This document shows, piece by piece, positions 1 through 64,000 of a stretch of DNA of 64,000 nucleotides. The position numbers were made by a program, and so were the translations under genes. The notes beneath the pieces are model-generated. The model was not told the DNA's origin. It did not search any database and saw only the letters and a program-made list of their open reading frames with translations. The stretch is taken from assembly GCF_022213955.1 (NCBI RefSeq), contig NZ_JAKNTW010000001.1:868001-932000 (forward strand), read 5' to 3'. The DNA is from Dolomitihabitans soli (lineage in GTDB: Bacteria; Actinomycetota; Actinomycetes; Streptosporangiales; Streptosporangiaceae). The stretch's first letter is position 1, and the number at the start of each line of letters is the position of its first letter.

Positions 1-263
1 CGGGCAAGACCGGTACGGCCATGCGATACGACGAGAAATGTCAGGGCTATTGTGGCTATACAGCGACTTTCGTGGGGTTCACGCCCGCCGACAAGCCCCG
101 GCTGATCGCGCTCGCCGTGCTCCAGGATCCGAAGAAGGGGCACTACGGCGGCCAGATCGCCGCCCCGGTGTTCAAGGACGTGATGATGTTCGCGTTAAAG
201 AGCAGGAAGATTCCCCCTACCGGCACGACTCCGCCTCCGGTGCGGATACGCGCCGGAGGGTGA
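1..263 (+). CDS. ftsI: FtsI-type penicillin-binding protein, C-terminal end only
   Basis: Partial gene that enters from the left edge; the reading frame starts at base 3. The first visible residues are G-K-T-G-T, the third active-site motif (KTG) of penicillin-binding transpeptidases, followed by a typical PBP end (YTATFVGFTPADKP, then a segment ending AAPVFKDVM). Its place just before murE in a dcw cluster identifies it as the septal class B transpeptidase FtsI/PbpB, which cross-links peptidoglycan at the division site together with FtsW. The SxxK and SxN motifs and the membrane anchor lie outside the window. About 22 bp separate the stop from the murE start, so the two are probably co-transcribed. 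Confidence 0.88.
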   Translation, partial: GKTGTAMRYDEKCQGYCGYTATFVGFTPADKPRLIALAVLQDPKKGHYGGQIAAPVFKDVMMFALKSRKIPPTGTTPPPVRIRAGG

Positions 264-285
264 CGAGTGAAGGTACGCTCTCGCC

Positions 286-1839
286 GTGCGTCCCCCGTCG
301 TCTATGCGTCCAACGACCAGCCCGCCCCGCCCGCTCTCCGGGCTCGCGGCCCTGCTCGGCGCCCCTTCGGGCGCGCCGCAGGGTCCGCGCGCCGCGGTGA
401 CGGGAGTCACCATCGACTCCCGCGAGGTGCGTCGCGGCGATCTCTACGTCGCCCTCAGAGGAGCGTCGTTCCACGGAGCCCAGTTCTCCGCTGACGCGCT
501 CGCCGCCGGAGCCGTGGCGATCCTCACCGACCCGGGCGGCTGCGAGGCCGCCGCCGCCACCGGCCTCCCCGTGCTCGTCACGCCCGACCCCCGCGCCGTT
601 CTCGGCCGGGTCGCCGCGTGGGTGTACGGCGGGCCCGCCGCCGACGTCATGGTCATCGGCGTCACCGGCACCAGCGGCAAGTCCACCACGACCTTCCTGC
701 TGGAGGCGGGCCTCAAGGCGGCCGGGCACCGGGCAGGGGTGATCGGCGGGGTCGAGATCCACGCCGGCGACCTGTGCTTCACGCCCAAGCTCACCACGCC
801 GGAGGCGACCGAACTGCACGGCCTGTTCGCCCTCATGCGCGAGAAGGGCGTCACGGCCGCCGCCATGGAGGTCTCCAGCCACGCCCTGGCACTCGACAGG
901 GTCGACGGCGTCTTCTTCGACGTGGCCCTGTTCACCAACCTGTCCCAGGACCATCTCGACTTCCACCGTGATCTCGACGACTACTTCGCGACGAAGGCCA
1001 GGCTGTTCACGCCGGAGCTGAGCCGTACGGGCGTGGTCAACCTCGACGACGAGTACGGGCGGGAGCTGGTCGGGCGGTCCAAGATCCCGGTGACCACGTT
1101 CTCCGCGGCGGGGGCGGCCGCGGCCGGTTGGCGGGCGCTCGACGTGCGCTCGGGCGGCGACGGCAGCAGTTTCCGGGTGGTCGGGCCCGGCGGGGTCGAG
1201 GCCGACGTCACGGTGTCGCTGCCCGGCGCGTTCAACGTGTCGAACGCGCTCGGCGCCATCGTCTCGCTGGTGGAGGCCGGGGTGCCGCTGCAGGCCGCGG
1301 TGCACGGCGTGGGCTCGCTGACCGGGGTTCCCGGCCGGATGGAGCGGGTCGGCGAGGGGCACGGCTTCCAGGCGATCGTCGACTACTCGCACAAGCCGGG
1401 AGCGGTGGAGTCCGTGCTGCGCTCGCTGCGCGCGGTCACCCCCGGCAGGCTGATCGTCGTGCTCGGCTGCGGCGGCGACCGCGACCGCGGCAAGCGCCCG
1501 CTGATGGGCCGGGCGGCCGCGCTGCTGGCGGATGTGGCGTTTTTCACCAGTGACAACCCCCGAACCGAGGATCCTCTGGGCATCCTTGCGGCCATGCTTG
1601 ACGGAGCACTGGAGGTGCCCGAGCATGACCGGGCTCATGTGATCATGGAGCCCGACCGTGCCGCCGCCATCGATCTGGCGATCGGCCGGGCAGAGCCCGG
1701 CGACGTCGTGATCGTGGCGGGCAAGGGCCACGAGCAGGGTCAGTACATAGCCGGCGAGGTGCTTCCGTTCGACGACCGGCAGGTCGTCGCGGCGGCTCTC
1801 GGCCGTAGAGCACATATGGAGAGTAGGGAAGAAGCATGA
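286..1839 (+). CDS. murE: UDP-MurNAc-tripeptide synthetase MurE (meso-diaminopimelate adding)
   Basis: Cytoplasmic ligase that adds the third residue of the peptidoglycan stem to UDP-MurNAc-L-Ala-D-Glu using ATP. About 517 residues, the usual MurE size. The P-loop VTGTSGKST is at residues 126-134, the central Mur ligase domain follows, and the C-terminal domain carries DNPR at 423-426. DNPR is the family signature for selecting meso-diaminopimelate rather than lysine. The GTG at 286 has a GAAGG 12 bases upstream; an in-frame ATG at 304 lacks any ribosome site and is the alternative start. The stop overlaps murF by four bases (ATGA), indicating translational coupling. Confidence 0.95.
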
Positions 1840-3209
1840 TCCCGTTGCCGCTGGCCAGGGTCGCCGAGATCACCTCGGGCGCCCTCACGGGCATGGCCGA
1901 CCCCCGCGCGGTCATTCGCGGCCCCGTCGTGATCGACTCGCGGGACGTCGTGCCGGGATCCCTGTTCGTCGCGATCAAGGGCGCCCGCGTGGACGGCCAC
2001 GATTTCGCCGTGGCGGCGCGGGAGAGGGGCGCGGAGGCCGTACTGGCCTCCCGGCCCACCGACGCGCCCACCGTGATCGTGAGCGACGTGGTGGCCGCCC
2101 TGGCGGGCCTCGCCACCGCCGTCGCCGCGGAACTGCCCGCGACCACGGTGATCGGGGTGACCGGCTCGGCGGGCAAGACCACCACCAAGGACCTGCTGGC
2201 CAGGCTCACCGCACGGATGGGGCCCACGGTGGCGCCCGTCGGCTCCTTCAACAACGAGATCGGCCACCCGCTCACGGTGCTCAAGGCCGACGAGAGCACC
2301 AGGTTCATGGTGCTGGAGCTGAGCGCGCGCGACACCGGCCACATCGCCTACCTGGCGAGGATCGCGCCGCCCAGGATCGGCGTGGTGCTGAACGTCGGCA
2401 CCGCCCACCTCGGCGTGTTCGGCGGCCGGGAGGCGATCGCCACCGCCAAGGGAGAGCTGGTGGAGTCGCTGCCCGCGGGGGGCGTCGCCATCCTCAACGC
2501 CGACGACCCGTACGTGCGGACCATGGCCGAGCGCACCGCCGCCCGCGTCACCTGGTTCGGCCGCTCGCCCGACGCCGCCGTCCGCGCCGACGACGTCACG
2601 ATCGACGAGCGCGGCCGCGCGGGCTTCACGCTGTGCACCCCCTCGGGCGAGGCCCCCGTCAAACTCCGCCTGTACGGCGAGCACGCCGTGGAGAACACCC
2701 TGGCCGCCGCCGCCGGGGCCTACGAACTCGGCCTGCCGGTCGCCACCATCGCCCAGGAGCTGTCGGAGGCCGAGCCCCGCAGCCGATGGCGAATGGAGGT
2801 CACCGACCGGCCGGACGGCGTGACAGTGATCAACGACGCCTACAACGCCAACCCCGACTCCATGCGCGCGGCCTTCGTCGCGCTCGGCGACCTCGGCCGC
2901 CAGCGGCGCAGGTTCGCCGTCATCGCCGCGCTGCGGGAGCTGGGCGAGGAGAGCGCGGCGCTCAACGAGCAGGTGGGCCGGATGGCCGCCGGCGCCGGTC
3001 TGACCGGGCTGATCGTGGTGGGCCCCGGCTCGGGGCCGCTGCTCGCGGGCGCGTCCGGAGCACCGGTGCTGCACGTGCCCGACGCCGACACGGCGGCGGC
3101 CGAGCTGGCCCGCAGCCTGGCGCCGGGGGACGTGGTGCTGATCAAGGGCCCGCGCGCGATGGGGCTGGAACGCGTGGCGGATCTGCTGCTCGGAGGTGTC
3201 CGCCAGTGA
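1836..3209 (+). CDS. murF: UDP-MurNAc-tripeptide--D-Ala-D-Ala ligase MurF
   Basis: ATP-dependent cytoplasmic ligase that attaches D-Ala-D-Ala to complete UDP-MurNAc-pentapeptide. 457 residues, normal for MurF. The P-loop VTGSAGKTT is at residues 108-116; an N-terminal UDP-binding domain ([14 protein letters not shown]) precedes it, and the central domain has NVGTAHLG and NADDPYV. The C-terminal domain shows [12 protein letters not shown], a stretch typical of MurF. It overlaps murE upstream and mraY downstream by four bases each, so it is the second gene of a tightly coupled block. Confidence 0.95.
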
Positions 3210-4261
3210 GGGACATCATCGTCGCGGCGGCAGTGGGTCTCCTGCTGTCGATGATCGGCACGCCGATCGCCATGCGCCTGTTCTCCAAACGCGGTTACGG
3301 TCAGAACATCCGGGAGGAAGGCCCCTCGGGCCACTACGACAAACGGGGCACGCCCACCATGGGCGGCACGGTGATCGTGATCGCGGCCCTGCTCGGCTAC
3401 GCGGCCTCGCACGCCGCCACGCTCTCCTCGCCGACGGTCTCCGGCCTGCTGGTGCTGTTCCTGATGACCGGTCTCGGCATGGTCGGCTTCCTCGACGACT
3501 TCATCAAGATCTACAAACAGCGGAGCCTCGGCCTGCGCAGCGGCGCGAAGGCGTTCGGCCAGCTGGTGGTCGGAGCGATCTTCGCGATCCTGGTGGTGCA
3601 GTTCCCCAACGAGTACGACATCCGCCCCGCCGAGACCAAACTCTCCTTCCTGCGCGACTTCGGGCCCTCCATCGGCATCGTCGCGTTCACGGTCTGGGTG
3701 CTCATCATCATCGTGGGCTTCTCCAACGCGGTGAACCTCACCGACGGCCTCGACGGCCTCGCCTCCGGCGCGACCGGCGTGGTGCTCGGCTCCTACGTCC
3801 TGATCGGCAACTGGCAGCTCCGCAACAGCTGCGTCGACCATCTCGGCCCCAACTGCTACTGGGTGCGCGACCCGCTCGACCTCGCGGTGGTCGCCGCCGC
3901 CGTGCTGGGCGCGCTGATCGGCTTCCTCTGGTGGAACGCGCCGCCGGCCAAGATCTTCATGGGCGACACCGGCTCGCTGGCGCTCGGCGGCGTGATCGCC
4001 GGGCTCGCCGTCACCACCCGCACCCAGCTGCTCCTGATCATCCTGGCCGGGCTCTGCGTGCTCATCACCATGTCGGTGATCATCCAGGTCGGCTTCTTCA
4101 AGATGACGGGGAAACGGGTCTTCCGGATGGCCCCGCTCCAGCACCACTTCGAACTGGCGGGCTGGGCGGAGACGACCATCGTGGTCCGTTTCTGGCTGAT
4201 CGCCGGATTGTGCGCCGCGGCGGGCCTCGGCCTGTTCTACGTCGAATGGATGCCCAAGTAA
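3206..4261 (+). CDS. mraY: Phospho-MurNAc-pentapeptide transferase MraY
   Basis: Integral membrane enzyme that transfers phospho-MurNAc-pentapeptide to undecaprenyl phosphate, making lipid I. 351 residues with about ten hydrophobic segments. Conserved acidic motifs are visible: the Asp pair in FLDDFIKIY (D97, D98), NLTDGLDGL near residues 177-185 and [12 protein letters not shown] in the last third; the end [14 protein letters not shown] is also typical. The GTG start overlaps the murF stop as GTGA. A much longer open frame extends upstream but runs through murF in another frame, so the GTG is preferred. The TAATG junction couples it to murD. Confidence 0.94.
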
Positions 4262-5643
4262 TGAGCGTCGTGGTGGCGGGTCTGGGCGTATCGGGCGCGG
4301 CGGCCGCCCGCGCGCTGGCGGCGTCGGGCGAGAGCGTCCTGGTGCTGGAGGCCAGGGACGGCGAGCGGCAGCGGGCGCTGGCGGGTGAGCTGGCCGGTCA
4401 GGGCGTGCAGGTGCGGTTCGGCGCGATCGCCGAGCCGCCGCCCGGCACCTCGCTGCTGGTCACCTCGCCGGGCTGGCGGCCGGACCACCCGCTGCTGACG
4501 GCGGCGGCCCGCGCGGGGGTGGAGGTGATCGGGGAGGTCGAGCTGGCGTGGCGGCTGCGTCCGCGAGGGGCCGCGCCGTGGCTCGCGCTGACCGGCACCG
4601 ACGGCAAGACGACCGTGGTGCGCATGCTGACCGCGATGCTGACCGCGGCGGGGCACAAGGCCCTCGCGGCCGGGAACGTCGGCACGCCGATCGTGGAGGC
4701 CGTGTTCGGGCCGAGCGAGGTGCTCGCGGTCGAGCTGTCCAGCTTCCAGCTCCACTGGTCGGGCAGCCTGGCGCCGCACACCGCCGCCGTGCTCAACCTG
4801 GCCCCCGACCACCTCGACTGGCACGGCTCCATGGAGGAGTACACCCGTGTCAAGGGCCGGATCTTCGAGCGGGCCGGAACCGTCGTGCACAACGCCGACG
4901 ACGAGCTCGCCGCCCGCCTGGCCGCGCCGTACCCCTCGGCGGTCGGGTTCACCCTGGACGTGCCGCGGCCGGGGCAGCTCGGCGTCGTGGAGGACCTTCT
5001 GGTGGACCGCGCCTTCGTGGCGAGCCCGCGCGACAGCGCGGAGGAACTGGCGTCCCTGGGCGACGTGCGGCCCTTCGCGCCGCACAACGTGGCCAACGCG
5101 CTGGCCGCCGCCGCCCTCGCCCGCTCCTACGGGGTCCCTCCGGCGGCCGTACGGCAGGGCCTGGCCGATTTCGTGCCCGACCCGCACCGGATGGAGACCG
5201 TGGCCGAGGTCGGCGACGTCCGCTACGTGAACGACTCCAAGGCGACCAACGCGCACGCGGCGGCCGCGTCCCTCGCGGCCTACCCGTCGATCGTCTGGAT
5301 CGCCGGAGGTCAGCTCAAGGGCGCCGACGTGGCGGATCTGGTACGGCGGGCGGCGCCGCGGCTGCGCGGCGTGGTGCTGCTCGGCGTGGATCGCGATCGA
5401 ATTCGGGAGGCTCTGGCGCGACACGCCGCGAATGTCCCGGTGGTGGAGGTGCCGGGGCAAGACACTGGGGTCATGGACCGTGTCGTCATCGAAGCCGCCA
5501 GGCTCGCCGCCCCGGGGGACACCGTGCTGCTCGCGCCCGCGGGCGCGTCACTGGACATCTTCCCCGGCTACGGAGCCCGCGGGGAGGCTTTCGCGGAGGC
5601 GGTGCACCGCCTGGCGGAAGGGGACCGCGGGCGGCGGGGATGA
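4261..5643 (+). CDS. murD: UDP-MurNAc-L-alanine--D-glutamate ligase MurD
   Basis: Cytoplasmic ligase adding D-Glu to UDP-MurNAc-L-Ala. 460 residues. The N-terminus VVVAGLGVSGAAAARAL is a Rossmann-type UDP-binding fold. The P-loop region is LTGTDGKTTVVRML, followed by the Mur ligase motif LNLAPDHLDWHG; the C-terminal domain holds YVNDSKATNAHAA. The ATG overlaps the last base of mraY, and the stop overlaps ftsW as ATGA. The long upstream extension of the same frame lies over mraY and has no coding sense there. Confidence 0.94.
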   Translation: MSVVVAGLGVSGAAAARALAASGESVLVLEARDGERQRALAGELAGQGVQVRFGAIAEPPPGTSLLVTSPGWRPDHPLLTAAARAGVEVIGEVELAWRLRPRGAAPWLALTGTDGKTTVVRMLTAMLTAAGHKALAAGNVGTPIVEAVFGPSEVLAVELSSFQLHWSGSLAPHTAAVLNLAPDHLDWHGSMEEYTRVKGRIFERAGTVVHNADDELAARLAAPYPSAVGFTLDVPRPGQLGVVEDLLVDRAFVASPRDSAEELASLGDVRPFAPHNVANALAAAALARSYGVPPAAVRQGLADFVPDPHRMETVAEVGDVRYVNDSKATNAHAAAASLAAYPSIVWIAGGQLKGADVADLVRRAAPRLRGVVLLGVDRDRIREALARHAANVPVVEVPGQDTGVMDRVVIEAARLAAPGDTVLLAPAGASLDIFPGYGARGEAFAEAVHRLAEGDRGRRG

Positions 5644-6965
5644 CAACCGAGACCACGGGGAGCCCCGGAACCTCCGGGCCCTCCGGGACCACCGGCCCTC
5701 CGGCCGAGCCGGGGACGGTCCGCCGCAAGGGGTGGGTGCGCGAGCAGACCGGCTCGCTGATGGAGCTCCTGGACCGCCCGCTGACGTCGTACTACCTGAT
5801 CATCGGGTGCAGCGCGCTGCTGCTCGCGCTCGGGCTCATGATGGTGCTCTCCGCCTCCAGCATCGAGGCGCTGGAGGAGACGGGCGACCCGTTCTCCTGG
5901 TTCATCAGGCAGTCCTTCTCCGCGGCGCTCGGCCTGCCCCTGATGTGGATCTGCTCGCGGCTGCCGCAGCGGTTCTTCCGGCTCGCGGGCTACCCGCTGA
6001 TGGCGTTGTCGATCCTCGGTCTGCTGATCGTGATGTTCGTGGGCGAGTCGCACGGCGGCGCCCAGCGCTGGCTCGACCTCGGCATATTCTACCTGCAGCC
6101 CTCTGAGCCCGCGAAGTTCGGGCTGGTGCTCTGGGGGGCCGACCTGCTCGCGCGCAAGGCCAGGGCGGGCCGGATCGAGTGGCGGCGGCTGCTGATCCCG
6201 CTGATGCCGGGTACCGCGATCGTGGCCATCATGGTCATGCTGGGCAGCGACCTGGGCACCACGCTCGTGCTTCTGCTGATCTTCCTGTCGCTGCTGTGGG
6301 TGGTGGGAGCGCCGATCCAGCTGTTCGCCGGCATCTTGTCCGTCTCGGTGCTGGCCGCGTTGATCATGATCAAGGTCGAGCCGTACCGGATGGCGCGGAT
6401 CAACTCCTTCCTCGACCCGTGGTCCGACGCCCAGGGCGCCGGCTACCAGGCCGTGCAGGGGCAGATCGCGCTGGGGTCCGGCGGCTGGTTCGGGCTCGGG
6501 CTGGGCAGCAGCAGGCAGAAGTGGAGCTGGCTGCCGCACGCGGAGAGCGACTTCATCTTCTCCATCCTCGGCGAGGAACTGGGGCTGGCGGGCACACTCG
6601 CCGTGGTCGCCCTGTTCGGCCTGCTGGGATACGCGGGACTGCGGGTGGCCTCGCGGGTCACCGACCCGTTCGTCCGGCTCGCCTCGGCCGCCGTGGTGGC
6701 CTGGGTGGCCGGTCAGGCGATCGTGAACATCGGCGCCGTGATCGGTGTGCTGCCCATCACCGGCATCCCGCTGCCCCTGGTGTCCTATGGTGGTTCGGCC
6801 CTGTTGCCCACGCTCGCGGCGCTCGGCATGTTGCTGTCGTTCGCCAAACGCGAGCCCGGCGCACGCGAGGCTCTCGCCGCGCGTGGCCCCGGACCGGTGG
6901 CTCGGGCCCTAAGCTGGCTTGGCCTGGGTGGCCCGAAGGCGAAGTCTCGCCGTACGGGCCGCTGA
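5640..6965 (+). CDS. ftsW: Lipid II polymerase / division protein FtsW
   Basis: SEDS-family membrane glycosyltransferase that polymerises lipid II at the septum with FtsI. 441 residues. A Pro/Gly/Thr-rich cytoplasmic N-terminus of about 30 residues is followed by ten predicted membrane segments. SEDS hallmarks are visible: GGAQRWLDLG, FYLQPSEPAKFGLVL, GSDLGTTLVLLLIF, LPHAESDFIFSILGEELGL and ITGIPLPLVSYGGSALL. It ends in a basic tail. The ATG overlaps the murD stop. A 36-base gap to murG contains the next ribosome site. Confidence 0.93.
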   Translation: MTTETTGSPGTSGPSGTTGPPAEPGTVRRKGWVREQTGSLMELLDRPLTSYYLIIGCSALLLALGLMMVLSASSIEALEETGDPFSWFIRQSFSAALGLPLMWICSRLPQRFFRLAGYPLMALSILGLLIVMFVGESHGGAQRWLDLGIFYLQPSEPAKFGLVLWGADLLARKARAGRIEWRRLLIPLMPGTAIVAIMVMLGSDLGTTLVLLLIFLSLLWVVGAPIQLFAGILSVSVLAALIMIKVEPYRMARINSFLDPWSDAQGAGYQAVQGQIALGSGGWFGLGLGSSRQKWSWLPHAESDFIFSILGEELGLAGTLAVVALFGLLGYAGLRVASRVTDPFVRLASAAVVAWVAGQAIVNIGAVIGVLPITGIPLPLVSYGGSALLPTLAALGMLLSFAKREPGAREALAARGPGPVARALSWLGLGGPKAKSRRTGR

Positions 6966-7001
6966 AGGCCGACATTCGACAGGTGAAGTGAAAGGACCGA
7001 C

Positions 7002-8093
7002 ATGAGGGTGGTCCTCGCCGGCGGCGGGACGGCCGGTCACATCGAGCCGGCGCTGGCACTGGCAGACGCGTTGCGCCATCTGGACCCGAACATCGGCATC
7101 ACCTGCCTCGGCACCGAGCGGGGTCTGGAGACCCGGCTGGTGCCGCAGCGGGGATACGAGTTGCAGCTGGTGCCCGCGGTGCCGCTGCCCAGGGCGATCA
7201 CGCCGCAGCTGCTCTCGGTGCCGGGACGCCTGGCAGGGGCGATCAACGCGGCGGCGGGCATCTTGGACAGGGTGCAGGCCGACGTGCTCGTGGGATTCGG
7301 CGGCTACGTCGCGACCCCCGGCTACCTCGCGGCCAGACGCCGCGGCGTGCCGATCGTGGTGCACGAGGCGAACCCACGCCCCGGCCTGGCCAACCGGCTC
7401 GGCGCGCGGCTCACCGAGCACGTGTTCACCGGCCATCCCGAGGCGTCGCTGCCGCATGCCCAGTACGTCGGCATCCCGCTGCGCCGCGACATCGTCAACC
7501 TCGACCGGCTGTCGACGGGCGACAAGGCGCGCTCCTGGTTCGGCCTGGAGGCCGACCTGCCGACGCTGCTGGTCTTCGGCGGCTCGCAGGGCGCCCGCTC
7601 GCTCAACCGGGCGGCCCTGGCGGCCGGCACCACGCTGCGCAGGGCCGGCATCCAGGTGCTGCACGTGCTCGGCCCGAAGAACACCCTCGACGAGGAGCCG
7701 CCCCCCGGCGATCCGCAGTACGTCGTGCTGCCCTACGTCGACCGGATGGACCTGGCGTACGCCGCCGCCGACTTCGCGCTGTGCCGCAGCGGGGCGATGA
7801 CCTGCGCCGAACTGACCGCGGTGGGCCTGCCCGCGGCCTACGTGCCGCTGCCGCACGGCAACGGCGAGCAGCGGCTCAACGCCGCCCCGATCGCCCAGGC
7901 CGGCGGCGGTCTGCTGGTCGACGACGCCGACCTGACCCCCGAGTGGATCGTGCACCATCTGCTGCCGATCCTGTCCGACCCCGAGCGGGTGGCGATGATG
8001 TCGGAGGCGGCGTCGAGGATGGGCCGCAAGGACGCCGACCTCGAGCTGGCCCGCAGGGTGCTGGGCGTCGCCGCGGCGGGAAGACAGAGGTGA
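7002..8093 (+). CDS. murG: UDP-GlcNAc:lipid I GlcNAc transferase MurG
   Basis: Membrane-associated GT-B glycosyltransferase that converts lipid I to lipid II on the cytoplasmic face. 363 residues. The N-terminal glycine loop GGGTAGH is at residues 7-13. A second loop (FGGYVATPGYLAARRRG) and the C-terminal UDP-GlcNAc site (VFGGSQGARSLN and CRSGAMTCAEL) follow. GAAAGGA sits about seven bases before the ATG. It is flanked by ftsW and murC, the standard actinobacterial dcw order. Confidence 0.95.
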   Translation: MRVVLAGGGTAGHIEPALALADALRHLDPNIGITCLGTERGLETRLVPQRGYELQLVPAVPLPRAITPQLLSVPGRLAGAINAAAGILDRVQADVLVGFGGYVATPGYLAARRRGVPIVVHEANPRPGLANRLGARLTEHVFTGHPEASLPHAQYVGIPLRRDIVNLDRLSTGDKARSWFGLEADLPTLLVFGGSQGARSLNRAALAAGTTLRRAGIQVLHVLGPKNTLDEEPPPGDPQYVVLPYVDRMDLAYAAADFALCRSGAMTCAELTAVGLPAAYVPLPHGNGEQRLNAAPIAQAGGGLLVDDADLTPEWIVHHLLPILSDPERVAMMSEAASRMGRKDADLELARRVLGVAAAGRQR

Positions 8094-8100
8094 GCGTCTG

Positions 8101-9507
8101 ATGAGTCTTGTGAAACTGGTTGAGCCGGTGTCGGCCGAGGAGCTGGGCCGGGTCCACTTCATCGGGATCGGCGGCTCGGGCATGTCGGGCATCGCGCGCA
8201 TCCTGCTCAAGCGAGGCGTGCGGGTCACCGGCAGCGACGCCCGCAGCACGGAGATGGTCGCCGAGCTGCGCCGGCTCGGCGCCACCGTGCACATCGGCCA
8301 CGCCGCCTCGCACGTCAAGAACGTCGACACCGTGGTGGTCTCCACCGCGATCCGCGACTCCAACCCCGAGCTGGGCGAGGCGCTGCGCCAGGGGCTTCGG
8401 ATCATCCCGCGGGCCGCCGCGCTCGCCGCCGTGATGGCCGGGCGCAACGCCGTCGCCATCGCGGGCACCCACGGCAAGACGACCACCACCTCGATGCTCA
8501 CGGTGGCGCTGCAGAAGTGCGGTGCCGATCCCTCGTACTGCGTGGGCGGCCAGCTCGTCACCACCGGGCTGGGGGCCGACGAGGGCACCGGAGACGTCTT
8601 CGTCGCCGAGGCGGACGAGAGCGACGGCTCGTTCCTGATGCTGGCCCCCCGCATCGCGGTGGTCACCAACGTCGAAGCCGACCACCTCGACAACTACGGC
8701 GACCCCCGGGCGGTGCACGACAGCTTCGCCCGCTTCGTCGAGCGCGTCGGCTCCGTCCTGGTGCTGTGCGCCGACGACCCCGGCTCGGCCGCGCTCATCC
8801 CCATCGCCCGCGCCCGCGGCCTGACCGTGCGGACGTACGGCGAGACGGACGGCGTCGACTTCCGGATCAGGGACGTCAAGCCGGAGGGCTTCGGCCTGGC
8901 CTTCGGCGTCGACGGGCTCGGTCCGGTCAAGCTCGCCGTCCCCGGCAGGCACAACGCGCTCAACGCCGCCGCGGTCATCGCGGTCGCGGCCGAGCTCGGC
9001 CTGCCCTTCGACGAGATCCGCGACGGTCTCGCCGCCTTCACCGGCGCCAAGCGGCGCTTCGAGTCCAAGGGCGAGGCCGACGGCGTCGCCGTCTTCGACA
9101 GCTACGCGCACCATCCGACCGAGCTGGCGGCCGACCTGCACGCGGCCCGCGACGTGGTGGCCTCCTTCTCCGGATCGGGCCGGGTCATCGCGGTCTTCCA
9201 GCCGCACCTGTACTCCCGGACCAGATTCTTCGCCGACGAGTTCGGCACCGCGCTCGGGCTGGCCGACGAGGCCGTCGTCCTCGACGTCTACGGGGCCAGG
9301 GAGGATCCCGAGCCCGGGGTCTCCGGTGCGCTCGTCGCCGGCCGGGTTCCGCTGCCCGCCGAGCAGGTGGTCTACGTTCCCGAGCGGTCCGCCGTGCCCG
9401 GCGTGGTGGCCGCGCGCGCCCGCCCCGGCGACGTCGTCGTCACCATGGGCGCGGGCGACGTCACCGAACTCGGCCCCCTGATCGTCGCGGAGCTGTCCAC
9501 CCGGTGA
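8101..9507 (+). CDS. murC: UDP-MurNAc--L-alanine ligase MurC
   Basis: First Mur ligase; joins L-Ala to UDP-MurNAc with ATP in the cytoplasm. 468 residues. The N-terminal nucleotide-binding motif is HFIGIGGSGMSGIARILL, the P-loop AGTHGKTT is at residues 121-128, and the Mur-ligase stretch EADESDGSFL lies in the middle. The C-terminal domain has YAHHPTE and FQPHLYSRT. GAGG just upstream serves as ribosome site, and only seven bases separate it from murG. The stop overlaps ftsQ as GTGA. Confidence 0.95.
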   Translation: MSLVKLVEPVSAEELGRVHFIGIGGSGMSGIARILLKRGVRVTGSDARSTEMVAELRRLGATVHIGHAASHVKNVDTVVVSTAIRDSNPELGEALRQGLRIIPRAAALAAVMAGRNAVAIAGTHGKTTTTSMLTVALQKCGADPSYCVGGQLVTTGLGADEGTGDVFVAEADESDGSFLMLAPRIAVVTNVEADHLDNYGDPRAVHDSFARFVERVGSVLVLCADDPGSAALIPIARARGLTVRTYGETDGVDFRIRDVKPEGFGLAFGVDGLGPVKLAVPGRHNALNAAAVIAVAAELGLPFDEIRDGLAAFTGAKRRFESKGEADGVAVFDSYAHHPTELAADLHAARDVVASFSGSGRVIAVFQPHLYSRTRFFADEFGTALGLADEAVVLDVYGAREDPEPGVSGALVAGRVPLPAEQVVYVPERSAVPGVVAARARPGDVVVTMGAGDVTELGPLIVAELSTR

Positions 9508-10172
9508 GAAGACCTCTGCGCATGGTGCTGGTGGCGGTGCTCACGGCCGGGGTCGTGGGCACCGCGACGTGGGTGGTGTTCTTCTCACCGGTGCTGGGCG
9601 TGCGCGAGATCGAGGTTGTGGGAAATCTCACCGTGCCGTCCGCGCAGGTCGAACGGGCTGCGGGGGTGCCCGACCGGCACCCGCTGGCGACCGTCGACCT
9701 GGCCGCGGTGAAGGGCCGGGTGCTGGGCATCAGGCAGATCGAGACGGCCGATGTCGGCAGGGGATGGCCGGGCACGTTGCGGATCGAGATCGTGGAACGC
9801 GAGCCGATCGCCGCGGTCGTCGTGGCGGGCAGGGCGGCGTTGATGGACAGGCACGGGGTGGTGACCGAGGTGCGGCCGGTGGCCCCGCCGCGCCTGCCGC
9901 TGCTCCGCGTGGCCCGGCCGGGGGAGCGGGACCCGGCGACGCTGGCGGCGCTGGCCGTGATCGCGGCGTTGCCCGAGGATCTGGCGCGCCGGGTGGCCGA
10001 GGTCCACGCCGCCTCGGCGGAGAGCGTCTCGCTCCGGCTGGGCGACGGCCGTACCGTCGTCTGGGGAGGCGTCGACCGGGGGCAGGAGAAGGCGACGATC
10101 CTGGCCACGCTGCTGGATCGGACCGCCGACACCTACGATGTGAGTTCGCCCGAGGTCGTGACCGTGAAGTGA
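9504..10172 (+). CDS. ftsQ: Cell division protein FtsQ/DivIB
   Basis: Bitopic division protein that links FtsL/FtsB to the septal synthase. From the GTG that overlaps the murC stop it is 222 residues: a very short cytoplasmic Arg-rich start, one membrane segment at about residues 7-27, then a POTRA domain (VREIEVVGNLTVPSAQV onward) and an FtsQ-type beta domain (TLRIEIVEREPIAAVV). The cytoplasmic part is unusually short. An in-frame ATG at 9522 would remove even that, but the GTGA overlap favours the GTG. It is the last gene before the ftsZ intergenic region. Confidence 0.88.
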   Translation: MRRPLRMVLVAVLTAGVVGTATWVVFFSPVLGVREIEVVGNLTVPSAQVERAAGVPDRHPLATVDLAAVKGRVLGIRQIETADVGRGWPGTLRIEIVEREPIAAVVVAGRAALMDRHGVVTEVRPVAPPRLPLLRVARPGERDPATLAALAVIAALPEDLARRVAEVHAASAESVSLRLGDGRTVVWGGVDRGQEKATILATLLDRTADTYDVSSPEVVTVK

Positions 10173-10281
10173 GCAGACGTGCGCGGCGTCGAGCGAATGG
10201 GACAGCCCGCGACACGCCGGGCGTGCTTGCGGCGCGGTTAGTTGACCCGCGTGGAGCGTAACTCCTACTGTCCGTATCAAT

Positions 10282-10317
10282 CCTCAGGTTGACATAAATC
10301 TAAATCTCAACTTGAGG
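10282..10317. promoter_or_regulatory. Dyad and TTGACA-like element upstream of ftsZ
   Basis: The 223-base gap between ftsQ and ftsZ is less GC-rich than its flanks. It contains an inverted repeat with 11-base arms (CCTCAGGTTGA at 10282-10292 and TCAACTTGAGG at 10307-10317, one mismatch) around an AT-rich 14-base spacer. The right arm overlaps an 11-base self-palindrome, CTCAACTTGAG (10306-10316). TTGACA at 10289-10294 matches a -35 hexamer, but I see no convincing -10 at the right distance. A regulator site or ftsZ promoter is inferred; no regulator can be named from the sequence. Confidence 0.5.
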
Positions 10318-10395
10318 GTGAGGGTTGGGAATCGCGGTCACGGCATCGTCGTACCGCATGAAATCGCAAGTCAACGAGCGGAAAGGCCCCTCGTC

Positions 10396-11790
10396 GTGGC
10401 AGCACCGCAGAACTACCTCGCGGTCATCAAGGTCGTCGGCATCGGCGGCGGCGGCGTGAACGCCGTCAACCGAATGATCGAAGAGGGACTCAAGGGCGTC
10501 GAGTTCATCGCCATCAACACCGACGCCCAGGCGCTGCTGATGAGTGACGCAGACGTCAAACTGGATGTCGGCCGAGAGCTCACTCGCGGCCTCGGCGCGG
10601 GGGCCAACCCCGAGGTCGGGCGCAAGGCCGCCGAGGACCACCGTGAGGAGATCGAAGAGGTCCTCAAGGGCGCCGACATGGTTTTCGTCACCGCGGGGGA
10701 GGGTGGCGGCACGGGTACCGGGGGCGCGCCGGTGGTCGCCGGCATCGCTCGCTCCCTGGGCGCCTTGACCATAGGGGTAGTGACCAGACCGTTCAGCTTC
10801 GAGGGCCGCAGGCGTGCGTCCCAGGCCGAAGCCGGCATTGAGACGTTGCGCGACGAGGTCGACACCCTCATCGTGATCCCCAACGACCGGCTGCTGTCGA
10901 TCTCGGATCGGCAGGTGAGCGTGCTCGACGCCTTCAAGGCCGCCGACCAGGTGCTGCTCTCCGGTGTGCAGGGCATAACCGACCTGATCACCACGCCCGG
11001 CCTGATCAACCTCGACTTCGCCGACGTGAAGTCGGTGATGTCCGGTGCCGGGTCGGCGTTGATGGGCATCGGTCACGCCAGGGGTGACGACCGGTCGGTC
11101 GCCGCGGCCGAGATGGCGGTCTCCAGCCCGCTGCTGGAGGCGAGCATAGACGGCGCCCACGGCGTGCTGCTGTCGATCGCCGGCGGGTCCGACCTGGGCT
11201 TGTTCGAGATCAACGAGGCGGCCCAGCTCGTGTCCAACGCGGCGGCCACCGACGCGAACATCATCTTCGGCACGGTCATCGACGACGCGCTCGGCGACGA
11301 GGTGCGGGTGACCGTGATCGCGGCCGGCTTCGACGAACCGGCCAAGGAGCAGCCCGCCGCGCCGCCGCTGCCCGCCGCGCGCCCGCAGGCCACCCGGCCC
11401 GCGGCCGCCTCGTCCGGCAACGGGCCCGGCGGCTCGGGGGCGACCGCCCCCGTGCGGCCCTCGGTGCCCAGCGCGCCGAGTGTGAAGGCCGAGCCGCGTC
11501 AGGAGGCACGACCGGAACCCCGCCCGGAGCCCCGCTACGAGTCACGGCCCGAGCCGCGCGCAGAGCCCCGGGAGCCGTCCGCGCCGGTGCGGCCGTTCGG
11601 CGAGCCCGCGCCGCAGCCCGCGGCCGCGGCCGAGGAGCACCCGGCGCCGGTCTCGATCCCTCGCCCGGCGCCGGAGTCTCCGGCCCCGCCGACGCCCATC
11701 AGCTCGCGGATGTCGGAGCCCACCAGGCGGCGTCCGGTGGTCTTCGAGGAGCAAGAGGAAGAGCTGGACGTCCCCGACTTCCTGAAGTGA
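10396..11790 (+). CDS. ftsZ: Cell division GTPase FtsZ
   Basis: Tubulin-like GTPase that forms the Z ring. 464 residues, longer than the usual 380-400 because of an expanded linker. The N-terminal [17 protein letters not shown] and the tubulin signature GGGTGTG at residues 103-109 are intact. From about residue 317 to 440 comes a Pro/Ala/Arg-rich linker with repeated PEPR/EPR units. The extreme C-terminus DVPDFLK (458-464) is the conserved tail that in actinobacteria recruits SepF. GGAAAGG lies about ten bases before the GTG at 10396; the same frame is open back to 10312 but the extra residues are not FtsZ-like. Confidence 0.96.
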
Positions 11791-11795
11791 CCCCA

Positions 11796-11832
11796 CTCAC
11801 CAGGGGGCGGATGTCAGCCGTCCCAGGGTGAG
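11796..11832 (+). terminator. Hairpin downstream of ftsZ
   Basis: Starting six bases after the ftsZ stop, CTCACC (11796-11801) pairs with GGTGAG (11827-11832), and the inner CGG/CCG and GGG/CCC stretches extend the stem. No U-run follows, so this may be a processing or pausing hairpin rather than a true terminator. Confidence 0.35.
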
Positions 11833-11885
11833 GAGCACCATGGTTGCCGCCGGTTTACCTCTGACAACGGAATTGGCGGCGAAGA

Positions 11886-12590
11886 GTGACGGATCTTACA
11901 CGGCGAGAGCAGATCGCCGCCGGGCTGGCCGAGGTGGAGGCCCGGATCGCCGGGGCCTGCCGTGCGGCGGGCCGCGGCCGCGAGGAGCTCACCCTCGTCG
12001 CGGTGACCAAGACCTACCCGGCCTCCGACGTCCGGATCCTGTCCGGCCTCGGAGTCCGCGACGTCGGCGAGAACCGCGACCAGGAGGCGGCGGCCAAGGC
12101 GGCCGAGACGGCCGGGCTTCCGCTGACCTGGCACTTCGTCGGGCAGTTGCAGACGAACAAGGTGCGTTCCGTGCTCGGGTACGCCGACGTGATCCACTCC
12201 GTCGACAGGATCCGGCTGGTCACCGCGCTGAGTCGCGAGGCGGACCGCGTGGGCCGGGAGGCGACCTGCCTGGTACAGGTCGCCCTCGACGACGATCCCT
12301 CGCGCGGTGGGGCGCGGCCCGGCGAGGTTCCCGCGCTGGCCGACGCGCTGGCCGGGGCCCGGGGACTCCGACTGGGCGGGGTGATGGCGGTGGCCCCGCT
12401 GGGCGAGGAGCCGGACAAGGCGTTCGCCAGGCTGCGGGAACTGGCGCAGGCCGTACGGGAGCGGCATCCCGGTGCGGAGATCATCTCGGCCGGTATGAGC
12501 GGAGATCTGGCGGCGGCGGTGGCGAACGGCGCGACACACCTGCGGATCGGTACGGCGTTGCTCGGTCGCCGGAAGCCCTTCGTCAGGTAA
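11886..12590 (+). CDS. YggS/PROSC-family PLP-binding protein
   Basis: Single-domain alanine-racemase-fold protein thought to buffer pyridoxal 5'-phosphate in the cytoplasm. 234 residues. [10 protein letters not shown] carries the PLP lysine (K42). [22 protein letters not shown] and the C-terminal phosphate-binding [13 protein letters not shown] and LRIGTALLG are all family signatures. Starts at GTG 11886 with no strong ribosome site. In many actinomycetes a multicopper-oxidase-like (YfiH/PgeF) gene lies between ftsZ and this gene; here only 95 bases separate them. It is followed by sepF, as expected. Confidence 0.92.
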
Positions 12591-12593
12591 TGT

Positions 12594-12629
12594 CCACTCA
12601 AGTGGGCCTTGGTGTCCACACTCAAGTGG
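12594..12629. repeat. Two direct copies of a CCACTCAAGTGG-type half-palindrome upstream of sepF
   Basis: CCACTCAAGTGG at 12594-12605 and ACACTCAAGTGG at 12618-12629 lie 24 bases apart, just after the yggS stop. Each has CACT/AGTG arms around CA. The 118-base gap between yggS and sepF holds nothing else obvious. A regulator-binding pair or part of a sepF promoter is inferred. Confidence 0.45.
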
Positions 12630-12708
12630 AGGTCGCTCAGCGGTCAGCTCCAGAGGGGGTACGGCTGCCGTCACGGACCTGGAAGGCACGACGGAGGACC
12701 AAGTAGCG

Positions 12709-13212
12709 ATGGCCGGCGCGATGCGCAAGATGGCGGTCTACCTCGGTCTCGTGGAGGACGACCGCTACGAGAGGTACGAGAGCTACCCCGACGACGACTA
12801 CGACGAGTACGACGAGTCGCGCAGGGGCGGCGAGGAGCGTCCTGGGACGCCCGGTGACCGCGAGGAGGAGACCGATCCCGGTCTGCCCGCACAGCGGCCC
12901 ACGACGGCCGTCATCGAGCGCCGCACCACCGATCTGGCGCGCATAACGACGCTGCACCCGCGAACCTACAACGAGGCGCGGACCATCGGCGAGCACTTCA
13001 GGGACGGCACTCCGGTCATCATGAACCTGACCGAGATGGTTGACAGTGACGCGAAGAGGCTGGTCGATTTCGCGGCAGGTCTCGTCTTTGGCCTACACGG
13101 AAGCATCGAACGTGTTACCAACAAGGTGTTCCTGTTGTCCCCTGCCAATGTCGAGGTGACCGCCGAGGACAAGGCTCGAATCGCGGAGCGCGGGTTCTTC
13201 AACCAGAGTTAG
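12709..13212 (+). CDS. sepF: Cell division protein SepF
   Basis: Membrane-associated Z-ring anchor of actinobacteria; polymerises and binds the FtsZ C-terminus. 167 residues. An amphipathic N-terminus ([10 protein letters not shown]) for membrane binding is followed by an acidic, Tyr/Asp-rich linker at about residues 16-65. The SepF core is at about 75-160 ([19 protein letters not shown], then VIMNLTEM and [16 protein letters not shown]). The ribosome site AGGA precedes the ATG. Its location after ftsZ and yggS matches the family context. Confidence 0.95.
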
Positions 13213-13306
13213 AGTTCCACTATGGACGTACAGGATCGGCCCAGTGGCCCTCGGCGTGGCCGGGGATGGGGATGGTGGCGTACCAGGACGGAGGCAGGAC
13301 AACGCT

Positions 13307-13594
13307 GTGGGGATCGTTAGCGAGATCTTGGTAGTTGTCCTGTCGATCTATCTGGTACTGCTCATCGGTAGAATGATCTTCGAGACGGTGCAGGCGTTCG
13401 CGCGCCAGTGGCGGCCGACAGGGGCCGTGCTGGTGCTGGCGGAGGCCACATACACGGTCACGGACCCACCTCTCAAGTTCCTCCGCCGTTTCATTCCGCC
13501 GCTCCGGTTGGGTACGGTGGCCTTTGACCTAAGCTTCACAGTGCTCTTCATTGTGGTCTTGGTCTTGATCCAACTCGTGTCCGCGCTTCGTTGA
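13307..13594 (+). CDS. YggT-family small membrane protein
   Basis: 95-residue protein with two hydrophobic segments (LVVVLSIYLVLLIGRMIF and the C-terminal LSFTVLFIVVLVLIQLV) separated by a loop containing VTDPPLKFLRRFIPPLRLG, the YggT signature. YggT proteins are short membrane proteins next to division genes; their molecular role is unclear, and osmotic or division links have been suggested. GTG 13307 is chosen because GGAGG lies 12 bases upstream; the longer open frame from 13244 adds non-conserved residues. Confidence 0.88.
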   Translation: MGIVSEILVVVLSIYLVLLIGRMIFETVQAFARQWRPTGAVLVLAEATYTVTDPPLKFLRRFIPPLRLGTVAFDLSFTVLFIVVLVLIQLVSALR

Positions 13595-13642
13595 CGGGTA
13601 CCGTCCCTCCGGACAAACTCCAAGCGCGCCAAGGAGACCGAA

Positions 13643-14503
13643 ATGCCGCTGACGCCCGCCGATGTGCGGAACAAGCAGTTCAGTACGACCCGGCTGCGGC
13701 CGGGGTACGACGAGGAAGAGGTAGACGCCTTCCTTGACGAGGTGGAGGCAGAGCTCGACCGCCTCATCCAGGAGAACGAGGAGCTCCGCGCCAAACTGGC
13801 GGAGTGCCTCCGTGGCAAGGTGCCCGGCGGGATGGGCATGAGCATGGCCCCCGCACCGGTCGCCGAGCCCAAGCCTGAGATGATGGCGCCGCAGCCGGAG
13901 CCGATGAAGCCGCCGGAGCCGCCGCAGCAGCAGCCGCAGCCCGTCCCCGTGGGCATGGGAATGCCGCCCGCCGAGGACAACATGGACACTGCGGCTCGCG
14001 TGCTCGCGCTTGCCCAGCAGACGGCCGACCAGGCCATCTCCGACGCCCGTCGCGAGGCGGACGAGACCGTGACCAGGGCGCGCCGCGAGGCCGACGACAT
14101 CCTCGGCAAGGCACGCCGCCAGGCCGAGCAGGTCATCGGTGACGCCCGTGCCCGGGCCGAGACGCTGGAGCGCGACGCGCAGGAGCGGCACCGTCAGGCC
14201 ATGGGCTCGCTGGTGCAGACCCGCGACGAGCTGGAGCGGAAGGTCGAGGAGCTGCGCAGCTTCGAGCGGGAGTACCGCAGCCGCCTGAAGCTCTACCTGG
14301 AGGACCAGCTTCACAAGCTGGACGTCTCGGCCGAGGGCAGCGGCGCCTTCCCGGTGGTCGGCGGCCAGATGCCGGGCGGCCCTGCGATGTCCCACGCGGG
14401 CAACCAGCAGCAGCTCCCCGGCGCACCCGGCCCCTTCGGCGGCGACCCGTCGCAGCACCAGGCGTTCCAGACGGCTGACGGTCCGCACAACGATCGCAGG
14501 TAG
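13643..14503 (+). CDS. divIVA: DivIVA/Wag31 polar growth protein
   Basis: Coiled-coil scaffold that binds curved membrane at the cell pole and organises apical growth. 286 residues. The membrane-binding N-terminal module is clear (MPLTPADVRNKQFSTTRL, then YDEEEVDAFLDEVEAELDRL). A Pro/Gln/Met-rich linker spans about residues 75-110. A long coiled coil follows with repeated ARREAD and ARRQAEQ heptads to about residue 225, then a Gly/Pro/Gln-rich tail. AAGGAGA precedes the ATG. It closes the division gene set, as in Streptomyces and Mycobacterium. Confidence 0.95.
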   Translation: MPLTPADVRNKQFSTTRLRPGYDEEEVDAFLDEVEAELDRLIQENEELRAKLAECLRGKVPGGMGMSMAPAPVAEPKPEMMAPQPEPMKPPEPPQQQPQPVPVGMGMPPAEDNMDTAARVLALAQQTADQAISDARREADETVTRARREADDILGKARRQAEQVIGDARARAETLERDAQERHRQAMGSLVQTRDELERKVEELRSFEREYRSRLKLYLEDQLHKLDVSAEGSGAFPVVGGQMPGGPAMSHAGNQQQLPGAPGPFGGDPSQHQAFQTADGPHNDRR

Positions 14504-14508
14504 GCTCT

Positions 14509-14532
14509 CGGGTCATCTTCCCTCCTGACCCG
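14509..14532 (+). terminator. Short hairpin between divIVA and the next gene
   Basis: CGGGTCA (14509-14515) and TGACCCG (14526-14532) form a perfect seven-base stem just after the divIVA stop. There is no U-run. It could weaken read-through into the downstream gene. Confidence 0.3.
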
Positions 14533-14549
14533 CTAGTGGGAGTTTCCCT

Positions 14550-16532
14550 GTGATCCTTGTCAGCGCCGGTTTCGTGCTCGCAGCGATCGTCTTGCTGATC
14601 GCGGGCCTCGTGCTGGCCGAGCCGTTCCTCGTGATGTGGTCGATCGTGGTCAGCGTGCTGTCCGCGGTCTTCCTGCTGATCGCGGTGTTGCTACGCCGAC
14701 ACGAGCTGTTCCCCAGTGGTGGACGAGACCGGACGGAGGCATTGACGCCCCCGTCCGCTCCTCTTCCCCCTCCGCCGATGGGGCCGCCCATGATGGTGCC
14801 GCAGACGGCTCAGCAGCGAGCCACGAGCCCCATTCCGCCCCGTGCCCACGCCATGGCCGCGGGAAGGATGCCAGCAGCCCCCAGACCCGGCTCAGGGGTC
14901 TCGCCGGACGCGATCGTCCTGGTGATCCCCGGGCGCAAGCGCTACCACGTTCCCGGCTGCCGACAGCTGGCCGGGCGCGATCATGAGGAGCTCACCTACG
15001 AGGAGGCACGCGAGGAGGGCTTCACGCCCTGCACCTCCTGCCTGCCCGACGCCGCGCTCGGCGGCGTCCAGACACCCCCCACTTCCGATTCCGACTCGGA
15101 GCGCTCGTTCGCCGAACCGACGACCGCCCCCGTCCGCGCGGCCAGGGAAGCCGCCGCAGGCCGCCCCGACCCGGTCCGCCTGGAATCCACGATCTCCCCT
15201 GCCCAGGCGCCATCCAGGCCCACCGGACCCGTTCCCGCCGGGCCCCCGGCCGTGGACCCCAGGGCCCCCGCCGTGCCCACACCAGGCCGCCCGAGCCCCG
15301 GCACCTCGTGGCCCCTGCCCGTCCCCGGCATCTCCGCCGCCTCCCCGGAGTCCGCTCCCACCGGCCCCGAACGCGCTCCCACCGGTTCCGAGCGCGCTGC
15401 CCGTGGTCCAGAGCGGAGCCCCGGCGCCGCGCAGCGCCCCGCCGGTCCCGAACGTCCGGCCAGTGGTCCCGAGAGTGCCGAACGCGTCGCGGGTGGTTCT
15501 GAGCCCGCTCCGGCTGGTTCCTCCGGACCGGCGAAACCCGGCACCGATGGTTCAGGCTCGACCGACGGGACTCCGGCATCCGGGTCGGTTCCGTCCCGCG
15601 GCCAGGAAAGCGGCCAGAAAAGCGGCCAGAAAGCCCGTGACACGGCGGCATCCCAGGACGCGCCGCCCCCGGGTCGTCCGGCAGTCGAGCAGACCGCACC
15701 TTCTTCCGCTGGACCGAAGTCCTCCGGCACCACCGGATCCGGATCAGAAGCCCTGTCATGGTTCAGCCGCCAGGAATCGGATTCCCGTGACGAGGGTCCC
15801 GTCGCCAAGTCGGCCACCCCCGGAAGCTCGGACCCCTCCGAGCCGGCCGCCCCCGGAAGCCCGGCCGCCTCCGAGCCGGTGGTCACCGCATCCGGACGCC
15901 CCGGGCCGCAGGTCTCCGGCGGCTCCGCTGACGCGATCCCCTCCTCCCCGGCGCGAAAGCCGGACGCCGCCGCCGATCAGGCGGTCCCCGGCTCCTCCGC
16001 TGGAACGCCCGCCCGTAAGAAGGACGAGCCGGGCAGGGCCGCGACGGAGGCTGCCGGGCAGGCATCGAATCCTCCCAAGGGCTCCTCTCCGGAGAGGGAC
16101 GACGCGCCCGATGACCCCGACCCGCTCGACGCGGTCGTGGTCGTGGACGACGGCGGCACCCCCGAGAAGGCCGCACCCGCCCCCGGAAGGGGTTCAGGCC
16201 CGGCCACCGGCACGAACGGCACCCCGCCGCGAGAGACGCCCGGCCGCACCCAGTCGTCCGCCGAGGCCCGCAGCGGTGACGACGACGAGGCTGAACGACC
16301 GACCCCGGCGCCCGATCGGCAGCAGCGCGAAGCGGCCGATCCCGATCCCAAGGACGCGGCCCGGGGCACCGTGAAGATCATCACAGGCACCCGGCGGTTC
16401 CACAGCGCCACCTGCCCGTTGATCCGCGGCATCGATGACAGCGGGCTGGAGACCCTGTCCCGCTCGGCGGCCGAAGCCGGCGGCCTCAGCAGCTGCTCGG
16501 TGTGCCGGCACGACCACCAGATCGTCGGCTAG
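14550..16532 (+). CDS. Membrane protein with two Ada-like HxxxC/CxxC modules and a long disordered linker
   Basis: Not a recognised named family. 660 residues from a GTG preceded by GTGGGAG. Two membrane segments at about residues 3-22 and 28-48 are followed by a Pro-rich stretch. Module 1 is YHVPGC (H133, C137) then CTSC (C161, C164); module 2, at the very C-terminus, is FHSATC (H618, C622) then CSVC (C649, C652). The pattern HxxxC ... CxxC resembles the Ada-type metal-binding motif also found at the ends of thermonuclease-like proteins. About 440 Ser/Pro/Gly/Glu-rich residues lie between, with imperfect GPERAPTGSER-like repeats. Zinc binding is inferred. It follows divIVA on the same strand. 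Confidence 0.72.
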   Translation: MILVSAGFVLAAIVLLIAGLVLAEPFLVMWSIVVSVLSAVFLLIAVLLRRHELFPSGGRDRTEALTPPSAPLPPPPMGPPMMVPQTAQQRATSPIPPRAHAMAAGRMPAAPRPGSGVSPDAIVLVIPGRKRYHVPGCRQLAGRDHEELTYEEAREEGFTPCTSCLPDAALGGVQTPPTSDSDSERSFAEPTTAPVRAAREAAAGRPDPVRLESTISPAQAPSRPTGPVPAGPPAVDPRAPAVPTPGRPSPGTSWPLPVPGISAASPESAPTGPERAPTGSERAARGPERSPGAAQRPAGPERPASGPESAERVAGGSEPAPAGSSGPAKPGTDGSGSTDGTPASGSVPSRGQESGQKSGQKARDTAASQDAPPPGRPAVEQTAPSSAGPKSSGTTGSGSEALSWFSRQESDSRDEGPVAKSATPGSSDPSEPAAPGSPAASEPVVTASGRPGPQVSGGSADAIPSSPARKPDAAADQAVPGSSAGTPARKKDEPGRAATEAAGQASNPPKGSSPERDDAPDDPDPLDAVVVVDDGGTPEKAAPAPGRGSGPATGTNGTPPRETPGRTQSSAEARSGDDDEAERPTPAPDRQQREAADPDPKDAARGTVKIITGTRRFHSATCPLIRGIDDSGLETLSRSAAEAGGLSSCSVCRHDHQIVG

Positions 16533-16644
16533 CAGCAGGTGCCCGTCGGCGGCGACCCGGGGTGACCTGGCGTAGCCGCCGGCGCCACCCGCAGGGCATC
16601 GCCGTCAGGGCCTGCCGCCGCTACTTCGGCACTGAACCACCGCT

Positions 16645-16719
16645 GCTCTGCCTGCGCGCTCTGCCTGCGCGCTCTGCCTGCGCGCTCGGCGTGTGCGCCC
16701 TGCCTGCGCTCTGCCTGCC
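16645..16719. repeat. 13-bp tandem repeat (GCTCTGCCTGCGC)
   Basis: Three perfect copies at 16645-16657, 16658-16670 and 16671-16683, then three decayed copies to 16719. Non-coding, between convergent genes. Confidence 0.85.
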
Positions 16720-16950
16720 TTGGCTTCGCCGCCGCCACCGACCTCGCGGAGTCGGCCGAGTGCGTACGACGACTACGGCGGGCACTCTGACACCGCCCGC
16801 CGCCGGGGCGCCGTCGGGAGCGCCTCTGGCGCGTCAGCGAGCGCATCTGGTCCTGCCCACCGGTTGGGGGTACCCGCTGAGCCGGCTCTGATCGCCCGCA
16901 CCAGGTCACCGGCACCTGGCCGATGTTCCGGGACGGGACCCCGAGCCGAT

Positions 16951-16978
16951 GTTCCGGGACCCCGAGGGGCCCCGGAAC
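16951..16978. terminator. Strong hairpin between convergent genes, ileS terminator
   Basis: GTTCCGGGACCCC (16951-16963) pairs with GGGGCCCCGGAAC (16966-16978) with one mismatch. It lies ten bases beyond the ileS stop on the minus strand and could act for both directions. No U-run. Confidence 0.55.
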
Positions 16979-16987
16979 GTACGTCGG

Positions 16988-19900
16988 TCAGGCGGTGGCG
17001 CGCTGGAGCTGGAAGGTGAGGTGAAGGTCGGTGTCCTCGTGGGTGGGGAGACCGGGGTGGACGGACTCGGTGAGGGACGTGGCGAGGACCTCGTCGGCGA
17101 CCGTCCGGCCCTGGGTGCGCAGGGCGCCGGCCAGGTCGGGGTCGGAGGTGGACCACCACACGTCGATCCGGTCGGTGATCGACAGGCCGGTGGACTTGCG
17201 GGCGTCCTGGACCAGCCGGATCACCTCGCGGATGAGACCGGCGCGCCGCAGCTCGTCGGTCATCGTCAGGTCGAGGGCCACGGTCTCACCGGTCCCGGTG
17301 TCGATCGCCCCGGTCTCCACCGCCCAGCCGGACTTCGGCTGCTCGGTGATGATCACATCATCGGGCCCGAGGTCCACCGTGCCGACCTCGGCGGCCCGCA
17401 GGGTGACGGCCTCGCCCGACCGCAGGGCGCGCGCCACGGTGGCGGGGTCGGCGGCGGTGATCGCGGCGGCGACCAGCTTGGTCTGACCGCCGAACCGCTT
17501 GCCCAGGGCGCGGAAGTTGGGCTTGACGGTGAAGGAGACCAGGTCGGCGCCGATGCCGGAGAGGTCTTCGAGTGACTGCACGTTCAGCTCGTCGGCGATG
17601 AGGTCGCGCAGCTCGCCGGAGAGCGTGGCCCAGCCGGGGGCGCCGACGAGCGCGCGGCCGAGCGGCTGGCGGGTCCTGACGCCCGAGGAGGCGCGAGCGG
17701 ACCGGCCGAGCTCGACGAGCCGCCGGACCAGGGCCATCTGCTCCGACAGCGCGGGGTTCAGGAGCGCGGCCTCGGCGTCCGGCCAGGTGGTGAGGTGGAC
17801 CGAGGTGGGGTCGCCGGGGCCGCGCAGCACGTCCCACACGTGGTCGGTGAGGAACGGCGTGACGGGCGCCATCAGCCGGGTCACCGTCTCCAGGCACTCG
17901 TACAGCGTGGCGAACGCCGACGTCTCGCCCTCCCAGAACCGGCGCCGGGAACGCCGTACGTACCAGTTGGACAGGTCGTCGAGGAACGCGGCCAGCCGGC
18001 GCCCCGCCCGCGCGGTGTCGTACTCCTCCATCGACGCGGTGACCTCGGTGACCGTGCGGTGCAGTTCGGCGAGCGCCCACCGGTCGATCAGCGGCCGTTC
18101 CCCGTACGGCGGAGCCTCGGCGAGCATCGCCGGTGACCAGGACTCCGCGTTGGCGTAGAGCACGAAGAAGGAGGCGGTGTTCCAGTAGGTCAGCAGGACC
18201 TTCCGGACGATCTCCTCCAGGGCGCCGTGGCCGACCCGGCGGGCGGCCCACGGGGAGCCCGCGCAGGCCATGAACCAGCGCAGGGCGTCGGCTCCGTGCT
18301 GCTCCATGAGCGGCATGGGCTTCAGCACGTTGTCCAGGTGCTTGCTCATCTTGCGGCCGTCCTCGGCGAGGATCAGGCCGAGGCACAGCACGTTCTCATA
18401 GGAGCTGCGGTCGAAGACCAGGGTGCTGACCGCCATCATCGAGTAGAACCAGCCGCGCGTCTGGTCGGTGGCCTCGCAGATGAACTGGCCGGGGAAGGAC
18501 GCCTCGAAGACCTCCTTGTTGACGTGCGGCGCGCCCCACTGGGCGAACGGCATCGAGCCCGAGTCGTACCAGGCGTCGATCACGTCGGGGACCCTTCGGG
18601 CCTCCTCGCCGCAGGTCGGGCAGTCGAAGGTGACGTCGTCGACGAAGGGGCGGTGCGGGTCGAGCGCGGTCAGGTCGCGGCCCGCGTGCCTGCCCAGCTC
18701 GGCGAGCGAGCCCACGCAGGTGACGTGCGACTCGTCGGCCGAGCAGATCCACAGCGGCAGCGGCGTGCCCCAGTATCTGGATCGGGACAGCGCCCAGTCG
18801 ACGTTGTTGCGCAGCCACTCGCCGTACCGGCCGTTCTTGATCGACTCGGGGAACCAGGAGGTCTTCTCGTTCTCGGCGAGCATCCGGTCCTTGATGGCGG
18901 TGGTGCGGATGTACCACGAAGGGAGGGCGTAGTAGAGCAGCGCCGTGTGACAGCGCCAGCAGTGCGGGTAGCTGTGGTCGAAGTGGCCGCCGCGGAACAG
19001 CAGGCCGCGCCGGCGGAGGTCCTCGGTGAGGTCCTCGTCGGCGTCCTTGAAGAACTGCCCGCCGACCATGGGCACCTCGGCGAGGAAACGCCCGTCGGGG
19101 CCGATCGGGTTCACCACGGGCAGGCCGTACCGCTTGCAGATCGTCAGGTCGTCGGCGCCGAAGGCGGGCGCCTGGTGGACCAGTCCGGTGCCGTCCTCGA
19201 CGGTGACGTAGTCGGCGAGGACCACGTAGTGCGCGCCCGGGATGTCGACCAGCTCGAAGGGCCGCGTGTAGGTGGTGTGCTCCAGCTCCGTGCCGGGGAC
19301 GCCGGCGAGCCGCTCGGCGTCCTCACCGAGCACCGCGGCGAGCAGCGGTTCGGCGACGACCAGCACCTCGTCCGAGCCCGCGGGGCGCGCGGCCACGTAG
19401 GTCACCTCGGGGTGGACGGCGACGGCCGTGTTGGACACCAGGGTCCAGGGCGTGGTGGTCCAGACGAGCAGGGACGCGCCGAGGTCGGCGAGGGGGCCGG
19501 CGGTGATGGGCATCTTGACGTACACCGACGGGCTGGTGATGGTCTCGTAGCCGCCGGGCTGGCCCAGTTCGTGGTCGGACAGGCCGGTGCCGCAGCGCGG
19601 GCAGTACGGCGTGATGCGGAAGTCGCGGAACAGCAGTTCCTTGTCCCAGATGTTCTTCAGCGACCACCAGACGGCCTCGACGTAGGAGGCGTCCATGGTG
19701 CGGTAGGCCTGGGAGGTGTCCACCCAGTAGCCCATCCGCTCGGTCATCTCCTCGAAGGCGTCCACGTGCCGCAGCACCGACTCGCGGCAGCGGGCGTTGA
19801 ACTCGGCGATGCCGTACGCCTCGATCTCGGGCTTGCCCGACAGGCCGAGCTCCTTCTCCACGGCGACCTCCACGGGCAGGCCGTGGCAGTCCCAGCCGGC

Positions 19901-20158
19901 CTTGCGCGGCACGTGGTAGCCGCGCATCGACCGGTAGCGGGGGAAGGCGTCCTTGAACACCCGGGCCTCGACGTGGTGCACGCCGGGCATGCCGTTGGCG
20001 GTGGGCGGGCCCTCGTAGAAGATCCAGGAGGGACCGGTGGCGGTCTGCTCGACGGAACGCTCGAAGACCTTCCCGTCCTGCCACTTGGCGAGCACCTCGT
20101 GTTCGAGGGCGGGCAGGTCGACCTGAGAGGGGAGCGGGCGGAAATAGGGTGACGACAT
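16988..20158 (-). CDS. ileS: Isoleucyl-tRNA synthetase, IleRS2-like with GXHH signature
   Basis: Charges tRNA-Ile with isoleucine. 1056 residues, the length of the long eukaryote-like bacterial type. The class I HIGH position reads G-V-H-H at residues 59-62 (within ANGMPGVHHVEARVFKD), so the first and third residues of HxGH are swapped. The second motif is KMSKH at 603-607. The CP1 editing region (LLVWTTTPWTLVSNTAVAV), a Cys zinc site (CPTCGEE) and the anticodon-binding end are present. The ATG at 20158 has GGAGGT seven bases upstream; a 35-residue upstream extension would run through the T-box leader and is rejected. Confidence 0.94.
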   Translation of the reverse strand: MSSPYFRPLPSQVDLPALEHEVLAKWQDGKVFERSVEQTATGPSWIFYEGPPTANGMPGVHHVEARVFKDAFPRYRSMRGYHVPRKAGWDCHGLPVEVAVEKELGLSGKPEIEAYGIAEFNARCRESVLRHVDAFEEMTERMGYWVDTSQAYRTMDASYVEAVWWSLKNIWDKELLFRDFRITPYCPRCGTGLSDHELGQPGGYETITSPSVYVKMPITAGPLADLGASLLVWTTTPWTLVSNTAVAVHPEVTYVAARPAGSDEVLVVAEPLLAAVLGEDAERLAGVPGTELEHTTYTRPFELVDIPGAHYVVLADYVTVEDGTGLVHQAPAFGADDLTICKRYGLPVVNPIGPDGRFLAEVPMVGGQFFKDADEDLTEDLRRRGLLFRGGHFDHSYPHCWRCHTALLYYALPSWYIRTTAIKDRMLAENEKTSWFPESIKNGRYGEWLRNNVDWALSRSRYWGTPLPLWICSADESHVTCVGSLAELGRHAGRDLTALDPHRPFVDDVTFDCPTCGEEARRVPDVIDAWYDSGSMPFAQWGAPHVNKEVFEASFPGQFICEATDQTRGWFYSMMAVSTLVFDRSSYENVLCLGLILAEDGRKMSKHLDNVLKPMPLMEQHGADALRWFMACAGSPWAARRVGHGALEEIVRKVLLTYWNTASFFVLYANAESWSPAMLAEAPPYGERPLIDRWALAELHRTVTEVTASMEEYDTARAGRRLAAFLDDLSNWYVRRSRRRFWEGETSAFATLYECLETVTRLMAPVTPFLTDHVWDVLRGPGDPTSVHLTTWPDAEAALLNPALSEQMALVRRLVELGRSARASSGVRTRQPLGRALVGAPGWATLSGELRDLIADELNVQSLEDLSGIGADLVSFTVKPNFRALGKRFGGQTKLVAAAITAADPATVARALRSGEAVTLRAAEVGTVDLGPDDVIITEQPKSGWAVETGAIDTGTGETVALDLTMTDELRRAGLIREVIRLVQDARKSTGLSITDRIDVWWSTSDPDLAGALRTQGRTVADEVLATSLTESVHPGLPTHEDTDLHLTFQLQRATA

Positions 20159-20400
20159 CGGGTGGACCTCCACGCGAAAGCTCGGCTTACCGTGCGTGGA
20201 GGGACGAAGCCGGTCAGGGCTCCGCGGTACCACCCTCCTTGGCCCCCTGCGCGGGTGGCCCACTCTTGGTGCCTGCTGCCGGGTCTAGTCAGCCCGTGGC
20301 GGGCCGTTCTTCCGGCGGCTCCGGGGTGATCTTCCTTCCGAGGGCTCGCCCCGGGCTCACACCATCCCCGGGTCGCTCGTGCGAGGGTGCCTGGAGCTAC
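20159..20400 (-). promoter_or_regulatory. T-box riboswitch leader of ileS (translational type)
   Basis: Read on the minus strand, the conserved T-box AGGGTGGTACCGCG lies at 20236-20223. A stem I base forms between CCGGGG (about 20372-20367) and CCCCGG (20326-20321). The codon ATC (20330-20328) sits just inside the 3' arm, where the specifier of an isoleucine T-box should be. Instead of a terminator, CCTCCACGC (20202-20194) can pair with GCGTGGAGG (20175-20167), which contains the ileS Shine-Dalgarno. Uncharged tRNA-Ile would thus relieve sequestration and raise IleRS. Translational ileS T-boxes are established in Actinobacteria. Confidence 0.92.
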
Positions 20401-20560
20401 TGTCCCCATCGACGCCTTGCAGTGCGCGCGGGCCGTACTCGCTCCCGCGTTCCACACGATAACGCAAGGTGGGGGGCGCTCGCTTCCCGCTTTCCCGGGT
20501 ACGGCTATGAGAAGGACGTGCCTGGTTGTTCCTGGAGGGGTAAATGTCCCGGCGAGTCGT

Positions 20561-20590
20561 TTGCCGTTCTGTTATCGGGCGACCTATGCT
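20561..20590 (+). promoter_or_regulatory. Candidate promoter for the TraR/DksA-type gene
   Basis: TTGCCG (20561-20566) and TATGCT (20585-20590) are 18 bases apart and 40 bases before the ATG at 20631. Housekeeping-sigma-like; inferred by eye only. Confidence 0.4.
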
Positions 20591-20630
20591 CTCGGCACTG
20601 TCGACCTGCTTGAGCAGCTAGGAGGCCGGA

Positions 20631-21038
20631 ATGGCCGCAACCGCACGCGCCGGTAAGAGCACGGCCGTCCAGGCGGAGGAAGCCTGGACTGAGGAGGAGT
20701 TCGCGGCGGTCCGGAGCCGCCTCGACAAGGAGAACGACGAACTCCGCGCCGACATCGCCAGGTCGGAGTCGCAGATAGCCTCGGGTGACATCACCGACGG
20801 GGCGGGCGACGACCAGGCCGACGCCGGCGCCAAGACCTATGAGCGTGAACGCGAAATCGCCCTTACCCTTAACACGCGCGACCTGCTCGCGCAGAACGAG
20901 CGAGCGATCGCCCGGATCGACGCGGGGACCTATGGAGTGTGCGAATCGTGTCACAAGCCGATCGGCAAGGAACGGCTGAAAGCCTTTCCGAGGGCGACAC
21001 TGTGCGTGGCCTGCAAGCAGCGGGAGGAACGCCGCTGA
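20631..21038 (+). CDS. TraR/DksA-family zinc-finger protein
   Basis: 135-residue RNA-polymerase secondary-channel type protein. Residues about 20-90 form an acidic coiled-coil hairpin; residues 102-130 contain the four-Cys zinc finger (CESCHKPI ... CVAC) in the DksA/TraR pattern, with [11 protein letters not shown] between. AGGAGG precedes the ATG. The actinobacterial members are often named DksA-like but are not all proven transcription factors. The gene starts a plus-strand run with lspA and the pseudouridine synthase; its 3' end overlaps the likely lspA start. Confidence 0.85.
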
Positions 21039-21691
21039 ACGAGCGGGAGGACGACGGCGGCGCCGGGCGACCCCCGCTCGGCCCGCCAGAGGACACTGCC
21101 TCCACCGGCGGAAACCCTGCCGAGACCCCCGCCGACTCCGCTGCGGGTCCCGCCGACTCCGATTCCGCGCCCGTCGCGGAGGCGCCCCGGGCACGCAGGC
21201 TCGGCATCCTGGCGGCGATCGCCGCCGTGATCTACATCCTCGACCTGATCACCAAGGTCCTCGTCGTCGAGTACCTGGAGGGTCGCGAGCCCGTCCAGCT
21301 CATCGCCGACGTGCTGCAACTCCGCGTCATCCGCAACTCCGGCGCCGCCTTCAGCATCGGCGCGGGCCTGACGCTGCTGCTCACCCTGATCGCCACCGGC
21401 GTGGTGATCGCGATCCTCCGTACGGCACGCAACCTGCGCAGCCTGCCCTGGGCGATCACGCTCGGCCTGCTGCTCGGCGGCGCCTTCGGCAACCTGACCG
21501 ACCGGATCCTGCGCTCTCCGTCGCCGCTGCAGGGCCATGTGGTCGACTTCGTCCAGGTCTTCCCCGCCACCGGGTTCCCCATCTTCAACGTCGCCGACTC
21601 CTCGATCGTCTGCGGCGGCATCCTCGCGGTCTTCCTGGCCTGGCGCGGTTACCAACTCGACGGCACTCGCCAGCACGGAGCGGACAGTTGA
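21002..21691 (+). CDS. lspA: Prolipoprotein signal peptidase LspA
   Basis: Membrane aspartyl protease that removes lipoprotein signal peptides after Lgt acts. Four membrane segments; signature blocks [21 protein letters not shown] and [10 protein letters not shown] carry the two catalytic Asp residues (NLTD and NVAD). An unusual Asp/Pro/Ser/Ala-rich cytoplasmic extension of about 60 residues precedes the first helix. The start is uncertain. GTG 21002, with GAGGG seven bases upstream, is used here. An in-frame CTG at 21035 sits seven bases after GGGAGG and overlaps the previous stop as CTGA. The frame is also open to ATG 20939. The stop overlaps the next gene (TTGA). Confidence 0.9.
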
Positions 21692-22617
21692 GCGACCAGC
21701 GCAGCCTCGCCGTCCCCGACGGACTGGAGGGGGAGCGCCTCGACGCGGCCCTCTCCCGGCTGTTCGGCTTCTCCCGTACGCGTGCCGCCGAGCTGATCGT
21801 CTCCGGTGACGTCCTGGTCGACGGGGCCTCGGCGGCCAAGTCGGACCGGGTCCACGCGGGCGCCTGGCTGGAGGTCACCCTGCCGCCGCCCGTCTCCGCC
21901 CCTCTCCCGGTCGCCGAGCCCGTCCCCGGCATGAAGATCGTGCACGAGGACGCCGACATCGTGGTGATCAACAAGCCGATCGGCGTCGCCGCCCATCCGA
22001 CCGTCGGCTGGACCGGCCCGACCGTCCTCGGCGGCCTCCTCGGCGCCGGCCACCAGGTGGCCACCAGCGGCGCGGCCGAGCGTCAGGGCATCGTCCACCG
22101 CCTCGACGCCAACACCACCGGCGTGATGGTCGTGGCCAAGAGCGAGGTCGCCTACTCCCGGCTCAAGCGGGCGTTCAAGGAGCGGACCGTCGACAAGCGG
22201 TACCACGCCCTCGTCCAGGGTCACCCCGATCCGCTGCGCGGCACCGTCGACGCCCCCATCGACCGCCATCCCTCGGGCGACGGCCGCTTCGCCGTGGTCG
22301 CCGGCGGCAAGCCGTCGATCACGCACTACGACACGATCGAGGCGTTCCGGGCCGCCTCCCTGCTGGACATCAAGCTCGAAACCGGGCGGACCCATCAGAT
22401 TCGCGTCCACATGTCCGCCCTCCGCCACCCCTGCGTGGGCGACCTCCTCTACGGCGCCGACCCCACCCTCGCCGCCCGGCTGGGCGTGACCCGGCAGTGG
22501 CTGCACGCCGTCTCCCTCGCCTTCGAGCACCCCACCAGCGGCGAACGGGTCTCCTTCAGCACCGACTATCCCCAGGACCTCAGCCAGGCCCTCGACCAGG
22601 TGCGACGCGAGTCCTGA
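21688..22617 (+). CDS. RluD-type 23S rRNA pseudouridine synthase
   Basis: RluA-superfamily enzyme that isomerises uridine in rRNA, probably large-subunit rRNA. 309 residues: an S4 RNA-binding domain at about residues 14-80 ([20 protein letters not shown]) and a catalytic domain with the invariant HRLDANTTG motif, catalytic D140. [12 protein letters not shown] and [10 protein letters not shown] are further family blocks. The start is TTG at 21688, overlapping the lspA stop as TTGA, a junction common in actinobacteria. lspA-rluD adjacency is widely conserved. Confidence 0.93.
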
Positions 22618-22710
22618 CACCCGCGTCTCGGGCGGTACGTCCGCCGCCGCCTGTTTCTCCGTGTGCGAAGAACGCGTTACAGCGGTCTTCCGCCGGGGTT
22701 GGCGGCGTGG

Positions 22711-24171
22711 TCAGGCGCCATCGACGGCCGGCCCCGGGGAGATCTCGCCGGGGGCGTCCTCGTCGTCGGACGGCTCCTCCTCGTCGTCCTCGGGGGGCGG
22801 GGACTGCTGGTCCTGTGTCGGCTTCTCCGTCGGCTTCGCTGTGGGCTTCTTCGGCTTGTCTTCTTCGTCCTTCGGGGTGCGGGTCGGCTCGTTCCGCGGC
22901 TCGTCGCGGTCGGCGGGGCCGTCGGACGTGGCGCTGGGCGTGGGGCTCGGCTGGGTGGGACCGGTCTCCGGTGGGCTGTGCCGTACGTGCTGGTCGGGGG
23001 GCGGTGCGGGGGCGTCGGCCGACATGCCGGGGGAGGGCGTGCCGGTGGCGGACGTCTGGACGATCGCCGGTCCGGCGGGCCCGGCGGGCGGGCGCGCGGA
23101 CAGCCAGGCCATCCCGCCGCTCACCATCCCCACGGTGAGCGTCAGCGCCGTCAGTCCGGCCAGCGCGCCCAGCTTCGCCATGCCTCCGTTCTCCGTGGTC
23201 CTGACCTCGGGGGCGACCGGCGGAGCGGCGGCGGGACGGCGGCCGCCCTCGGGCGAGACGGGTTGCGGCGGGAACGGAGTGGGCGGCGGGTCCGGCGGGG
23301 AACGTCCGGCGGCGAGCGAGATGGGCGTGGTGTTCTGCGGTGACAAGCCCATCACCAGGGCGTTCAGCCCGGCGGCGGTCTCTTCCGCGGTGAGGCGTTC
23401 GGCGGGGTCCTTGCACAGCAGGCCCATGATGATCGGGGTCAGGGCCCCGGCGCGGCTCAGCGGGGCCGGGGCGTCGTGGATGACGGCCGCGAGGGTGGCC
23501 AGGGCGTGGCCGCGCTGGAAGGGGGAGCGGCCCTCGACCGCGAGGTAGAGCGTCACCCCGAGCGACCAGAGATCGGAGGCGCGTACGGCGTCGCCGCCCG
23601 CCGCGCGTTCCGGGGCGATGAACGCAGGGGTGCCGATCAGGGTGCCGGTGCGGGTCACCGAGGCGTCGTCTTCGAGCGTGGCGATGCCGAAGTCGGTGAG
23701 CACCGCACGGCCGTCGTCGGTCAGCAGGACGTTGTCAGGCTTGATGTCGCGGTGCAGCACACCGGCCAGATGGGCGGCCTGCAACGCGGCGAGGATCTGG
23801 ACGCCGATCCCGGCGGCCTCGGCGGGGGAGAGCGGGCCATCCTCCCGCAGGGCGGCTCCCAGCGACCTGGAGGGGACGAGCTGCATCGCGATCCACGGAT
23901 GCCCTCGTTCCTCCAGCACGTCGTAGACGGCGGCGACCCCCGGGTGGCTGACCCGGCCCGCGGCTCTGGCCTCGCGGAACGTGCGTATGTTGAAGATCTC
24001 CCGCTCCGGCCCCGCCATCTCGGGCGGCGGAGTGATCTCCTTGATCGCGATGTCCCGGCCGAGGACCTCGTCGTGGGCGCGCCAGACGGTGCCCATGCCG
24101 CCGCGGCCGATGGGTTCGAGCAACCGGTAGCGCCCGCCGACGACGTGGCCGGGCCCTTCAGAATCGGACAT
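22711..24171 (-). CDS. Membrane Ser/Thr protein kinase (PknB-like)
   Basis: Hanks-type kinase anchored in the membrane. From ATG 24171 it is 486 residues: kinase domain about 12-275 with GRGGMGTVW, catalytic Lys 44, HRDIKPDN (Asp 142) and DFG (160-162), then APE. A Pro-rich juxtamembrane segment follows, then one membrane helix (about 335-358). The extracellular tail of about 130 residues is low in complexity, with Lys/Glu/Pro then an acidic EDDEEEPSDDEDA end. No PASTA or sensor domain is seen. An ATG 33 bases upstream is a less likely start. Closely similar in kinase domain to the next upstream gene, suggesting tandem duplication. The target is unknown. Confidence 0.9.
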   Translation of the reverse strand: MSDSEGPGHVVGGRYRLLEPIGRGGMGTVWRAHDEVLGRDIAIKEITPPPEMAGPEREIFNIRTFREARAAGRVSHPGVAAVYDVLEERGHPWIAMQLVPSRSLGAALREDGPLSPAEAAGIGVQILAALQAAHLAGVLHRDIKPDNVLLTDDGRAVLTDFGIATLEDDASVTRTGTLIGTPAFIAPERAAGGDAVRASDLWSLGVTLYLAVEGRSPFQRGHALATLAAVIHDAPAPLSRAGALTPIIMGLLCKDPAERLTAEETAAGLNALVMGLSPQNTTPISLAAGRSPPDPPPTPFPPQPVSPEGGRRPAAAPPVAPEVRTTENGGMAKLGALAGLTALTLTVGMVSGGMAWLSARPPAGPAGPAIVQTSATGTPSPGMSADAPAPPPDQHVRHSPPETGPTQPSPTPSATSDGPADRDEPRNEPTRTPKDEEDKPKKPTAKPTEKPTQDQQSPPPEDDEEEPSDDEDAPGEISPGPAVDGA

Positions 24172-24342
24172 GACGGACGAGCTACCCAAGAAGCAGTCCG
24201 ACATTCAGTGATTTATCCGGATCTGGTGCCGGGATTTGGACGGTGATGGCTTGGCAGGTGCGCGGCCGGCCGTACGGCAGCCGGACGAGCCGTCGTCGAC
24301 CGCCCTACTGCTGGAGGCGGCGGTCGACGGCGGCCCGGACGG

Positions 24343-27300
24343 TCACTTCGCCGGTTTGAAGGTGTCGGAGAAGCCGTTGAAGAAGCGCAGATCGTCCTTC
24401 CACGTGTCGGCCAGGGTGTGCCAGTAGATCGCGTAACCCATGCCGCCGTCGGTCACGAACCCGCGGTTGATCACTCGCGCCTTGCCCGAACTCATCCGCC
24501 AGGTGAACTCCCAGTCGGCGGCGGACTTCATGTAGTCGACCTTCTCGATCTTGACGCGCTTGTATCCGGGGAAGTTCGGCCTGGACGCGCCTTCCTGCAC
24601 GTACCAGTCCTTCAACGGATCCGGCCCCGGGTTCGCCGTCTGGTCGATCAGCAGATAACTGGCCGCCGTCGCCCCCGGGCCCCTGAACCACACCGAACCC
24701 CCGGCCCGCTTCGACACCTTCCACCCCTTCGGCAGCCCGATGGCGAACCCGTTGTCGTCCTTGTGCAGCCGCCACCCCTCGGGCAGCGCTCCGGCGGGTT
24801 CCGCCGTCTTCGGATCGTCCTTCTCGCCCTTCTCCTCCGTCTTCGGATCCGTCTTCTGGCCGGTTCCGGGGTCGGTCGGGGACTTTCCGTCGTTCTCCGA
24901 AGCTCCGCCGGGGTCACCGGAGTTCCCCGGCTCCGTCGCCTCGCTGGTGGCCTCCGGCATCCCGTCCGGTGAGGTCTCCGACGCGCTGCGCATGCCCAGC
25001 CACCAGGCGACCCCGGCCACCACCAGTACGGCGATCACCACCACGGGCAACGCCTTCCGGATCGACGGCATCCCCGGCCATCGATCCCAGGCTCGCTCGG
25101 GCAGCACCATCCCATCCGGCTCCGCGTCGTGCCGGTCGGCGCCGAAGAACCCCGACTGCCGGGACACGGCCTCCTGCATGATCGTGGCGGTGGGCCGGGA
25201 GACGGGCCGCTCCGCCCGCTGCCGCACGGCAGGCGGTTCAGCCCGTTGCCCGCCACCGGGCCGCTCGGCCTGCTGCCGTACGGCGGACGGCTCGGTCGGC
25301 CGCCGCGAGGTGCGGCCGGGCCCCTGGCCGCCGGAGGCATCCGGTTCCCAGCCCATCGGGAGCCTCGGCTGCTCCCGCCGTACGTCGTCGCGGGCCTTGA
25401 GCCGCGCGGGATTCTGGAGTTGCGCGGTCGGCCGCTCGGGTTCGACCTCTCCAGACGCCCCCACGGCGGTCCGCCCGGCGCCGGGTCGTCCGGCTGCGGG
25501 CTTGTCCTGCTCGGCCCGCACGCTCGCGTCTGCGGGCCCTGCGGCGTGCTCTCTCACCCCGGCTCGTCCGGCCGCGTGCTCGTACGGGTCGCGCCGGGTG
25601 GAGGTGAGCCCCGGCTTGGGCTGCCCGGTCTGGGGCCTGGCCGGCCGGCCAGGGACGTGACCGGGTACGGGGGCGCCGTCCGCGTCGTCCGCGGGCGTCT
25701 CCTGCGTGGGCTCCTGCGTGGGTTTCGGCGGGGTCTTCGGCGCTTCGGTCGCGGCTGACGGGGACGTGGCCGACCGGAGGGCGGGCGGCTCGGTCGCCTC
25801 CGGTGCCGTGTCGGTGGCGCCCTTCTTCGTGGGGCCGTCGCTGACGAGTGTGCCCGTGCCGACGATGGACGCGTCCATGCGGAGAGCCGGTGCGTCCAGG
25901 TCGGGATCGGTCGCGTTCTGGCCGAAGTCGGGAAGGTCCAGTTCGGTCGAGTCCGGGTCCCGGCTCGGCTCGTCCAGGTCCGGATTCGTCGTGTCGGGCT
26001 CGGGGGTGTCCGGGGTCTGCGCAGGGGTGGCCGCCGACCCGGTCGCCGTCTTGGTCGTTCCGGAGCCGCCCGTATCCGCCGCGTCCGATGGTCCCGGGGG
26101 CCGGTCGCCGGCTGCGGAGGCGTCCTCGTCCGATCGGGATCCGGTCTTCTTCGCGGAGGTGGACGCGACGTCCGGTGCGGCATCGGCCTTTCCGAGGTCC
26201 GCTTCGGGGGCGTTCTCGGCGGCTTCCGCGTCGGCCGTGGGCGCCGCCTCGGATCGCGACTCCGCTGCGAGGTCCGTCCCGGTTCCCGGTTCGGACCGCG
26301 TCTCTCCCGTCTGGGGTCGTGCTTTCCCGCCGGTTCCCGGCTCGGCGTCCGTCGCCGCCGGCCGGGGTCGCGGGGTGGGGCCGGTCCTCGCCGGGGCCGC
26401 GGTCCCGTCCTCGGACTCCGCGGCGGTGCCGGGGGCCGGGGAGGACCCGGTCGTGGCCGTCGCGGCGTCCTCCACCGCGGCCTCGTGATCCTCGCCCGCC
26501 ACCGGAGCGCCGTCCGGTCGCGGAGCCTCGCCGCCCCCGGGTACGGCGGCGGCGGCCTGGGCGAGTTTGCCGGTCGGCTCGTCGCCGGCGGGGTCCGGCC
26601 CCGCGGCCGCCTCGTCCGCGGGCTTCTGCTGCGCCGCCTTGCGGGTCCTGGCCTTGGCGGTGGTCGTCTTACGGCCGGCGGGCGCGCCGGCTGGGGCCGG
26701 GGAGGCCGCGTCGCCGGTCTCGGGCGTGGCCGCCTCGGCGGAGGCGGCCGGCTTGCGGCCCTTCGTCTTGGCCGTCGAGCCGGTGGCCGGTTTGGCCTTG
26801 TTGCCGGCAGCGGTTTTGGCCGTGCTGCCGGTGGTGGTCTTGGCCGTCTTGGCCGAGGTGCCGGCAGCCGTCTTCGGGGTGCTTCCGGTGGCCGTCTTGG
26901 CGGTGCTTCCGGTGGCGGGCTCGGCCGTGGTCCCGGTCGCCGGTTCTGAAGTCGTCCCGGTGGCTGGTTCGGCCGGGGTGTCCGTCGGCGGAGTGGCCGG
27001 GGACTCGGTCGTGCTCTCTTCGGCGGTGGCTGCCTTGCCGCCCGTGGCGGCGGGGGACGTCCGGCCGCTCTGCGCCGTGCGGGAGGCGGCCGGCTCGGCG
27101 TCGCCGGACGTGTCCGACGGGGCGGCCTCGCCGTCGCCGGACGTGCGCGCCGTGGCCTTCGGTGCGGCCGGCTTGCGGGTCCTGGACTTGGCCGGGGGAC
27201 CGGTCGCGCCGGACGTGGACTTGGCCGCGTCGGGCGTTTCGGGGTCACCGGCGGCGGCTGGTACCGCGTCCCCGGCGGTGGGGGTCTCGGGGTCACCGGG

Positions 27301-29214
27301 CGCGGATGAGCCGGGCGGGGTCCTGTCGTCCCCGGAGACGGAGGGCGCCGTCTTCGCGGGGGCGGCCGGCTTGCGGGCCTTCGGCTTGGCCGTGCTCTTG
27401 GCCGCAGGGGCCGCCGAGGTCCCCGTCGCGGGTTCGGGGGTGGCGGCTTCGGGCGGGACGGGATTCTGACGGGTCGCCTGCGGGGCCGGATCCGGAGGTG
27501 TCTCCCGCTCCCCGGGCTCGGCGCGCGTCGCGGACGGTCGCCGGGCCGGGGCGGCGACGGGCTTGACCGGCTGCTCGGCGGGGGCGGGCGGGCCGTCGGA
27601 CCCGGTGCTACCGGCCGCCGACTCGTCGGCGCCACGTGCGGGGAGGTCGGGCTTGGGCCAGTCGCCCTTCGGCGCGGCCTGCCCGAAAGCTCCCACGCTG
27701 CTCGGCGCGGCCTGCTCGAAAGCTCCCGCGCTGCGCGCCGGCTGGGCGTACGGCGGGCGGCGGTGGGGACCCTGGGCGGGCTGGCCGGTCGAGGGCGGCT
27801 CGGCGGACGGCTCCGGGCCGGAGGTCTTCGGGGCGATCTGGTCCAAGGCCGCCGGTTCGGGCAGGTCCCGCCGGGGAGTCGCCTGCGCGGGCCGTACGGG
27901 CTCGGGGGTGGCCGGCGGGGCCTTCGGCGTCGCGGGGCCGGGTGTCTGCCTTTGGGGCGCCGGTCGCGGCCTCTCGCGCGCCGGGGGAGCGGCCGCGGAT
28001 GGAGCGATGCGGGTGGGGGCCGGTGCCGCCGGTTCGGGGTTGACGGGCGGCGCTACCCGGGTGGGGTCGACCGGCGGCGCGATCTGGGTGGGGTTCGGGA
28101 CTTCCCAGATGAGCGTGGCGTTCGGGGGCTCCTGGTCGAGGGCCGGGCTGGGAACCGGGCGGATCGGGGCGGGGCGTGGGGGCTGCCGGACGGGGGGCGC
28201 CGGTCGCGGCGGCCTGGCCGCCGGGGACGCGGGCCGTGGCGGTTCCCGGTCCGCGGGCCGCGGGGAGCCCGGCGGGCGGGCGGGACGCGGCGGGACGGGA
28301 ACACCCGGGGAGGGCGCCGCGCCGGGCCGAGGGCCGGCCGGGGTCACGGGACGGGCGGCGGAGACGGCGGGCCAGGGACGGGTGGGGGAGCCGCCTTCCA
28401 GGACACGGCTGAGCATCCGGCTGGCCTCGTCGTGGGTGAGGCGCTGCACGGGCTCCTTCAACAACAGCCCTTCGATCACCGGAAGGAGGGGGCCGGCGTG
28501 GGGAGCGGGGTCCGGCGGGTCGGTGAGGACCGAGTGCATGGTGGCCATCGCGGCGCCCCGGTCGTGGGGCGGGCGGCCCTCGACCGCCGCGTAGAGAGTG
28601 GCGCCCAGCGACCACAGGTCGGACTCGCGTCGCGCGGGACGGCCCTGGAGCCGTTCGGGGGCGATGAAGGCGGGCGTGCCGGCCAGGCCGGTCATGGTCA
28701 GCGAGGTCTCGGCCTCCAGCGTGGCGATGCCGAAGTCGGTGAGCACCACCCTGCCGTCGTCGGCCAGCAGAACGTTCTCCGGCTTCACGTCGCGGTGCAG
28801 CACCCCCGCGCGGTGCGCGCTGCGCAGCGCGTCGACGACCTCCAGCCCGATCTTGGCGACCTGGCGCGGGGGCAGTGGCCCGTCCTCGCGGATCACCTGG
28901 CCGAGGGACCGCGACGGGACGAGTTGCATGACGATCCAGGGGCGGCCGTCCTCCTCGATCACGTCGTGGACGACGACGACGTTGGGGTGGCTCAGCCGCG
29001 CCGCGGCTCGTGCCTCCCGCAGTGTGCGCCGGTTGAGCTGTTGTACCTCGTCACCCAGCACGCTGGCGTAGCGCACCTCCTTGACGGCCACCTGGCGATC
29101 AAGCAGATCGTCGTGGGCGGCCCACACCACACCCATGCCGCCGCGCCCGATCGCTTCGACCAGATGGTAACGCCCGGCGACCACTCGTCCGCTGTGCTGC
29201 TGCCCGTCCGACAT
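24343..29214 (-). CDS. Giant membrane Ser/Thr protein kinase with extracellular sensor-like domain
   Basis: 1623 residues from ATG 29214. Kinase domain about 12-280: GRGGMGVVW, Lys 45, HRDVKPEN (Asp 142), DFG at 160-162. About 1100 residues of Pro/Ala/Thr/Glu-rich disordered sequence follow, including a repetitive section of TGSTAKTA-like units. A single membrane helix lies near 1385-1405 ([18 protein letters not shown]). Outside are an acidic linker and a folded-looking C-terminal domain of about 150 residues with GFAIGLPKGWKV and DWYVQEGASRPNFPGYK, like the PsbP/Mog1-type modules of other actinobacterial kinases. The strand opposite has long spurious open frames. Substrate and ligand are unknown. 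Confidence 0.88.
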   Translation of the reverse strand: MSDGQQHSGRVVAGRYHLVEAIGRGGMGVVWAAHDDLLDRQVAVKEVRYASVLGDEVQQLNRRTLREARAAARLSHPNVVVVHDVIEEDGRPWIVMQLVPSRSLGQVIREDGPLPPRQVAKIGLEVVDALRSAHRAGVLHRDVKPENVLLADDGRVVLTDFGIATLEAETSLTMTGLAGTPAFIAPERLQGRPARRESDLWSLGATLYAAVEGRPPHDRGAAMATMHSVLTDPPDPAPHAGPLLPVIEGLLLKEPVQRLTHDEASRMLSRVLEGGSPTRPWPAVSAARPVTPAGPRPGAAPSPGVPVPPRPARPPGSPRPADREPPRPASPAARPPRPAPPVRQPPRPAPIRPVPSPALDQEPPNATLIWEVPNPTQIAPPVDPTRVAPPVNPEPAAPAPTRIAPSAAAPPARERPRPAPQRQTPGPATPKAPPATPEPVRPAQATPRRDLPEPAALDQIAPKTSGPEPSAEPPSTGQPAQGPHRRPPYAQPARSAGAFEQAAPSSVGAFGQAAPKGDWPKPDLPARGADESAAGSTGSDGPPAPAEQPVKPVAAPARRPSATRAEPGERETPPDPAPQATRQNPVPPEAATPEPATGTSAAPAAKSTAKPKARKPAAPAKTAPSVSGDDRTPPGSSAPGDPETPTAGDAVPAAAGDPETPDAAKSTSGATGPPAKSRTRKPAAPKATARTSGDGEAAPSDTSGDAEPAASRTAQSGRTSPAATGGKAATAEESTTESPATPPTDTPAEPATGTTSEPATGTTAEPATGSTAKTATGSTPKTAAGTSAKTAKTTTGSTAKTAAGNKAKPATGSTAKTKGRKPAASAEAATPETGDAASPAPAGAPAGRKTTTAKARTRKAAQQKPADEAAAGPDPAGDEPTGKLAQAAAAVPGGGEAPRPDGAPVAGEDHEAAVEDAATATTGSSPAPGTAAESEDGTAAPARTGPTPRPRPAATDAEPGTGGKARPQTGETRSEPGTGTDLAAESRSEAAPTADAEAAENAPEADLGKADAAPDVASTSAKKTGSRSDEDASAAGDRPPGPSDAADTGGSGTTKTATGSAATPAQTPDTPEPDTTNPDLDEPSRDPDSTELDLPDFGQNATDPDLDAPALRMDASIVGTGTLVSDGPTKKGATDTAPEATEPPALRSATSPSAATEAPKTPPKPTQEPTQETPADDADGAPVPGHVPGRPARPQTGQPKPGLTSTRRDPYEHAAGRAGVREHAAGPADASVRAEQDKPAAGRPGAGRTAVGASGEVEPERPTAQLQNPARLKARDDVRREQPRLPMGWEPDASGGQGPGRTSRRPTEPSAVRQQAERPGGGQRAEPPAVRQRAERPVSRPTATIMQEAVSRQSGFFGADRHDAEPDGMVLPERAWDRWPGMPSIRKALPVVVIAVLVVAGVAWWLGMRSASETSPDGMPEATSEATEPGNSGDPGGASENDGKSPTDPGTGQKTDPKTEEKGEKDDPKTAEPAGALPEGWRLHKDDNGFAIGLPKGWKVSKRAGGSVWFRGPGATAASYLLIDQTANPGPDPLKDWYVQEGASRPNFPGYKRVKIEKVDYMKSAADWEFTWRMSSGKARVINRGFVTDGGMGYAIYWHTLADTWKDDLRFFNGFSDTFKPAK

Positions 29215-29428
29215 CACCGACTTCGAACCCCCTCTCAAGGCGAGAAATCCTCCCATAGCGGGGGATTGGGAGCGACCGGATGCGAGAGCCGGGCTCCTCG
29301 ATCTCTCCTAACGTCGTCCGCCGACGATCTCGTCCCCCGGCCGTCCACACCCCGGGCACGAGTCCGCATGGTGAGAACGATCATCCACAGAGTGGCGTAC
29401 GGCAGGACGATGGCCTAAGGTCAGGAGC

Positions 29429-29488
29429 ATGACTCGCTATTTCTCCTTTATCGAGCCGGCTCCGGGAGGGCCGGTCGCACCAGCGTGA
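29429..29488 (+). CDS. Tyr/Phe attenuation leader peptide
   Basis: 19-codon open frame beginning MTRYFSFIE, with one Tyr and two Phe codons at positions 4, 5 and 7, then a Pro/Gly/Ala-rich end. AAGG is eight bases and GGAG one base upstream of the ATG. It is followed by a nested hairpin and an intrinsic terminator before a chorismate-mutase fusion gene. Leader peptides with clustered aromatic codons control aromatic biosynthesis genes by ribosome stalling; aroR ahead of a DAHP synthase gene in Corynebacterium is a known parallel. Translation here is inferred. Confidence 0.72.
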   Translation: MTRYFSFIEPAPGGPVAPA

Positions 29489-29511
29489 TCTAGCGACCAT
29501 CCGGAGCCGGC
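29455..29511 (+). promoter_or_regulatory. Leader hairpin upstream of the terminator (attenuator stem)
   Basis: GCCGGCTCCGG (29455-29465) is perfectly complementary to CCGGAGCCGGC (29501-29511). Nested inside, GGTCGC (29473-29478) pairs with GCGACC (29493-29498). The 5' arm covers leader-peptide codons 9-13, and the peptide stop codon lies in the apical loop. A ribosome stalled on the Tyr/Phe codons would mask the 5' arm and change the folding. Confidence 0.65.
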
Positions 29512-29515
29512 CAGA

Positions 29516-29549
29516 GGCAGAGACATCCCAGTCTCTGCCCTTTTGTTTT
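29516..29549 (+). terminator. Intrinsic terminator of the aromatic leader
   Basis: GGCAGAGAC (29516-29524) and GTCTCTGCC (29531-29539) form a perfect nine-base stem with a six-base loop, followed by CTTTTGTTTT. It is the clearest Rho-independent terminator in the window and lies about 80 bases before the structural gene, as an attenuator should. Confidence 0.85.
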
Positions 29550-29628
29550 CCCGAGATCAGCGTGTCGTCCGACGCGCGTTTCGACGCCGGCTCGTGGATT
29601 GGCGACCGGCTGACCATCAGGAGCCGAG

Positions 29629-30573
29629 ATGTCATCTGCCGCACAGATGTCCCGTGAGGCGAAAGCCGTACACCTGGGGGCGACGGCGCTGGGAGCGGGG
29701 CCCGCCGTGGTGATCGGTGGTGGGCCGGAGGCCGAGCCGGACGCGCGCTGGATCACCCTGCGCACGCAGGGCGGGGGACGTGAGGCCCGCGAGGCGATCG
29801 AGGAGGCCCGGTCCGACTGGCCGGGGGCGTTGCTGGTGGAGCCGTTCCGGGTGGCGGATCTGCGGTGGATCGGAGAGCACGCCGACGGTGTGGTCGTGGG
29901 CGGGGCGTGGCTCCGGGACGTCCGGCTCGTGCGGGAGGCGGCGACGCTCGGGTTGCCGGTGGTCGTGCAGCGGGGTTCCGCGGCGACGCTCGTGGAGTGG
30001 CTGGCGATCGCCGGGCAGTGCGTGGCGGAGGGCAACGATCAGGTGGTGCTGTGCGAGACCGCCGGCCGTGCCCACGGGGTGGATCTCGCGCTGATGCGCG
30101 AGGCGCGGACGCGTTCGGGGCGGCCGGTGCTGGTCGCGCTCGGCGACGACGCCGGGCTGGCCGCCGCCGCGATCGCCGCGGGAGCCGACGGGCTGCTGCT
30201 CGCGCCCGAGGCGGACGCGGAGGTCGTGCGGGCGGCGATGGAGGCGGCGACCATCGTCGGCGCGGTGGTGCGCGGGGAGATCCCCGACTCGGTGACCGCG
30301 GCGAGGGCGGCCATCGACCGGGTGGACGCCGTGCTGGCCACGATGCTGGAGCGCCGCGCCGAGCTGGCGGGCGTGATCCAGCGGCTCAAGCCGGTCGGCG
30401 GGTTCGCGGGCCGCGACATGGAGCGCGAGCGCCGGGTCGTGGCGGCCATGGCGCGCCGCGCGCCGCGCCTGGGAGAGGTACGGCTGGCGCCGGTCGTGAA
30501 CGCCGTCATCGAGGCGGGGCTCCACCTGGCGGAGGAGGAGCGAGGGCAGCGAGACCAACGCCCGGGCAGGTGA
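29629..30573 (+). CDS. Chorismate mutase fused to a degenerate DAHP-synthase-like domain
   Basis: 314 residues. Residues about 1-215 resemble type I-beta DAHP synthase (GLPVVVQRGSAATLVEWL, AEGNDQVVLCE). However, the metal Cys motif near the N-terminus (GPC-A/S-VE) reads GGPEAEP, and the PSHATG His motif reads ALGDDAG. Residues about 222-305 are an AroQ-type chorismate mutase with candidate active-site residues R226, R243, K254, D263, R266 and E267. Chorismate to prephenate is therefore the likely activity; the N-terminal domain is probably a catalytically dead scaffold or effector site. The attenuator upstream with Tyr/Phe codons supports a Phe/Tyr pathway role. Mutase activity is inferred. 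Confidence 0.75.
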   Translation: MSSAAQMSREAKAVHLGATALGAGPAVVIGGGPEAEPDARWITLRTQGGGREAREAIEEARSDWPGALLVEPFRVADLRWIGEHADGVVVGGAWLRDVRLVREAATLGLPVVVQRGSAATLVEWLAIAGQCVAEGNDQVVLCETAGRAHGVDLALMREARTRSGRPVLVALGDDAGLAAAAIAAGADGLLLAPEADAEVVRAAMEAATIVGAVVRGEIPDSVTAARAAIDRVDAVLATMLERRAELAGVIQRLKPVGGFAGRDMERERRVVAAMARRAPRLGEVRLAPVVNAVIEAGLHLAEEERGQRDQRPGR

Positions 30574-30600
30574 CGGGTACCTGGCGGGCTGGTGGCGGGA

Positions 30601-30694
30601 GTAGCTGACGGGCAGGCGGCGCGCACGGACGGGTACATAGCGGGCGGCAGGGCGGCCGGGTAGCTGACGGGCAGGCGGCGCGCACTGGACGGGT
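30601..30694. repeat. 59-bp-period direct repeat
   Basis: A 26-base unit (starting GTAGCTGACGGGCAGGCGG) occurs at 30601-30626 and 30660-30685, each followed by GGACGGGT. A looser copy of its end (TGACGGGTAC) lies near 30571. It fills most of the 194-base gap between the mutase fusion and the TetR gene, where no other feature was seen. Confidence 0.8.
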
Positions 30695-30767
30695 CCCTGG
30701 CGGTAATCGCCCCCCGGAGGCCGCAGGGGCTCTCGTGCGTCCGTTTCCGCGAGGAGATCCAGGGACT

Positions 30768-31460
30768 CTAGGCGCGGCGGGGCGGGTGGTCGTCGTGGGC
30801 GTTCGCGAGGAGCCCGTCGACGAAGGCGCGAAGCCCCTGTGCGTAGGTGTCCCGGGCGGCCAGGGCGGGCCAGCGGTCGGCGAGGGCCGCCAGGTGCGGA
30901 AACCGCGCCGGGTCGAGCTTGCTGAGCAGGGTGTCGCGGTGCGAGGGGCGGTCGAGTTCGCCGCGCCGGCGAGCGGCGTTGGCCCTGACGAGGATCTCGC
31001 CCACCGTGTAGTACCAGATGGCGCGGTAGAGGTCGGCGGCCTGTTCGGTGGTGCATCCGCAGTCGACGGCCCCCGCCACGATCGTCTCGACCATCCACAT
31101 GGCCGCCTCGCCGGCGCGGTCGTCGGCGGTGAGGATCTCGGTGATCCACGGCCAGGCGGCCAGCGAGTCGTGGATGGCGCGGGCGGCCGTGATGATGCGC
31201 TCCCGGGGATCGGCGGGTAGCGGGGGGCGCGGTATCTGGTCGGCGTAGTCGTTCAGCAGCTGCGTCAGCAGGTCTTCCTTGTCGCGCACATGGTGGTACA
31301 GCGTCGTCGGAGCGGTGCCGGCCTCCGCCGCCAACCGCCGCATCGTCAGCTTCTGCCACCCGTCGCGATCGATCAGCAGCCGCGCCGCGGCCATGATCTG
31401 CATTCGGGAGGTCCGCGGCGGACGACCGGTGCGACCGGATGGTGAGACGGATTGCGGCAT
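30768..31460 (-). CDS. TetR-family transcriptional regulator
   Basis: 230 residues from ATG 31460 (a GTG codon directly upstream is the alternative). An N-terminal helix-turn-helix lies at about residues 20-65 (LTMRRLAAEAGTAPTTLYHHVRDK), then a TetR C-terminal ligand domain with TetR_C-like helices. It is divergent from an MFS transporter 300 bases away, and a perfect palindrome lies between them, so repression of the transporter and of itself is the simplest model. The ligand is unknown. Confidence 0.9.
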   Translation of the reverse strand: MPQSVSPSGRTGRPPRTSRMQIMAAARLLIDRDGWQKLTMRRLAAEAGTAPTTLYHHVRDKEDLLTQLLNDYADQIPRPPLPADPRERIITAARAIHDSLAAWPWITEILTADDRAGEAAMWMVETIVAGAVDCGCTTEQAADLYRAIWYYTVGEILVRANAARRRGELDRPSHRDTLLSKLDPARFPHLAALADRWPALAARDTYAQGLRAFVDGLLANAHDDHPPRRA

Positions 31461-31542
31461 CACTCCATCATGCTGCCTCCCGTCATCCGGGGCGAACCCG
31501 ATGACCCGGGACCCGTGTATCGACGGCCGAGCGCCGCCCGTG

Positions 31543-31570
31543 CTACTTTCCGTACACGTTCGGAAAGTAG
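31543..31570. promoter_or_regulatory. Perfect palindrome, probable TetR operator
   Basis: CTACTTTCCG (31543-31552) and CGGAAAGTAG (31561-31570) are perfect ten-base inverted arms around an eight-base spacer, in the middle of the divergent tetR-MFS gap (31461-31762). Size and symmetry suit a TetR dimer or dimer pair. Nothing else in the gap stands out except the GAGGAG ribosome site of the transporter. Confidence 0.75.
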
Positions 31571-31762
31571 GCGAAAGGGTTGATCTGAGGCAGGGACGAC
31601 GGGCTGGTGAGCACCCACGATCGGCCGGCCGCGCCGTACGGCTGAGCTCGACGCCCCGGGAGTCCGGGATCGCCTGATCCGTCGGCCGGGAGAGAGAAGC
31701 GAGGCGATGAGGCCCGTGCGTGCTCGTTCAAGTAAGACTCTGAAAGCGAATGAGGAGCTTCT

Positions 31763-33034
31763 ATGACGAAAGACTCGGGGGCTGGCACCCGGCCCATCCT
31801 GCTGATCTGCCTGGCCGTGTTCGGGCTCATGACCGGCCAGCAGATGGTCAACCCGATCCTCGCTCCGCTCGCCCGCGAACTCGGGCTCAGCGAGCTGCAC
31901 CTGGGCATCGTGATGACCGTCGGGGCATCGGGCGTCGTGCTGGCCAGCCCGTTCTGGGGACGGCGCAGCATGTCGTGGGGGCATCGGCCGGTGCTTCTCC
32001 TGTCGCTCGCCGGAGCCACCATCGGTCTTGCCGCGTTCGCGGTCATCGCCCAGATCGGTCTCACCGGCGTGCTCGCCGTACCACTGCTCTTCGGGCTGAT
32101 CCTGCTCAGCCGCAGCGTGGTGTTCGGGCTCGCGTGGGCCGCCACCCCGGTCACCGCCCAGTCCTACGTCGCCGACATGACCTCCGGTGAAGGCGAGCGG
32201 GTCCGGGGCATGTCCATGGTGGGCGCGGCCCAGGGGCTGGGCATGGCCCTCGGCCCGGCCCTCGGCGGAGTGCTGGTCTTCGGCGGCCTGCTGGTTCCCC
32301 TTTACGCGGCTCCGATCCTGATCGCCGTCATCGCGGTCCTGGTCTGGGCCGGTCTGCCGCGACCGGACGCCCACCGGACCCGGCCGGCGACGGCCGAGGT
32401 CAGCCCCTTCGACCCCCGCATGTGGCCCTTCCTCGCCGCCGGGTTCGGCATGTTCCTCTCCTTCGGCATCGTCATGATGACGATCGGATTCCTGCTGCAG
32501 GACCGGTTGCACCTCACCGCGCAGCAGACGGGCCAGACGACCGGCCTGGTCATGCTGGCCGGCGCGGGGATGATGATGCTCGTGCAGGCGGCCGTCGTCC
32601 CGCGCCTGGGCTGGTCACCGGTGCGCCTGATCCGGGTGGGAGCGATCGTCATGACCCTCGGCATGGTCATCATGATGATCTCCACGAACACCCCGCTGTT
32701 CGCGGCGGGGCTGGCGGTGCTCGGGACCGGGATGGGGTTCGGCCTGCCGGGGTTCATGTCCGCTCCGACCCTCCTCGTCACCAGGGAGGAACAGGGCGCG
32801 GTGGCCGGGCTGGTCGGCTCGAGCAACGCCCTCACCTTCATGTTCGGCCCCCTGGTGGGCACCGCCCTGTACGAGCTGGCGCCGATCGCCCCCTATGTTC
32901 TCGGCACGATCGTCCTCGCCGGGCTGGTGGTCTTCGTTCTCCTTCACCCCGGAGTGCGCCAGAGGCCGGTCGAGGCGCCGGCGACCACGGGGGAGGTCGA
33001 GGAGGTCCTCGGCACGGCAGGCCCGGGAGTGTGA
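31763..33034 (+). CDS. MFS transporter, probable drug/metabolite efflux
   Basis: 423 residues with 12 predicted membrane segments. The loop after helix 2 (SPFWGRRSMSWGHRPVLLLS) corresponds to the MFS signature A motif, and helix 5 contains GAAQGLGMALGPALGG, a motif C-like antiporter stretch. These point to a proton-driven drug:H+ antiporter. A GAGGAG ribosome site lies five bases before the ATG. The divergent TetR gene and palindrome suggest induction by a substrate. It converges on the PBP gene with a 19-base gap. Confidence 0.88.
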   Translation: MTKDSGAGTRPILLICLAVFGLMTGQQMVNPILAPLARELGLSELHLGIVMTVGASGVVLASPFWGRRSMSWGHRPVLLLSLAGATIGLAAFAVIAQIGLTGVLAVPLLFGLILLSRSVVFGLAWAATPVTAQSYVADMTSGEGERVRGMSMVGAAQGLGMALGPALGGVLVFGGLLVPLYAAPILIAVIAVLVWAGLPRPDAHRTRPATAEVSPFDPRMWPFLAAGFGMFLSFGIVMMTIGFLLQDRLHLTAQQTGQTTGLVMLAGAGMMMLVQAAVVPRLGWSPVRLIRVGAIVMTLGMVIMMISTNTPLFAAGLAVLGTGMGFGLPGFMSAPTLLVTREEQGAVAGLVGSSNALTFMFGPLVGTALYELAPIAPYVLGTIVLAGLVVFVLLHPGVRQRPVEAPATTGEVEEVLGTAGPGV

Positions 33035-33053
33035 GCCCCGGGGCGGCGGCGCA

Positions 33054-35303
33054 TCAGTGCCACCGCCACGACCGCCGCGGGAACAGATCCCGGTGCCACG
33101 ACCGCCAGTGCTTGCGCCACTTCGCCCACCCGAGGTGCCTGCGGGCCTCCGCCTGCGCCCGGCGCTCGCGCCTCTCGGCCTTGCGCTCCGCCTCCTCCGC
33201 CTCCTTCAGGCCGGGTGTGTGGCCGCCGCCGAAGCGGCTCATGTCAGGCCCTCTGAACCGCCTGGGCGGGGTGTCACGCAGCGCGCCGGTCATCGACGAG
33301 ATCCAGATGGGACCGGGCAGCGAGGCGCCCTGCACGCTGCCGAAGTACCGGCCGCCGATCGTCACGTCGCGCAGCGGATAACGGTAGGAGCCACGGATGT
33401 CGCCGACGCTCACGGCGGAGGCCAGGTCGGGCGTGTAACCGGCGAACCAGGCCGAGGTGTAGCCGTTGTTGGTGCCGGTCTTGCCCGCCACCGGGCGGCC
33501 GATGCTCTGGCCGCGCATCGTGCCCTCGGCGAAGACGCCCTGAAGCACGTGGTTGACCGCGTCGGCGACCTCGGGATCCAGCGCCTGGGTGCAGGCCGGC
33601 GGGATCGACGCCCTGCTGCCGTCCTTGCCGGTGATCTCGGTGATCGCGAGCGGACGGCAGTGCCGCCCCCTGGCCCCGAACGTGGCGAAGGCCGCCGCCA
33701 TGGTCAGCGGGTCCATCTCGTTGACCCCGAGGGTGAACGTCGGCACCTCGCGCAGCGCCGTGCCGTCCGCCCTGGCGACGCCGACCTTGCGAGCGGTCCG
33801 CACCACGTCGCACAGGCCGACCCGCCGCTCCAGCATCATGTAGAAGATGTTCACCGACTTCCAGGTGCCGGTGGACAGGCTGTGCGGGCCGCCGGCGCCC
33901 TCGCCGCTCGCGTTGTAGATCACGGTGTTCGGGTCGTTGACCCGGTTGCCCCGGCAGTCGCGGTAGCCGTCGGCGGCCACGAAACTGCCGGGAGTCTGGA
34001 AGCCCTGGTCGAACCGCCATCCCTCGCTCAACGCCGTGGCCAGGGTGAACGCCTTGAACGTGGAGCCCGCCTGCAGGCCCTGGCCGCCTCCGTGCGCGGC
34101 GTCGGCGGGCAGGTTGTAGGTGGTGCGCGGGCCGTTGCGCCGGCCCCCGTCGTTGCGCCCGTACCTCTTGCTCGCCGCCAGCGCCCGGATCTTGCCCGTG
34201 CCGGGTTCGACCATCGCCTCGGCCGCCACCTGGGAGTCGGCGGCGTTCACCCGGGAGGAGATGGCCTGCTCCGCCGCCCGCTGCGCCACCGGGTCCAAGG
34301 TGGTCATCAGGGTGAGCCCGCCACGCGTCAGGCGGCGTTGCCGCTCGGCCCTGGTGTCGCCGAAGACCGGATTGGCGAGCATCTCTTTCTGGACATAGAG
34401 GCAGAAGAACGGCGAGGCGCTCTCGTAGCAACCGCCCGGTTCCGGCCGGAGCCTGATCGCCAGCGGGGTCCGCTTGGCGGCGGCGGCCTGCGCGGCCGTG
34501 ATCGCGCTCACCTCGACCATCCGGTCGAGGACCAGGTCGCGCCGTTCCAGCAACCGCTGCCTGCGCTGCCTGCCCAGCGCGGGATCCGTCGCGTACGGCG
34601 TGCGGACCGCGCCGGCGAGCGTGGCCGCCTGGGAGAGGTTGAGCCGGGAGGCGGACGTGGAGAAGAAACGGCGAGCCGCCGCCTCCACCCCGAACGCCCC
34701 CGCGCCGAAATAGTTGATGTTGAGATAGCGCTCCAGGATCTCGTCCTTGGAGTACTTCCGCTCCATGGCCAGCGCGTACCTCAGCTCGCTGATCTTGCGC
34801 CTGAGGTTGGGGGCCCGCGCGCGGTCGCGTTCCGCCTCGCTCTCGGCGTTCTCGACCAGGATGTTCTTCACTAGCTGCTGAGTGAGCGAGGAGCCGCCCT
34901 GACGGATGCCGCCCGCCTGGGTGTTCGTGATGAGCGCCCGCAGGGTTCCTTTGATGTCCAGCCCGGCGTGCTCGTAGAACCTGGCGTCCTCGATCGCCAC
35001 GATGGCCTTGCGCATCACGGGGGCGACCTTGTCCAGGGAGACCTCGGTCCGGTTCTGGAAGTAGAACTGCGCGAACTGCCTGCCGTACCTGTCGAGCAGG
35101 CGGGTGTGCTCGGCCAGCGGGTTCTCCCGCGGCGCGGGCGGCAGGTCGGTGAACGTGCCGGCCACGCCCATCGCGCCGAGACCCGCGCCGCCCACCACCG
35201 GCAGGCAGAGCAGCCCTGCCAGCAGCCCGCCGAGCGCGCCCGCCATCCCCAGACCGGCCACGCCGGCCCGCACGCTTCGCTGCCTCTGCCGCGGGACTCT
35301 CAC
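33054..35303 (-). CDS. Class A penicillin-binding protein (PonA-like)
   Basis: Bifunctional peptidoglycan synthase of the outer membrane face. 749 residues: a basic start and one membrane anchor (about 15-50), a GT51 glycosyltransferase domain with AIEDARFYEHAGLD and GGSSLTQQLVKN, then a transpeptidase domain with the STFK active site (Ser 414, Lys 417), SVN and KTGT (608-611). The end is an Arg/Lys/Trp-rich tail without PASTA repeats. The GTG start at 35303 has no obvious ribosome site. It is next to murA on the same strand, so the two may serve one cell-wall module. Confidence 0.93.
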   Translation of the reverse strand: MRVPRQRQRSVRAGVAGLGMAGALGGLLAGLLCLPVVGGAGLGAMGVAGTFTDLPPAPRENPLAEHTRLLDRYGRQFAQFYFQNRTEVSLDKVAPVMRKAIVAIEDARFYEHAGLDIKGTLRALITNTQAGGIRQGGSSLTQQLVKNILVENAESEAERDRARAPNLRRKISELRYALAMERKYSKDEILERYLNINYFGAGAFGVEAAARRFFSTSASRLNLSQAATLAGAVRTPYATDPALGRQRRQRLLERRDLVLDRMVEVSAITAAQAAAAKRTPLAIRLRPEPGGCYESASPFFCLYVQKEMLANPVFGDTRAERQRRLTRGGLTLMTTLDPVAQRAAEQAISSRVNAADSQVAAEAMVEPGTGKIRALAASKRYGRNDGGRRNGPRTTYNLPADAAHGGGQGLQAGSTFKAFTLATALSEGWRFDQGFQTPGSFVAADGYRDCRGNRVNDPNTVIYNASGEGAGGPHSLSTGTWKSVNIFYMMLERRVGLCDVVRTARKVGVARADGTALREVPTFTLGVNEMDPLTMAAAFATFGARGRHCRPLAITEITGKDGSRASIPPACTQALDPEVADAVNHVLQGVFAEGTMRGQSIGRPVAGKTGTNNGYTSAWFAGYTPDLASAVSVGDIRGSYRYPLRDVTIGGRYFGSVQGASLPGPIWISSMTGALRDTPPRRFRGPDMSRFGGGHTPGLKEAEEAERKAERRERRAQAEARRHLGWAKWRKHWRSWHRDLFPRRSWRWH

Positions 35304-35355
35304 ACGAAGAAAGGTGCGACCGGACGATCACCCCCAAACGCCCGCTTGCCAATCT

Positions 35356-36675
35356 TTACTTCGCGACTGCCATTTCCCTGCTGATCTTCAAGCCCAGCGA
35401 GGCGAACTGCTCGAACGGCCGGTGGTAACCCCGTTCGATGTGGTGGACGCCGCGCAGCGTGGAGGTGCCCTCGGCCGCGGCGGCGGCGAGCACGGCCGAG
35501 AAGCCCGCCCGGATGTCGGGCAGCGTCACGTCGGCGCCGCGCAGCTTCGACACGCCGCGCACCACGGCGGAGTGCTTGGCGTTGGTGTCGTGGTAGCGGC
35601 AGGCGGGCCCGCCCAGGCACACGTCGAACACCTCGATCTCACAGCCCATCTTCTGCAACGCGGGCACGTAGACCAGCCGGTTCTCGAAGACGGTCTCGTG
35701 CAGCACCGACATGCCGTGGCTCTGCGTGAACAGCACCATCAACGGCGTCTGCCAGTCGGTCATGAACCCGGGATGCGTGTCGGTCTGGACCGCGGCCTGC
35801 CGCAGCCCGCCGGGAGCCGAGGCCGACAGCCAGTCGTCGGTGATGTCGACCTGCGCGCCCATCCTGGCCAGCGTGGTGATCGCGGTGACCAGGCGGTCCT
35901 GCGGGCAGCCGTGCACCCGCACCTGCCCCCCGGTGATCAGGCCGGCCACCAGGTAGGAGAACGCCTCGATCCGGTCGCCGGCCAGCCAGGTCGAGGCGCC
36001 GCGCAGGCTGTCCACGCCCTCGATCAGGATGCGGCGGTCGGGGCTCATCTCGATCCGCGCCCCCATCCGCTGCAGGAAGAGCGCGAGCTCCACCACCTCC
36101 GGCTCCATGGCCGCGCCCTTGAGCACGGTCTTGCCCTCGGCCAGCACCGCCGACATCAGGATCGTCTCGGTCGCGCCGACGCTGGGGTAGGGCAGCTCGA
36201 TGCGGGTGCCGCGCAGCCGGCTCGCCTTGGCGGTGATGCCCGCGTCGCTCACCTCGATCTCGGCGCCCATCGCCCGCAGCGCCTCGACGTGGAAGTTGAC
36301 CGGCCGCCGCCCGATCGGGTCACCGCCGACCAGCGGCACGAACGCCTCGCCCGCCAGGTGCAGGAGCGGGCCGAGCATCAGGATGGGGATCCGGTTGAGC
36401 CCGGTGAAGGCTGCGGGGACCTGCGGCTGGATCACCGGCCCCCGGCTGATCGTGATCTCCCGCTGGGTGATGTCCACGTTGATGCCGAGCGCCCGCAGCA
36501 TCGCCGCGGTGATCTCGACCTCGCCCACCTCCGGGGCGTTGTGGATCGTGCTCTCCCCCGTGCCGAGCATCGCCGCGACCATGTGCTTGGAGACGCCGTT
36601 CTTGGACCCCCGGACCTCGACGTCACCGCGCAACGGACCTGACGGCTCGATGAGCCACACCTCTTCTTCATTCAC
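35356..36675 (-). CDS. murA: UDP-GlcNAc 1-carboxyvinyltransferase MurA, Asp-type
   Basis: First committed step of peptidoglycan synthesis: transfers enolpyruvate from PEP to UDP-GlcNAc. 439 residues. GSKNGVSKH (Lys 25) and FMTDWQTPL (catalytic Asp region) are present. In the active-site loop the usual GGCxIGxRP reads GGDPIGRRP, placing Asp 119 where fosfomycin-sensitive enzymes have Cys, as in mycobacterial MurA. The start GTG 36675 follows TAGGCT by seven bases, consistent with a leaderless message; a far longer frame upstream overlaps a divergent gene and is rejected. Actinomycetes often have two MurA paralogues, so this may be the second. Confidence 0.9.
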   Translation of the reverse strand: MNEEEVWLIEPSGPLRGDVEVRGSKNGVSKHMVAAMLGTGESTIHNAPEVGEVEITAAMLRALGINVDITQREITISRGPVIQPQVPAAFTGLNRIPILMLGPLLHLAGEAFVPLVGGDPIGRRPVNFHVEALRAMGAEIEVSDAGITAKASRLRGTRIELPYPSVGATETILMSAVLAEGKTVLKGAAMEPEVVELALFLQRMGARIEMSPDRRILIEGVDSLRGASTWLAGDRIEAFSYLVAGLITGGQVRVHGCPQDRLVTAITTLARMGAQVDITDDWLSASAPGGLRQAAVQTDTHPGFMTDWQTPLMVLFTQSHGMSVLHETVFENRLVYVPALQKMGCEIEVFDVCLGGPACRYHDTNAKHSAVVRGVSKLRGADVTLPDIRAGFSAVLAAAAAEGTSTLRGVHHIERGYHRPFEQFASLGLKISREMAVAK

Positions 36676-36774
36676 CTGCCACAGCCTAACGGCCTGCGCC
36701 CTCAGCCCCTCGGATGACAAAGTGATGCCTCTGTAGCATCGGACAGGTACGCAAAAAGTGTGAGGGGAGATTCG

Positions 36775-37386
36775 TTGCGGCAGTTGCGCGACTTCGCCGT
36801 GACCGTGCTCGTCCTGGCCGTCCTGGGGGTGGCGGCCGGGGTCGCCTGGTCGGCGGCGGCGCCGCGCGCGCCGTTCCTCGTCACCCCGGAGGGGACCAGG
36901 CTCGCCGATCCCGCCACCCAGGCGCTGATCGCGGCCGACGGCTGGTTCGCCGTGGTCACCGGCGCGGCGGGACTCGTCTGCGGAGTCGCCGGCTACTGGC
37001 TCGGCCGCCGCCGTCCCCTTCCGGTCCTGCTCGGCCTGGCGGGCGGCGGGCTGGTGGCGAGCTTCCTGGCCAGGTGGATCGGCGGCGTGGTCAACCTCGG
37101 CGCCGCCAGCGTGGCCGCCCCCACGGGCGCCGGCACGGGCGGTGGCACGGGCGGTGGCACGGTCACCGCGGGCGCGCTGGCGCTGACCGCGACCGGCGTG
37201 CTGGTGACGTGGTCGCTGCTCGCCGTGTCCGTGTACGGCCTGCTGGCCGCGATCGGCACCTACGGCGAGTCCAGGAAGCCGCCCTACGAACTTCCGGAAG
37301 GCCCCGGACTGCCGGGCGTGCCGGGCGTGCCAGACGTGCCGGGTTACCCGGGCGGGCCCGGGAGCGGCGGTCTGCGCGCGCCGTGA
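36775..37386 (+). CDS. Small membrane protein, DUF2567-like
   Basis: About 203 residues with four hydrophobic segments (about 7-28, 57-75, 80-100 and 145-165), a Gly/Thr-rich loop (TGAGTGGGTGGG) and a Pro/Gly-rich C-terminus with repeated GVPGVPDVPG. It resembles actinobacterial DUF2567 membrane proteins of unknown role, a weak assignment. TTG 36775 is preferred because GGGGAG lies five bases upstream; GTG 36760 is the alternative. Divergent from murA. Its last 43 bases overlap the end of the convergent amidase gene. Confidence 0.65.
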   Translation: MRQLRDFAVTVLVLAVLGVAAGVAWSAAAPRAPFLVTPEGTRLADPATQALIAADGWFAVVTGAAGLVCGVAGYWLGRRRPLPVLLGLAGGGLVASFLARWIGGVVNLGAASVAAPTGAGTGGGTGGGTVTAGALALTATGVLVTWSLLAVSVYGLLAAIGTYGESRKPPYELPEGPGLPGVPGVPDVPGYPGGPGSGGLRAP

Positions 37387-38804
37387 CCGGTGGCCCGCTC
37401 GAACGCCGCGGCCACCCGCAGCACCTCCAGATCGGCGTGCGGCGGGCCGACGAGCTGGACGCCGACGGGCAGCCCTTGTGAGGTGAACCCGCACGGCACC
37501 GACGCGGCGGGGGAGTGCAGCACGCTGATCCAGTAGGCGGACCGCATCCAGGCCAGGTAGTCGGGCATGGGCACTCCCGCCACCGAGTCGACGTAAGGGT
37601 GCTCGACGGGGAACGGCGGCACCTGGCTGACCGGCGCGATGAGCACGTCGTGTTCCGCCCAGAACGCGTGCATCCGGAGGTACAGCCCGCTGCGCAGCCG
37701 TTCCGCCCGAGCCAGGTCCTCGCCGGTGACCGCCTTGCCGCGCTCGACGTTCCACCTGACGTTGTCGCCGAGCTCCTCCTGCGGCAGGCCGGCGTAGGAA
37801 AGCGCGTAGAACCACGCGCGATAGGTCCGGAAGGCGTCCTCGGCGTCCGACAGGTCCAGTTCCACCCGTTCCACGCGGGCGCCGAGCGCTTCGAAGGCGG
37901 CGGGCGCGGTGGCGGTGACCGCGGCGGTCTCCGGATCGACGGGCAGGCCGCCCAGATCGGGGCTCCAGGCCACCCGCAGCCCGGCGAGTGAGCCGTCGAG
38001 CGGCGCGGCGAAGGCGGAGCCGTCCTGCGCGATCGACAGCGGCGAGGCGGCGTCGAACCCGGCGATCACGCTCATGAGCAGGGCGAGGTCGGCCGCGGTG
38101 CGGGCCATCGGCCCGGGTACGCCGAGGGTGTACCAGGCCGCGGTGCCGCTGGGGGAGGGCACCCGGCCGGGGGTCGGCCGGAGCCCCGCGACGTTGCAGA
38201 AGGAGGCCGGGTTGCGCAGCGAGCCGCCCATGTCGGAGCCGTCGGCCAGCGCCACCATCCCGGTGGCCAGCGCCGCCGCCGCGCCGCCGCTGCTGCCGCC
38301 CGCGCTGCGCGAGAGGTCGTAGGGGTTCCTGGTGGCCCCGAAGATCTCGTTGACCGTGTGGGAGCCGGTGCCGAACTCGGGGGTGTTGGTCTTGCCCAGG
38401 CAGATCGAGCCGGCCGCGCGCATCCGCCGGACGATGAGGTCGTCCTCGTCGGGGACGTGGTCGGCGAACAGGCGTGAGCCGTACGTCGTGCGCAGGCCGG
38501 CCGTGTTCACCAGGTCCTTGTGCGCCACCGGGAGGCCGTGCAGCGGGCCGCGCGGGCGACCGGCGGCGATTTCGGCGTCGGCGGCCCGCGCCTCGTCGAG
38601 CGCCCGGTCGGCGGCCAGCGTGACGATGGCGTTCACCGCGCCGTTGACCTGGTCGATCCGGCGCAGGTGGGCTTCGGTGACCTCCACCGCGCTCACCTCG
38701 CGCCGCCGCAGCAGCCCGGCCAGCTCGCCGGCCGTCAGCTCGGTCAGTTCGTTCGCTTCGTTCGCCTCGGTCACCTGTCGGCCCGCCTTGTTCGCCTCGG
38801 TCAC
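37344..38804 (-). CDS. Amidase signature family hydrolase
   Basis: 486 residues, amidase/GatA fold. The Ser-Ser-Lys triad is visible: Lys in LPVAHKDLVNT, and the two Ser residues in SAGGSSGGAAAALATG and ADGSDMGGSLRNPA. It acts on an unknown amide or ester; a stand-alone amidase rather than GatA is suggested by the absence of gatB/gatC. The N-terminus repeats VTEAN, giving two possible GTG starts (38804 and 38774); the core begins at ELTELTAGELAGLL. It lies 40 bases after the YbaK gene on the same strand, so co-transcription is likely. Confidence 0.88.
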   Translation of the reverse strand: MTEANKAGRQVTEANEANELTELTAGELAGLLRRREVSAVEVTEAHLRRIDQVNGAVNAIVTLAADRALDEARAADAEIAAGRPRGPLHGLPVAHKDLVNTAGLRTTYGSRLFADHVPDEDDLIVRRMRAAGSICLGKTNTPEFGTGSHTVNEIFGATRNPYDLSRSAGGSSGGAAAALATGMVALADGSDMGGSLRNPASFCNVAGLRPTPGRVPSPSGTAAWYTLGVPGPMARTAADLALLMSVIAGFDAASPLSIAQDGSAFAAPLDGSLAGLRVAWSPDLGGLPVDPETAAVTATAPAAFEALGARVERVELDLSDAEDAFRTYRAWFYALSYAGLPQEELGDNVRWNVERGKAVTGEDLARAERLRSGLYLRMHAFWAEHDVLIAPVSQVPPFPVEHPYVDSVAGVPMPDYLAWMRSAYWISVLHSPAASVPCGFTSQGLPVGVQLVGPPHADLEVLRVAAAFERATGHGARRPPLPGPPG

Positions 38805-38844
38805 GGTCGCTCCGCCTCGGTCGGCTCGGTCGGCTTGGTCGCGG

Positions 38845-39345
38845 TCAGCCCGCTCTGGCGATCGGGGCGGTCACGGCCTGGGCGAGGCCCACCAGGTTGC
38901 CGGGCGCGGTCTCGATCTGCAGCCCCCTGCGGCCCGCCGAGAAGTAGATCGTGCCGAACTCCAGCGCCGAGCCGTCGACCACGGTCGGCAGCGCCCTGCG
39001 CTGCCCCAGCGGGCTGATCCCGCCGACCACGTAGCCGGTGACCCGCTCCACCTTGGCCGCGTCGGCCATCGCGGCCCGCTTGCTCCCCAGCGCCGCCGCG
39101 AACGCCTTGAGGTCGAGCTTGCCCGCCACCGGCACCACGGCCACCGCGAGCCCGCCGTCGACCTCGGCCACCAGCGTCTTGAAGATCCGCTCGTACGGCA
39201 CGCCGAGCGCGTCGGCGGCTTCCTCGCCATAGGCCTGGGCGTTCGCGTCGTGCTCGTAGGGGTGCAGCGTGAAGTCGAGCGCGGCCTTGCTCAGCGCGAC
39301 GGTGGCGGGAGTGCCCTGACCGCCCTTGTTCCTGGTCTTGCCCAC
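38845..39345 (-). CDS. YbaK/EbsC-type Cys-tRNA(Pro) deacylase
   Basis: 166-residue aminoacyl-tRNA editing domain protein that hydrolyses mischarged Cys-tRNA(Pro). YbaK features: VPYERIFKTLVAEVDGGLAV, the catalytic-lysine block VAGKLDLKAFAAALG, VTGYVVGGISPLGQ and the C-terminal GRRGLQIETAPGNLV. Starts at GTG 39345. First gene of a minus-strand pair with the amidase, divergent from hisD across 118 bases. Confidence 0.92.
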   Translation of the reverse strand: MGKTRNKGGQGTPATVALSKAALDFTLHPYEHDANAQAYGEEAADALGVPYERIFKTLVAEVDGGLAVAVVPVAGKLDLKAFAAALGSKRAAMADAAKVERVTGYVVGGISPLGQRRALPTVVDGSALEFGTIYFSAGRRGLQIETAPGNLVGLAQAVTAPIARAG

Positions 39346-39451
39346 ACCATGGGAGCCTAGAGCACGGCTAGAAATCTACATTGTAAAGGAAGCGGGGTGG
39401 AAAGAAAGTGTCCGAATGATGGACAGAAGCGGGTTCGGTTCCTGGCCTCCG

Positions 39452-39457
39452 TAGACT
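39452..39457 (+). promoter_or_regulatory. Candidate -10 element giving a leaderless hisD message
   Basis: TAGACT lies six bases before the hisD GTG (39464). That spacing puts the transcription start at or next to the start codon, and no usable ribosome site precedes the GTG. Leaderless mRNAs with TANNNT at this distance are common in actinobacteria. No clear -35 was seen. Confidence 0.4.
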
Positions 39458-39463
39458 GGTGGG

Positions 39464-42427
<2,964 letters not shown>

Positions 42428-42431
<4 letters not shown>

Positions 42432-42583
42432 CGGAGAACTGGACCGCGGCCGTCATGGTCTTCGTCGGCCTCTTCATGATCGGCGGGGTCGTCTCCTTCT
42501 TCAAACAGGGGCTGAAGGTGTTCGCCGGAGTGCTGGGCGTCGCCGCGGCCCTGGCGATCACCGCGGGGGTGTTGTGGTGGTGA
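42428..42583 (+). CDS. 51-residue membrane protein in the his operon
   Basis: Small protein with two hydrophobic stretches ([19 protein letters not shown] and [20 protein letters not shown]), almost no soluble part. It starts at GTG overlapping the hisB stop and overlaps the hisH start, so it is translated within the operon. Small membrane genes between hisB and hisH occur in related actinomycetes; the function is unknown and no histidine-pathway step is missing that it would fill. Confidence 0.75.
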
Positions 42584-43209
42584 GGCTCGTCGTGCTCGAC
42601 TACGGGTCGGGCAATCTGCGGTCGGCCGAGCGCGCGCTGGCCAGAGTCGGCGCCGAAGTCACCGTGACCAGCGACTACGACGCGGCGCTGGAGGCCGACG
42701 GCCTGGTGGTGCCGGGCGTGGGCGCGTTCGCCGCGTGCATGGCCGGGCTCACCGGGGTCCAGGGCGACCGGCTGATCGCCAGGCGGCTGTCCGCCGGGCG
42801 GCCGGTCCTCGGCATCTGCGTCGGCATGCAGATCCTGTTCGAGGAGGGCGTCGAGCACGGCGTCCACACCAAGGGCTGTGGTGAGTGGCCGGGCACGGTG
42901 GAGCGGCTCGACGCGCCCGTGCTGCCGCACATGGGGTGGAACACCGTCGACGCGCCCGAGGGCTCGGTGCTGTTCGCGGGGCTGCCGTCCGACACCCGGT
43001 TCTACTTCGTGCACTCCTACGGCGTGCGCGACTGGCAGCTGAACGTCGGCCCGGGCTTCACCGACCCGCTGGTGACCTGGACGGAACACGGTGTGCCGTT
43101 CGTCTCCGCGGTCGAGAACGGCGCGCTCACGGCCACCCAGTTCCACCCGGAGAAGTCCGGCGACGCGGGGGCCACCCTGCTGGAGAACTGGATCGGGACC
43201 CTGAAGTGA
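42574..43209 (+). CDS. hisH: Imidazole glycerol phosphate synthase, glutaminase subunit
   Basis: Class I glutamine amidotransferase that feeds ammonia to HisF. About 211 residues. Nucleophile Cys 82 lies in [13 protein letters not shown]; the His-Glu pair is in [19 protein letters not shown] at the N-terminus is typical. Three consecutive GTG codons (42574, 42577, 42580) are possible starts; the third overlaps the previous stop as GTGA and may be the real one. Confidence 0.94.
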
Positions 43210-43219
43210 GTTTCTTGAC

Positions 43220-43558
43220 GTGAGCAAGGAGCGGGCCAGGCGCAGGGCCGCGCGCGAGGCCGAGCGCGCCAGGGCGGCGGAGGTCAGCGCCGCGCGTGAG
43301 GCCAGGCGCGCCAGACGCCGCCGGTTCCGCGGCAGGCTCGCCGCCCTGCTGCCCCGCCCGATCAGGGTGGTCAGGCAGGGCGGGGTGCTCGCGCGCAGGC
43401 GCCGCGCGCAGAACGGCGTGGTCGCCGTGCTCTTCCTGATCATCCAGCTGATCGCGTGGCTGCTGCTGTCCAGCTGGGCGGCGTGGTTCGGGGTCCTGGT
43501 GCTGTCATTGTTGCTACTCCCGATGCTCGTCACCCTTGTCTTCGACCGGAGGTCTTGA
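43220..43558 (+). CDS. Basic small membrane protein in the his operon
   Basis: 112 residues. The first 65 are strongly Arg/Ala-rich and helical ([18 protein letters not shown]), a possible cytoplasmic coiled coil; two membrane helices follow ([19 protein letters not shown] and [19 protein letters not shown]), then a short basic end. GTG start ten bases after hisH. It has no known enzymatic motif. Its steady place inside the operon suggests co-regulation only. Confidence 0.7.
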
Positions 43559-43562
43559 ACAC

Positions 43563-44288
43563 ATGTCGCTGGTGCTGCTGCCCGCCGTGGACGTCGCGGA
43601 CGGCCAAGCCGTACGCCTGGTCCAGGGCGAGGCGGGATCCGAGACGTCCTACGGCGATCCGCTCGCCGCCGCGCTCGCCTGGCAGGAGGCGGGGGCGGAG
43701 TGGATCCACCTCGTCGACCTCGACGCGGCCTTCGGGCGCGGGAACAACCGTGAGCTGCTGGCCTCGGTGGTGGCCGCGCTCGATGTGAAGGTCGAGATGT
43801 CCGGCGGGATCAGGGACGACGCGTCGCTCGACGCCGCCCTGGCCACCGGTTGCCGCCGGGTCAACATCGGCACGGCCGCGCTGGAGGACCCGGCCTGGTG
43901 CGCGAAGATCATCGCTGAGCACGGCGACCAGATCGCCGTCGGGCTGGACGTCAGGGGCACCACCCTGGCCGCCAGGGGATGGACCCGCGAGGGCGGTGAC
44001 CTGTGGGAGGTCCTCGACCGGCTGGAGGCCGACGGCTGCCCCCGCTACGTGCTCACCGACGTGACCAAGGACGGCACGCTGCGGGGTCCCAACGTGGAGC
44101 TGCTGCAGGAGTTCTGCTCGCGGACCGACAAGCCGGTGATCGCCAGCGGTGGTGTCTCGTCGCTGGACGATCTCCGCGCGCTGTCCTCCCTGGTGCCGGC
44201 CGGTGTGGAGGGCGCCATCGTGGGGAAGGCGCTGTACGCGCGGGCCTTCACGCTCCAGGAGGCCCTCGCCGCAGTCGGGACTTCCTAG
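43563..44288 (+). CDS. priA: Bifunctional ProFAR / phosphoribosylanthranilate isomerase PriA
   Basis: TIM-barrel isomerase of histidine synthesis (HisA reaction); in actinomycetes lacking trpF it also performs the TrpF step. 241 residues from ATG 43563, with GGAGG about ten bases upstream. The catalytic Asp residues lie in [15 protein letters not shown] and [14 protein letters not shown]. Loop residues [12 protein letters not shown] match the Arg/Trp pair that marks dual-substrate PriA rather than plain HisA. No trpF is present beside trpC-trpB-trpA in this window, which supports the dual role. Confidence 0.88.
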
Positions 44289-44310
44289 GCAGGGTGCGGA
44301 GGGCATCGCG

Positions 44311-44700
44311 GTGGACAATCGGATCTTCAGCGGCGGGACCTGGGAGAAGCGGTACGGCTACGCCCGGGCGGTGCTGGCGGGACCATGGGTGATCGTCTCG
44401 GGCAGCACGGCGACCGTCGACGGAGAGGTCCTGCATGTGGGCGATGCCCGCAAGCAGGCGCTGACGGCGTTCGCCATCGCTCTCGAGGCGGTGGAGAAGG
44501 CGGGCCTGTCGTGCCACGATGTGGTCAGGACCCGCTACTACATCGTCGACGAGCGACACTATGACGAGGTGGGCGCCGCGCACAGGCAGGTCTTCGGGCA
44601 CGTGCGGCCGGCGTGCACCGGGGTGCAGGTGGCCGGCCTCATCGACCCGCGGATGCTGGTCGAGGTGGAGGTCGAGGCATATCGGGAAGGAGCGGCGTGA
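44311..44700 (+). CDS. RidA/YjgF-family protein
   Basis: 129 residues. RidA proteins hydrolyse reactive enamine/imine intermediates released by PLP enzymes. The family end block [12 protein letters not shown], the central [17 protein letters not shown] and the [10 protein letters not shown] loop are seen. Its Arg-type active-site assignment is not certain, so it may be an Rid subfamily member. GGAGGG lies seven bases before GTG 44311. It sits between priA and hisF and overlaps hisF by four bases (GTGA). Confidence 0.82.
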
Positions 44701-45467
44701 GCGTCGCCGTACGAGTGATCCCCTGTCTGGACGTAGACGCCGGGCGGGTGGTCAAGGGCGTCAACTTCGAGAACCTGCGCGATGCGGGCGATCCGGTCGA
44801 GCTGGCCAAGCGCTATGACGCGGAGGGCGCCGACGAGCTGACCTTTCTCGACATCACGGCCTCCTCGGGGCAGCGGGAGACCATGTACGACGTGGTCCGC
44901 CGTACCGCCGAGCAGGTGTTCATCCCGCTGACCGTGGGCGGCGGGGTGCGCGCGGTCGACGACGTGAACCGCCTGTTGCGGGCCGGCGCCGACAAGGTGG
45001 CGCTGAACACCGCCGCCATCGCGCGGCCCGAGTTGCTGACCGAGGCGTCCAGGCGGTTCGGCGCCCAGTGCGTGGTGCTGTCGGTCGACGCCCGCCGGGT
45101 CGTCGACGGGCCGCCGACCCCGAGCGGCTTCGAGGTCACCACGCATGGTGGCCGCCGGGGCACCGGCATCGACGCGGTCGAGTGGGCACGTCGTGGCGAG
45201 GAGCTCGGGGTGGGCGAGATCCTGCTCAACTCCATGGACGGCGACGGCACCCGTGAGGGCTACGACCTGGAGATGCTTCGTGCCGTGCGGGCCGCCGTGT
45301 CGGTTCCGGTGATCGCCAGCGGTGGGGCGGGCGCTCTGGAGCACTTCGCCCCGGCGGTGGCGGCGGGGGCGGACGCGGTCCTGGCGGCCAGCGTGCTGCA
45401 CTTCGGCCAGCTCAAGATTCCCGAGATCAAGGCGAGCCTGCGCGCCGCCGGTCACCCGGTCCGCTAG
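44697..45467 (+). CDS. hisF: Imidazole glycerol phosphate synthase, cyclase subunit
   Basis: TIM-barrel lyase that uses HisH-derived ammonia to make imidazole glycerol phosphate and AICAR. 256 residues. Catalytic Asp residues lie in [17 protein letters not shown] and VVLSVDARR; phosphate-binding loops are [12 protein letters not shown] and [13 protein letters not shown]. The GTG overlaps the RidA stop. It ends this part of the his cluster; hisI is about 10 kb downstream, and hisG/hisE are not in the window. Confidence 0.95.
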
Positions 45468-45503
45468 CCGTCCCGGGGGCCAGGAACAAACAGAGGTGGT
45501 ATG

Positions 45504-45523
45504 TAGTTTAACCTTCAATCAAA
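45504..45523. promoter_or_regulatory. Imperfect AT-rich dyad upstream of the pirin gene
   Basis: TAGTTTAACCTTCAATCAAA stands out as AT-rich in the 71-base gap and resembles, imperfectly, TAGTTGAA/TTCAACTA dyads bound by MarR- or HxlR-type regulators. It overlaps the expected promoter position, 16 bases before the ATG. Confidence 0.3.
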
Positions 45524-45538
45524 TAGAGGAGGGTCGGC

Positions 45539-46306
45539 ATGAACGCCACCACCCAGCCCGTGATCGACGTACGGCGCGCCGCGGACAGGTTCGCCACGAA
45601 GATCGACTGGCTCGACTCCAAGCACTCCTTCTCCTTCGGCCACCACCGCGACCCGGCCAACGTCCACCACGGGCTGCTGCTCGTGAACAACGACGACGTG
45701 GTCCGGCCGGGCGCCGGGTTCGAGACCCATCCGCACCGGGACATGGAGATCGTCACCTGGGTGCTGCGCGGCTCCCTGGTCCACCAGGACTCCGAGGGTC
45801 ACTCGGGCGTCATCTATCCCGGGCTCGCCCAGCGGATGAGCGCGGGCACCGGCATCCTCCACTCGGAGAAGAACGACTCCTGGCGGCTTCGGGGCGGCGA
45901 CGAGCACGCCGACCCGGTGCACTTCGTCCAGATGTGGGTGGTTCCTGATGAGGGTGGCATCGCGCCGGGGTACGAGCAGCTCGAAATCGACGACGAACTG
46001 CTGCGCGGCGGCCTGGTCGCCGTCGCCTCGGGGATGCCGGAGCACCAGGGGAACGCGGCGATCCGGATCAAGAACAAGTACGCGGCGCTGCACGTCGCCA
46101 GGATCGAGCCGGGACGCAGCGTGCTGCTCCCCGAAGCACCCTTCCTGCACCTGTTCGTGCCGCGCGGCGAGGTCACGCTCGAAGGAGCGGGCGCACTCGC
46201 GGAAGGCGACGCCGTCCGCTTCACCGCCACCGGCGGGCAGCGCGTCACCGCCACCACGCCCGCGGAGATCCTGGTCTGGGAGATGCACGCCACGCTCGCC
46301 GCGTGA
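45539..46306 (+). CDS. Pirin family protein (bicupin)
   Basis: 255 residues, two cupin domains. The N-terminal cupin has the pirin metal-ligand pattern GFETHPHRDMEIVTWVLRG, and later E-containing HSEKND and QMWVVPDE. Pirins bind iron; some bacterial ones have quercetin dioxygenase activity, others act as regulators, so the substrate is open. A strong GAGGAGGG ribosome site precedes the ATG. Its own AT-rich promoter region separates it from the his operon. The ABC exporter converges on it. Confidence 0.9.
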   Translation: MNATTQPVIDVRRAADRFATKIDWLDSKHSFSFGHHRDPANVHHGLLLVNNDDVVRPGAGFETHPHRDMEIVTWVLRGSLVHQDSEGHSGVIYPGLAQRMSAGTGILHSEKNDSWRLRGGDEHADPVHFVQMWVVPDEGGIAPGYEQLEIDDELLRGGLVAVASGMPEHQGNAAIRIKNKYAALHVARIEPGRSVLLPEAPFLHLFVPRGEVTLEGAGALAEGDAVRFTATGGQRVTATTPAEILVWEMHATLAA

Positions 46307-46315
46307 CACGCCGGC

Positions 46316-46363
46316 GGCCGGAGCTCACCCCGCCCGGCACGGGCGACGGTGAGGACTCCGGCC
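46316..46363. terminator. Bidirectional hairpin between convergent pirin and exporter genes
   Basis: GGCCGGAGCTCACC (46316-46329) pairs with GGTGAGGACTCCGGCC (46348-46363) apart from a two-base bulge. It lies between two convergent stops, 46306 and 46401. Confidence 0.5.
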
Positions 46364-46400
46364 ACTCCTGGTGACCAGGCACCCCCACATGATCAACGAA

Positions 46401-48212
46401 TCATCCGAGACCGGAGTCCCCGTTGATCGAGACGCTCAGCACCGGCGGATCGTCGGACCCGGCGGGGCCGAGTTCGATCCGGTGCCGCGTCTCCGGCACG
46501 AACCGGAGGTCGTGGGATATGAGGATGGTGGTGCGGCCGGACATGAGCCTGCGGAGAGGTTCCATGATTCTGGCCGCGGTGGGCGCGTCGAGCCCGGTCA
46601 TGGGCTCGTCGAGGATGAGCACCGGAGCGTCGCGCAGGACGGCCCGCGCGATGGCGATGCGCTGGCGCTGCCCGCCGGACAGCAGTCTGCCGCGTTGCCC
46701 GACCGGTGTGTCGTATCCCTGCGGCAGCGTGGTGACGAAATCGTGCACGTCCGCCGTGATGGCGGCCTGAACGATCTCGTCCATGGTGGCTCCCGGACGG
46801 CCATAGGCGATGTTGTCGCGTACGGTCGCCGAGAAGAGCAGGTTCTCCTGTTGCAGCAGGGTGACGGCCTCGCGCAGGTCATGGCGTGACATGTCGCGCA
46901 GGTCGATCCCGTCGAGCAGGATCCGCCCGGCGCTCGGATCGTAGAAGCGGAGCAGGAGCTTGGCGATGGTCGACTTGCCGGCGCCGCTCGGCCCGGTGCA
47001 GGCCAGCAGGTCGCCCGGTTCCGCGGTGAACGACAGGTCGGCCAACGTGGCCTTGGTCCGGTTCGGATAGGTGAAGCCGACGTGCTCGAACTCCACCCGG
47101 CCGCGCACCGGCGCGGGCGTCGGCGCGATGACGTCACGGTCGGTGACGCTCGGCTGGGCATGAAGGACCTCGACGACGCGGTCGGAGCCCGCTGCCGCCT
47201 CCGAGACGGTCAGCGCGAGCTCGCCGAGGCTCTGCACCGCGGGGTACAGATAGGCGAGATAGGCCGCGAAGGCCAGCAGTCCGCCGATGGTGAGGCGGCC
47301 GGAGGCGATCTCCCACGCGCCGAATCCGATGATGACCAGCAGGCAGATGGTCTCCAGGATCTGCACGATCGGGCCGTACGTGGCGGACAGCTTGGCCTGG
47401 GACATGTTGGCCCGCAGCCAGGTGACGCCCTCGTTGTGCAGGCGTCCCGCCTCGGTCTCCTGGCGGTTGTGCGCCTGGACGAGAGACTGGTTGGCCAGGC
47501 TCTCCTCGATGACGCTGTTCATCGCGCCGTTGCTGGTTCGCTCCCGCGCGGACGCGGTCCTGAACCTTCCCGCGAAGCCCTTGGAGACCAGCAGGAACGC
47601 CGGGATCAGCGTCATCGTGACCAGTGCGAGGTCCCAGCGGATGTAGAAGGCCGCGCCGACGAAGAAGATAACGCTGACGACGGTCGTGAACGCCCTGACC
47701 AGTCCGGAGCCGATCAGCTCCTCGATGGCCTCGATGTCGTCGGTGAGCCTGGCCATCAGGTCACCGAGCCGGCGGTTCTCGAAGTAGTCGGGCGTTAGCG
47801 TCTGCAGGTGCGAGAACACCTTGTCACGCAGATTAAGCAGGAAACGCTCCCCGCCCAGAGCGGTGGAGTAGTTTCCGACAAATGAGGCCAGGGCGGCCAC
47901 CAGGGCCACTCCCAGCCAGGCAAGACCAGGCAACCAGAACGCATCGAGTTGGCCCCTGGCGAGTACTTCATCGGTGATGTGACCGAACAGTCCGATCGCG
48001 CCGACCTCACAGGCGGCCGCCACGATAGCGAAGACGATTCCGGCCACGAACAACCTGCGAGAACCGCGGGTGTACGGCCAGAATCGCCGAATGGTCTGCC
48101 GAATGGAAACGACCGGCGCGAGCGCCGGTGTCTCCTCCTCCTCCGGCGAGAGCGGGGAAGGGGGTGGGAGCCGGCGGTTGTCCCGCCGGCCCCCACCCGG
48201 TGTTTCTACCAC
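46401..48212 (-). CDS. ABC exporter (fused TMD-NBD) coupled to a small peptide gene
   Basis: 603 residues from GTG 48212. A Pro/Glu-rich start of about 40 residues is followed by six membrane helices (about residues 55-310) and one ATPase domain with GPSGAGKST, LLSGGQRQRIA, LILDEPMTGLD and the His switch ISHDLRF. All catalytic residues are intact, so it should work as a homodimer. No peptidase domain is present. The GTG overlaps the stop codon of the upstream 49-residue Cys/Arg-rich peptide gene, which makes translational coupling and export of that peptide the leading hypothesis. The frame extends further upstream only by reading through the peptide gene. Confidence 0.88.
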   Translation of the reverse strand: MVETPGGGRRDNRRLPPPSPLSPEEEETPALAPVVSIRQTIRRFWPYTRGSRRLFVAGIVFAIVAAACEVGAIGLFGHITDEVLARGQLDAFWLPGLAWLGVALVAALASFVGNYSTALGGERFLLNLRDKVFSHLQTLTPDYFENRRLGDLMARLTDDIEAIEELIGSGLVRAFTTVVSVIFFVGAAFYIRWDLALVTMTLIPAFLLVSKGFAGRFRTASARERTSNGAMNSVIEESLANQSLVQAHNRQETEAGRLHNEGVTWLRANMSQAKLSATYGPIVQILETICLLVIIGFGAWEIASGRLTIGGLLAFAAYLAYLYPAVQSLGELALTVSEAAAGSDRVVEVLHAQPSVTDRDVIAPTPAPVRGRVEFEHVGFTYPNRTKATLADLSFTAEPGDLLACTGPSGAGKSTIAKLLLRFYDPSAGRILLDGIDLRDMSRHDLREAVTLLQQENLLFSATVRDNIAYGRPGATMDEIVQAAITADVHDFVTTLPQGYDTPVGQRGRLLSGGQRQRIAIARAVLRDAPVLILDEPMTGLDAPTAARIMEPLRRLMSGRTTILISHDLRFVPETRHRIELGPAGSDDPPVLSVSINGDSGLG

Positions 48213-48355
48213 CAGAACCTGCGACGGCCACAACCGCCGCCGCAGCCGAAGAACCGACGACGGCAGCCGCAGCCGCAGCCGAAACGGCGGCGGCGGCAAC
48301 CACAACCACCGAATCCACCGAACCCACCGAAGGTCGGGAACAGGCTGATGCTCAT
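48206..48355 (-). CDS. 49-residue Gly/Cys/Arg/Phe-rich cationic peptide, possible secreted or RiPP-like product
   Basis: Not a family I recognise. ATG 48355 has GAGGGGG five bases upstream, an excellent ribosome site. The product starts MSISLFPTF, then three FGG units (residues 9-17), Cys at 18, 20, 27, 29, 31, 38 and 42, Arg runs at 21-24, 32-34 and 44-46, and ends FWW. Gly, Arg, Cys and Phe make up most of it, with no acidic residue, so the charge is strongly positive. The stop lies inside the start region of the ABC exporter. Disulfide, thioether or metal-bound Cys are all possible. No modification enzyme is adjacent. Confidence 0.7.
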   Translation of the reverse strand: MSISLFPTFGGFGGFGGCGCRRRRFGCGCGCRRRFFGCGGGCGRRRFWW

Positions 48356-48789
48356 GGATCCCCCTCGTTGACTAGCCGATTTGCGCTGTCACCGAGAAGT
48401 TACCATGCGTAATCAGGCGAAATCGATAAAAGGGGCATCGATCTACTCCGAAGATTCTTTATCGGCTTATTCCAGATTAACGTTGGTGCTATCAGATTAA
48501 ATTCGGGTTAAAGGGTAGAGCGGAAGCTTCGCGTTTTATCGACGTATGGGGCAGCTATTGGCAAGGTGGGGTGTGGTTGCTTCCCGTTGGCGCCATGACG
48601 ATGCCTGCCGTACTCGTGCCGACTTGGTGGTTTGATCCTTGTAACACCGCGTGGCGTTACACGTACAACGCGTGACAGGGCCGCATACTGGACCGGCTGG
48701 CCTGTTCAGGGCCGGTATGGGGTCATCTTTACCAACCAACCCTCCAACGCCAGAGATCGGGCGTCCTGCCCGGCAGGAGGAGAAGACAC
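48356..48789. other. AT-rich divergent intergenic region
   Basis: About 430 bases between the peptide gene (minus) and a secreted-protein gene (plus). Positions about 48400-48540 are markedly AT-rich for this genome, with two AGATTAA words and several ATCGAT/TTATCG words. No clear promoter hexamers at correct spacing were found for either direction, but the composition and position suggest both promoters lie here. Confidence 0.5.
48640..48661. promoter_or_regulatory. TGTAAC/GTTACA dyad
   Basis: TGTAAC (48640-48645) and GTTACA (48656-48661) flank ACCGCGTGGC; 18 of 22 positions are symmetric. It lies about 130 bases before the secreted-protein gene. A regulator site is inferred, the regulator unknown. 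Confidence 0.4.
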
Positions 48790-49404
48790 ATGCGTTTGCT
48801 TATAGGGGCAGGGGCGCTCGCCGCCCTGATGGTGGGGCCGATCGTTCTCCCACAGGCGGCCGTCGCCGAAGTCGCGGCCGCCATGCAGAATGCCGGTGGG
48901 CCGACCGGAGGCGGCGGCGGAGGAGGGAATGGGGATGAGGACGCCAGGAAGGATCCCCATCTGACGGCGCTGCGCCTCACGCCGTGGCGTCCGCGACGGG
49001 ACTCCGAGATCGTCGTCCAGGTGCGCTGTCCGGTGGAGTCCACCCACGCGACCGTCGCCAGCAGCGCGTTCAACCGCGCGGGATCCAGGCGGGTCAGCAG
49101 GGAAGTGGGAATGGGGCTCGACGACCACGGCTACGGGCACGACAGCGAGAGCGTCGAGTTCGACTCCCGGCTGGGCGTCAGGGCCGTTTGGCTGCGCTGC
49201 GTGAAGGTCGAGGTCGACGAGGACACCCAGATCAGGAAGATCACCCTGATCAGCCGGCTCCGCACCACCCTGCGCGTGCGCAGGCTCATCATCCCGGACC
49301 TGAGGTGCAAGGGCGTCCGTCACCACTGCCACCGGGTGCTGAAGGGCGCCGCGCCGGAGAACCCGCCGGTCGGCTCCGAGGAGGGCGGCGACTTGGCGAA
49401 CTGA
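48790..49404 (+). CDS. Secreted protein of unknown function
   Basis: 204 residues. A signal peptide is likely (MRLLIGAGALAALMVGP, cleavage near AAVAEVAAA), followed by a Gly-rich stretch (GGPTGGGGGGGNG) and a mature domain of about 140 residues rich in Arg/Val/Asp. It has Cys residues in VQVRCPVES, WLRCVKVE and DLRCKGVRHHCHRV, which could pair. CAGGAGGAG precedes the ATG. No family recognised. Divergent from the peptide-exporter pair across an AT-rich gap, so a shared regulon is possible but unproven. Confidence 0.72.
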   Translation: MRLLIGAGALAALMVGPIVLPQAAVAEVAAAMQNAGGPTGGGGGGGNGDEDARKDPHLTALRLTPWRPRRDSEIVVQVRCPVESTHATVASSAFNRAGSRRVSREVGMGLDDHGYGHDSESVEFDSRLGVRAVWLRCVKVEVDEDTQIRKITLISRLRTTLRVRRLIIPDLRCKGVRHHCHRVLKGAAPENPPVGSEEGGDLAN

Positions 49405-49427
49405 GCGAACGCCCTCCCGCGTCCCCG

Positions 49428-50822
49428 TCAGAAGACGCGGAAGTGGTGGAACAGTTCGTATGACTCGTCCTGGGCGGCGAAGGCCGCCGCCTCGGACCGT
49501 TTGACGGCGAGATAGGCACTGCGACGCAGGGGGCCGAGGGCTTCCATCAGAAGCTCATCGGCCTCCAGCGCGTCCAGGGCCTCGCCGAGGCTCGCGGGCA
49601 GCCGCTCGATCCCCAGCCTGGCCCGCGCGTCGCCGGTCAGCGTGTCGGGGTCGACGGCGAGCGCGTCGCCCGGATCGAGCCGGCGGCGCACGCCGTCCAG
49701 CCCGGCGTGGATGACGGCGCCCAGCGACAGATAGGGGTTGGCCGAGGAGTCGGAGGGCTTGTACTCCAGGTTGGCCGAACCCGCGGCCAGCGGCGAGCAG
49801 ATCCGGACGGCCGCCTCCCGGTTGTCCAGGCCGTAGCAGGCGTAGGCGCTGGACCACATCCGGGGCGCCAGCCGGCGGAAGCTGTTGACCGTGCCGCAGG
49901 TCAGCGCGACCAGCGCGGGCAGATGCGCGAGCAGGCCGCCGACGAAGTGATGGCCGAGTTCGGACAGGCCGTCCGGATCGGCGGGGGAGTCGAACAGGTT
50001 GGTGGTGGTCTCCGGATCCCACAGCGACAGGTGCAGGTGCGCGCCGTTGCCCGCCTGGTCGGCCAGCGGCTTGGGGGCGAGCGAGGCCCACAGGCCCGTC
50101 CGCAGCGCGACCCCGCGTACGGTCTCCCGATAGATGATCTGGTTGTCGGCGGCCCGCAGCGCGGGCGCGTGCCGGATCGACAACTCCTGCTGGCCGTGAC
50201 CCAGCTCGGGATGGTAATGCTCAACCCGAAGGCCCTGCGTCTCCATGGCTTTGATCAGCTGGGCGATGTAATCGTGCGCCACGTCGAAGCCGGTGGTCGA
50301 GTAGCAGAGGCTGTCGTCGACCGGGGCGAGCCGGTCGAGGCCCTCGGTGGGCTCCCTCCTGCCCAGGGTGAACTCCGGCTCGAAGGCGGCCACCAAGGTG
50401 TAGCCCTCGGCGGCCAGCGACTCGACCGCCTCGCGCAGGAAGGTCCGCGGACAGGCGGCCCACGCCCCGCCGCCGGGAGTGCGCAGTTCGCACAGCATCG
50501 CTCCGGCCCCCTGCGCGTACGGCAGCGGCACGAACGTCGCCGGGTCGGGCATCAGCCGCACCTCGCCCACCGGTCCCAGGCCCTCGACCTCCTGAAGCTG
50601 GTCGAGCATGTTCATGGCCATCATCGCCACCGTGTGGCCGATCCCGGTGCGCAGGCGCTCGGCCAGCCTCGGACGCGAGGCGGCCTTCCCGCGGATCACT
50701 CCGCCGTGGTCGGCGTAGAGGAACCGGATCAGATCGATCCCCTCTACCTCGGCCCGCTCAAGGACGCGGCGGGAGGCCGTGTCGAGCCCTTGGACTCCGG
50801 CGGTGTTTCGGCGATCTGTCAC
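49428..50822 (-). CDS. Glutamine synthetase family protein (GlnA-like)
   Basis: 464 residues from GTG 50822. ATP-dependent glutamate-amine ligase fold: FLYADHGGVIRGK in the N-terminal beta-grasp, EPEFTLGRRE for metal ligands, NGAHLHLSLWD and EYKPSDSSANPYLSLGA in the catalytic barrel. Sequence style is that of the gamma-glutamyl-polyamine/ethanolamine-type GS-like enzymes rather than housekeeping GlnA, since the adenylylation Tyr block is not recognisable. The substrate is unknown. A 27-residue upstream extension is possible but looks non-coding. It lies downstream of the 53-residue membrane-protein gene on the same strand. Confidence 0.85.
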   Translation of the reverse strand: MTDRRNTAGVQGLDTASRRVLERAEVEGIDLIRFLYADHGGVIRGKAASRPRLAERLRTGIGHTVAMMAMNMLDQLQEVEGLGPVGEVRLMPDPATFVPLPYAQGAGAMLCELRTPGGGAWAACPRTFLREAVESLAAEGYTLVAAFEPEFTLGRREPTEGLDRLAPVDDSLCYSTTGFDVAHDYIAQLIKAMETQGLRVEHYHPELGHGQQELSIRHAPALRAADNQIIYRETVRGVALRTGLWASLAPKPLADQAGNGAHLHLSLWDPETTTNLFDSPADPDGLSELGHHFVGGLLAHLPALVALTCGTVNSFRRLAPRMWSSAYACYGLDNREAAVRICSPLAAGSANLEYKPSDSSANPYLSLGAVIHAGLDGVRRRLDPGDALAVDPDTLTGDARARLGIERLPASLGEALDALEADELLMEALGPLRRSAYLAVKRSEAAAFAAQDESYELFHHFRVF

Positions 50823-50985
50823 TCTGTCTGCGTAACACGTTCCCGGCGCTGGGGATAGCACAATCCACACTTCGACGGTGCCGCGGAAGGACGCCGCGGT
50901 CACAATGGGCGGGAAGCCCGGTTTGATCCTTGGGCGGGCGGTGACGACACTGTCCGCGCCCGGGAAACCCTTCCTACCGTGACAC

Positions 50986-51147
50986 TCAGGTCACCACTTG
51001 GCTGAAGAATGTGGCGAGTTGGTCAGCGCCGTTCATGATCCCGTCCAGCACGCCGTTGACCGCTGTCGCGGCCTCGGCGGGCCTGGTGAACAAGTAGAAG
51101 ACCACAAAGGCCACGGCTACGTACGTGGCGACTTTCTTGACCTGCAT
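50986..51147 (-). CDS. 53-residue membrane protein
   Basis: From ATG 51147, with GGGAGG six bases upstream. MQVKKVATYVAVAFVVFYLF is a single membrane helix or uncleaved signal, followed by an amphipathic segment (AATAVNGVLDGIMNGADQ) ending FFSQVVT. No family recognised; small proteins of this shape occur widely in actinomycetes. TATATA lies about 30 bases upstream of the start on the minus strand and may be a -10 element. Followed after 163 bases by the GS-like gene. Confidence 0.68.
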   Translation of the reverse strand: MQVKKVATYVAVAFVVFYLFTRPAEAATAVNGVLDGIMNGADQLATFFSQVVT

Positions 51148-51351
51148 GGGGGGCCTCCCGCAGTCCAATCTCTGGCGTATATACCCAGTTATGCCGGGTT
51201 GCTCTCGGGCACTTGGGTGATCATAGCTTTCCCGTCCTGTCGCCGCTGTGGCCCCGGCGGCCACGCGGCGATCCCCGCCGTCGTCGAAACCCTAGCCGCC
51301 GAGGGGGGTGTGCGTGCGTTCTTGAGTGCCCTGTCGCCGCCCGCGGGTCGG

Positions 51352-51984
51352 CTACACCCCGAGGCGGGCCGCCCGCAGGCGGGCGACATCCGCCTCGTCG
51401 CCCGACAGTTCCACCCGGGCGTGTTCCTGGCGGCCGAAGCAGAACATCAGCAACTCGCTGCCCCTGCCCGTCACCTCGACGGCCGCCGCGTTCCGGTCGC
51501 CGCCCAGCGCCACGCCGCCGCCCAGCCGGTGCAGCACGACCCCCACCGGTGCGCGGCGGAGCATGAGCCTGGCCATCTTGCCCAACCGGCTCCACACCAT
51601 CCGCTCCAGATCCTCGGGGAGGTCGCGCGGTTCCCAGTCCGGCTGTGCGCGGCGGACGTCCTCGTGGTGGACGAGGTACTCCATGGTGTTGACGGCCTCG
51701 TCGGCGCCCGGAATGAGCCCGTAGACGCCGCCCGGGCCGTTCCGCACCAGCCGTACCAGTCCGGAATAGCCGTGCCTGGCCTTGAGCGCCTCCTGGACCG
51801 AGGCGGCGTAGCGGGCCAGCGGCCGGAGCGCGATGCCGGCGGCCGCGTCCAGGCGGCGCTCACGGAGCACCAGATGGGCCGCGAGGTCGAAGGTCTGCCA
51901 GCCCGCGCAGAGGGTCGTCGCCTCCGGGCCCAGCCGGTCCAGCAGGTCACTGAGCGCTGCGCGTTCCTCACGGGCGTACGTCAT
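51352..51984 (-). CDS. TIGR03085-type maleylpyruvate isomerase-like (DinB fold) protein
   Basis: 210 residues from ATG 51984. Begins with ERAALSDLLDRLGPEATTLCAGW, then DLAAHLVLRERRLDAA and NTMEYLVHHEDVRRAQP; the His residues fit a DinB/mycothiol-dependent metal-binding four-helix bundle. Actinobacteria use such proteins with mycothiol; the substrate here is unknown. A 19-residue upstream extension is unlikely. Divergent from the ABC exporter pair. Confidence 0.82.
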   Translation of the reverse strand: MTYAREERAALSDLLDRLGPEATTLCAGWQTFDLAAHLVLRERRLDAAAGIALRPLARYAASVQEALKARHGYSGLVRLVRNGPGGVYGLIPGADEAVNTMEYLVHHEDVRRAQPDWEPRDLPEDLERMVWSRLGKMARLMLRRAPVGVVLHRLGGGVALGGDRNAAAVEVTGRGSELLMFCFGRQEHARVELSGDEADVARLRAARLGV

Positions 51985-52083
51985 ACCGCGATCGTAGCCA
52001 GGGTGGTGAAGGAATAAAGCTGTCGGTCTGCCGTGATACATGGGTAGGTAGTACGAATCCCCCTGGAAAGGACACCTTCACTA

Positions 52084-53889
52084 GTGGCGAGCAAGGTGAC
52101 GTCCGCCGTCATGCGTCAAGGGCTGCACGTGCTCGCGGTCGCCATCCGCGCCGAGCCCCTGATCTTCACCCTGGCGGTCGCGGCCAGCACGGTCTACGGC
52201 GTGATGACCGTCGCGTCCGCGTGGGCGCTCGGCTGGGCCACCGACAACGTCGTGCTCCCCGCCTTCAGAGCGGGAGAGATCACCCGAGGCGCGATCCTGA
52301 CCGCCGTCGCGCTGATCATCGGAGTGGCCGTGGTCAAGGCCGCGGGCGTCGGCGGGCGGAGGTTCCTGGCAGGTCTCATGCAGTACCGCATGCAGGCCCG
52401 CTCCCGCCGCGGCGTCACCAGGCAGTACCTCAAGCTTCCCCTCGCCTGGCACCACCGCCACCCCACCGGTCAGCTCCTGTCCAACGCCGGCGCCGACGCC
52501 GAGGCCGCCTGGGCCCCGCTCGCGCCGCTGCCGATGGCGGTCGGCGTCATCGTCATGCTGGTCACCGCCGCCGTCGGAATGGTCGTCACCGACCTGGTGC
52601 TCGCCCTGATCGGCTTCCTGATCTTCCCCGCGATCGCCGTGATCAACATGATCTACCAGCGCAGACTCAGCCCGCTGGTCACCCGGGCCCAGCAACTCCG
52701 GGCCGAGGTCAGCGAGATCGCGCACGAGAGCTTCGACGGCGCACTCGTAATCAAGACCCTCGGCAGGGAGGACCTGGAGGCCGAGCGCTTCCGGGCCAGG
52801 GCCCACGAACTGCGCGACGCCAACGTCGCCGTGGGCCGGGTACGCGGGCTGTTCGACCCCGTGCTGGAGGCCCTGCCCACGCTCGGTGTGCTCGCCGTGC
52901 TCCTGATCGGCGCGCACCGCCTAGCCGCCGGCGCGATCAACTCGGGCACCCTCGTCCAGGTCGCCTACCTCTTCACGCTGCTCGCCTTCCCGATCAGGGC
53001 GCTCGGCTGGGTCCTCGGCGAAATCCCGCGCAGCGTCGTGGGCTGGCGCCGGGTGCGGGCCGTGCTCGACGCGTCGGGCGCCATGGAGTTCGGTACGGCG
53101 AGCCTGACCGGCACCGCCCCGGCCAGGCTGGAGATCGATGGGCTCGGCTACGCCTACGACGACGCCACCGTGCTGCACGACGTCACCTTCGAGGTGCCGG
53201 CCGGCCGTACGGTCGCGCTGGTCGGGCCGACCGGCTCGGGCAAGTCGACGCTCGTGCAGACCCTGGCCCGCCTGGTGGACCCCGCGACGGGAGCCGTCCG
53301 CATCGACGGGACGGACCTGCGGGAGATCGAGCGCGGCGGGATCAGCCGCGCGGTCGCGCTGGTGCCGCAGCAGGCGTTCCTGTTCGACGACAGCGTCCGC
53401 GGCAACATCACCCTGGGCCTGCCCGTCCCCGACGAGGACGTCTGGGCGGCGCTGCGCCTCGCCCAGGCCGACGGGTTCGTCAGCGCGCTGCCCGCCGCCC
53501 TGGACACCATGGTGGGGGAGCGGGGCGCCACCCTGTCCGGCGGCCAGCGCCAGCGGATCGCCCTGGCCCGCGCCGTGGTCCGCCGTCCCCGCCTGCTCGT
53601 CCTCGACGACGCCACCTCCAGCGTGGACCCACAGGTCGAGGCCAGAATCCTGTACGGCCTGCGCGACGCCGCCGAGGCCGCCACGGTCGTGGTCGTCGCC
53701 TACCGGATGGCCACCATCGCGCTCGCCGACGAGGTGGTCTACCTCGAACACGGCAGAGTCGTCGACCGGGGCGGGCACCAGGAGCTGATCACCCGCTGCG
53801 CGGGCTACCGCAACCTGGTCACCGCCTACGAGCGTGAAGAAGCCGAGCGGGCCGCCGTCGAGACCGACTCCGAAGGAGTCTCCGCGTGA
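52084..53889 (+). CDS. Heterodimeric ABC exporter subunit with degenerate ATPase site
   Basis: 601 residues: six membrane helices (about 20-320) and an ATPase domain with PTGSGKST and an intact signature LSGGQ (484-488). The catalytic Glu after Walker B is Asp (D509 in VLDDATSSVD), and the switch His is Tyr (Y540 in VVAYRMATI). This is the pattern of the non-catalytic half of asymmetric exporters. The GTG start has GGAAAGG upstream. It overlaps the partner gene by four bases (GTGA). The substrate is not predictable. Confidence 0.9.
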   Translation: MASKVTSAVMRQGLHVLAVAIRAEPLIFTLAVAASTVYGVMTVASAWALGWATDNVVLPAFRAGEITRGAILTAVALIIGVAVVKAAGVGGRRFLAGLMQYRMQARSRRGVTRQYLKLPLAWHHRHPTGQLLSNAGADAEAAWAPLAPLPMAVGVIVMLVTAAVGMVVTDLVLALIGFLIFPAIAVINMIYQRRLSPLVTRAQQLRAEVSEIAHESFDGALVIKTLGREDLEAERFRARAHELRDANVAVGRVRGLFDPVLEALPTLGVLAVLLIGAHRLAAGAINSGTLVQVAYLFTLLAFPIRALGWVLGEIPRSVVGWRRVRAVLDASGAMEFGTASLTGTAPARLEIDGLGYAYDDATVLHDVTFEVPAGRTVALVGPTGSGKSTLVQTLARLVDPATGAVRIDGTDLREIERGGISRAVALVPQQAFLFDDSVRGNITLGLPVPDEDVWAALRLAQADGFVSALPAALDTMVGERGATLSGGQRQRIALARAVVRRPRLLVLDDATSSVDPQVEARILYGLRDAAEAATVVVVAYRMATIALADEVVYLEHGRVVDRGGHQELITRCAGYRNLVTAYEREEAERAAVETDSEGVSA

Positions 53890-55658
53890 CCATGTTGCAG
53901 AGGGTTGAGCGTTCCGCGCTGGCCACGGTGCGGCACGGGCTGTCCCTGACCCCGGAGTTCCGCAAGGGGCTCGCCGGTACCCTGGGGCTGGCCGTCGTCG
54001 CCACCATCGGCAAGATCATCGTGCCGATCGCGGTACAGCAGACCATCGACACCGGTCTCAAGGACGGCACCCCCGACCTGCCGTACATCAGGACCGCCGT
54101 GCTTCTCTGCGCCGCGGCCGTCGTGCTCACCGCCATCGCCGGCTATCTCATGAACGTGCGGCTCTACAAGTCGACCGAGTCCTCGCTCGCCACCCTGCGG
54201 GTCCGCGGATTCCGGCACGTGCACGACCTCTCCGTGCTCACCCAGAACACCGAACGCCGCGGCGCCCTGGTCTCGCGGGTGACCGGGGACGTCGACCAGA
54301 TCACCACGTTCATGCAGTCGGGCGGACTGATGATCGTCGTCGCGGTCGGCCAGCTCGTGGTCTCCAGCGTGCTCATGTTCGTCTACTCCTGGCAGCTCAC
54401 GCTGCTGGTGTGGGCGTGCTTCGTGCCGATGGCGATCTCACTGCCCAGGTTCCAGCGGTGGCTGTCCTCCGCCTACACCCAGGTCCGTGAGCGCACGGGC
54501 GACGTGCTGTCCGCCGTCAGCGAGTCCGTCGTCGGCGCGCCCGTCATCAGGGCCTACGGTTCCGAGGAACGTACGGCGGAGCGCGTCGACGCCGCCATCG
54601 AGGCGAACCGGCAGGCCCAGACCCGGACCCAGCGGATCGTCGCCACCATCTTCCCGCTCACCGAGGTGATGGCCGCGGTGGCGATCGCGGGCGTGGTGCT
54701 GCTCGGCGTCCGGCTCGGGCTGGACGGCGACATCACCGCCGGCCGGCTGGTGGCGTTCCTGTTCCTCATCACCCTGTTCATCTCACCGCTGCAGATCGCC
54801 ACCGAGGTGCTCAACGAGGCGCAGAACGCGGTGGCCGGCTGGCGGCGCATCCTCGGCGTGCTCGACACCCCGCCCGACGTCGCCGACCCCGGCCCCTCGG
54901 GCGTCGAACTCCCGCGCGGCCCCATCGACGTGTCCTTCGAGGCCGTCGGGTTCGCCTACCCGGGCGGCGAGCCGGTGCTGCACGCGGTGTCGGTGGCCAT
55001 CCCGCCCCGCTCCCGGATCGCGGTGGTGGGGGAGACCGGCTCGGGCAAGACGACCTTCGCCAAGCTCCTCACCAGGCTGATGGACCCCGTCTCCGGCCGG
55101 GTCCTGGTCGACGGCGAGGACCTGCGATCCGTCAAGTTCTCCTCGCTCCGCGAGCGCATCGTGATGGTGCCCCAGGACGGCTTCCTGTTCGACGGCACCC
55201 TTGCCGACAACATCCGGTTCGGCCGCCCCGCGGCCACCGACGAGGAACTGCTGCTGTCCCTCACCGAACTCGGCCTCGCCGACTGGCTGGAGGGCCTGCC
55301 CGCCGGCCTCGACTCCCCGGTCGGCCAGCGCGGCGAGTCGCTGTCCGCGGGCGAACGCCAGCTCGTCGCCCTGGCCCGCGCCTACCTCGCCGATCCCGAC
55401 CTGCTCCTCCTCGACGAGGCCACCTCCGCCGTCGACCCGGCCACCGAGGTACGGCTGTCCCGCGCCCTGGAAGGCGTCACCCGGGGCCGCACCGCCGTCA
55501 CCATCGCCCACCGTCTCTCCACCGCCGAGGCGGCCGACGAGGTGCTCGTCTTCGACCGGGGCCGCATCGTGCAGCGCGGCTCGCACGCCGACCTGGTCGC
55601 CCAGCCGGGCGTCTACGCCGACCTCCACTCCTCCTGGATCTCCGCCGCCCGCTCCTGA
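53886..55658 (+). CDS. Heterodimeric ABC exporter subunit, catalytic half
   Basis: 590 residues: six membrane helices, then an ATPase domain with GETGSGKTT, Walker B plus catalytic Glu (D510, E511 in [10 protein letters not shown]) and switch His 542 (IAHRLST). Its own signature is altered to LSAGE (486-490). Together with the upstream subunit, whose signature is intact but whose catalytic Glu and His are lost, it would form one working and one degenerate nucleotide site. Translationally coupled (GTGA). Confidence 0.91.
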
Positions 55659-55673
55659 CCCGCTCCGCCCGAG

Positions 55674-55705
55674 CCTTCCCGCTCCCGAACCTTCCCGCTC
55701 CCGAA
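55674..55705. repeat. 16-bp tandem repeat upstream of hisI
   Basis: CCTTCCCGCTCCCGAA is repeated exactly at 55674-55689 and 55690-55705, directly before the hisI ribosome site GAAGGAGG (55709-55716). Confidence 0.8.
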
Positions 55706-55729
55706 CCTGAAGGAGGCACCGCGACGCCC

Positions 55730-56098
55730 ATGCGGCAGAATCGAGGTATGTCCCTCGACCCCGACGTCGCCGCAAGGCTGAAGCGCACCGCAGACGGCCT
55801 GGTGCCCGCCGTCGTCCAGCAGCACGACACCGGCGAGGTGCTGATGCTCGCCTGGATGAACGACGAGGCGCTGCACCGCACGCTCAGCACCGGCCGCGCC
55901 ACCTACTGGTCGCGCAGCCGTGCGGAGTTCTGGGTGAAGGGGGAGACCTCGGGCAACGTGCAGCACGTGAAGTCCGTGGCCCTCGACTGCGACGGCGACA
56001 CCATCCTGCTCCGCGTCGACCAGGTGGGCGCCGCCTGCCACACCGGCGACCGGACCTGCTTCGACGCCGGAGCCCTGGCGGTGACCGGCACACGATGA
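55730..56098 (+). CDS. hisI: Phosphoribosyl-AMP cyclohydrolase
   Basis: Zn-dependent third step of histidine synthesis, opening the purine ring of PR-AMP. 122 residues, monofunctional (no HisE domain). Motifs: [26 protein letters not shown] (Cys and Asp ligands) and [12 protein letters not shown] (Cys ligands). ATG 55730 is 13 bases after a strong GAAGGAGG; ATG 55748 is an alternative nearer to the usual length. It overlaps the next gene by four bases (ATGA). Confidence 0.94.
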
Positions 56099-56814
56099 CC
56101 TCACGCGACCCCGGCCCCGGCGTCTCCGCCTCCGAAGCCCCGGCCGCCTCCGAAACCACACGGGAAGCCCCGCGCGAGGGTCCTCCCGAGGCCGCGGCGG
56201 CGGCAGGGAAGGGCGCGGCGGGCCGCGGGCGGGGGGAGCTCGGCCTGTGGGTGCTGCTGTGCGCCGCCGGCGCCGGCCTGACGATGCTGGCGGCGGGCGG
56301 CGACTGGACGACGGCGAGCTTCCCGGGAGGGACCGCCGTGACGCTGGAGGGAACCAGGCTGACGCCCGTCCTGATCCCGCTGGCCCTGGCCGCCGGCGCC
56401 GGCACGCTGGCGGTGCCGGCCGCACGCGGCGTCTGGCGCCGGGCGGTGGCGGTCGTGGTCGCGCTGTGCGGCGCGGGCATCCTGGCGGGCGTCCGGGCGG
56501 GTACGGCGGGCGGCGCCGCGATGGAGGCGCTCAGAGACGAGAGGTCGTTCGCGACCGCGGGCCGGGTGGTCACCGAGACGGCGTGGCTCTGGCCGGGAGC
56601 GACGATCGCCGGCGGGCTGGTGCTGGTGGTGGCCGGCGTGGCCGCCCTCCTCCGAGGCGGCCGCTGGAGCGGCATGTCCGACCGCTACGACAGCCCTGCG
56701 GGAAGGAGCCGGACCCCGGCCGGGACCCCCCGGAGCGAGCGCGCCATGTGGGACGCCATCGACGGCGGCGACGACCCCACCACGGAGCCTCCGCCGGACC
56801 GCGGACACCCCTGA
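56095..56814 (+). CDS. Trp-region conserved membrane protein (TIGR02234-like)
   Basis: 239 residues with a Pro/Ala/Glu-rich cytoplasmic N-terminus (about 45 residues) and four membrane segments (near 50-68, 98-118, 122-142 and 178-198), then a hydrophilic tail. It looks like the membrane protein found in actinobacterial trp regions, usually between trpE and trpC; no biochemical role is established. It overlaps hisI (ATGA). trpE, commonly found between hisI and this gene, is absent. Confidence 0.7.
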
Positions 56815-56996
56815 AACCCCGGCCCAGCCGCGCCTGGGATGATCGCGCGAGGTCACACGGCGGAACGAGCCGACGAGCTGTCAGATTGACTCTCGGTTAC
56901 AAGTTGTCCACAAAGCGGACGAACTGATCCTCGACCGGCCGGTTCTCGCTAAGCTTTCGCCCCGCAACTCGCACATGACCTACTAGGAGTCATTTA

Positions 56997-57392
56997 ATGA
57001 GCTACGGGAATCAGCCGGGTGGTCCTGGGGACTACGGGACGCAGCCTCCCGGCGGGGGTTACGGCCCGCCGTCCGGTGGCGGTTACGGCCCGCCCGGGGG
57101 ATACGGCGCACCCCAGACCCCGCCCGACAACCACCTCGTCGCGGCGATCCTCACCACGCTGTTCTGCTGTCTGCCCTTCGGTATCGTGTCGATCGTGAAG
57201 TCGTCACAGGTCAACTCGAAGTGGGCGGCGGGAGACTACCAGGGTGCGATCGTGGCCTCCGACGAGGCCAAGACGTGGTGGAAGCGCGCGTTGATCACCG
57301 GCCTGATCGTCAACATCGCGATCGTCATCCTCTATGTCGTCCTGTTCGTCGTCCTGGCGTCGAACCTGCCGAGCACGCCGTACGACTACTGA
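56997..57392 (+). CDS. CD225/dispanin-family small membrane protein
   Basis: 131 residues. A Gly/Tyr/Pro-rich cytoplasmic N-terminus (about 1-42, GYGPP-like units) is followed by the CD225 core: a helix with LVAAILTTLFCCLPFGIVSI, the loop VKSSQVNSKWAAGDYQGA, and a second helix ITGLIVNIAIVILYVVLFVV. Dispanins are membrane proteins related to animal IFITMs; bacterial roles are not defined. GGAG lies nine bases before the ATG. It has its own 182-base upstream gap and overlaps the DUF2752 gene (TGATG). Confidence 0.82.
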   Translation: MSYGNQPGGPGDYGTQPPGGGYGPPSGGGYGPPGGYGAPQTPPDNHLVAAILTTLFCCLPFGIVSIVKSSQVNSKWAAGDYQGAIVASDEAKTWWKRALITGLIVNIAIVILYVVLFVVLASNLPSTPYDY

Positions 57393-57829
57393 TGAACCCT
57401 GACCCCGTGCGGACCGAGCGGCGGGGCGCGGACCGGTTCAGGTCCGTGCTCGCGCCGCTCGGTGTCGCGGCGGCGGCCGGGGCGGCGGTCGCCTTCGTGG
57501 GCCTGGTCGATCCGAACCAGCCAGGGCACTATCCGACCTGTCCGTTCCTGTGGATCACCGGTCTCTACTGCCCCGGATGCGGCACGTTGAGGACGATCCA
57601 CGCGCTCGCGCACGGGGACCCGGTCACTGCCCTCGGCCTCAACCCGCTCGCGGTGGTGACGATTCCGTTCCTGCTGTTCTGGTGGGGACGGTGGGTGCTG
57701 AGGGCGTGGCAGGGGCGGCCGAGACGGGTCACACTCGCCCATCCCGCCTATATCTGGGCCTTCTTCGCGGTGGTGATTCTTTACTGGGTCATCCGGAATC
57801 TGCCCTTCGGGGAGTTCCTCGCGCCATAG
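57392..57829 (+). CDS. DUF2752 membrane protein
   Basis: 145 residues. The DUF2752 signature is clear: LYCPGCGTLRTIHALAHGD followed by ALGLNPLAV. Three membrane segments. The CPGCG motif suggests metal or redox chemistry, but the family has no known function. ATG overlaps the CD225 stop by one base, so the two are translated together, a pairing often seen in actinobacteria. Confidence 0.85.
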   Translation: MNPDPVRTERRGADRFRSVLAPLGVAAAAGAAVAFVGLVDPNQPGHYPTCPFLWITGLYCPGCGTLRTIHALAHGDPVTALGLNPLAVVTIPFLLFWWGRWVLRAWQGRPRRVTLAHPAYIWAFFAVVILYWVIRNLPFGEFLAP

Positions 57830-57989
57830 CAGGGCAGGTCGCCCACCCCATGGCCGGGTGAGTGCGGTGAGGCCGATAGCATCGGCAGACAAGGCCACGA
57901 GCGACGCACGGCCGGAGCCGAGGGCCCCGGGATACCGAGCCGGATTCCACGCCTTTTGAAACGCAGTCAACCGGAGGGACCCTGATCGG

Positions 57990-58073
57990 GTGAGCGAGCG
58001 GACGGATCGGCCCGGCATGTTCGCGACGTTCGCGGCGGCGGACTCCGAGCTCCAAGGCGAGGAGATGGCATGA
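57990..58073 (+). CDS. Possible 27-residue ORF coupled to trpC
   Basis: GTG 57990 to TGA 58073; GGAGGG lies about 11 bases upstream, and the stop overlaps the trpC start as ATGA, the coupling seen at real junctions in this window. The product (starts [11 protein letters not shown], ends QGEEMA) has no Trp, so it is not a classical trp leader peptide. The rest of the 240-base gap 57830-58069 shows no other feature. Confidence 0.35.
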
Positions 58074-58909
58074 CAGTGCTCGATGAGATCCTTGAAGGGG
58101 TGCGCGGCGACCTCGCGGAACGGCAGAAGACCGTTTCGCTGGAGGAGCTCAAGCAGCGCGCCGAGCGCGCCCCGACCCCCCGTGACGCCTACGCCGCACT
58201 GGGCGGCGACAAGGTTTCGGTCATCGCCGAGGTGAAGCGGTCGAGCCCGTCCAAGGGGGCGCTGGCGGCGATCGCCGACCCGGCCGCCCTCGCCGCCGAC
58301 TACGAGGCGGGCGGCGCGCACGTGATCAGCGTGCTGACCGAGAAGCGCCGGTTCGGCGGCAGCCTCGACGACCTCGCCGCCGTGCGCGCGGCGGTCGACA
58401 TCCCGATCCTGCGCAAAGACTTCATCGTCGCCTCCTACCAGCTGTGGGAGGCCAGGGCCTACGGTGCCGACCTCGCCCTGCTGATCGTGGCCGCGCTGGA
58501 GCAGAACGCGCTGGTCTCGCTGATCGAGCGGGCCGAGTCGATCGGCCTGACCCCGCTCGTCGAGGTGCACACCCAGGAGGAGCTCGATCGCGCCCTGGAG
58601 GCCGGCGGGAAGATCATCGGGATCAACGCGCGCAACCTCAAGACGCTGGAGGTCGACCGCGAGGTCTTCTCCAAGATCGCGCCCAAGGTCCCCGACGGGG
58701 TGATCAAGATCGCCGAGTCGGGTGTCCGCGGCCCGCACGACCTGCTCGCCTACGCCAGGGCCGGGGCCGACGCGGTGCTCGTCGGCGAGAGCCTGGTCAC
58801 CGGCAAGGACCCCAAGGCCGCGGTCGTCGACCTGGTGACCGCCGGGGCGCATCCGGCCACGCGGCTCGACACCACGCGCTCGGACAACGGACCCGAGGGG
58901 GAACAATGA
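58070..58909 (+). CDS. trpC: Indole-3-glycerol-phosphate synthase
   Basis: TIM-barrel enzyme closing the indole ring in tryptophan synthesis. 279 residues. [15 protein letters not shown] (catalytic Lys), [18 protein letters not shown] and [13 protein letters not shown] are family blocks, and the phosphate loop is [19 protein letters not shown] precedes the ATG. Monofunctional: no TrpF domain is fused. It overlaps trpB by four bases. Confidence 0.95.
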
Positions 58910-60150
58910 CCGCGACAGACGGTTTTGTCCTTACCGCCGCCGATCTCGCCGGCAACGGCGTCCACGGCGACGACCCCGACCTGTACGGCAAGTTCGGCAT
59001 CTTCGGCGGCCGCTACGTGCCCGAGGCGCTCATCCCCGCGCTCGACGAGGTCGCGGCCGAGTACGCCAAGGCCAAGGTCGACGTGGCCTTCCTACGCGAG
59101 TTCGACCATCTGCTGCGCACCTACGCGGGCCGGCCCACCACGCTGACCGAGGTGCCCCGCTTCGCCGAGCAGGCGGGCGGCGCCCGGATCGTGCTCAAGC
59201 GCGAGGACCTCACCCACACCGGCGCACACAAGATCAACAATGTGCTCGGCCAGGCGCTGCTGACCAAACGCCTGGGCAAGACCCGGGTGATCGCCGAGAC
59301 GGGCGCCGGCCAGCACGGTGTCGCCACGGCGACCGCGGCGGCGCTGCTGGGCCTGGAGTGCGTCATCTACATGGGCGCCGTCGACTGCGAGCGCCAGGCG
59401 CTCAACGTCGCCCGGATGAAGCTGCTCGGCGCCACCGTCGTCCCCGTGCACAACGGCAGCCAGACCCTCAAGGACGCCATCAACGAGGCGTTCCGCGACT
59501 GGGTCACCAACGTCGACCGCACCCACTACCTCTTCGGCACCGTCGCCGGCCCGCACCCGTTCCCCGAGATCGTGCGCGACTTCGCCCGCATCATCGGGGT
59601 CGAGGCCCGCCGGCAGATGCTGGAGCTGACCGGCAGGCTGCCCGACGCGGTCGCCGCGGCCGTCGGCGGCGGGTCCAACGCGATCGGCATCTTCCACGCC
59701 TTCATCGGCGACGAAGCCGTCCAGCTGCACGGATACGAGGCCGCCGGACACGGCATCTCCAGCGGCCGGCACGCCGCCACCCTCACCGAGGGCTCCGTCG
59801 GCGTCCTGCACGGCTCGCGCACCTACGTCCTGCAGGACGAGGAGGGCCAGACCATCGATTCGCACTCGATCTCCGCCGGCCTCGACTATCCGGGCGTCGG
59901 CCCCGAGCACGCCTGGCTCAAGGACACCGGCCGCGGGACCTACCACGCGATCACCGACGCCGAGGCGATGGACGCGTTCGCCCTGCTGGCCAGGACCGAA
60001 GGCATCATCCCGGCCATCGAGTCCTCCCACGCCCTCGCGGGCGCGCTCAAGCTGGGCCGCGAGCTCGGGCCCGAGGCGACCATCCTGGTCAACCTCTCCG
60101 GCCGCGGCGACAAGGACATGGGCACCGCGATGAAGTACTTCAACCTGTGA
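58906..60150 (+). CDS. trpB: Tryptophan synthase beta subunit
   Basis: PLP enzyme joining indole and serine. 414 residues. The PLP Lys is in [16 protein letters not shown], the phosphate site is [14 protein letters not shown], and [13 protein letters not shown] is the substrate loop. The N-terminus [15 protein letters not shown] is typical TrpB1. The ATG overlaps the trpC stop. Confidence 0.96.
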
Positions 60151-60178
60151 CACGGGCCAACTAATGAGGACCTCAGCC

Positions 60179-60973
60179 ATGACGACTCTCGCCTCGGTGT
60201 TCGACAAGGCCCGCGCGGAGAAGCGCGCCGCGCTGGTGGGCTACCTGCCGGCCGGGTTCCCCAGCAAGGACGGCGGTGTCGCCGCCGCGACCGCCATGGT
60301 CGAGGCCGGCTGCGACGTCATCGAGATCGGACTGCCGTACTCCGATCCGCTCATGGACGGGCCCACCATCCAGGACGCCGTGCACCGCTCCCTGCTCAAC
60401 GGCACCCGGATCGCCGACGTGATGCGCACGGTGGAGGGCGTGGCGGCGACCGGGGCCGCGACGCTGGTGATGACCTACTGGAACCCGATCGACCGTTACG
60501 GCGTCGAGCGATTCGCCCGCGAGCTGGCCGCCGCCGGCGGCGCCGGCACGATCACCCCGGACCTGACGCCCGAGGAGTCCGGGCCGTGGCGCGAGGCCTC
60601 GGCCGCCGCCGGGATCGACACCGTGTTCCTGGTCGCGCCGAGCTCGACCGAGGAGCGCATCCGGGCCGTCGCCGAATGCTGCACCGGATTCGTCTACGCC
60701 GCGTCGCTGATGGGCGTCACCGGCGCCCGCGAGACCGTCAGCTCGGCGGCCGAGAGCCTGGTGAAACGAACCAGGGCGCACACCGACCTGCCCGTCTGCG
60801 TCGGGCTCGGTGTGGGCACCGGCGCGCAGGCCGCCGAGGTCGCCGGTTACGCCGACGGCGTCATCGTCGGCTCCGCCTTCATCCGCCGTATCCTGGACGC
60901 TCCCGACGAGGCCGCGGGCCTGCTGGCCGTACGTGAGCTCGGTGCCGAGATGGCCCGGGGTGTTCGCGCCTGA
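60179..60973 (+). CDS. trpA: Tryptophan synthase alpha subunit
   Basis: TIM-barrel lyase that releases indole from indole-3-glycerol phosphate into the TrpB tunnel. 264 residues. The catalytic Glu and Asp lie in CDVIEIGLPYSDPLMDGPTI. ATG 60179 is preferred because GAGG lies eight bases upstream; ATG 60164 would add five residues without a ribosome site. 28 bases after trpB. A 133-base gap to the next gene holds only a short direct repeat (GGTGCCTTA). Confidence 0.95.
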   Translation: MTTLASVFDKARAEKRAALVGYLPAGFPSKDGGVAAATAMVEAGCDVIEIGLPYSDPLMDGPTIQDAVHRSLLNGTRIADVMRTVEGVAATGAATLVMTYWNPIDRYGVERFARELAAAGGAGTITPDLTPEESGPWREASAAAGIDTVFLVAPSSTEERIRAVAECCTGFVYAASLMGVTGARETVSSAAESLVKRTRAHTDLPVCVGLGVGTGAQAAEVAGYADGVIVGSAFIRRILDAPDEAAGLLAVRELGAEMARGVRA

Positions 60974-61106
60974 CGGTGCCTTACCGGTGCCTTATTCTCG
61001 ACGTGATGTGATGGAGATGGGTAGCGCGCGCGTCCATGGACTGCGACGCCCGGCGTGGCCTCGCCGAGGATGAACGCGTACCGACCACCAGCCCATAGAG
61101 GAGACC

Positions 61107-61697
61107 ATGGTGCTCGTGACTTCAGACCAGCCCGCGCCGGTTAGGTCGCCGTGGGTCAATATGGCGCTACCCTGGGTGACAACGGTTGCCCGTCTCGTGG
61201 TGGCTGGAGTGCTGATCGTCGCCGGCTGGCTGAAGATCGGCAATCCCGCGCTGTCGGTCCGGGCGGTCGAGGCTTACGAGTTGCTCCCCGGCCAGGTCGC
61301 CACCGCGGTGGGTCACGGCCTGCCGATCCTGGAGATCGTCGTAGGGGTGTTGCTGGTTGTCGGGCTGCTCACGAGGGCCGCGGGCGTCGTCTCCGCGTTG
61401 CTCATGCTCGCGTTCGTCATCGGCATCGCCTCCGCGTGGGCTCGTGGCCTGCGCATCGACTGCGGCTGTTTCGGCGGCGGCGGGCAACTGGCGGCAGGGC
61501 AGGAACCGGAATACTTCTGGGAGATCGTTCGTGACTTCGGCATCTTCCTGCTGGCCGCCTGGGTCGTCTGGCGGCCACCCGGCCGCCTCGCACTCGACTC
61601 GGCTCTCGGACTGGCCCCCGACCGAGAGCCGTACGACCGGTATGACGATGACGAACTGGACGCCGACGAGGCGCCCGACACGAAGGAGAACGGCTGA
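61107..61697 (+). CDS. MauE/DoxX-family membrane protein
   Basis: 196 residues, four membrane helices (about 24-44, 66-88, 92-112 and 140-156). DCGCFGGGG at residues 118-126 is the Cys-pair motif of MauE-type proteins, which are thought to pass electrons to or from thioredoxin-like partners. It ends in an acidic tail. Its stop overlaps the DsbA-like gene (TGATG), so a membrane redox pair is inferred. Confidence 0.82.
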   Translation: MVLVTSDQPAPVRSPWVNMALPWVTTVARLVVAGVLIVAGWLKIGNPALSVRAVEAYELLPGQVATAVGHGLPILEIVVGVLLVVGLLTRAAGVVSALLMLAFVIGIASAWARGLRIDCGCFGGGGQLAAGQEPEYFWEIVRDFGIFLLAAWVVWRPPGRLALDSALGLAPDREPYDRYDDDELDADEAPDTKENG

Positions 61698-62449
61698 TGG
61701 GCGGCAAGGCCACGCGTGACACCGGGGCGCGCGATCGGATCAAGGCGCAGCGTGAGGCTGATCGCAAACGCGAGCAGCGTAAGCGGATGGCCACCTTCGC
61801 GACCGTGGCCGTGGTCGCCGTGGCGGCGGTCGGCGCAGGCTGGTGGTACGCGGCGCAGCAGAGCCAGTCGGAGACGGCGAGCGAGAAGACCGCGCCGATC
61901 ACCGTGCAGAGCGACGGCGCCGTGGTGATGGCCAACGCGGGTGTCCAGAGCCCCGTGCTGGACATCTACGAGGACTTCCAGTGCCCCGCCTGCCAGTCGC
62001 TGGAGACGACCAGCGGCAGCACGATCAAGAACCTCGCCGTCGAGGGCAAGGTCAAGGTCGTCTTCCATCCGATCACGATCTTCGGAGACGATCCGACGAA
62101 GTCCAACTCGGTGCGGGCGGGCGCGGCCTCCAGGTGCGCGCCCTCCGGTCAGTGGCTGGCCTACCACGACAAGTTGTTCGCCGAGCAGCCCAACGAGGCC
62201 GTCGAGGGCTTCAAGACGCCCGACCTGGTCTCCTGGGGGAAGGACGTCGGCATCACCGATCCCGCCTTCGAGAAGTGCGTGACCTCGCAGCAGTACGCCC
62301 AGGCCCATCAGGCGTACAGTAAGAAGGTCCTCGACTCCAACGTCATCAAACAGGGCACTCCGACCGTCTTGCTGGGCGGCAAGGAGCTCGGCAATGTCGC
62401 CTTCCAGCCAAGTGACCTACGCCAAGCTGTTCTTGATGCCGCCAAGTAG
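61697..62449 (+). CDS. DsbA-type membrane-anchored thiol-disulfide oxidoreductase
   Basis: 250 residues: a Lys/Arg-rich cytoplasmic start, one membrane helix (about 31-52), then an extracellular thioredoxin fold with active site CPAC (96-99 in FEDFQCPACQSLE-like context) and the cis-Pro block GTPTVLLGG. It catalyses disulfide formation or isomerisation in exported proteins. Coupled to the MauE-like gene, which may reoxidise or reduce it. Confidence 0.9.
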   Translation: MGGKATRDTGARDRIKAQREADRKREQRKRMATFATVAVVAVAAVGAGWWYAAQQSQSETASEKTAPITVQSDGAVVMANAGVQSPVLDIYEDFQCPACQSLETTSGSTIKNLAVEGKVKVVFHPITIFGDDPTKSNSVRAGAASRCAPSGQWLAYHDKLFAEQPNEAVEGFKTPDLVSWGKDVGITDPAFEKCVTSQQYAQAHQAYSKKVLDSNVIKQGTPTVLLGGKELGNVAFQPSDLRQAVLDAAK

Positions 62450-62475
62450 CCGCCGACACGCTAATCTCACCTGAC

Positions 62476-63744
62476 ATGCCCCTCGCCTCGATTCCCAGCC
62501 CGCCCGAGGGGGTCTGGTACCTCGGACCGGTCCCCCTGCGGGCTTACGCTCTGTGCATCATGCTCGGCGTCGTCGTCGCCGTCTGGCTCGGCGAACGCCG
62601 CTGGCGCGCCCGCGGCGGCGCGCCAGGCACGATCATCGATCTCGCGGTCTGGGCCGTCCCGTTCGGCCTGGTCGGCGGTCGGCTCTACCACGTCATCAGC
62701 GACTGGCAGCTCTACTTCGGGCCCGACGCGCCCAACGAGCCGATCGAGGCGCTGTTCATCTGGAACGGCGGCCTCGGCATCTGGGGTGCCGTCGCGCTCG
62801 GCGGGGTGGGTGTCTGGATCGCCTGCAGGCGGCGTGGCATCTCGCTGAGCGCCGTGGCGGACACGATCGCCCCCGGCATTGTGATCGCCCAGGCGATCGG
62901 CCGCTGGGGCAACTACTTCAACCAGGAGCTGTTCGGCGGCCCGACCGATCTGCCGTGGGCGCTGGAGATCGAGCCCGGCCGCCCCGGCACGATCCCAGGT
63001 GAGGCCACCTACCATCCGGCGTTCCTGTATGAGTCGATCTGGGACCTCGGACTCGGTCTGGCGCTGATCTGGATCGGTAGCCGGTTCGCGCTGCGCCACG
63101 GCCGTCTGTTCGCGCTCTACGTCGCCGGCTACACCGTGGGCAGGTTCTGGATCGAAGGGCTGCGGGTCGACCCGGCCAACGAGATCCTCGGCATGCGGCT
63201 CAACCAGTGGACCTCGATCGTGCTGTTCATCGGCGCGGTGGCCTACTTCTGGCTCACCCGGAACAAGAGCACCGAGGAGTCCCTCGGCGTGGTGCCCGAT
63301 CCCGGAGACGACGTCGACCCCGCGCACACCGCGGACCAGGCCGACGCCGACGCGGAGAACACGGCCACCGGCTCCGGGAAGGACGACGACGCGCCGCACA
63401 CGGCCGCCGCCGCCGCACCCGACCCCGCGCATGATGGCGATCAGGCTGATGAGGAATCGGCCGGTGAGCGGGCTGAGGTGGCGTCTGCGGGTGTTTCACC
63501 TGATCCGGCGCACGACGATGACCAGGCTGATGAGGAATCGGCCGGTGAGCGGGCTGAGGTGGCGTCTGCGGGTGTTTCACCTGATCCGGCGCACGACGAT
63601 GACCAGGCTGATGAGGAATCGGCCGGTGAGCGGGCTGAGGTGGCGTCTACGGGTGTTTCGCCCGATCCGGCGCACGACGATGACCAGGCCGACAAGAGCG
63701 ACAAGGCGCCGGTCGGAGCCGAGAGCGAGGCCGGCAAGAAATGA
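62476..63744 (+). CDS. lgt: Prolipoprotein diacylglyceryl transferase with repeat-rich tail
   Basis: Membrane enzyme that transfers diacylglycerol to the lipobox Cys of prolipoproteins, before LspA. 422 residues against about 270-300 in most Lgt. Core with seven helices; the Lgt signature AIGRWGNYFNQELFGGPT includes R143 and N146; GGLGIWGAVALGG is a further block. Residues about 270-422 are an acidic disordered cytoplasmic tail with three 27-residue repeats. The stop overlaps the next gene (ATGA). Confidence 0.92.
   Translation: MPLASIPSPPEGVWYLGPVPLRAYALCIMLGVVVAVWLGERRWRARGGAPGTIIDLAVWAVPFGLVGGRLYHVISDWQLYFGPDAPNEPIEALFIWNGGLGIWGAVALGGVGVWIACRRRGISLSAVADTIAPGIVIAQAIGRWGNYFNQELFGGPTDLPWALEIEPGRPGTIPGEATYHPAFLYESIWDLGLGLALIWIGSRFALRHGRLFALYVAGYTVGRFWIEGLRVDPANEILGMRLNQWTSIVLFIGAVAYFWLTRNKSTEESLGVVPDPGDDVDPAHTADQADADAENTATGSGKDDDAPHTAAAAAPDPAHDGDQADEESAGERAEVASAGVSPDPAHDDDQADEESAGERAEVASAGVSPDPAHDDDQADEESAGERAEVASTGVSPDPAHDDDQADKSDKAPVGAESEAGKK
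63442..63684 (+). repeat. 81-bp tandem repeat within lgt
   Basis: Three units starting at 63442, 63523 and 63604, nearly identical at DNA level, and a broken fourth from 63685. Each encodes 27 residues running from QADEESAGERAEV to SPDPAHDDD. Codons (GAT, GAG, GAA, TCG) are less GC-rich than the rest of the gene, pointing to recent expansion. Confidence 0.92.
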
Positions 63745-64000
63745 CCCGGTCCGGCTCGGGGGGGCGTGCCGAGAACCACCATGAGCACCGCGATGTCACC
63801 GGAGGTTGGCTCCGGCCGTCGGTGTTCGGAGCGATGGACGGCCTGGTGTCGAACTTCGCACTGATCGCCGGTGTCGCCGGAGGCACGTCGAACACCCGGG
63901 TCATCGCCCTGGCAGGCGTCGCGGGCCTGGCCGCCGGCGCGTTCTCGATGGCCGGGGGCGAGTTCGTCTCGGTGGCCAGCCAGCGTGAGCTCGCCCTCGC
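63741..64000 (+). CDS. VIT1/CCC1-family metal transporter, N-terminal part
   Basis: Runs off the right edge; 86 codons visible. After a hydrophilic start the sequence FGAMDGLVSNFALIAGVAGG is the VIT/CCC1 signature of the first membrane helix, followed by GLAAGAFSMAGGEFVSVASQ, the conserved second block. Family members move Fe2+ or Mn2+ across membranes. The ATG overlaps the lgt stop (ATGA); an internal ATG at 63781 is an alternative start. Confidence 0.85.
   Translation, partial: MTRSGSGGRAENHHEHRDVTGGWLRPSVFGAMDGLVSNFALIAGVAGGTSNTRVIALAGVAGLAAGAFSMAGGEFVSVASQRELAL

Follow-up and report, generated by a model that had tools for sequence, protein, structure and literature searches.

The leader region and its gene

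The stretch of DNA that we analysed, here called the window, is 64,000 nucleotides long and contains a gene for a protein of 314 residues in which a DAHP-synthase-like domain is fused to an AroQ chorismate mutase (CM). Residues 226-295 match the Pfam family CM_2 and residues 74-147 a portion of the DAHP synthetase I family, which bears out the CM fusion gene of the original prediction. Aligned with solved DAHP synthases only part of the barrel is covered, and the KRG motif, whose lysine is catalytic, reads QRG, so the N-terminal domain is probably an inactive relative of the synthases. At a cut-off of E 0.001 the gene is the only CM_2 match in the source genome (10.8 Mb in 81 contigs), and a type II DAHP synthase is encoded elsewhere in it. 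Also in the window, on the minus strand, are an ORF of 1637 residues (24343-29256) with an N-terminal kinase domain and a very long repetitive stretch rich in Pro, Ala and Thr, and a TetR-family regulator (30768-31463) that adjoins and diverges from an ORF of 423 residues (31763-33034).

Upstream of the fusion gene there is a short leader ORF (Table 1). It had been predicted from the sequence to carry Tyr4, Phe5 and Phe7 and to be followed by two perfect stems, one of eleven bases with its 5' arm in leader codons 9-13 and one of nine bases with a U-rich tail, and all of these are found. The nine-base stem (arms D and E) is the sole terminator-like site between 29300 and 30700, where shuffled sequences have a mean of 0.2. 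The leader-terminator piece folds with -56.7 kcal/mol (z -4.69), and none of 200 shuffles came as low. Its most stable fold when no ribosome is present contains the A:C hairpin. Perfect 11-bp repeats with a loop of 15-60 nt occur three times in the window and 0-7 times per dinucleotide shuffle (n=10), and the A/C repeat alone therefore proves nothing; it is the conservation that does.

Table 1. Positions of the leader element and the gene downstream of it, counted from the first nucleotide of the window
Feature	Position	Strand	Remark
-10 promoter element, TAAGGT	29416-29421	+	7 nt upstream of leader ATG; predicted
Leader ORF, MTRYFSFIEPAPGGPVAPA	29429-29488	+	ATG 29429-29431, 19 codons, TGA 29486-29488
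Tyr4 codon, TAT	29438-29440	+	Leader codon
Phe5 codon, TTC	29441-29443	+	Leader codon
Phe7 codon, TTT	29447-29449	+	8 nt upstream of arm A; TTT near-invariant; probable main sensor codon
Arm A, GCCGGCTCCGG	29455-29465	+	Leader codons 9-13; pairs with C
Arm B, GGGCCGG	29468-29474	+	Alternative partner of A within the leader ORF
Arm B2, GGTCGC	29473-29478	+	Pairs with C2 around the stop codon
Arm C2, GCGACC	29493-29498	+	Partner of B2; B2:C2 is nested inside A:C
Arm C, CCGGAGCCGGC	29501-29511	+	Perfect 11-bp complement of A
Intrinsic terminator	29516-29549	+	Arms D and E with tail
Arm D, GGCAGAGAC	29516-29524	+	
Arm E, GTCTCTGCC	29531-29539	+	
U-rich tail, CTTTTGTTTT	29540-29549	+	
Arm F, GCCGGCTC	29586-29593	+	Copy of arm A; second possible partner of C
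Shine-Dalgarno region, AGGAGCCG	29619-29626	+	Copies part of arm C
DAHP-synthase-like domain fused to AroQ CM	29629-30573	+	314 residues

Distribution and conservation of the element

A covariance model built from 16 elements (R1) finds the element in 209 of the 297 genomes of the order and in 49 of 394 genomes of the class, among them Micromonospora-like genomes of another family. With a second model, R2, built from 32 elements, the numbers are 65 of the 394 genomes of the class and 88 of 201 genomes of the family around genome G626. The source genome itself has one credible R1 match, which is the window site (E 1.9e-16); the next three have E values of 0.2-1, and one of these lies on the other strand of the same site. 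Both the element and its leader ORF are kept in all 15 relatives (L002-L016) with an orthologue or a monofunctional mutase, a count that for the leader leaves out a partial second copy at a contig end in G028, and similar elements stand before DAHP synthases in other families, also outside the order. Among the matches listed, we rejected eight R1 or R2 matches without an aromatic gene (L090, L092, L153, L157, L159, L160, L162 and L163), all with an E value of 1.7e-4 or weaker.

A fetched subset of the R1 and R2 matches makes up the 132 element rows that are counted below, 75 before CM genes and 57 before DAHP synthases; twelve loci were fetched twice (nine and three, respectively), so that the distinct elements number 66 and 54. 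The counts for leaders, codons, terminator probabilities and C:F pairing use all rows, those for accessibility and spacing exclude the duplicates, and the rows are related, so the counts are not independent. The gene type of 23 rows was first set by clade, and tblastn then confirmed the type in all 57 DAHP-synthase rows and in 73 of the 75 CM rows, the other two (L081 and L083) being cut short by contigs. Seven Corynebacterium-like loci stand outside these rows; this label, like Micromonospora-like and Nocardia-like, is inferred from gene and leader.

The transcript is predicted to be leaderless and to start at or next to the leader ATG. A TAnnnT motif, the form in which the -10 element of Streptomyces lividans is given in the accessible text of PMC8079986, is found 6-8 nt upstream of the chosen leader start in 130 of the 132 rows and in none or one of them at six places shifted 12-42 nt further upstream; our choice of leader starts favoured those with a -10 element of this type.

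Pairing between A and C is possible in 93.4% of the cells of an alignment of 32 diverse elements, while slid controls reach at most 48%. Double changes occur in five of the ten pairs, and the covariation score of 0.169 (shuffled 0.089) was not equalled in any of 500 shuffles, although these numbers, as well as those that follow, overstate the independence of elements that are related. The inner helix B2:C2 is paired in 99.5% of the cells in 35 close relatives, with double changes in two of six pairs, and in 81.3% over 16 more diverse elements. In the set of 32, the alternative A:B helix is paired in 96.9% of the cells and has a double change in one of its five pairs, which is no better than in shuffles.

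The sensor place, Phe7 in the window, reads TTT in 74 of the 75 CM rows (the exception, L161, is a weak match), and TTT is otherwise a rare codon, used for two of the 66 Phe codons in five ORFs of the window taken as genes. This codon is probably the main sensor of the leader. Three codons before it there is a Tyr codon in 46 of the 75 rows (TAT in 40, TAC in six), and several CM leaders lack a Tyr codon and have a single Phe codon (MTRRIRFIRPAPGGPAARV, MHRCHAFTEPAPGGPVARA). In the comparison of orthologues that the original prediction proposed as a check, the A:C stem covaries and the Phe7 codon hardly varies, but the conservation of Tyr4 and Phe5 is partial. The C-terminus of the leader peptide is unconserved, as its length and frame vary, and the aromatic codons are kept; what has been conserved is thus the RNA arms and not a function of the peptide.

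Proposed control of the chorismate mutase

The element is real and conserved, and it is best read as a ribosome-mediated attenuator of the chorismate mutase of the cell that senses Phe and possibly Tyr. We consider it quite likely that the region controls the only AroQ chorismate mutase detected in the genome in this way. The earlier reading as an aromatic amino acid attenuator is thereby upheld, with parts that are conserved, an A:C stem that covaries and codons that largely follow the function of the enzyme. The accompanying statement that all parts of such a system are present goes too far, as we found no arm capable of opening the terminator.

By script, a terminator was found between leader and gene in 68 of 80 rows, counted after the 52 rows of family f6 had been set aside. 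In these 68 elements the modelled probability of the D:E stem is at least 0.70 both when no ribosome is present and at eight ribosome positions around TTT (mean 0.94-0.96, lowest 0.71). An arm that competes with D or E was seen neither in the folds of 16 elements, in which the terminator formed, nor in the 68 that were modelled. Since the terminator stays formed in all modelled ribosome states, a classical antiterminator of the trp type, competing with a terminator arm, appears to be absent. The attenuators of pheA and pheST in E. coli rely on competing terminator and antiterminator arms and differ from the window-type elements in this respect, whereas pheL-pheA shares with the window a Phe leader peptide, a gene containing a chorismate mutase and read-through of a terminator; the comparison was made by description only. 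Both E. coli systems are named in the accessible text of PMC11802643. Three Micromonospora-like elements (L079, L082 and L087) keep the leader and A:C and have no U-tailed terminator, as judged by script or by eye, which points to control in these genomes by a step different from intrinsic termination.

That A:C is the most stable fold even without a ribosome means that thermodynamics does not set the direction of the switch. If the transcript starts at the leader ATG, ribosomes would load at once, and their position would determine whether the A:C/B2:C2 hairpin sequesters arm C. A shortage of charged tRNA-Phe, or of tRNA-Tyr, would stall the ribosome at the TAT, TTC or TTT codon just before arm A, and when the supply is ample it would reach the stop codon, which is located between arms A and C. 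In the wiring that we prefer, a ribosome stalled at TTT would leave B2 and the outer half of A free, so that A:C could form together with B2:C2; when the front of the ribosome is past TTT, the modelled fold of the window does still contain B2:C2 and the outer part of A:C. The A:C helix would then abut the base of the terminator and could hinder its closing inside the RNA polymerase, with read-through into the mutase gene as the outcome. With ample Phe, the ribosome would sit between A and C, arm C would be free and the terminator would end transcription. We prefer a steric block because the distance between C and the terminator is so short: D starts 0-4 nt 3' of C in all 58 elements that the script could place, out of 73 examined and with up to 8 nt allowed. 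As no modelled ribosome position unfolds the terminator, the action of arm C on it is something that we infer.

The main rival to a steric block is control of the translation of the mutase. The terminator would then be a fixed brake, arm F would, in the transcripts that get past this brake, pair with either the ribosome site or C, and a stalled ribosome would free C and hence the ribosome site. We find this rather unlikely, but some features downstream of the terminator speak for it. C:F pairing, for which, as in the accessibility tests, some gene starts were set by hand from the sequence, is on average better than in shuffles in all eleven clades, although weak in several. It is clear in the clade of the window (f1, 44 rows with duplicates included, mean z -2.2), in f6 (38 rows, -2.6) and in g41 (four rows, -2.3), and weak in f21, f3, g47/51 and the set of monofunctional mutases; in f21, f3, f38 and f48 it is no better than with arm C from other clades. 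One of the clade labels, f49, mixes L152, which belongs to family f6, with L158. The motif GGAGCC, which copies arm C, occupies the ribosome site of 27 of the 37 close relatives examined, compared with six of the 54 GGAG sites before window ORFs of at least 150 codons. The window has A:C and C:F states of similar energy, and masking of A favours C:F. The fold of the whole read-through leader with TTT masked also favours C:F over A:C, which speaks against the wiring that we prefer. In the model, the accessibility of the ribosome site across 37 relatives of clade f1 increases from 0.35 without a ribosome to 0.41 with a +14 mask, which raises it in 23 of them, and to 0.59 with a +17 mask. The gain in f21 is smaller (0.35 to 0.43, a rise in six of 11), and outside these two clades the pattern speaks against translation control: accessibility does not rise in the monofunctional set (0.43 to 0.34) or in g41 (0.32 to 0.32), it hardly changes in g47/51 and f3, and it is up in 15 of 40 f6 leaders. 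In 44 DAHP-synthase sequences a hairpin at the ribosome site exceeds shuffles somewhat in stability (mean z -1.11), but downstream of the terminator 41 CM elements fold about as their shuffles do (mean z -0.36), and the G:S pairing is weak (mean z -0.63, one of 44 below -1.64). We rejected the ribosome-site hairpin as a general second layer of control, its support being weak across the sets.

The wiring could also be the reverse, with A:C promoting termination and a ribosome that stalls at TTT lowering it by preventing A:C. Given the size of the ribosome footprint, some 5 nt of arm A would lie under a ribosome at the near-invariant TTT, and A:C is, as stated, the default fold of the leader-terminator piece. 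The terminator, however, forms equally well with A masked. Moreover, in two elements before DAHP synthases (L148 and L150) arm C and the next arm make up a terminator with a tail of U6-7, a plain three-arm attenuator in which A:C would be the antiterminator. We therefore hold this opposite wiring to be unlikely.

Codon content and related leaders

DAHP synthase feeds the synthesis of Phe, Tyr and Trp, and chorismate mutase only that of Phe and Tyr. A TGG codon occurs among the five control positions in all 57 leaders before DAHP synthases (56 identified by script, L151 by eye), against none of the 75 CM leaders, although one of these, L043, carries a Trp codon two positions downstream of TTT. 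In the Corynebacterium-like leaders before DAHP synthases Trp is found in four of seven and missing in three, so the codon rule is not universal. Codon content nevertheless seems mostly to follow the products of the enzyme controlled, as it should where amino acids are sensed by a ribosome that stalls, and the window's own leader, which is predicted to be translated, is the short ORF with codons for the end products that attenuators in general have. The split in Trp between the two groups may stem from a single evolutionary change or from a few.

The same observations bear on the two readings in which the leader senses no amino acid. A leaderless small gene or a small RNA with its own terminator, standing before the mutase by chance, would fit a repeat that in a single sequence is not beyond chance. 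It would fit badly with arms and codons that are both conserved, with a CM or DAHP synthase gene 3' of the element in 130 of the 132 rows (contig ends truncate the remaining two), with a peptide whose C-terminus is not conserved and with a Trp codon that largely tracks the type of enzyme, and we regard it as very improbable. A metabolite- or protein-binding RNA, such as a riboswitch or a T-box, with an incidental leader ORF would account for the strong conserved structure but is hardly credible with a leaderless start and aromatic codons that are retained near-perfectly, and no Rfam family matches the window at the gathering score (the two sub-threshold matches, E 0.048 and 4.9, are both on the other strand).

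With Phe-sensing attenuation as the preferred reading, it is possible, if doubtful, that in Actinobacteria two enzymes of the aromatic pathway share a portable leader module, and that before CM genes the Trp codon has gone while the sensing of Phe and Tyr has been kept, with a steric hairpin and no shared antiterminator arm. Such a shift of codon content with the enzyme controlled would be a natural experiment. The element adds a candidate for control at the RNA level of the Phe/Tyr branch in Actinobacteria, a group rich in antibiotics derived from aromatic compounds, and it is a clear target for deregulating the supply of Phe and Tyr in production strains. An attenuator without a visible antiterminator also makes the question of mechanism testable.

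Attenuation of such a gene was thought to be undescribed in this group. That holds in so far as the accessible parts of the open-licence literature gave us no description of a leader upstream of a chorismate mutase gene in Actinobacteria, and not for DAHP synthases, as an aroR-aroF attenuator of Corynebacterium glutamicum was reportedly described by Neshat et al. in 2014. In the available text of PMC11802643 and PMC4046766, aroR is a Phe-Tyr-Phe leader before the DAHP synthase gene aroF; according to the former, transcription of aroF goes up under limitation of Phe and the supply of Tyr is without effect, and the latter gives the aroF leader as predicted. We found a Corynebacterium-like DAHP-synthase locus in seven of 16 genomes searched (L169-L175), and the primer sequence that the accessible part of PMC7356990 gives for the region upstream of aroR is present in L175. 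Like the window, these seven loci have a leaderless-type start, aromatic codons, arm A, a stop codon, arm C and a U-tailed terminator a few nt from C. Their leaders (e.g. MFVWRFYFGEAPGLSDSHHRLAVSPAR) have the order Phe-Tyr-Phe or Phe-Tyr-Tyr, with arm A, as judged by eye, 8-9 nt after the last Phe or Tyr codon. They precede a DAHP synthase, the enzyme that the aroR family controls, whereas the gene in the window joins a CM to an incomplete DAHP-synthase-like domain. Since R2 gives no match to the seven loci up to E 10, we claim a likeness of working and not membership of the aroR family.

The leaders of the actinobacterial trp, ilv and leu genes, as described in the accessible text of PMC1262725 and PMC8079986, are also short, often leaderless and placed before amino acid genes, but they concern other amino acids. 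In the Actinobacteria studied there, the available part of PMC1262725 gives no conserved RNA structure before Phe/Tyr operons. It does describe a LEU element before leuA with a possible pseudoknot, which, compared by description only, resembles a pairing between the start and the stop region of the leader (P0) in the DAHP-synthase leaders. The window's family differs from the LEU element here, as P0 is paired in 82.1% of the cells against 82.0% in shuffles. In the clade of the window (37 rows) the longest P0 helix has a mean of 5.4 bp, compared with 5.3 bp when leaders of other clades are used, and P0 was dropped from the model of the window because it is not supported in this clade. The corresponding means are 7.6 bp against 4.7 bp in the f6 DAHP-synthase leaders (46 rows) and 7.2 bp against 4.3 bp in Corynebacterium (six rows). 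In the DAHP-synthase leaders of another family (L089, L096, L097 and L105-L155), mostly with the order Tyr-Phe-Trp-Phe, the start can pair with the region of the stop codon (e.g. CAGCGC with GCGCTG, or GTCAGCG with CGCTGAC) and would cross A:C in a pseudoknot-like manner.
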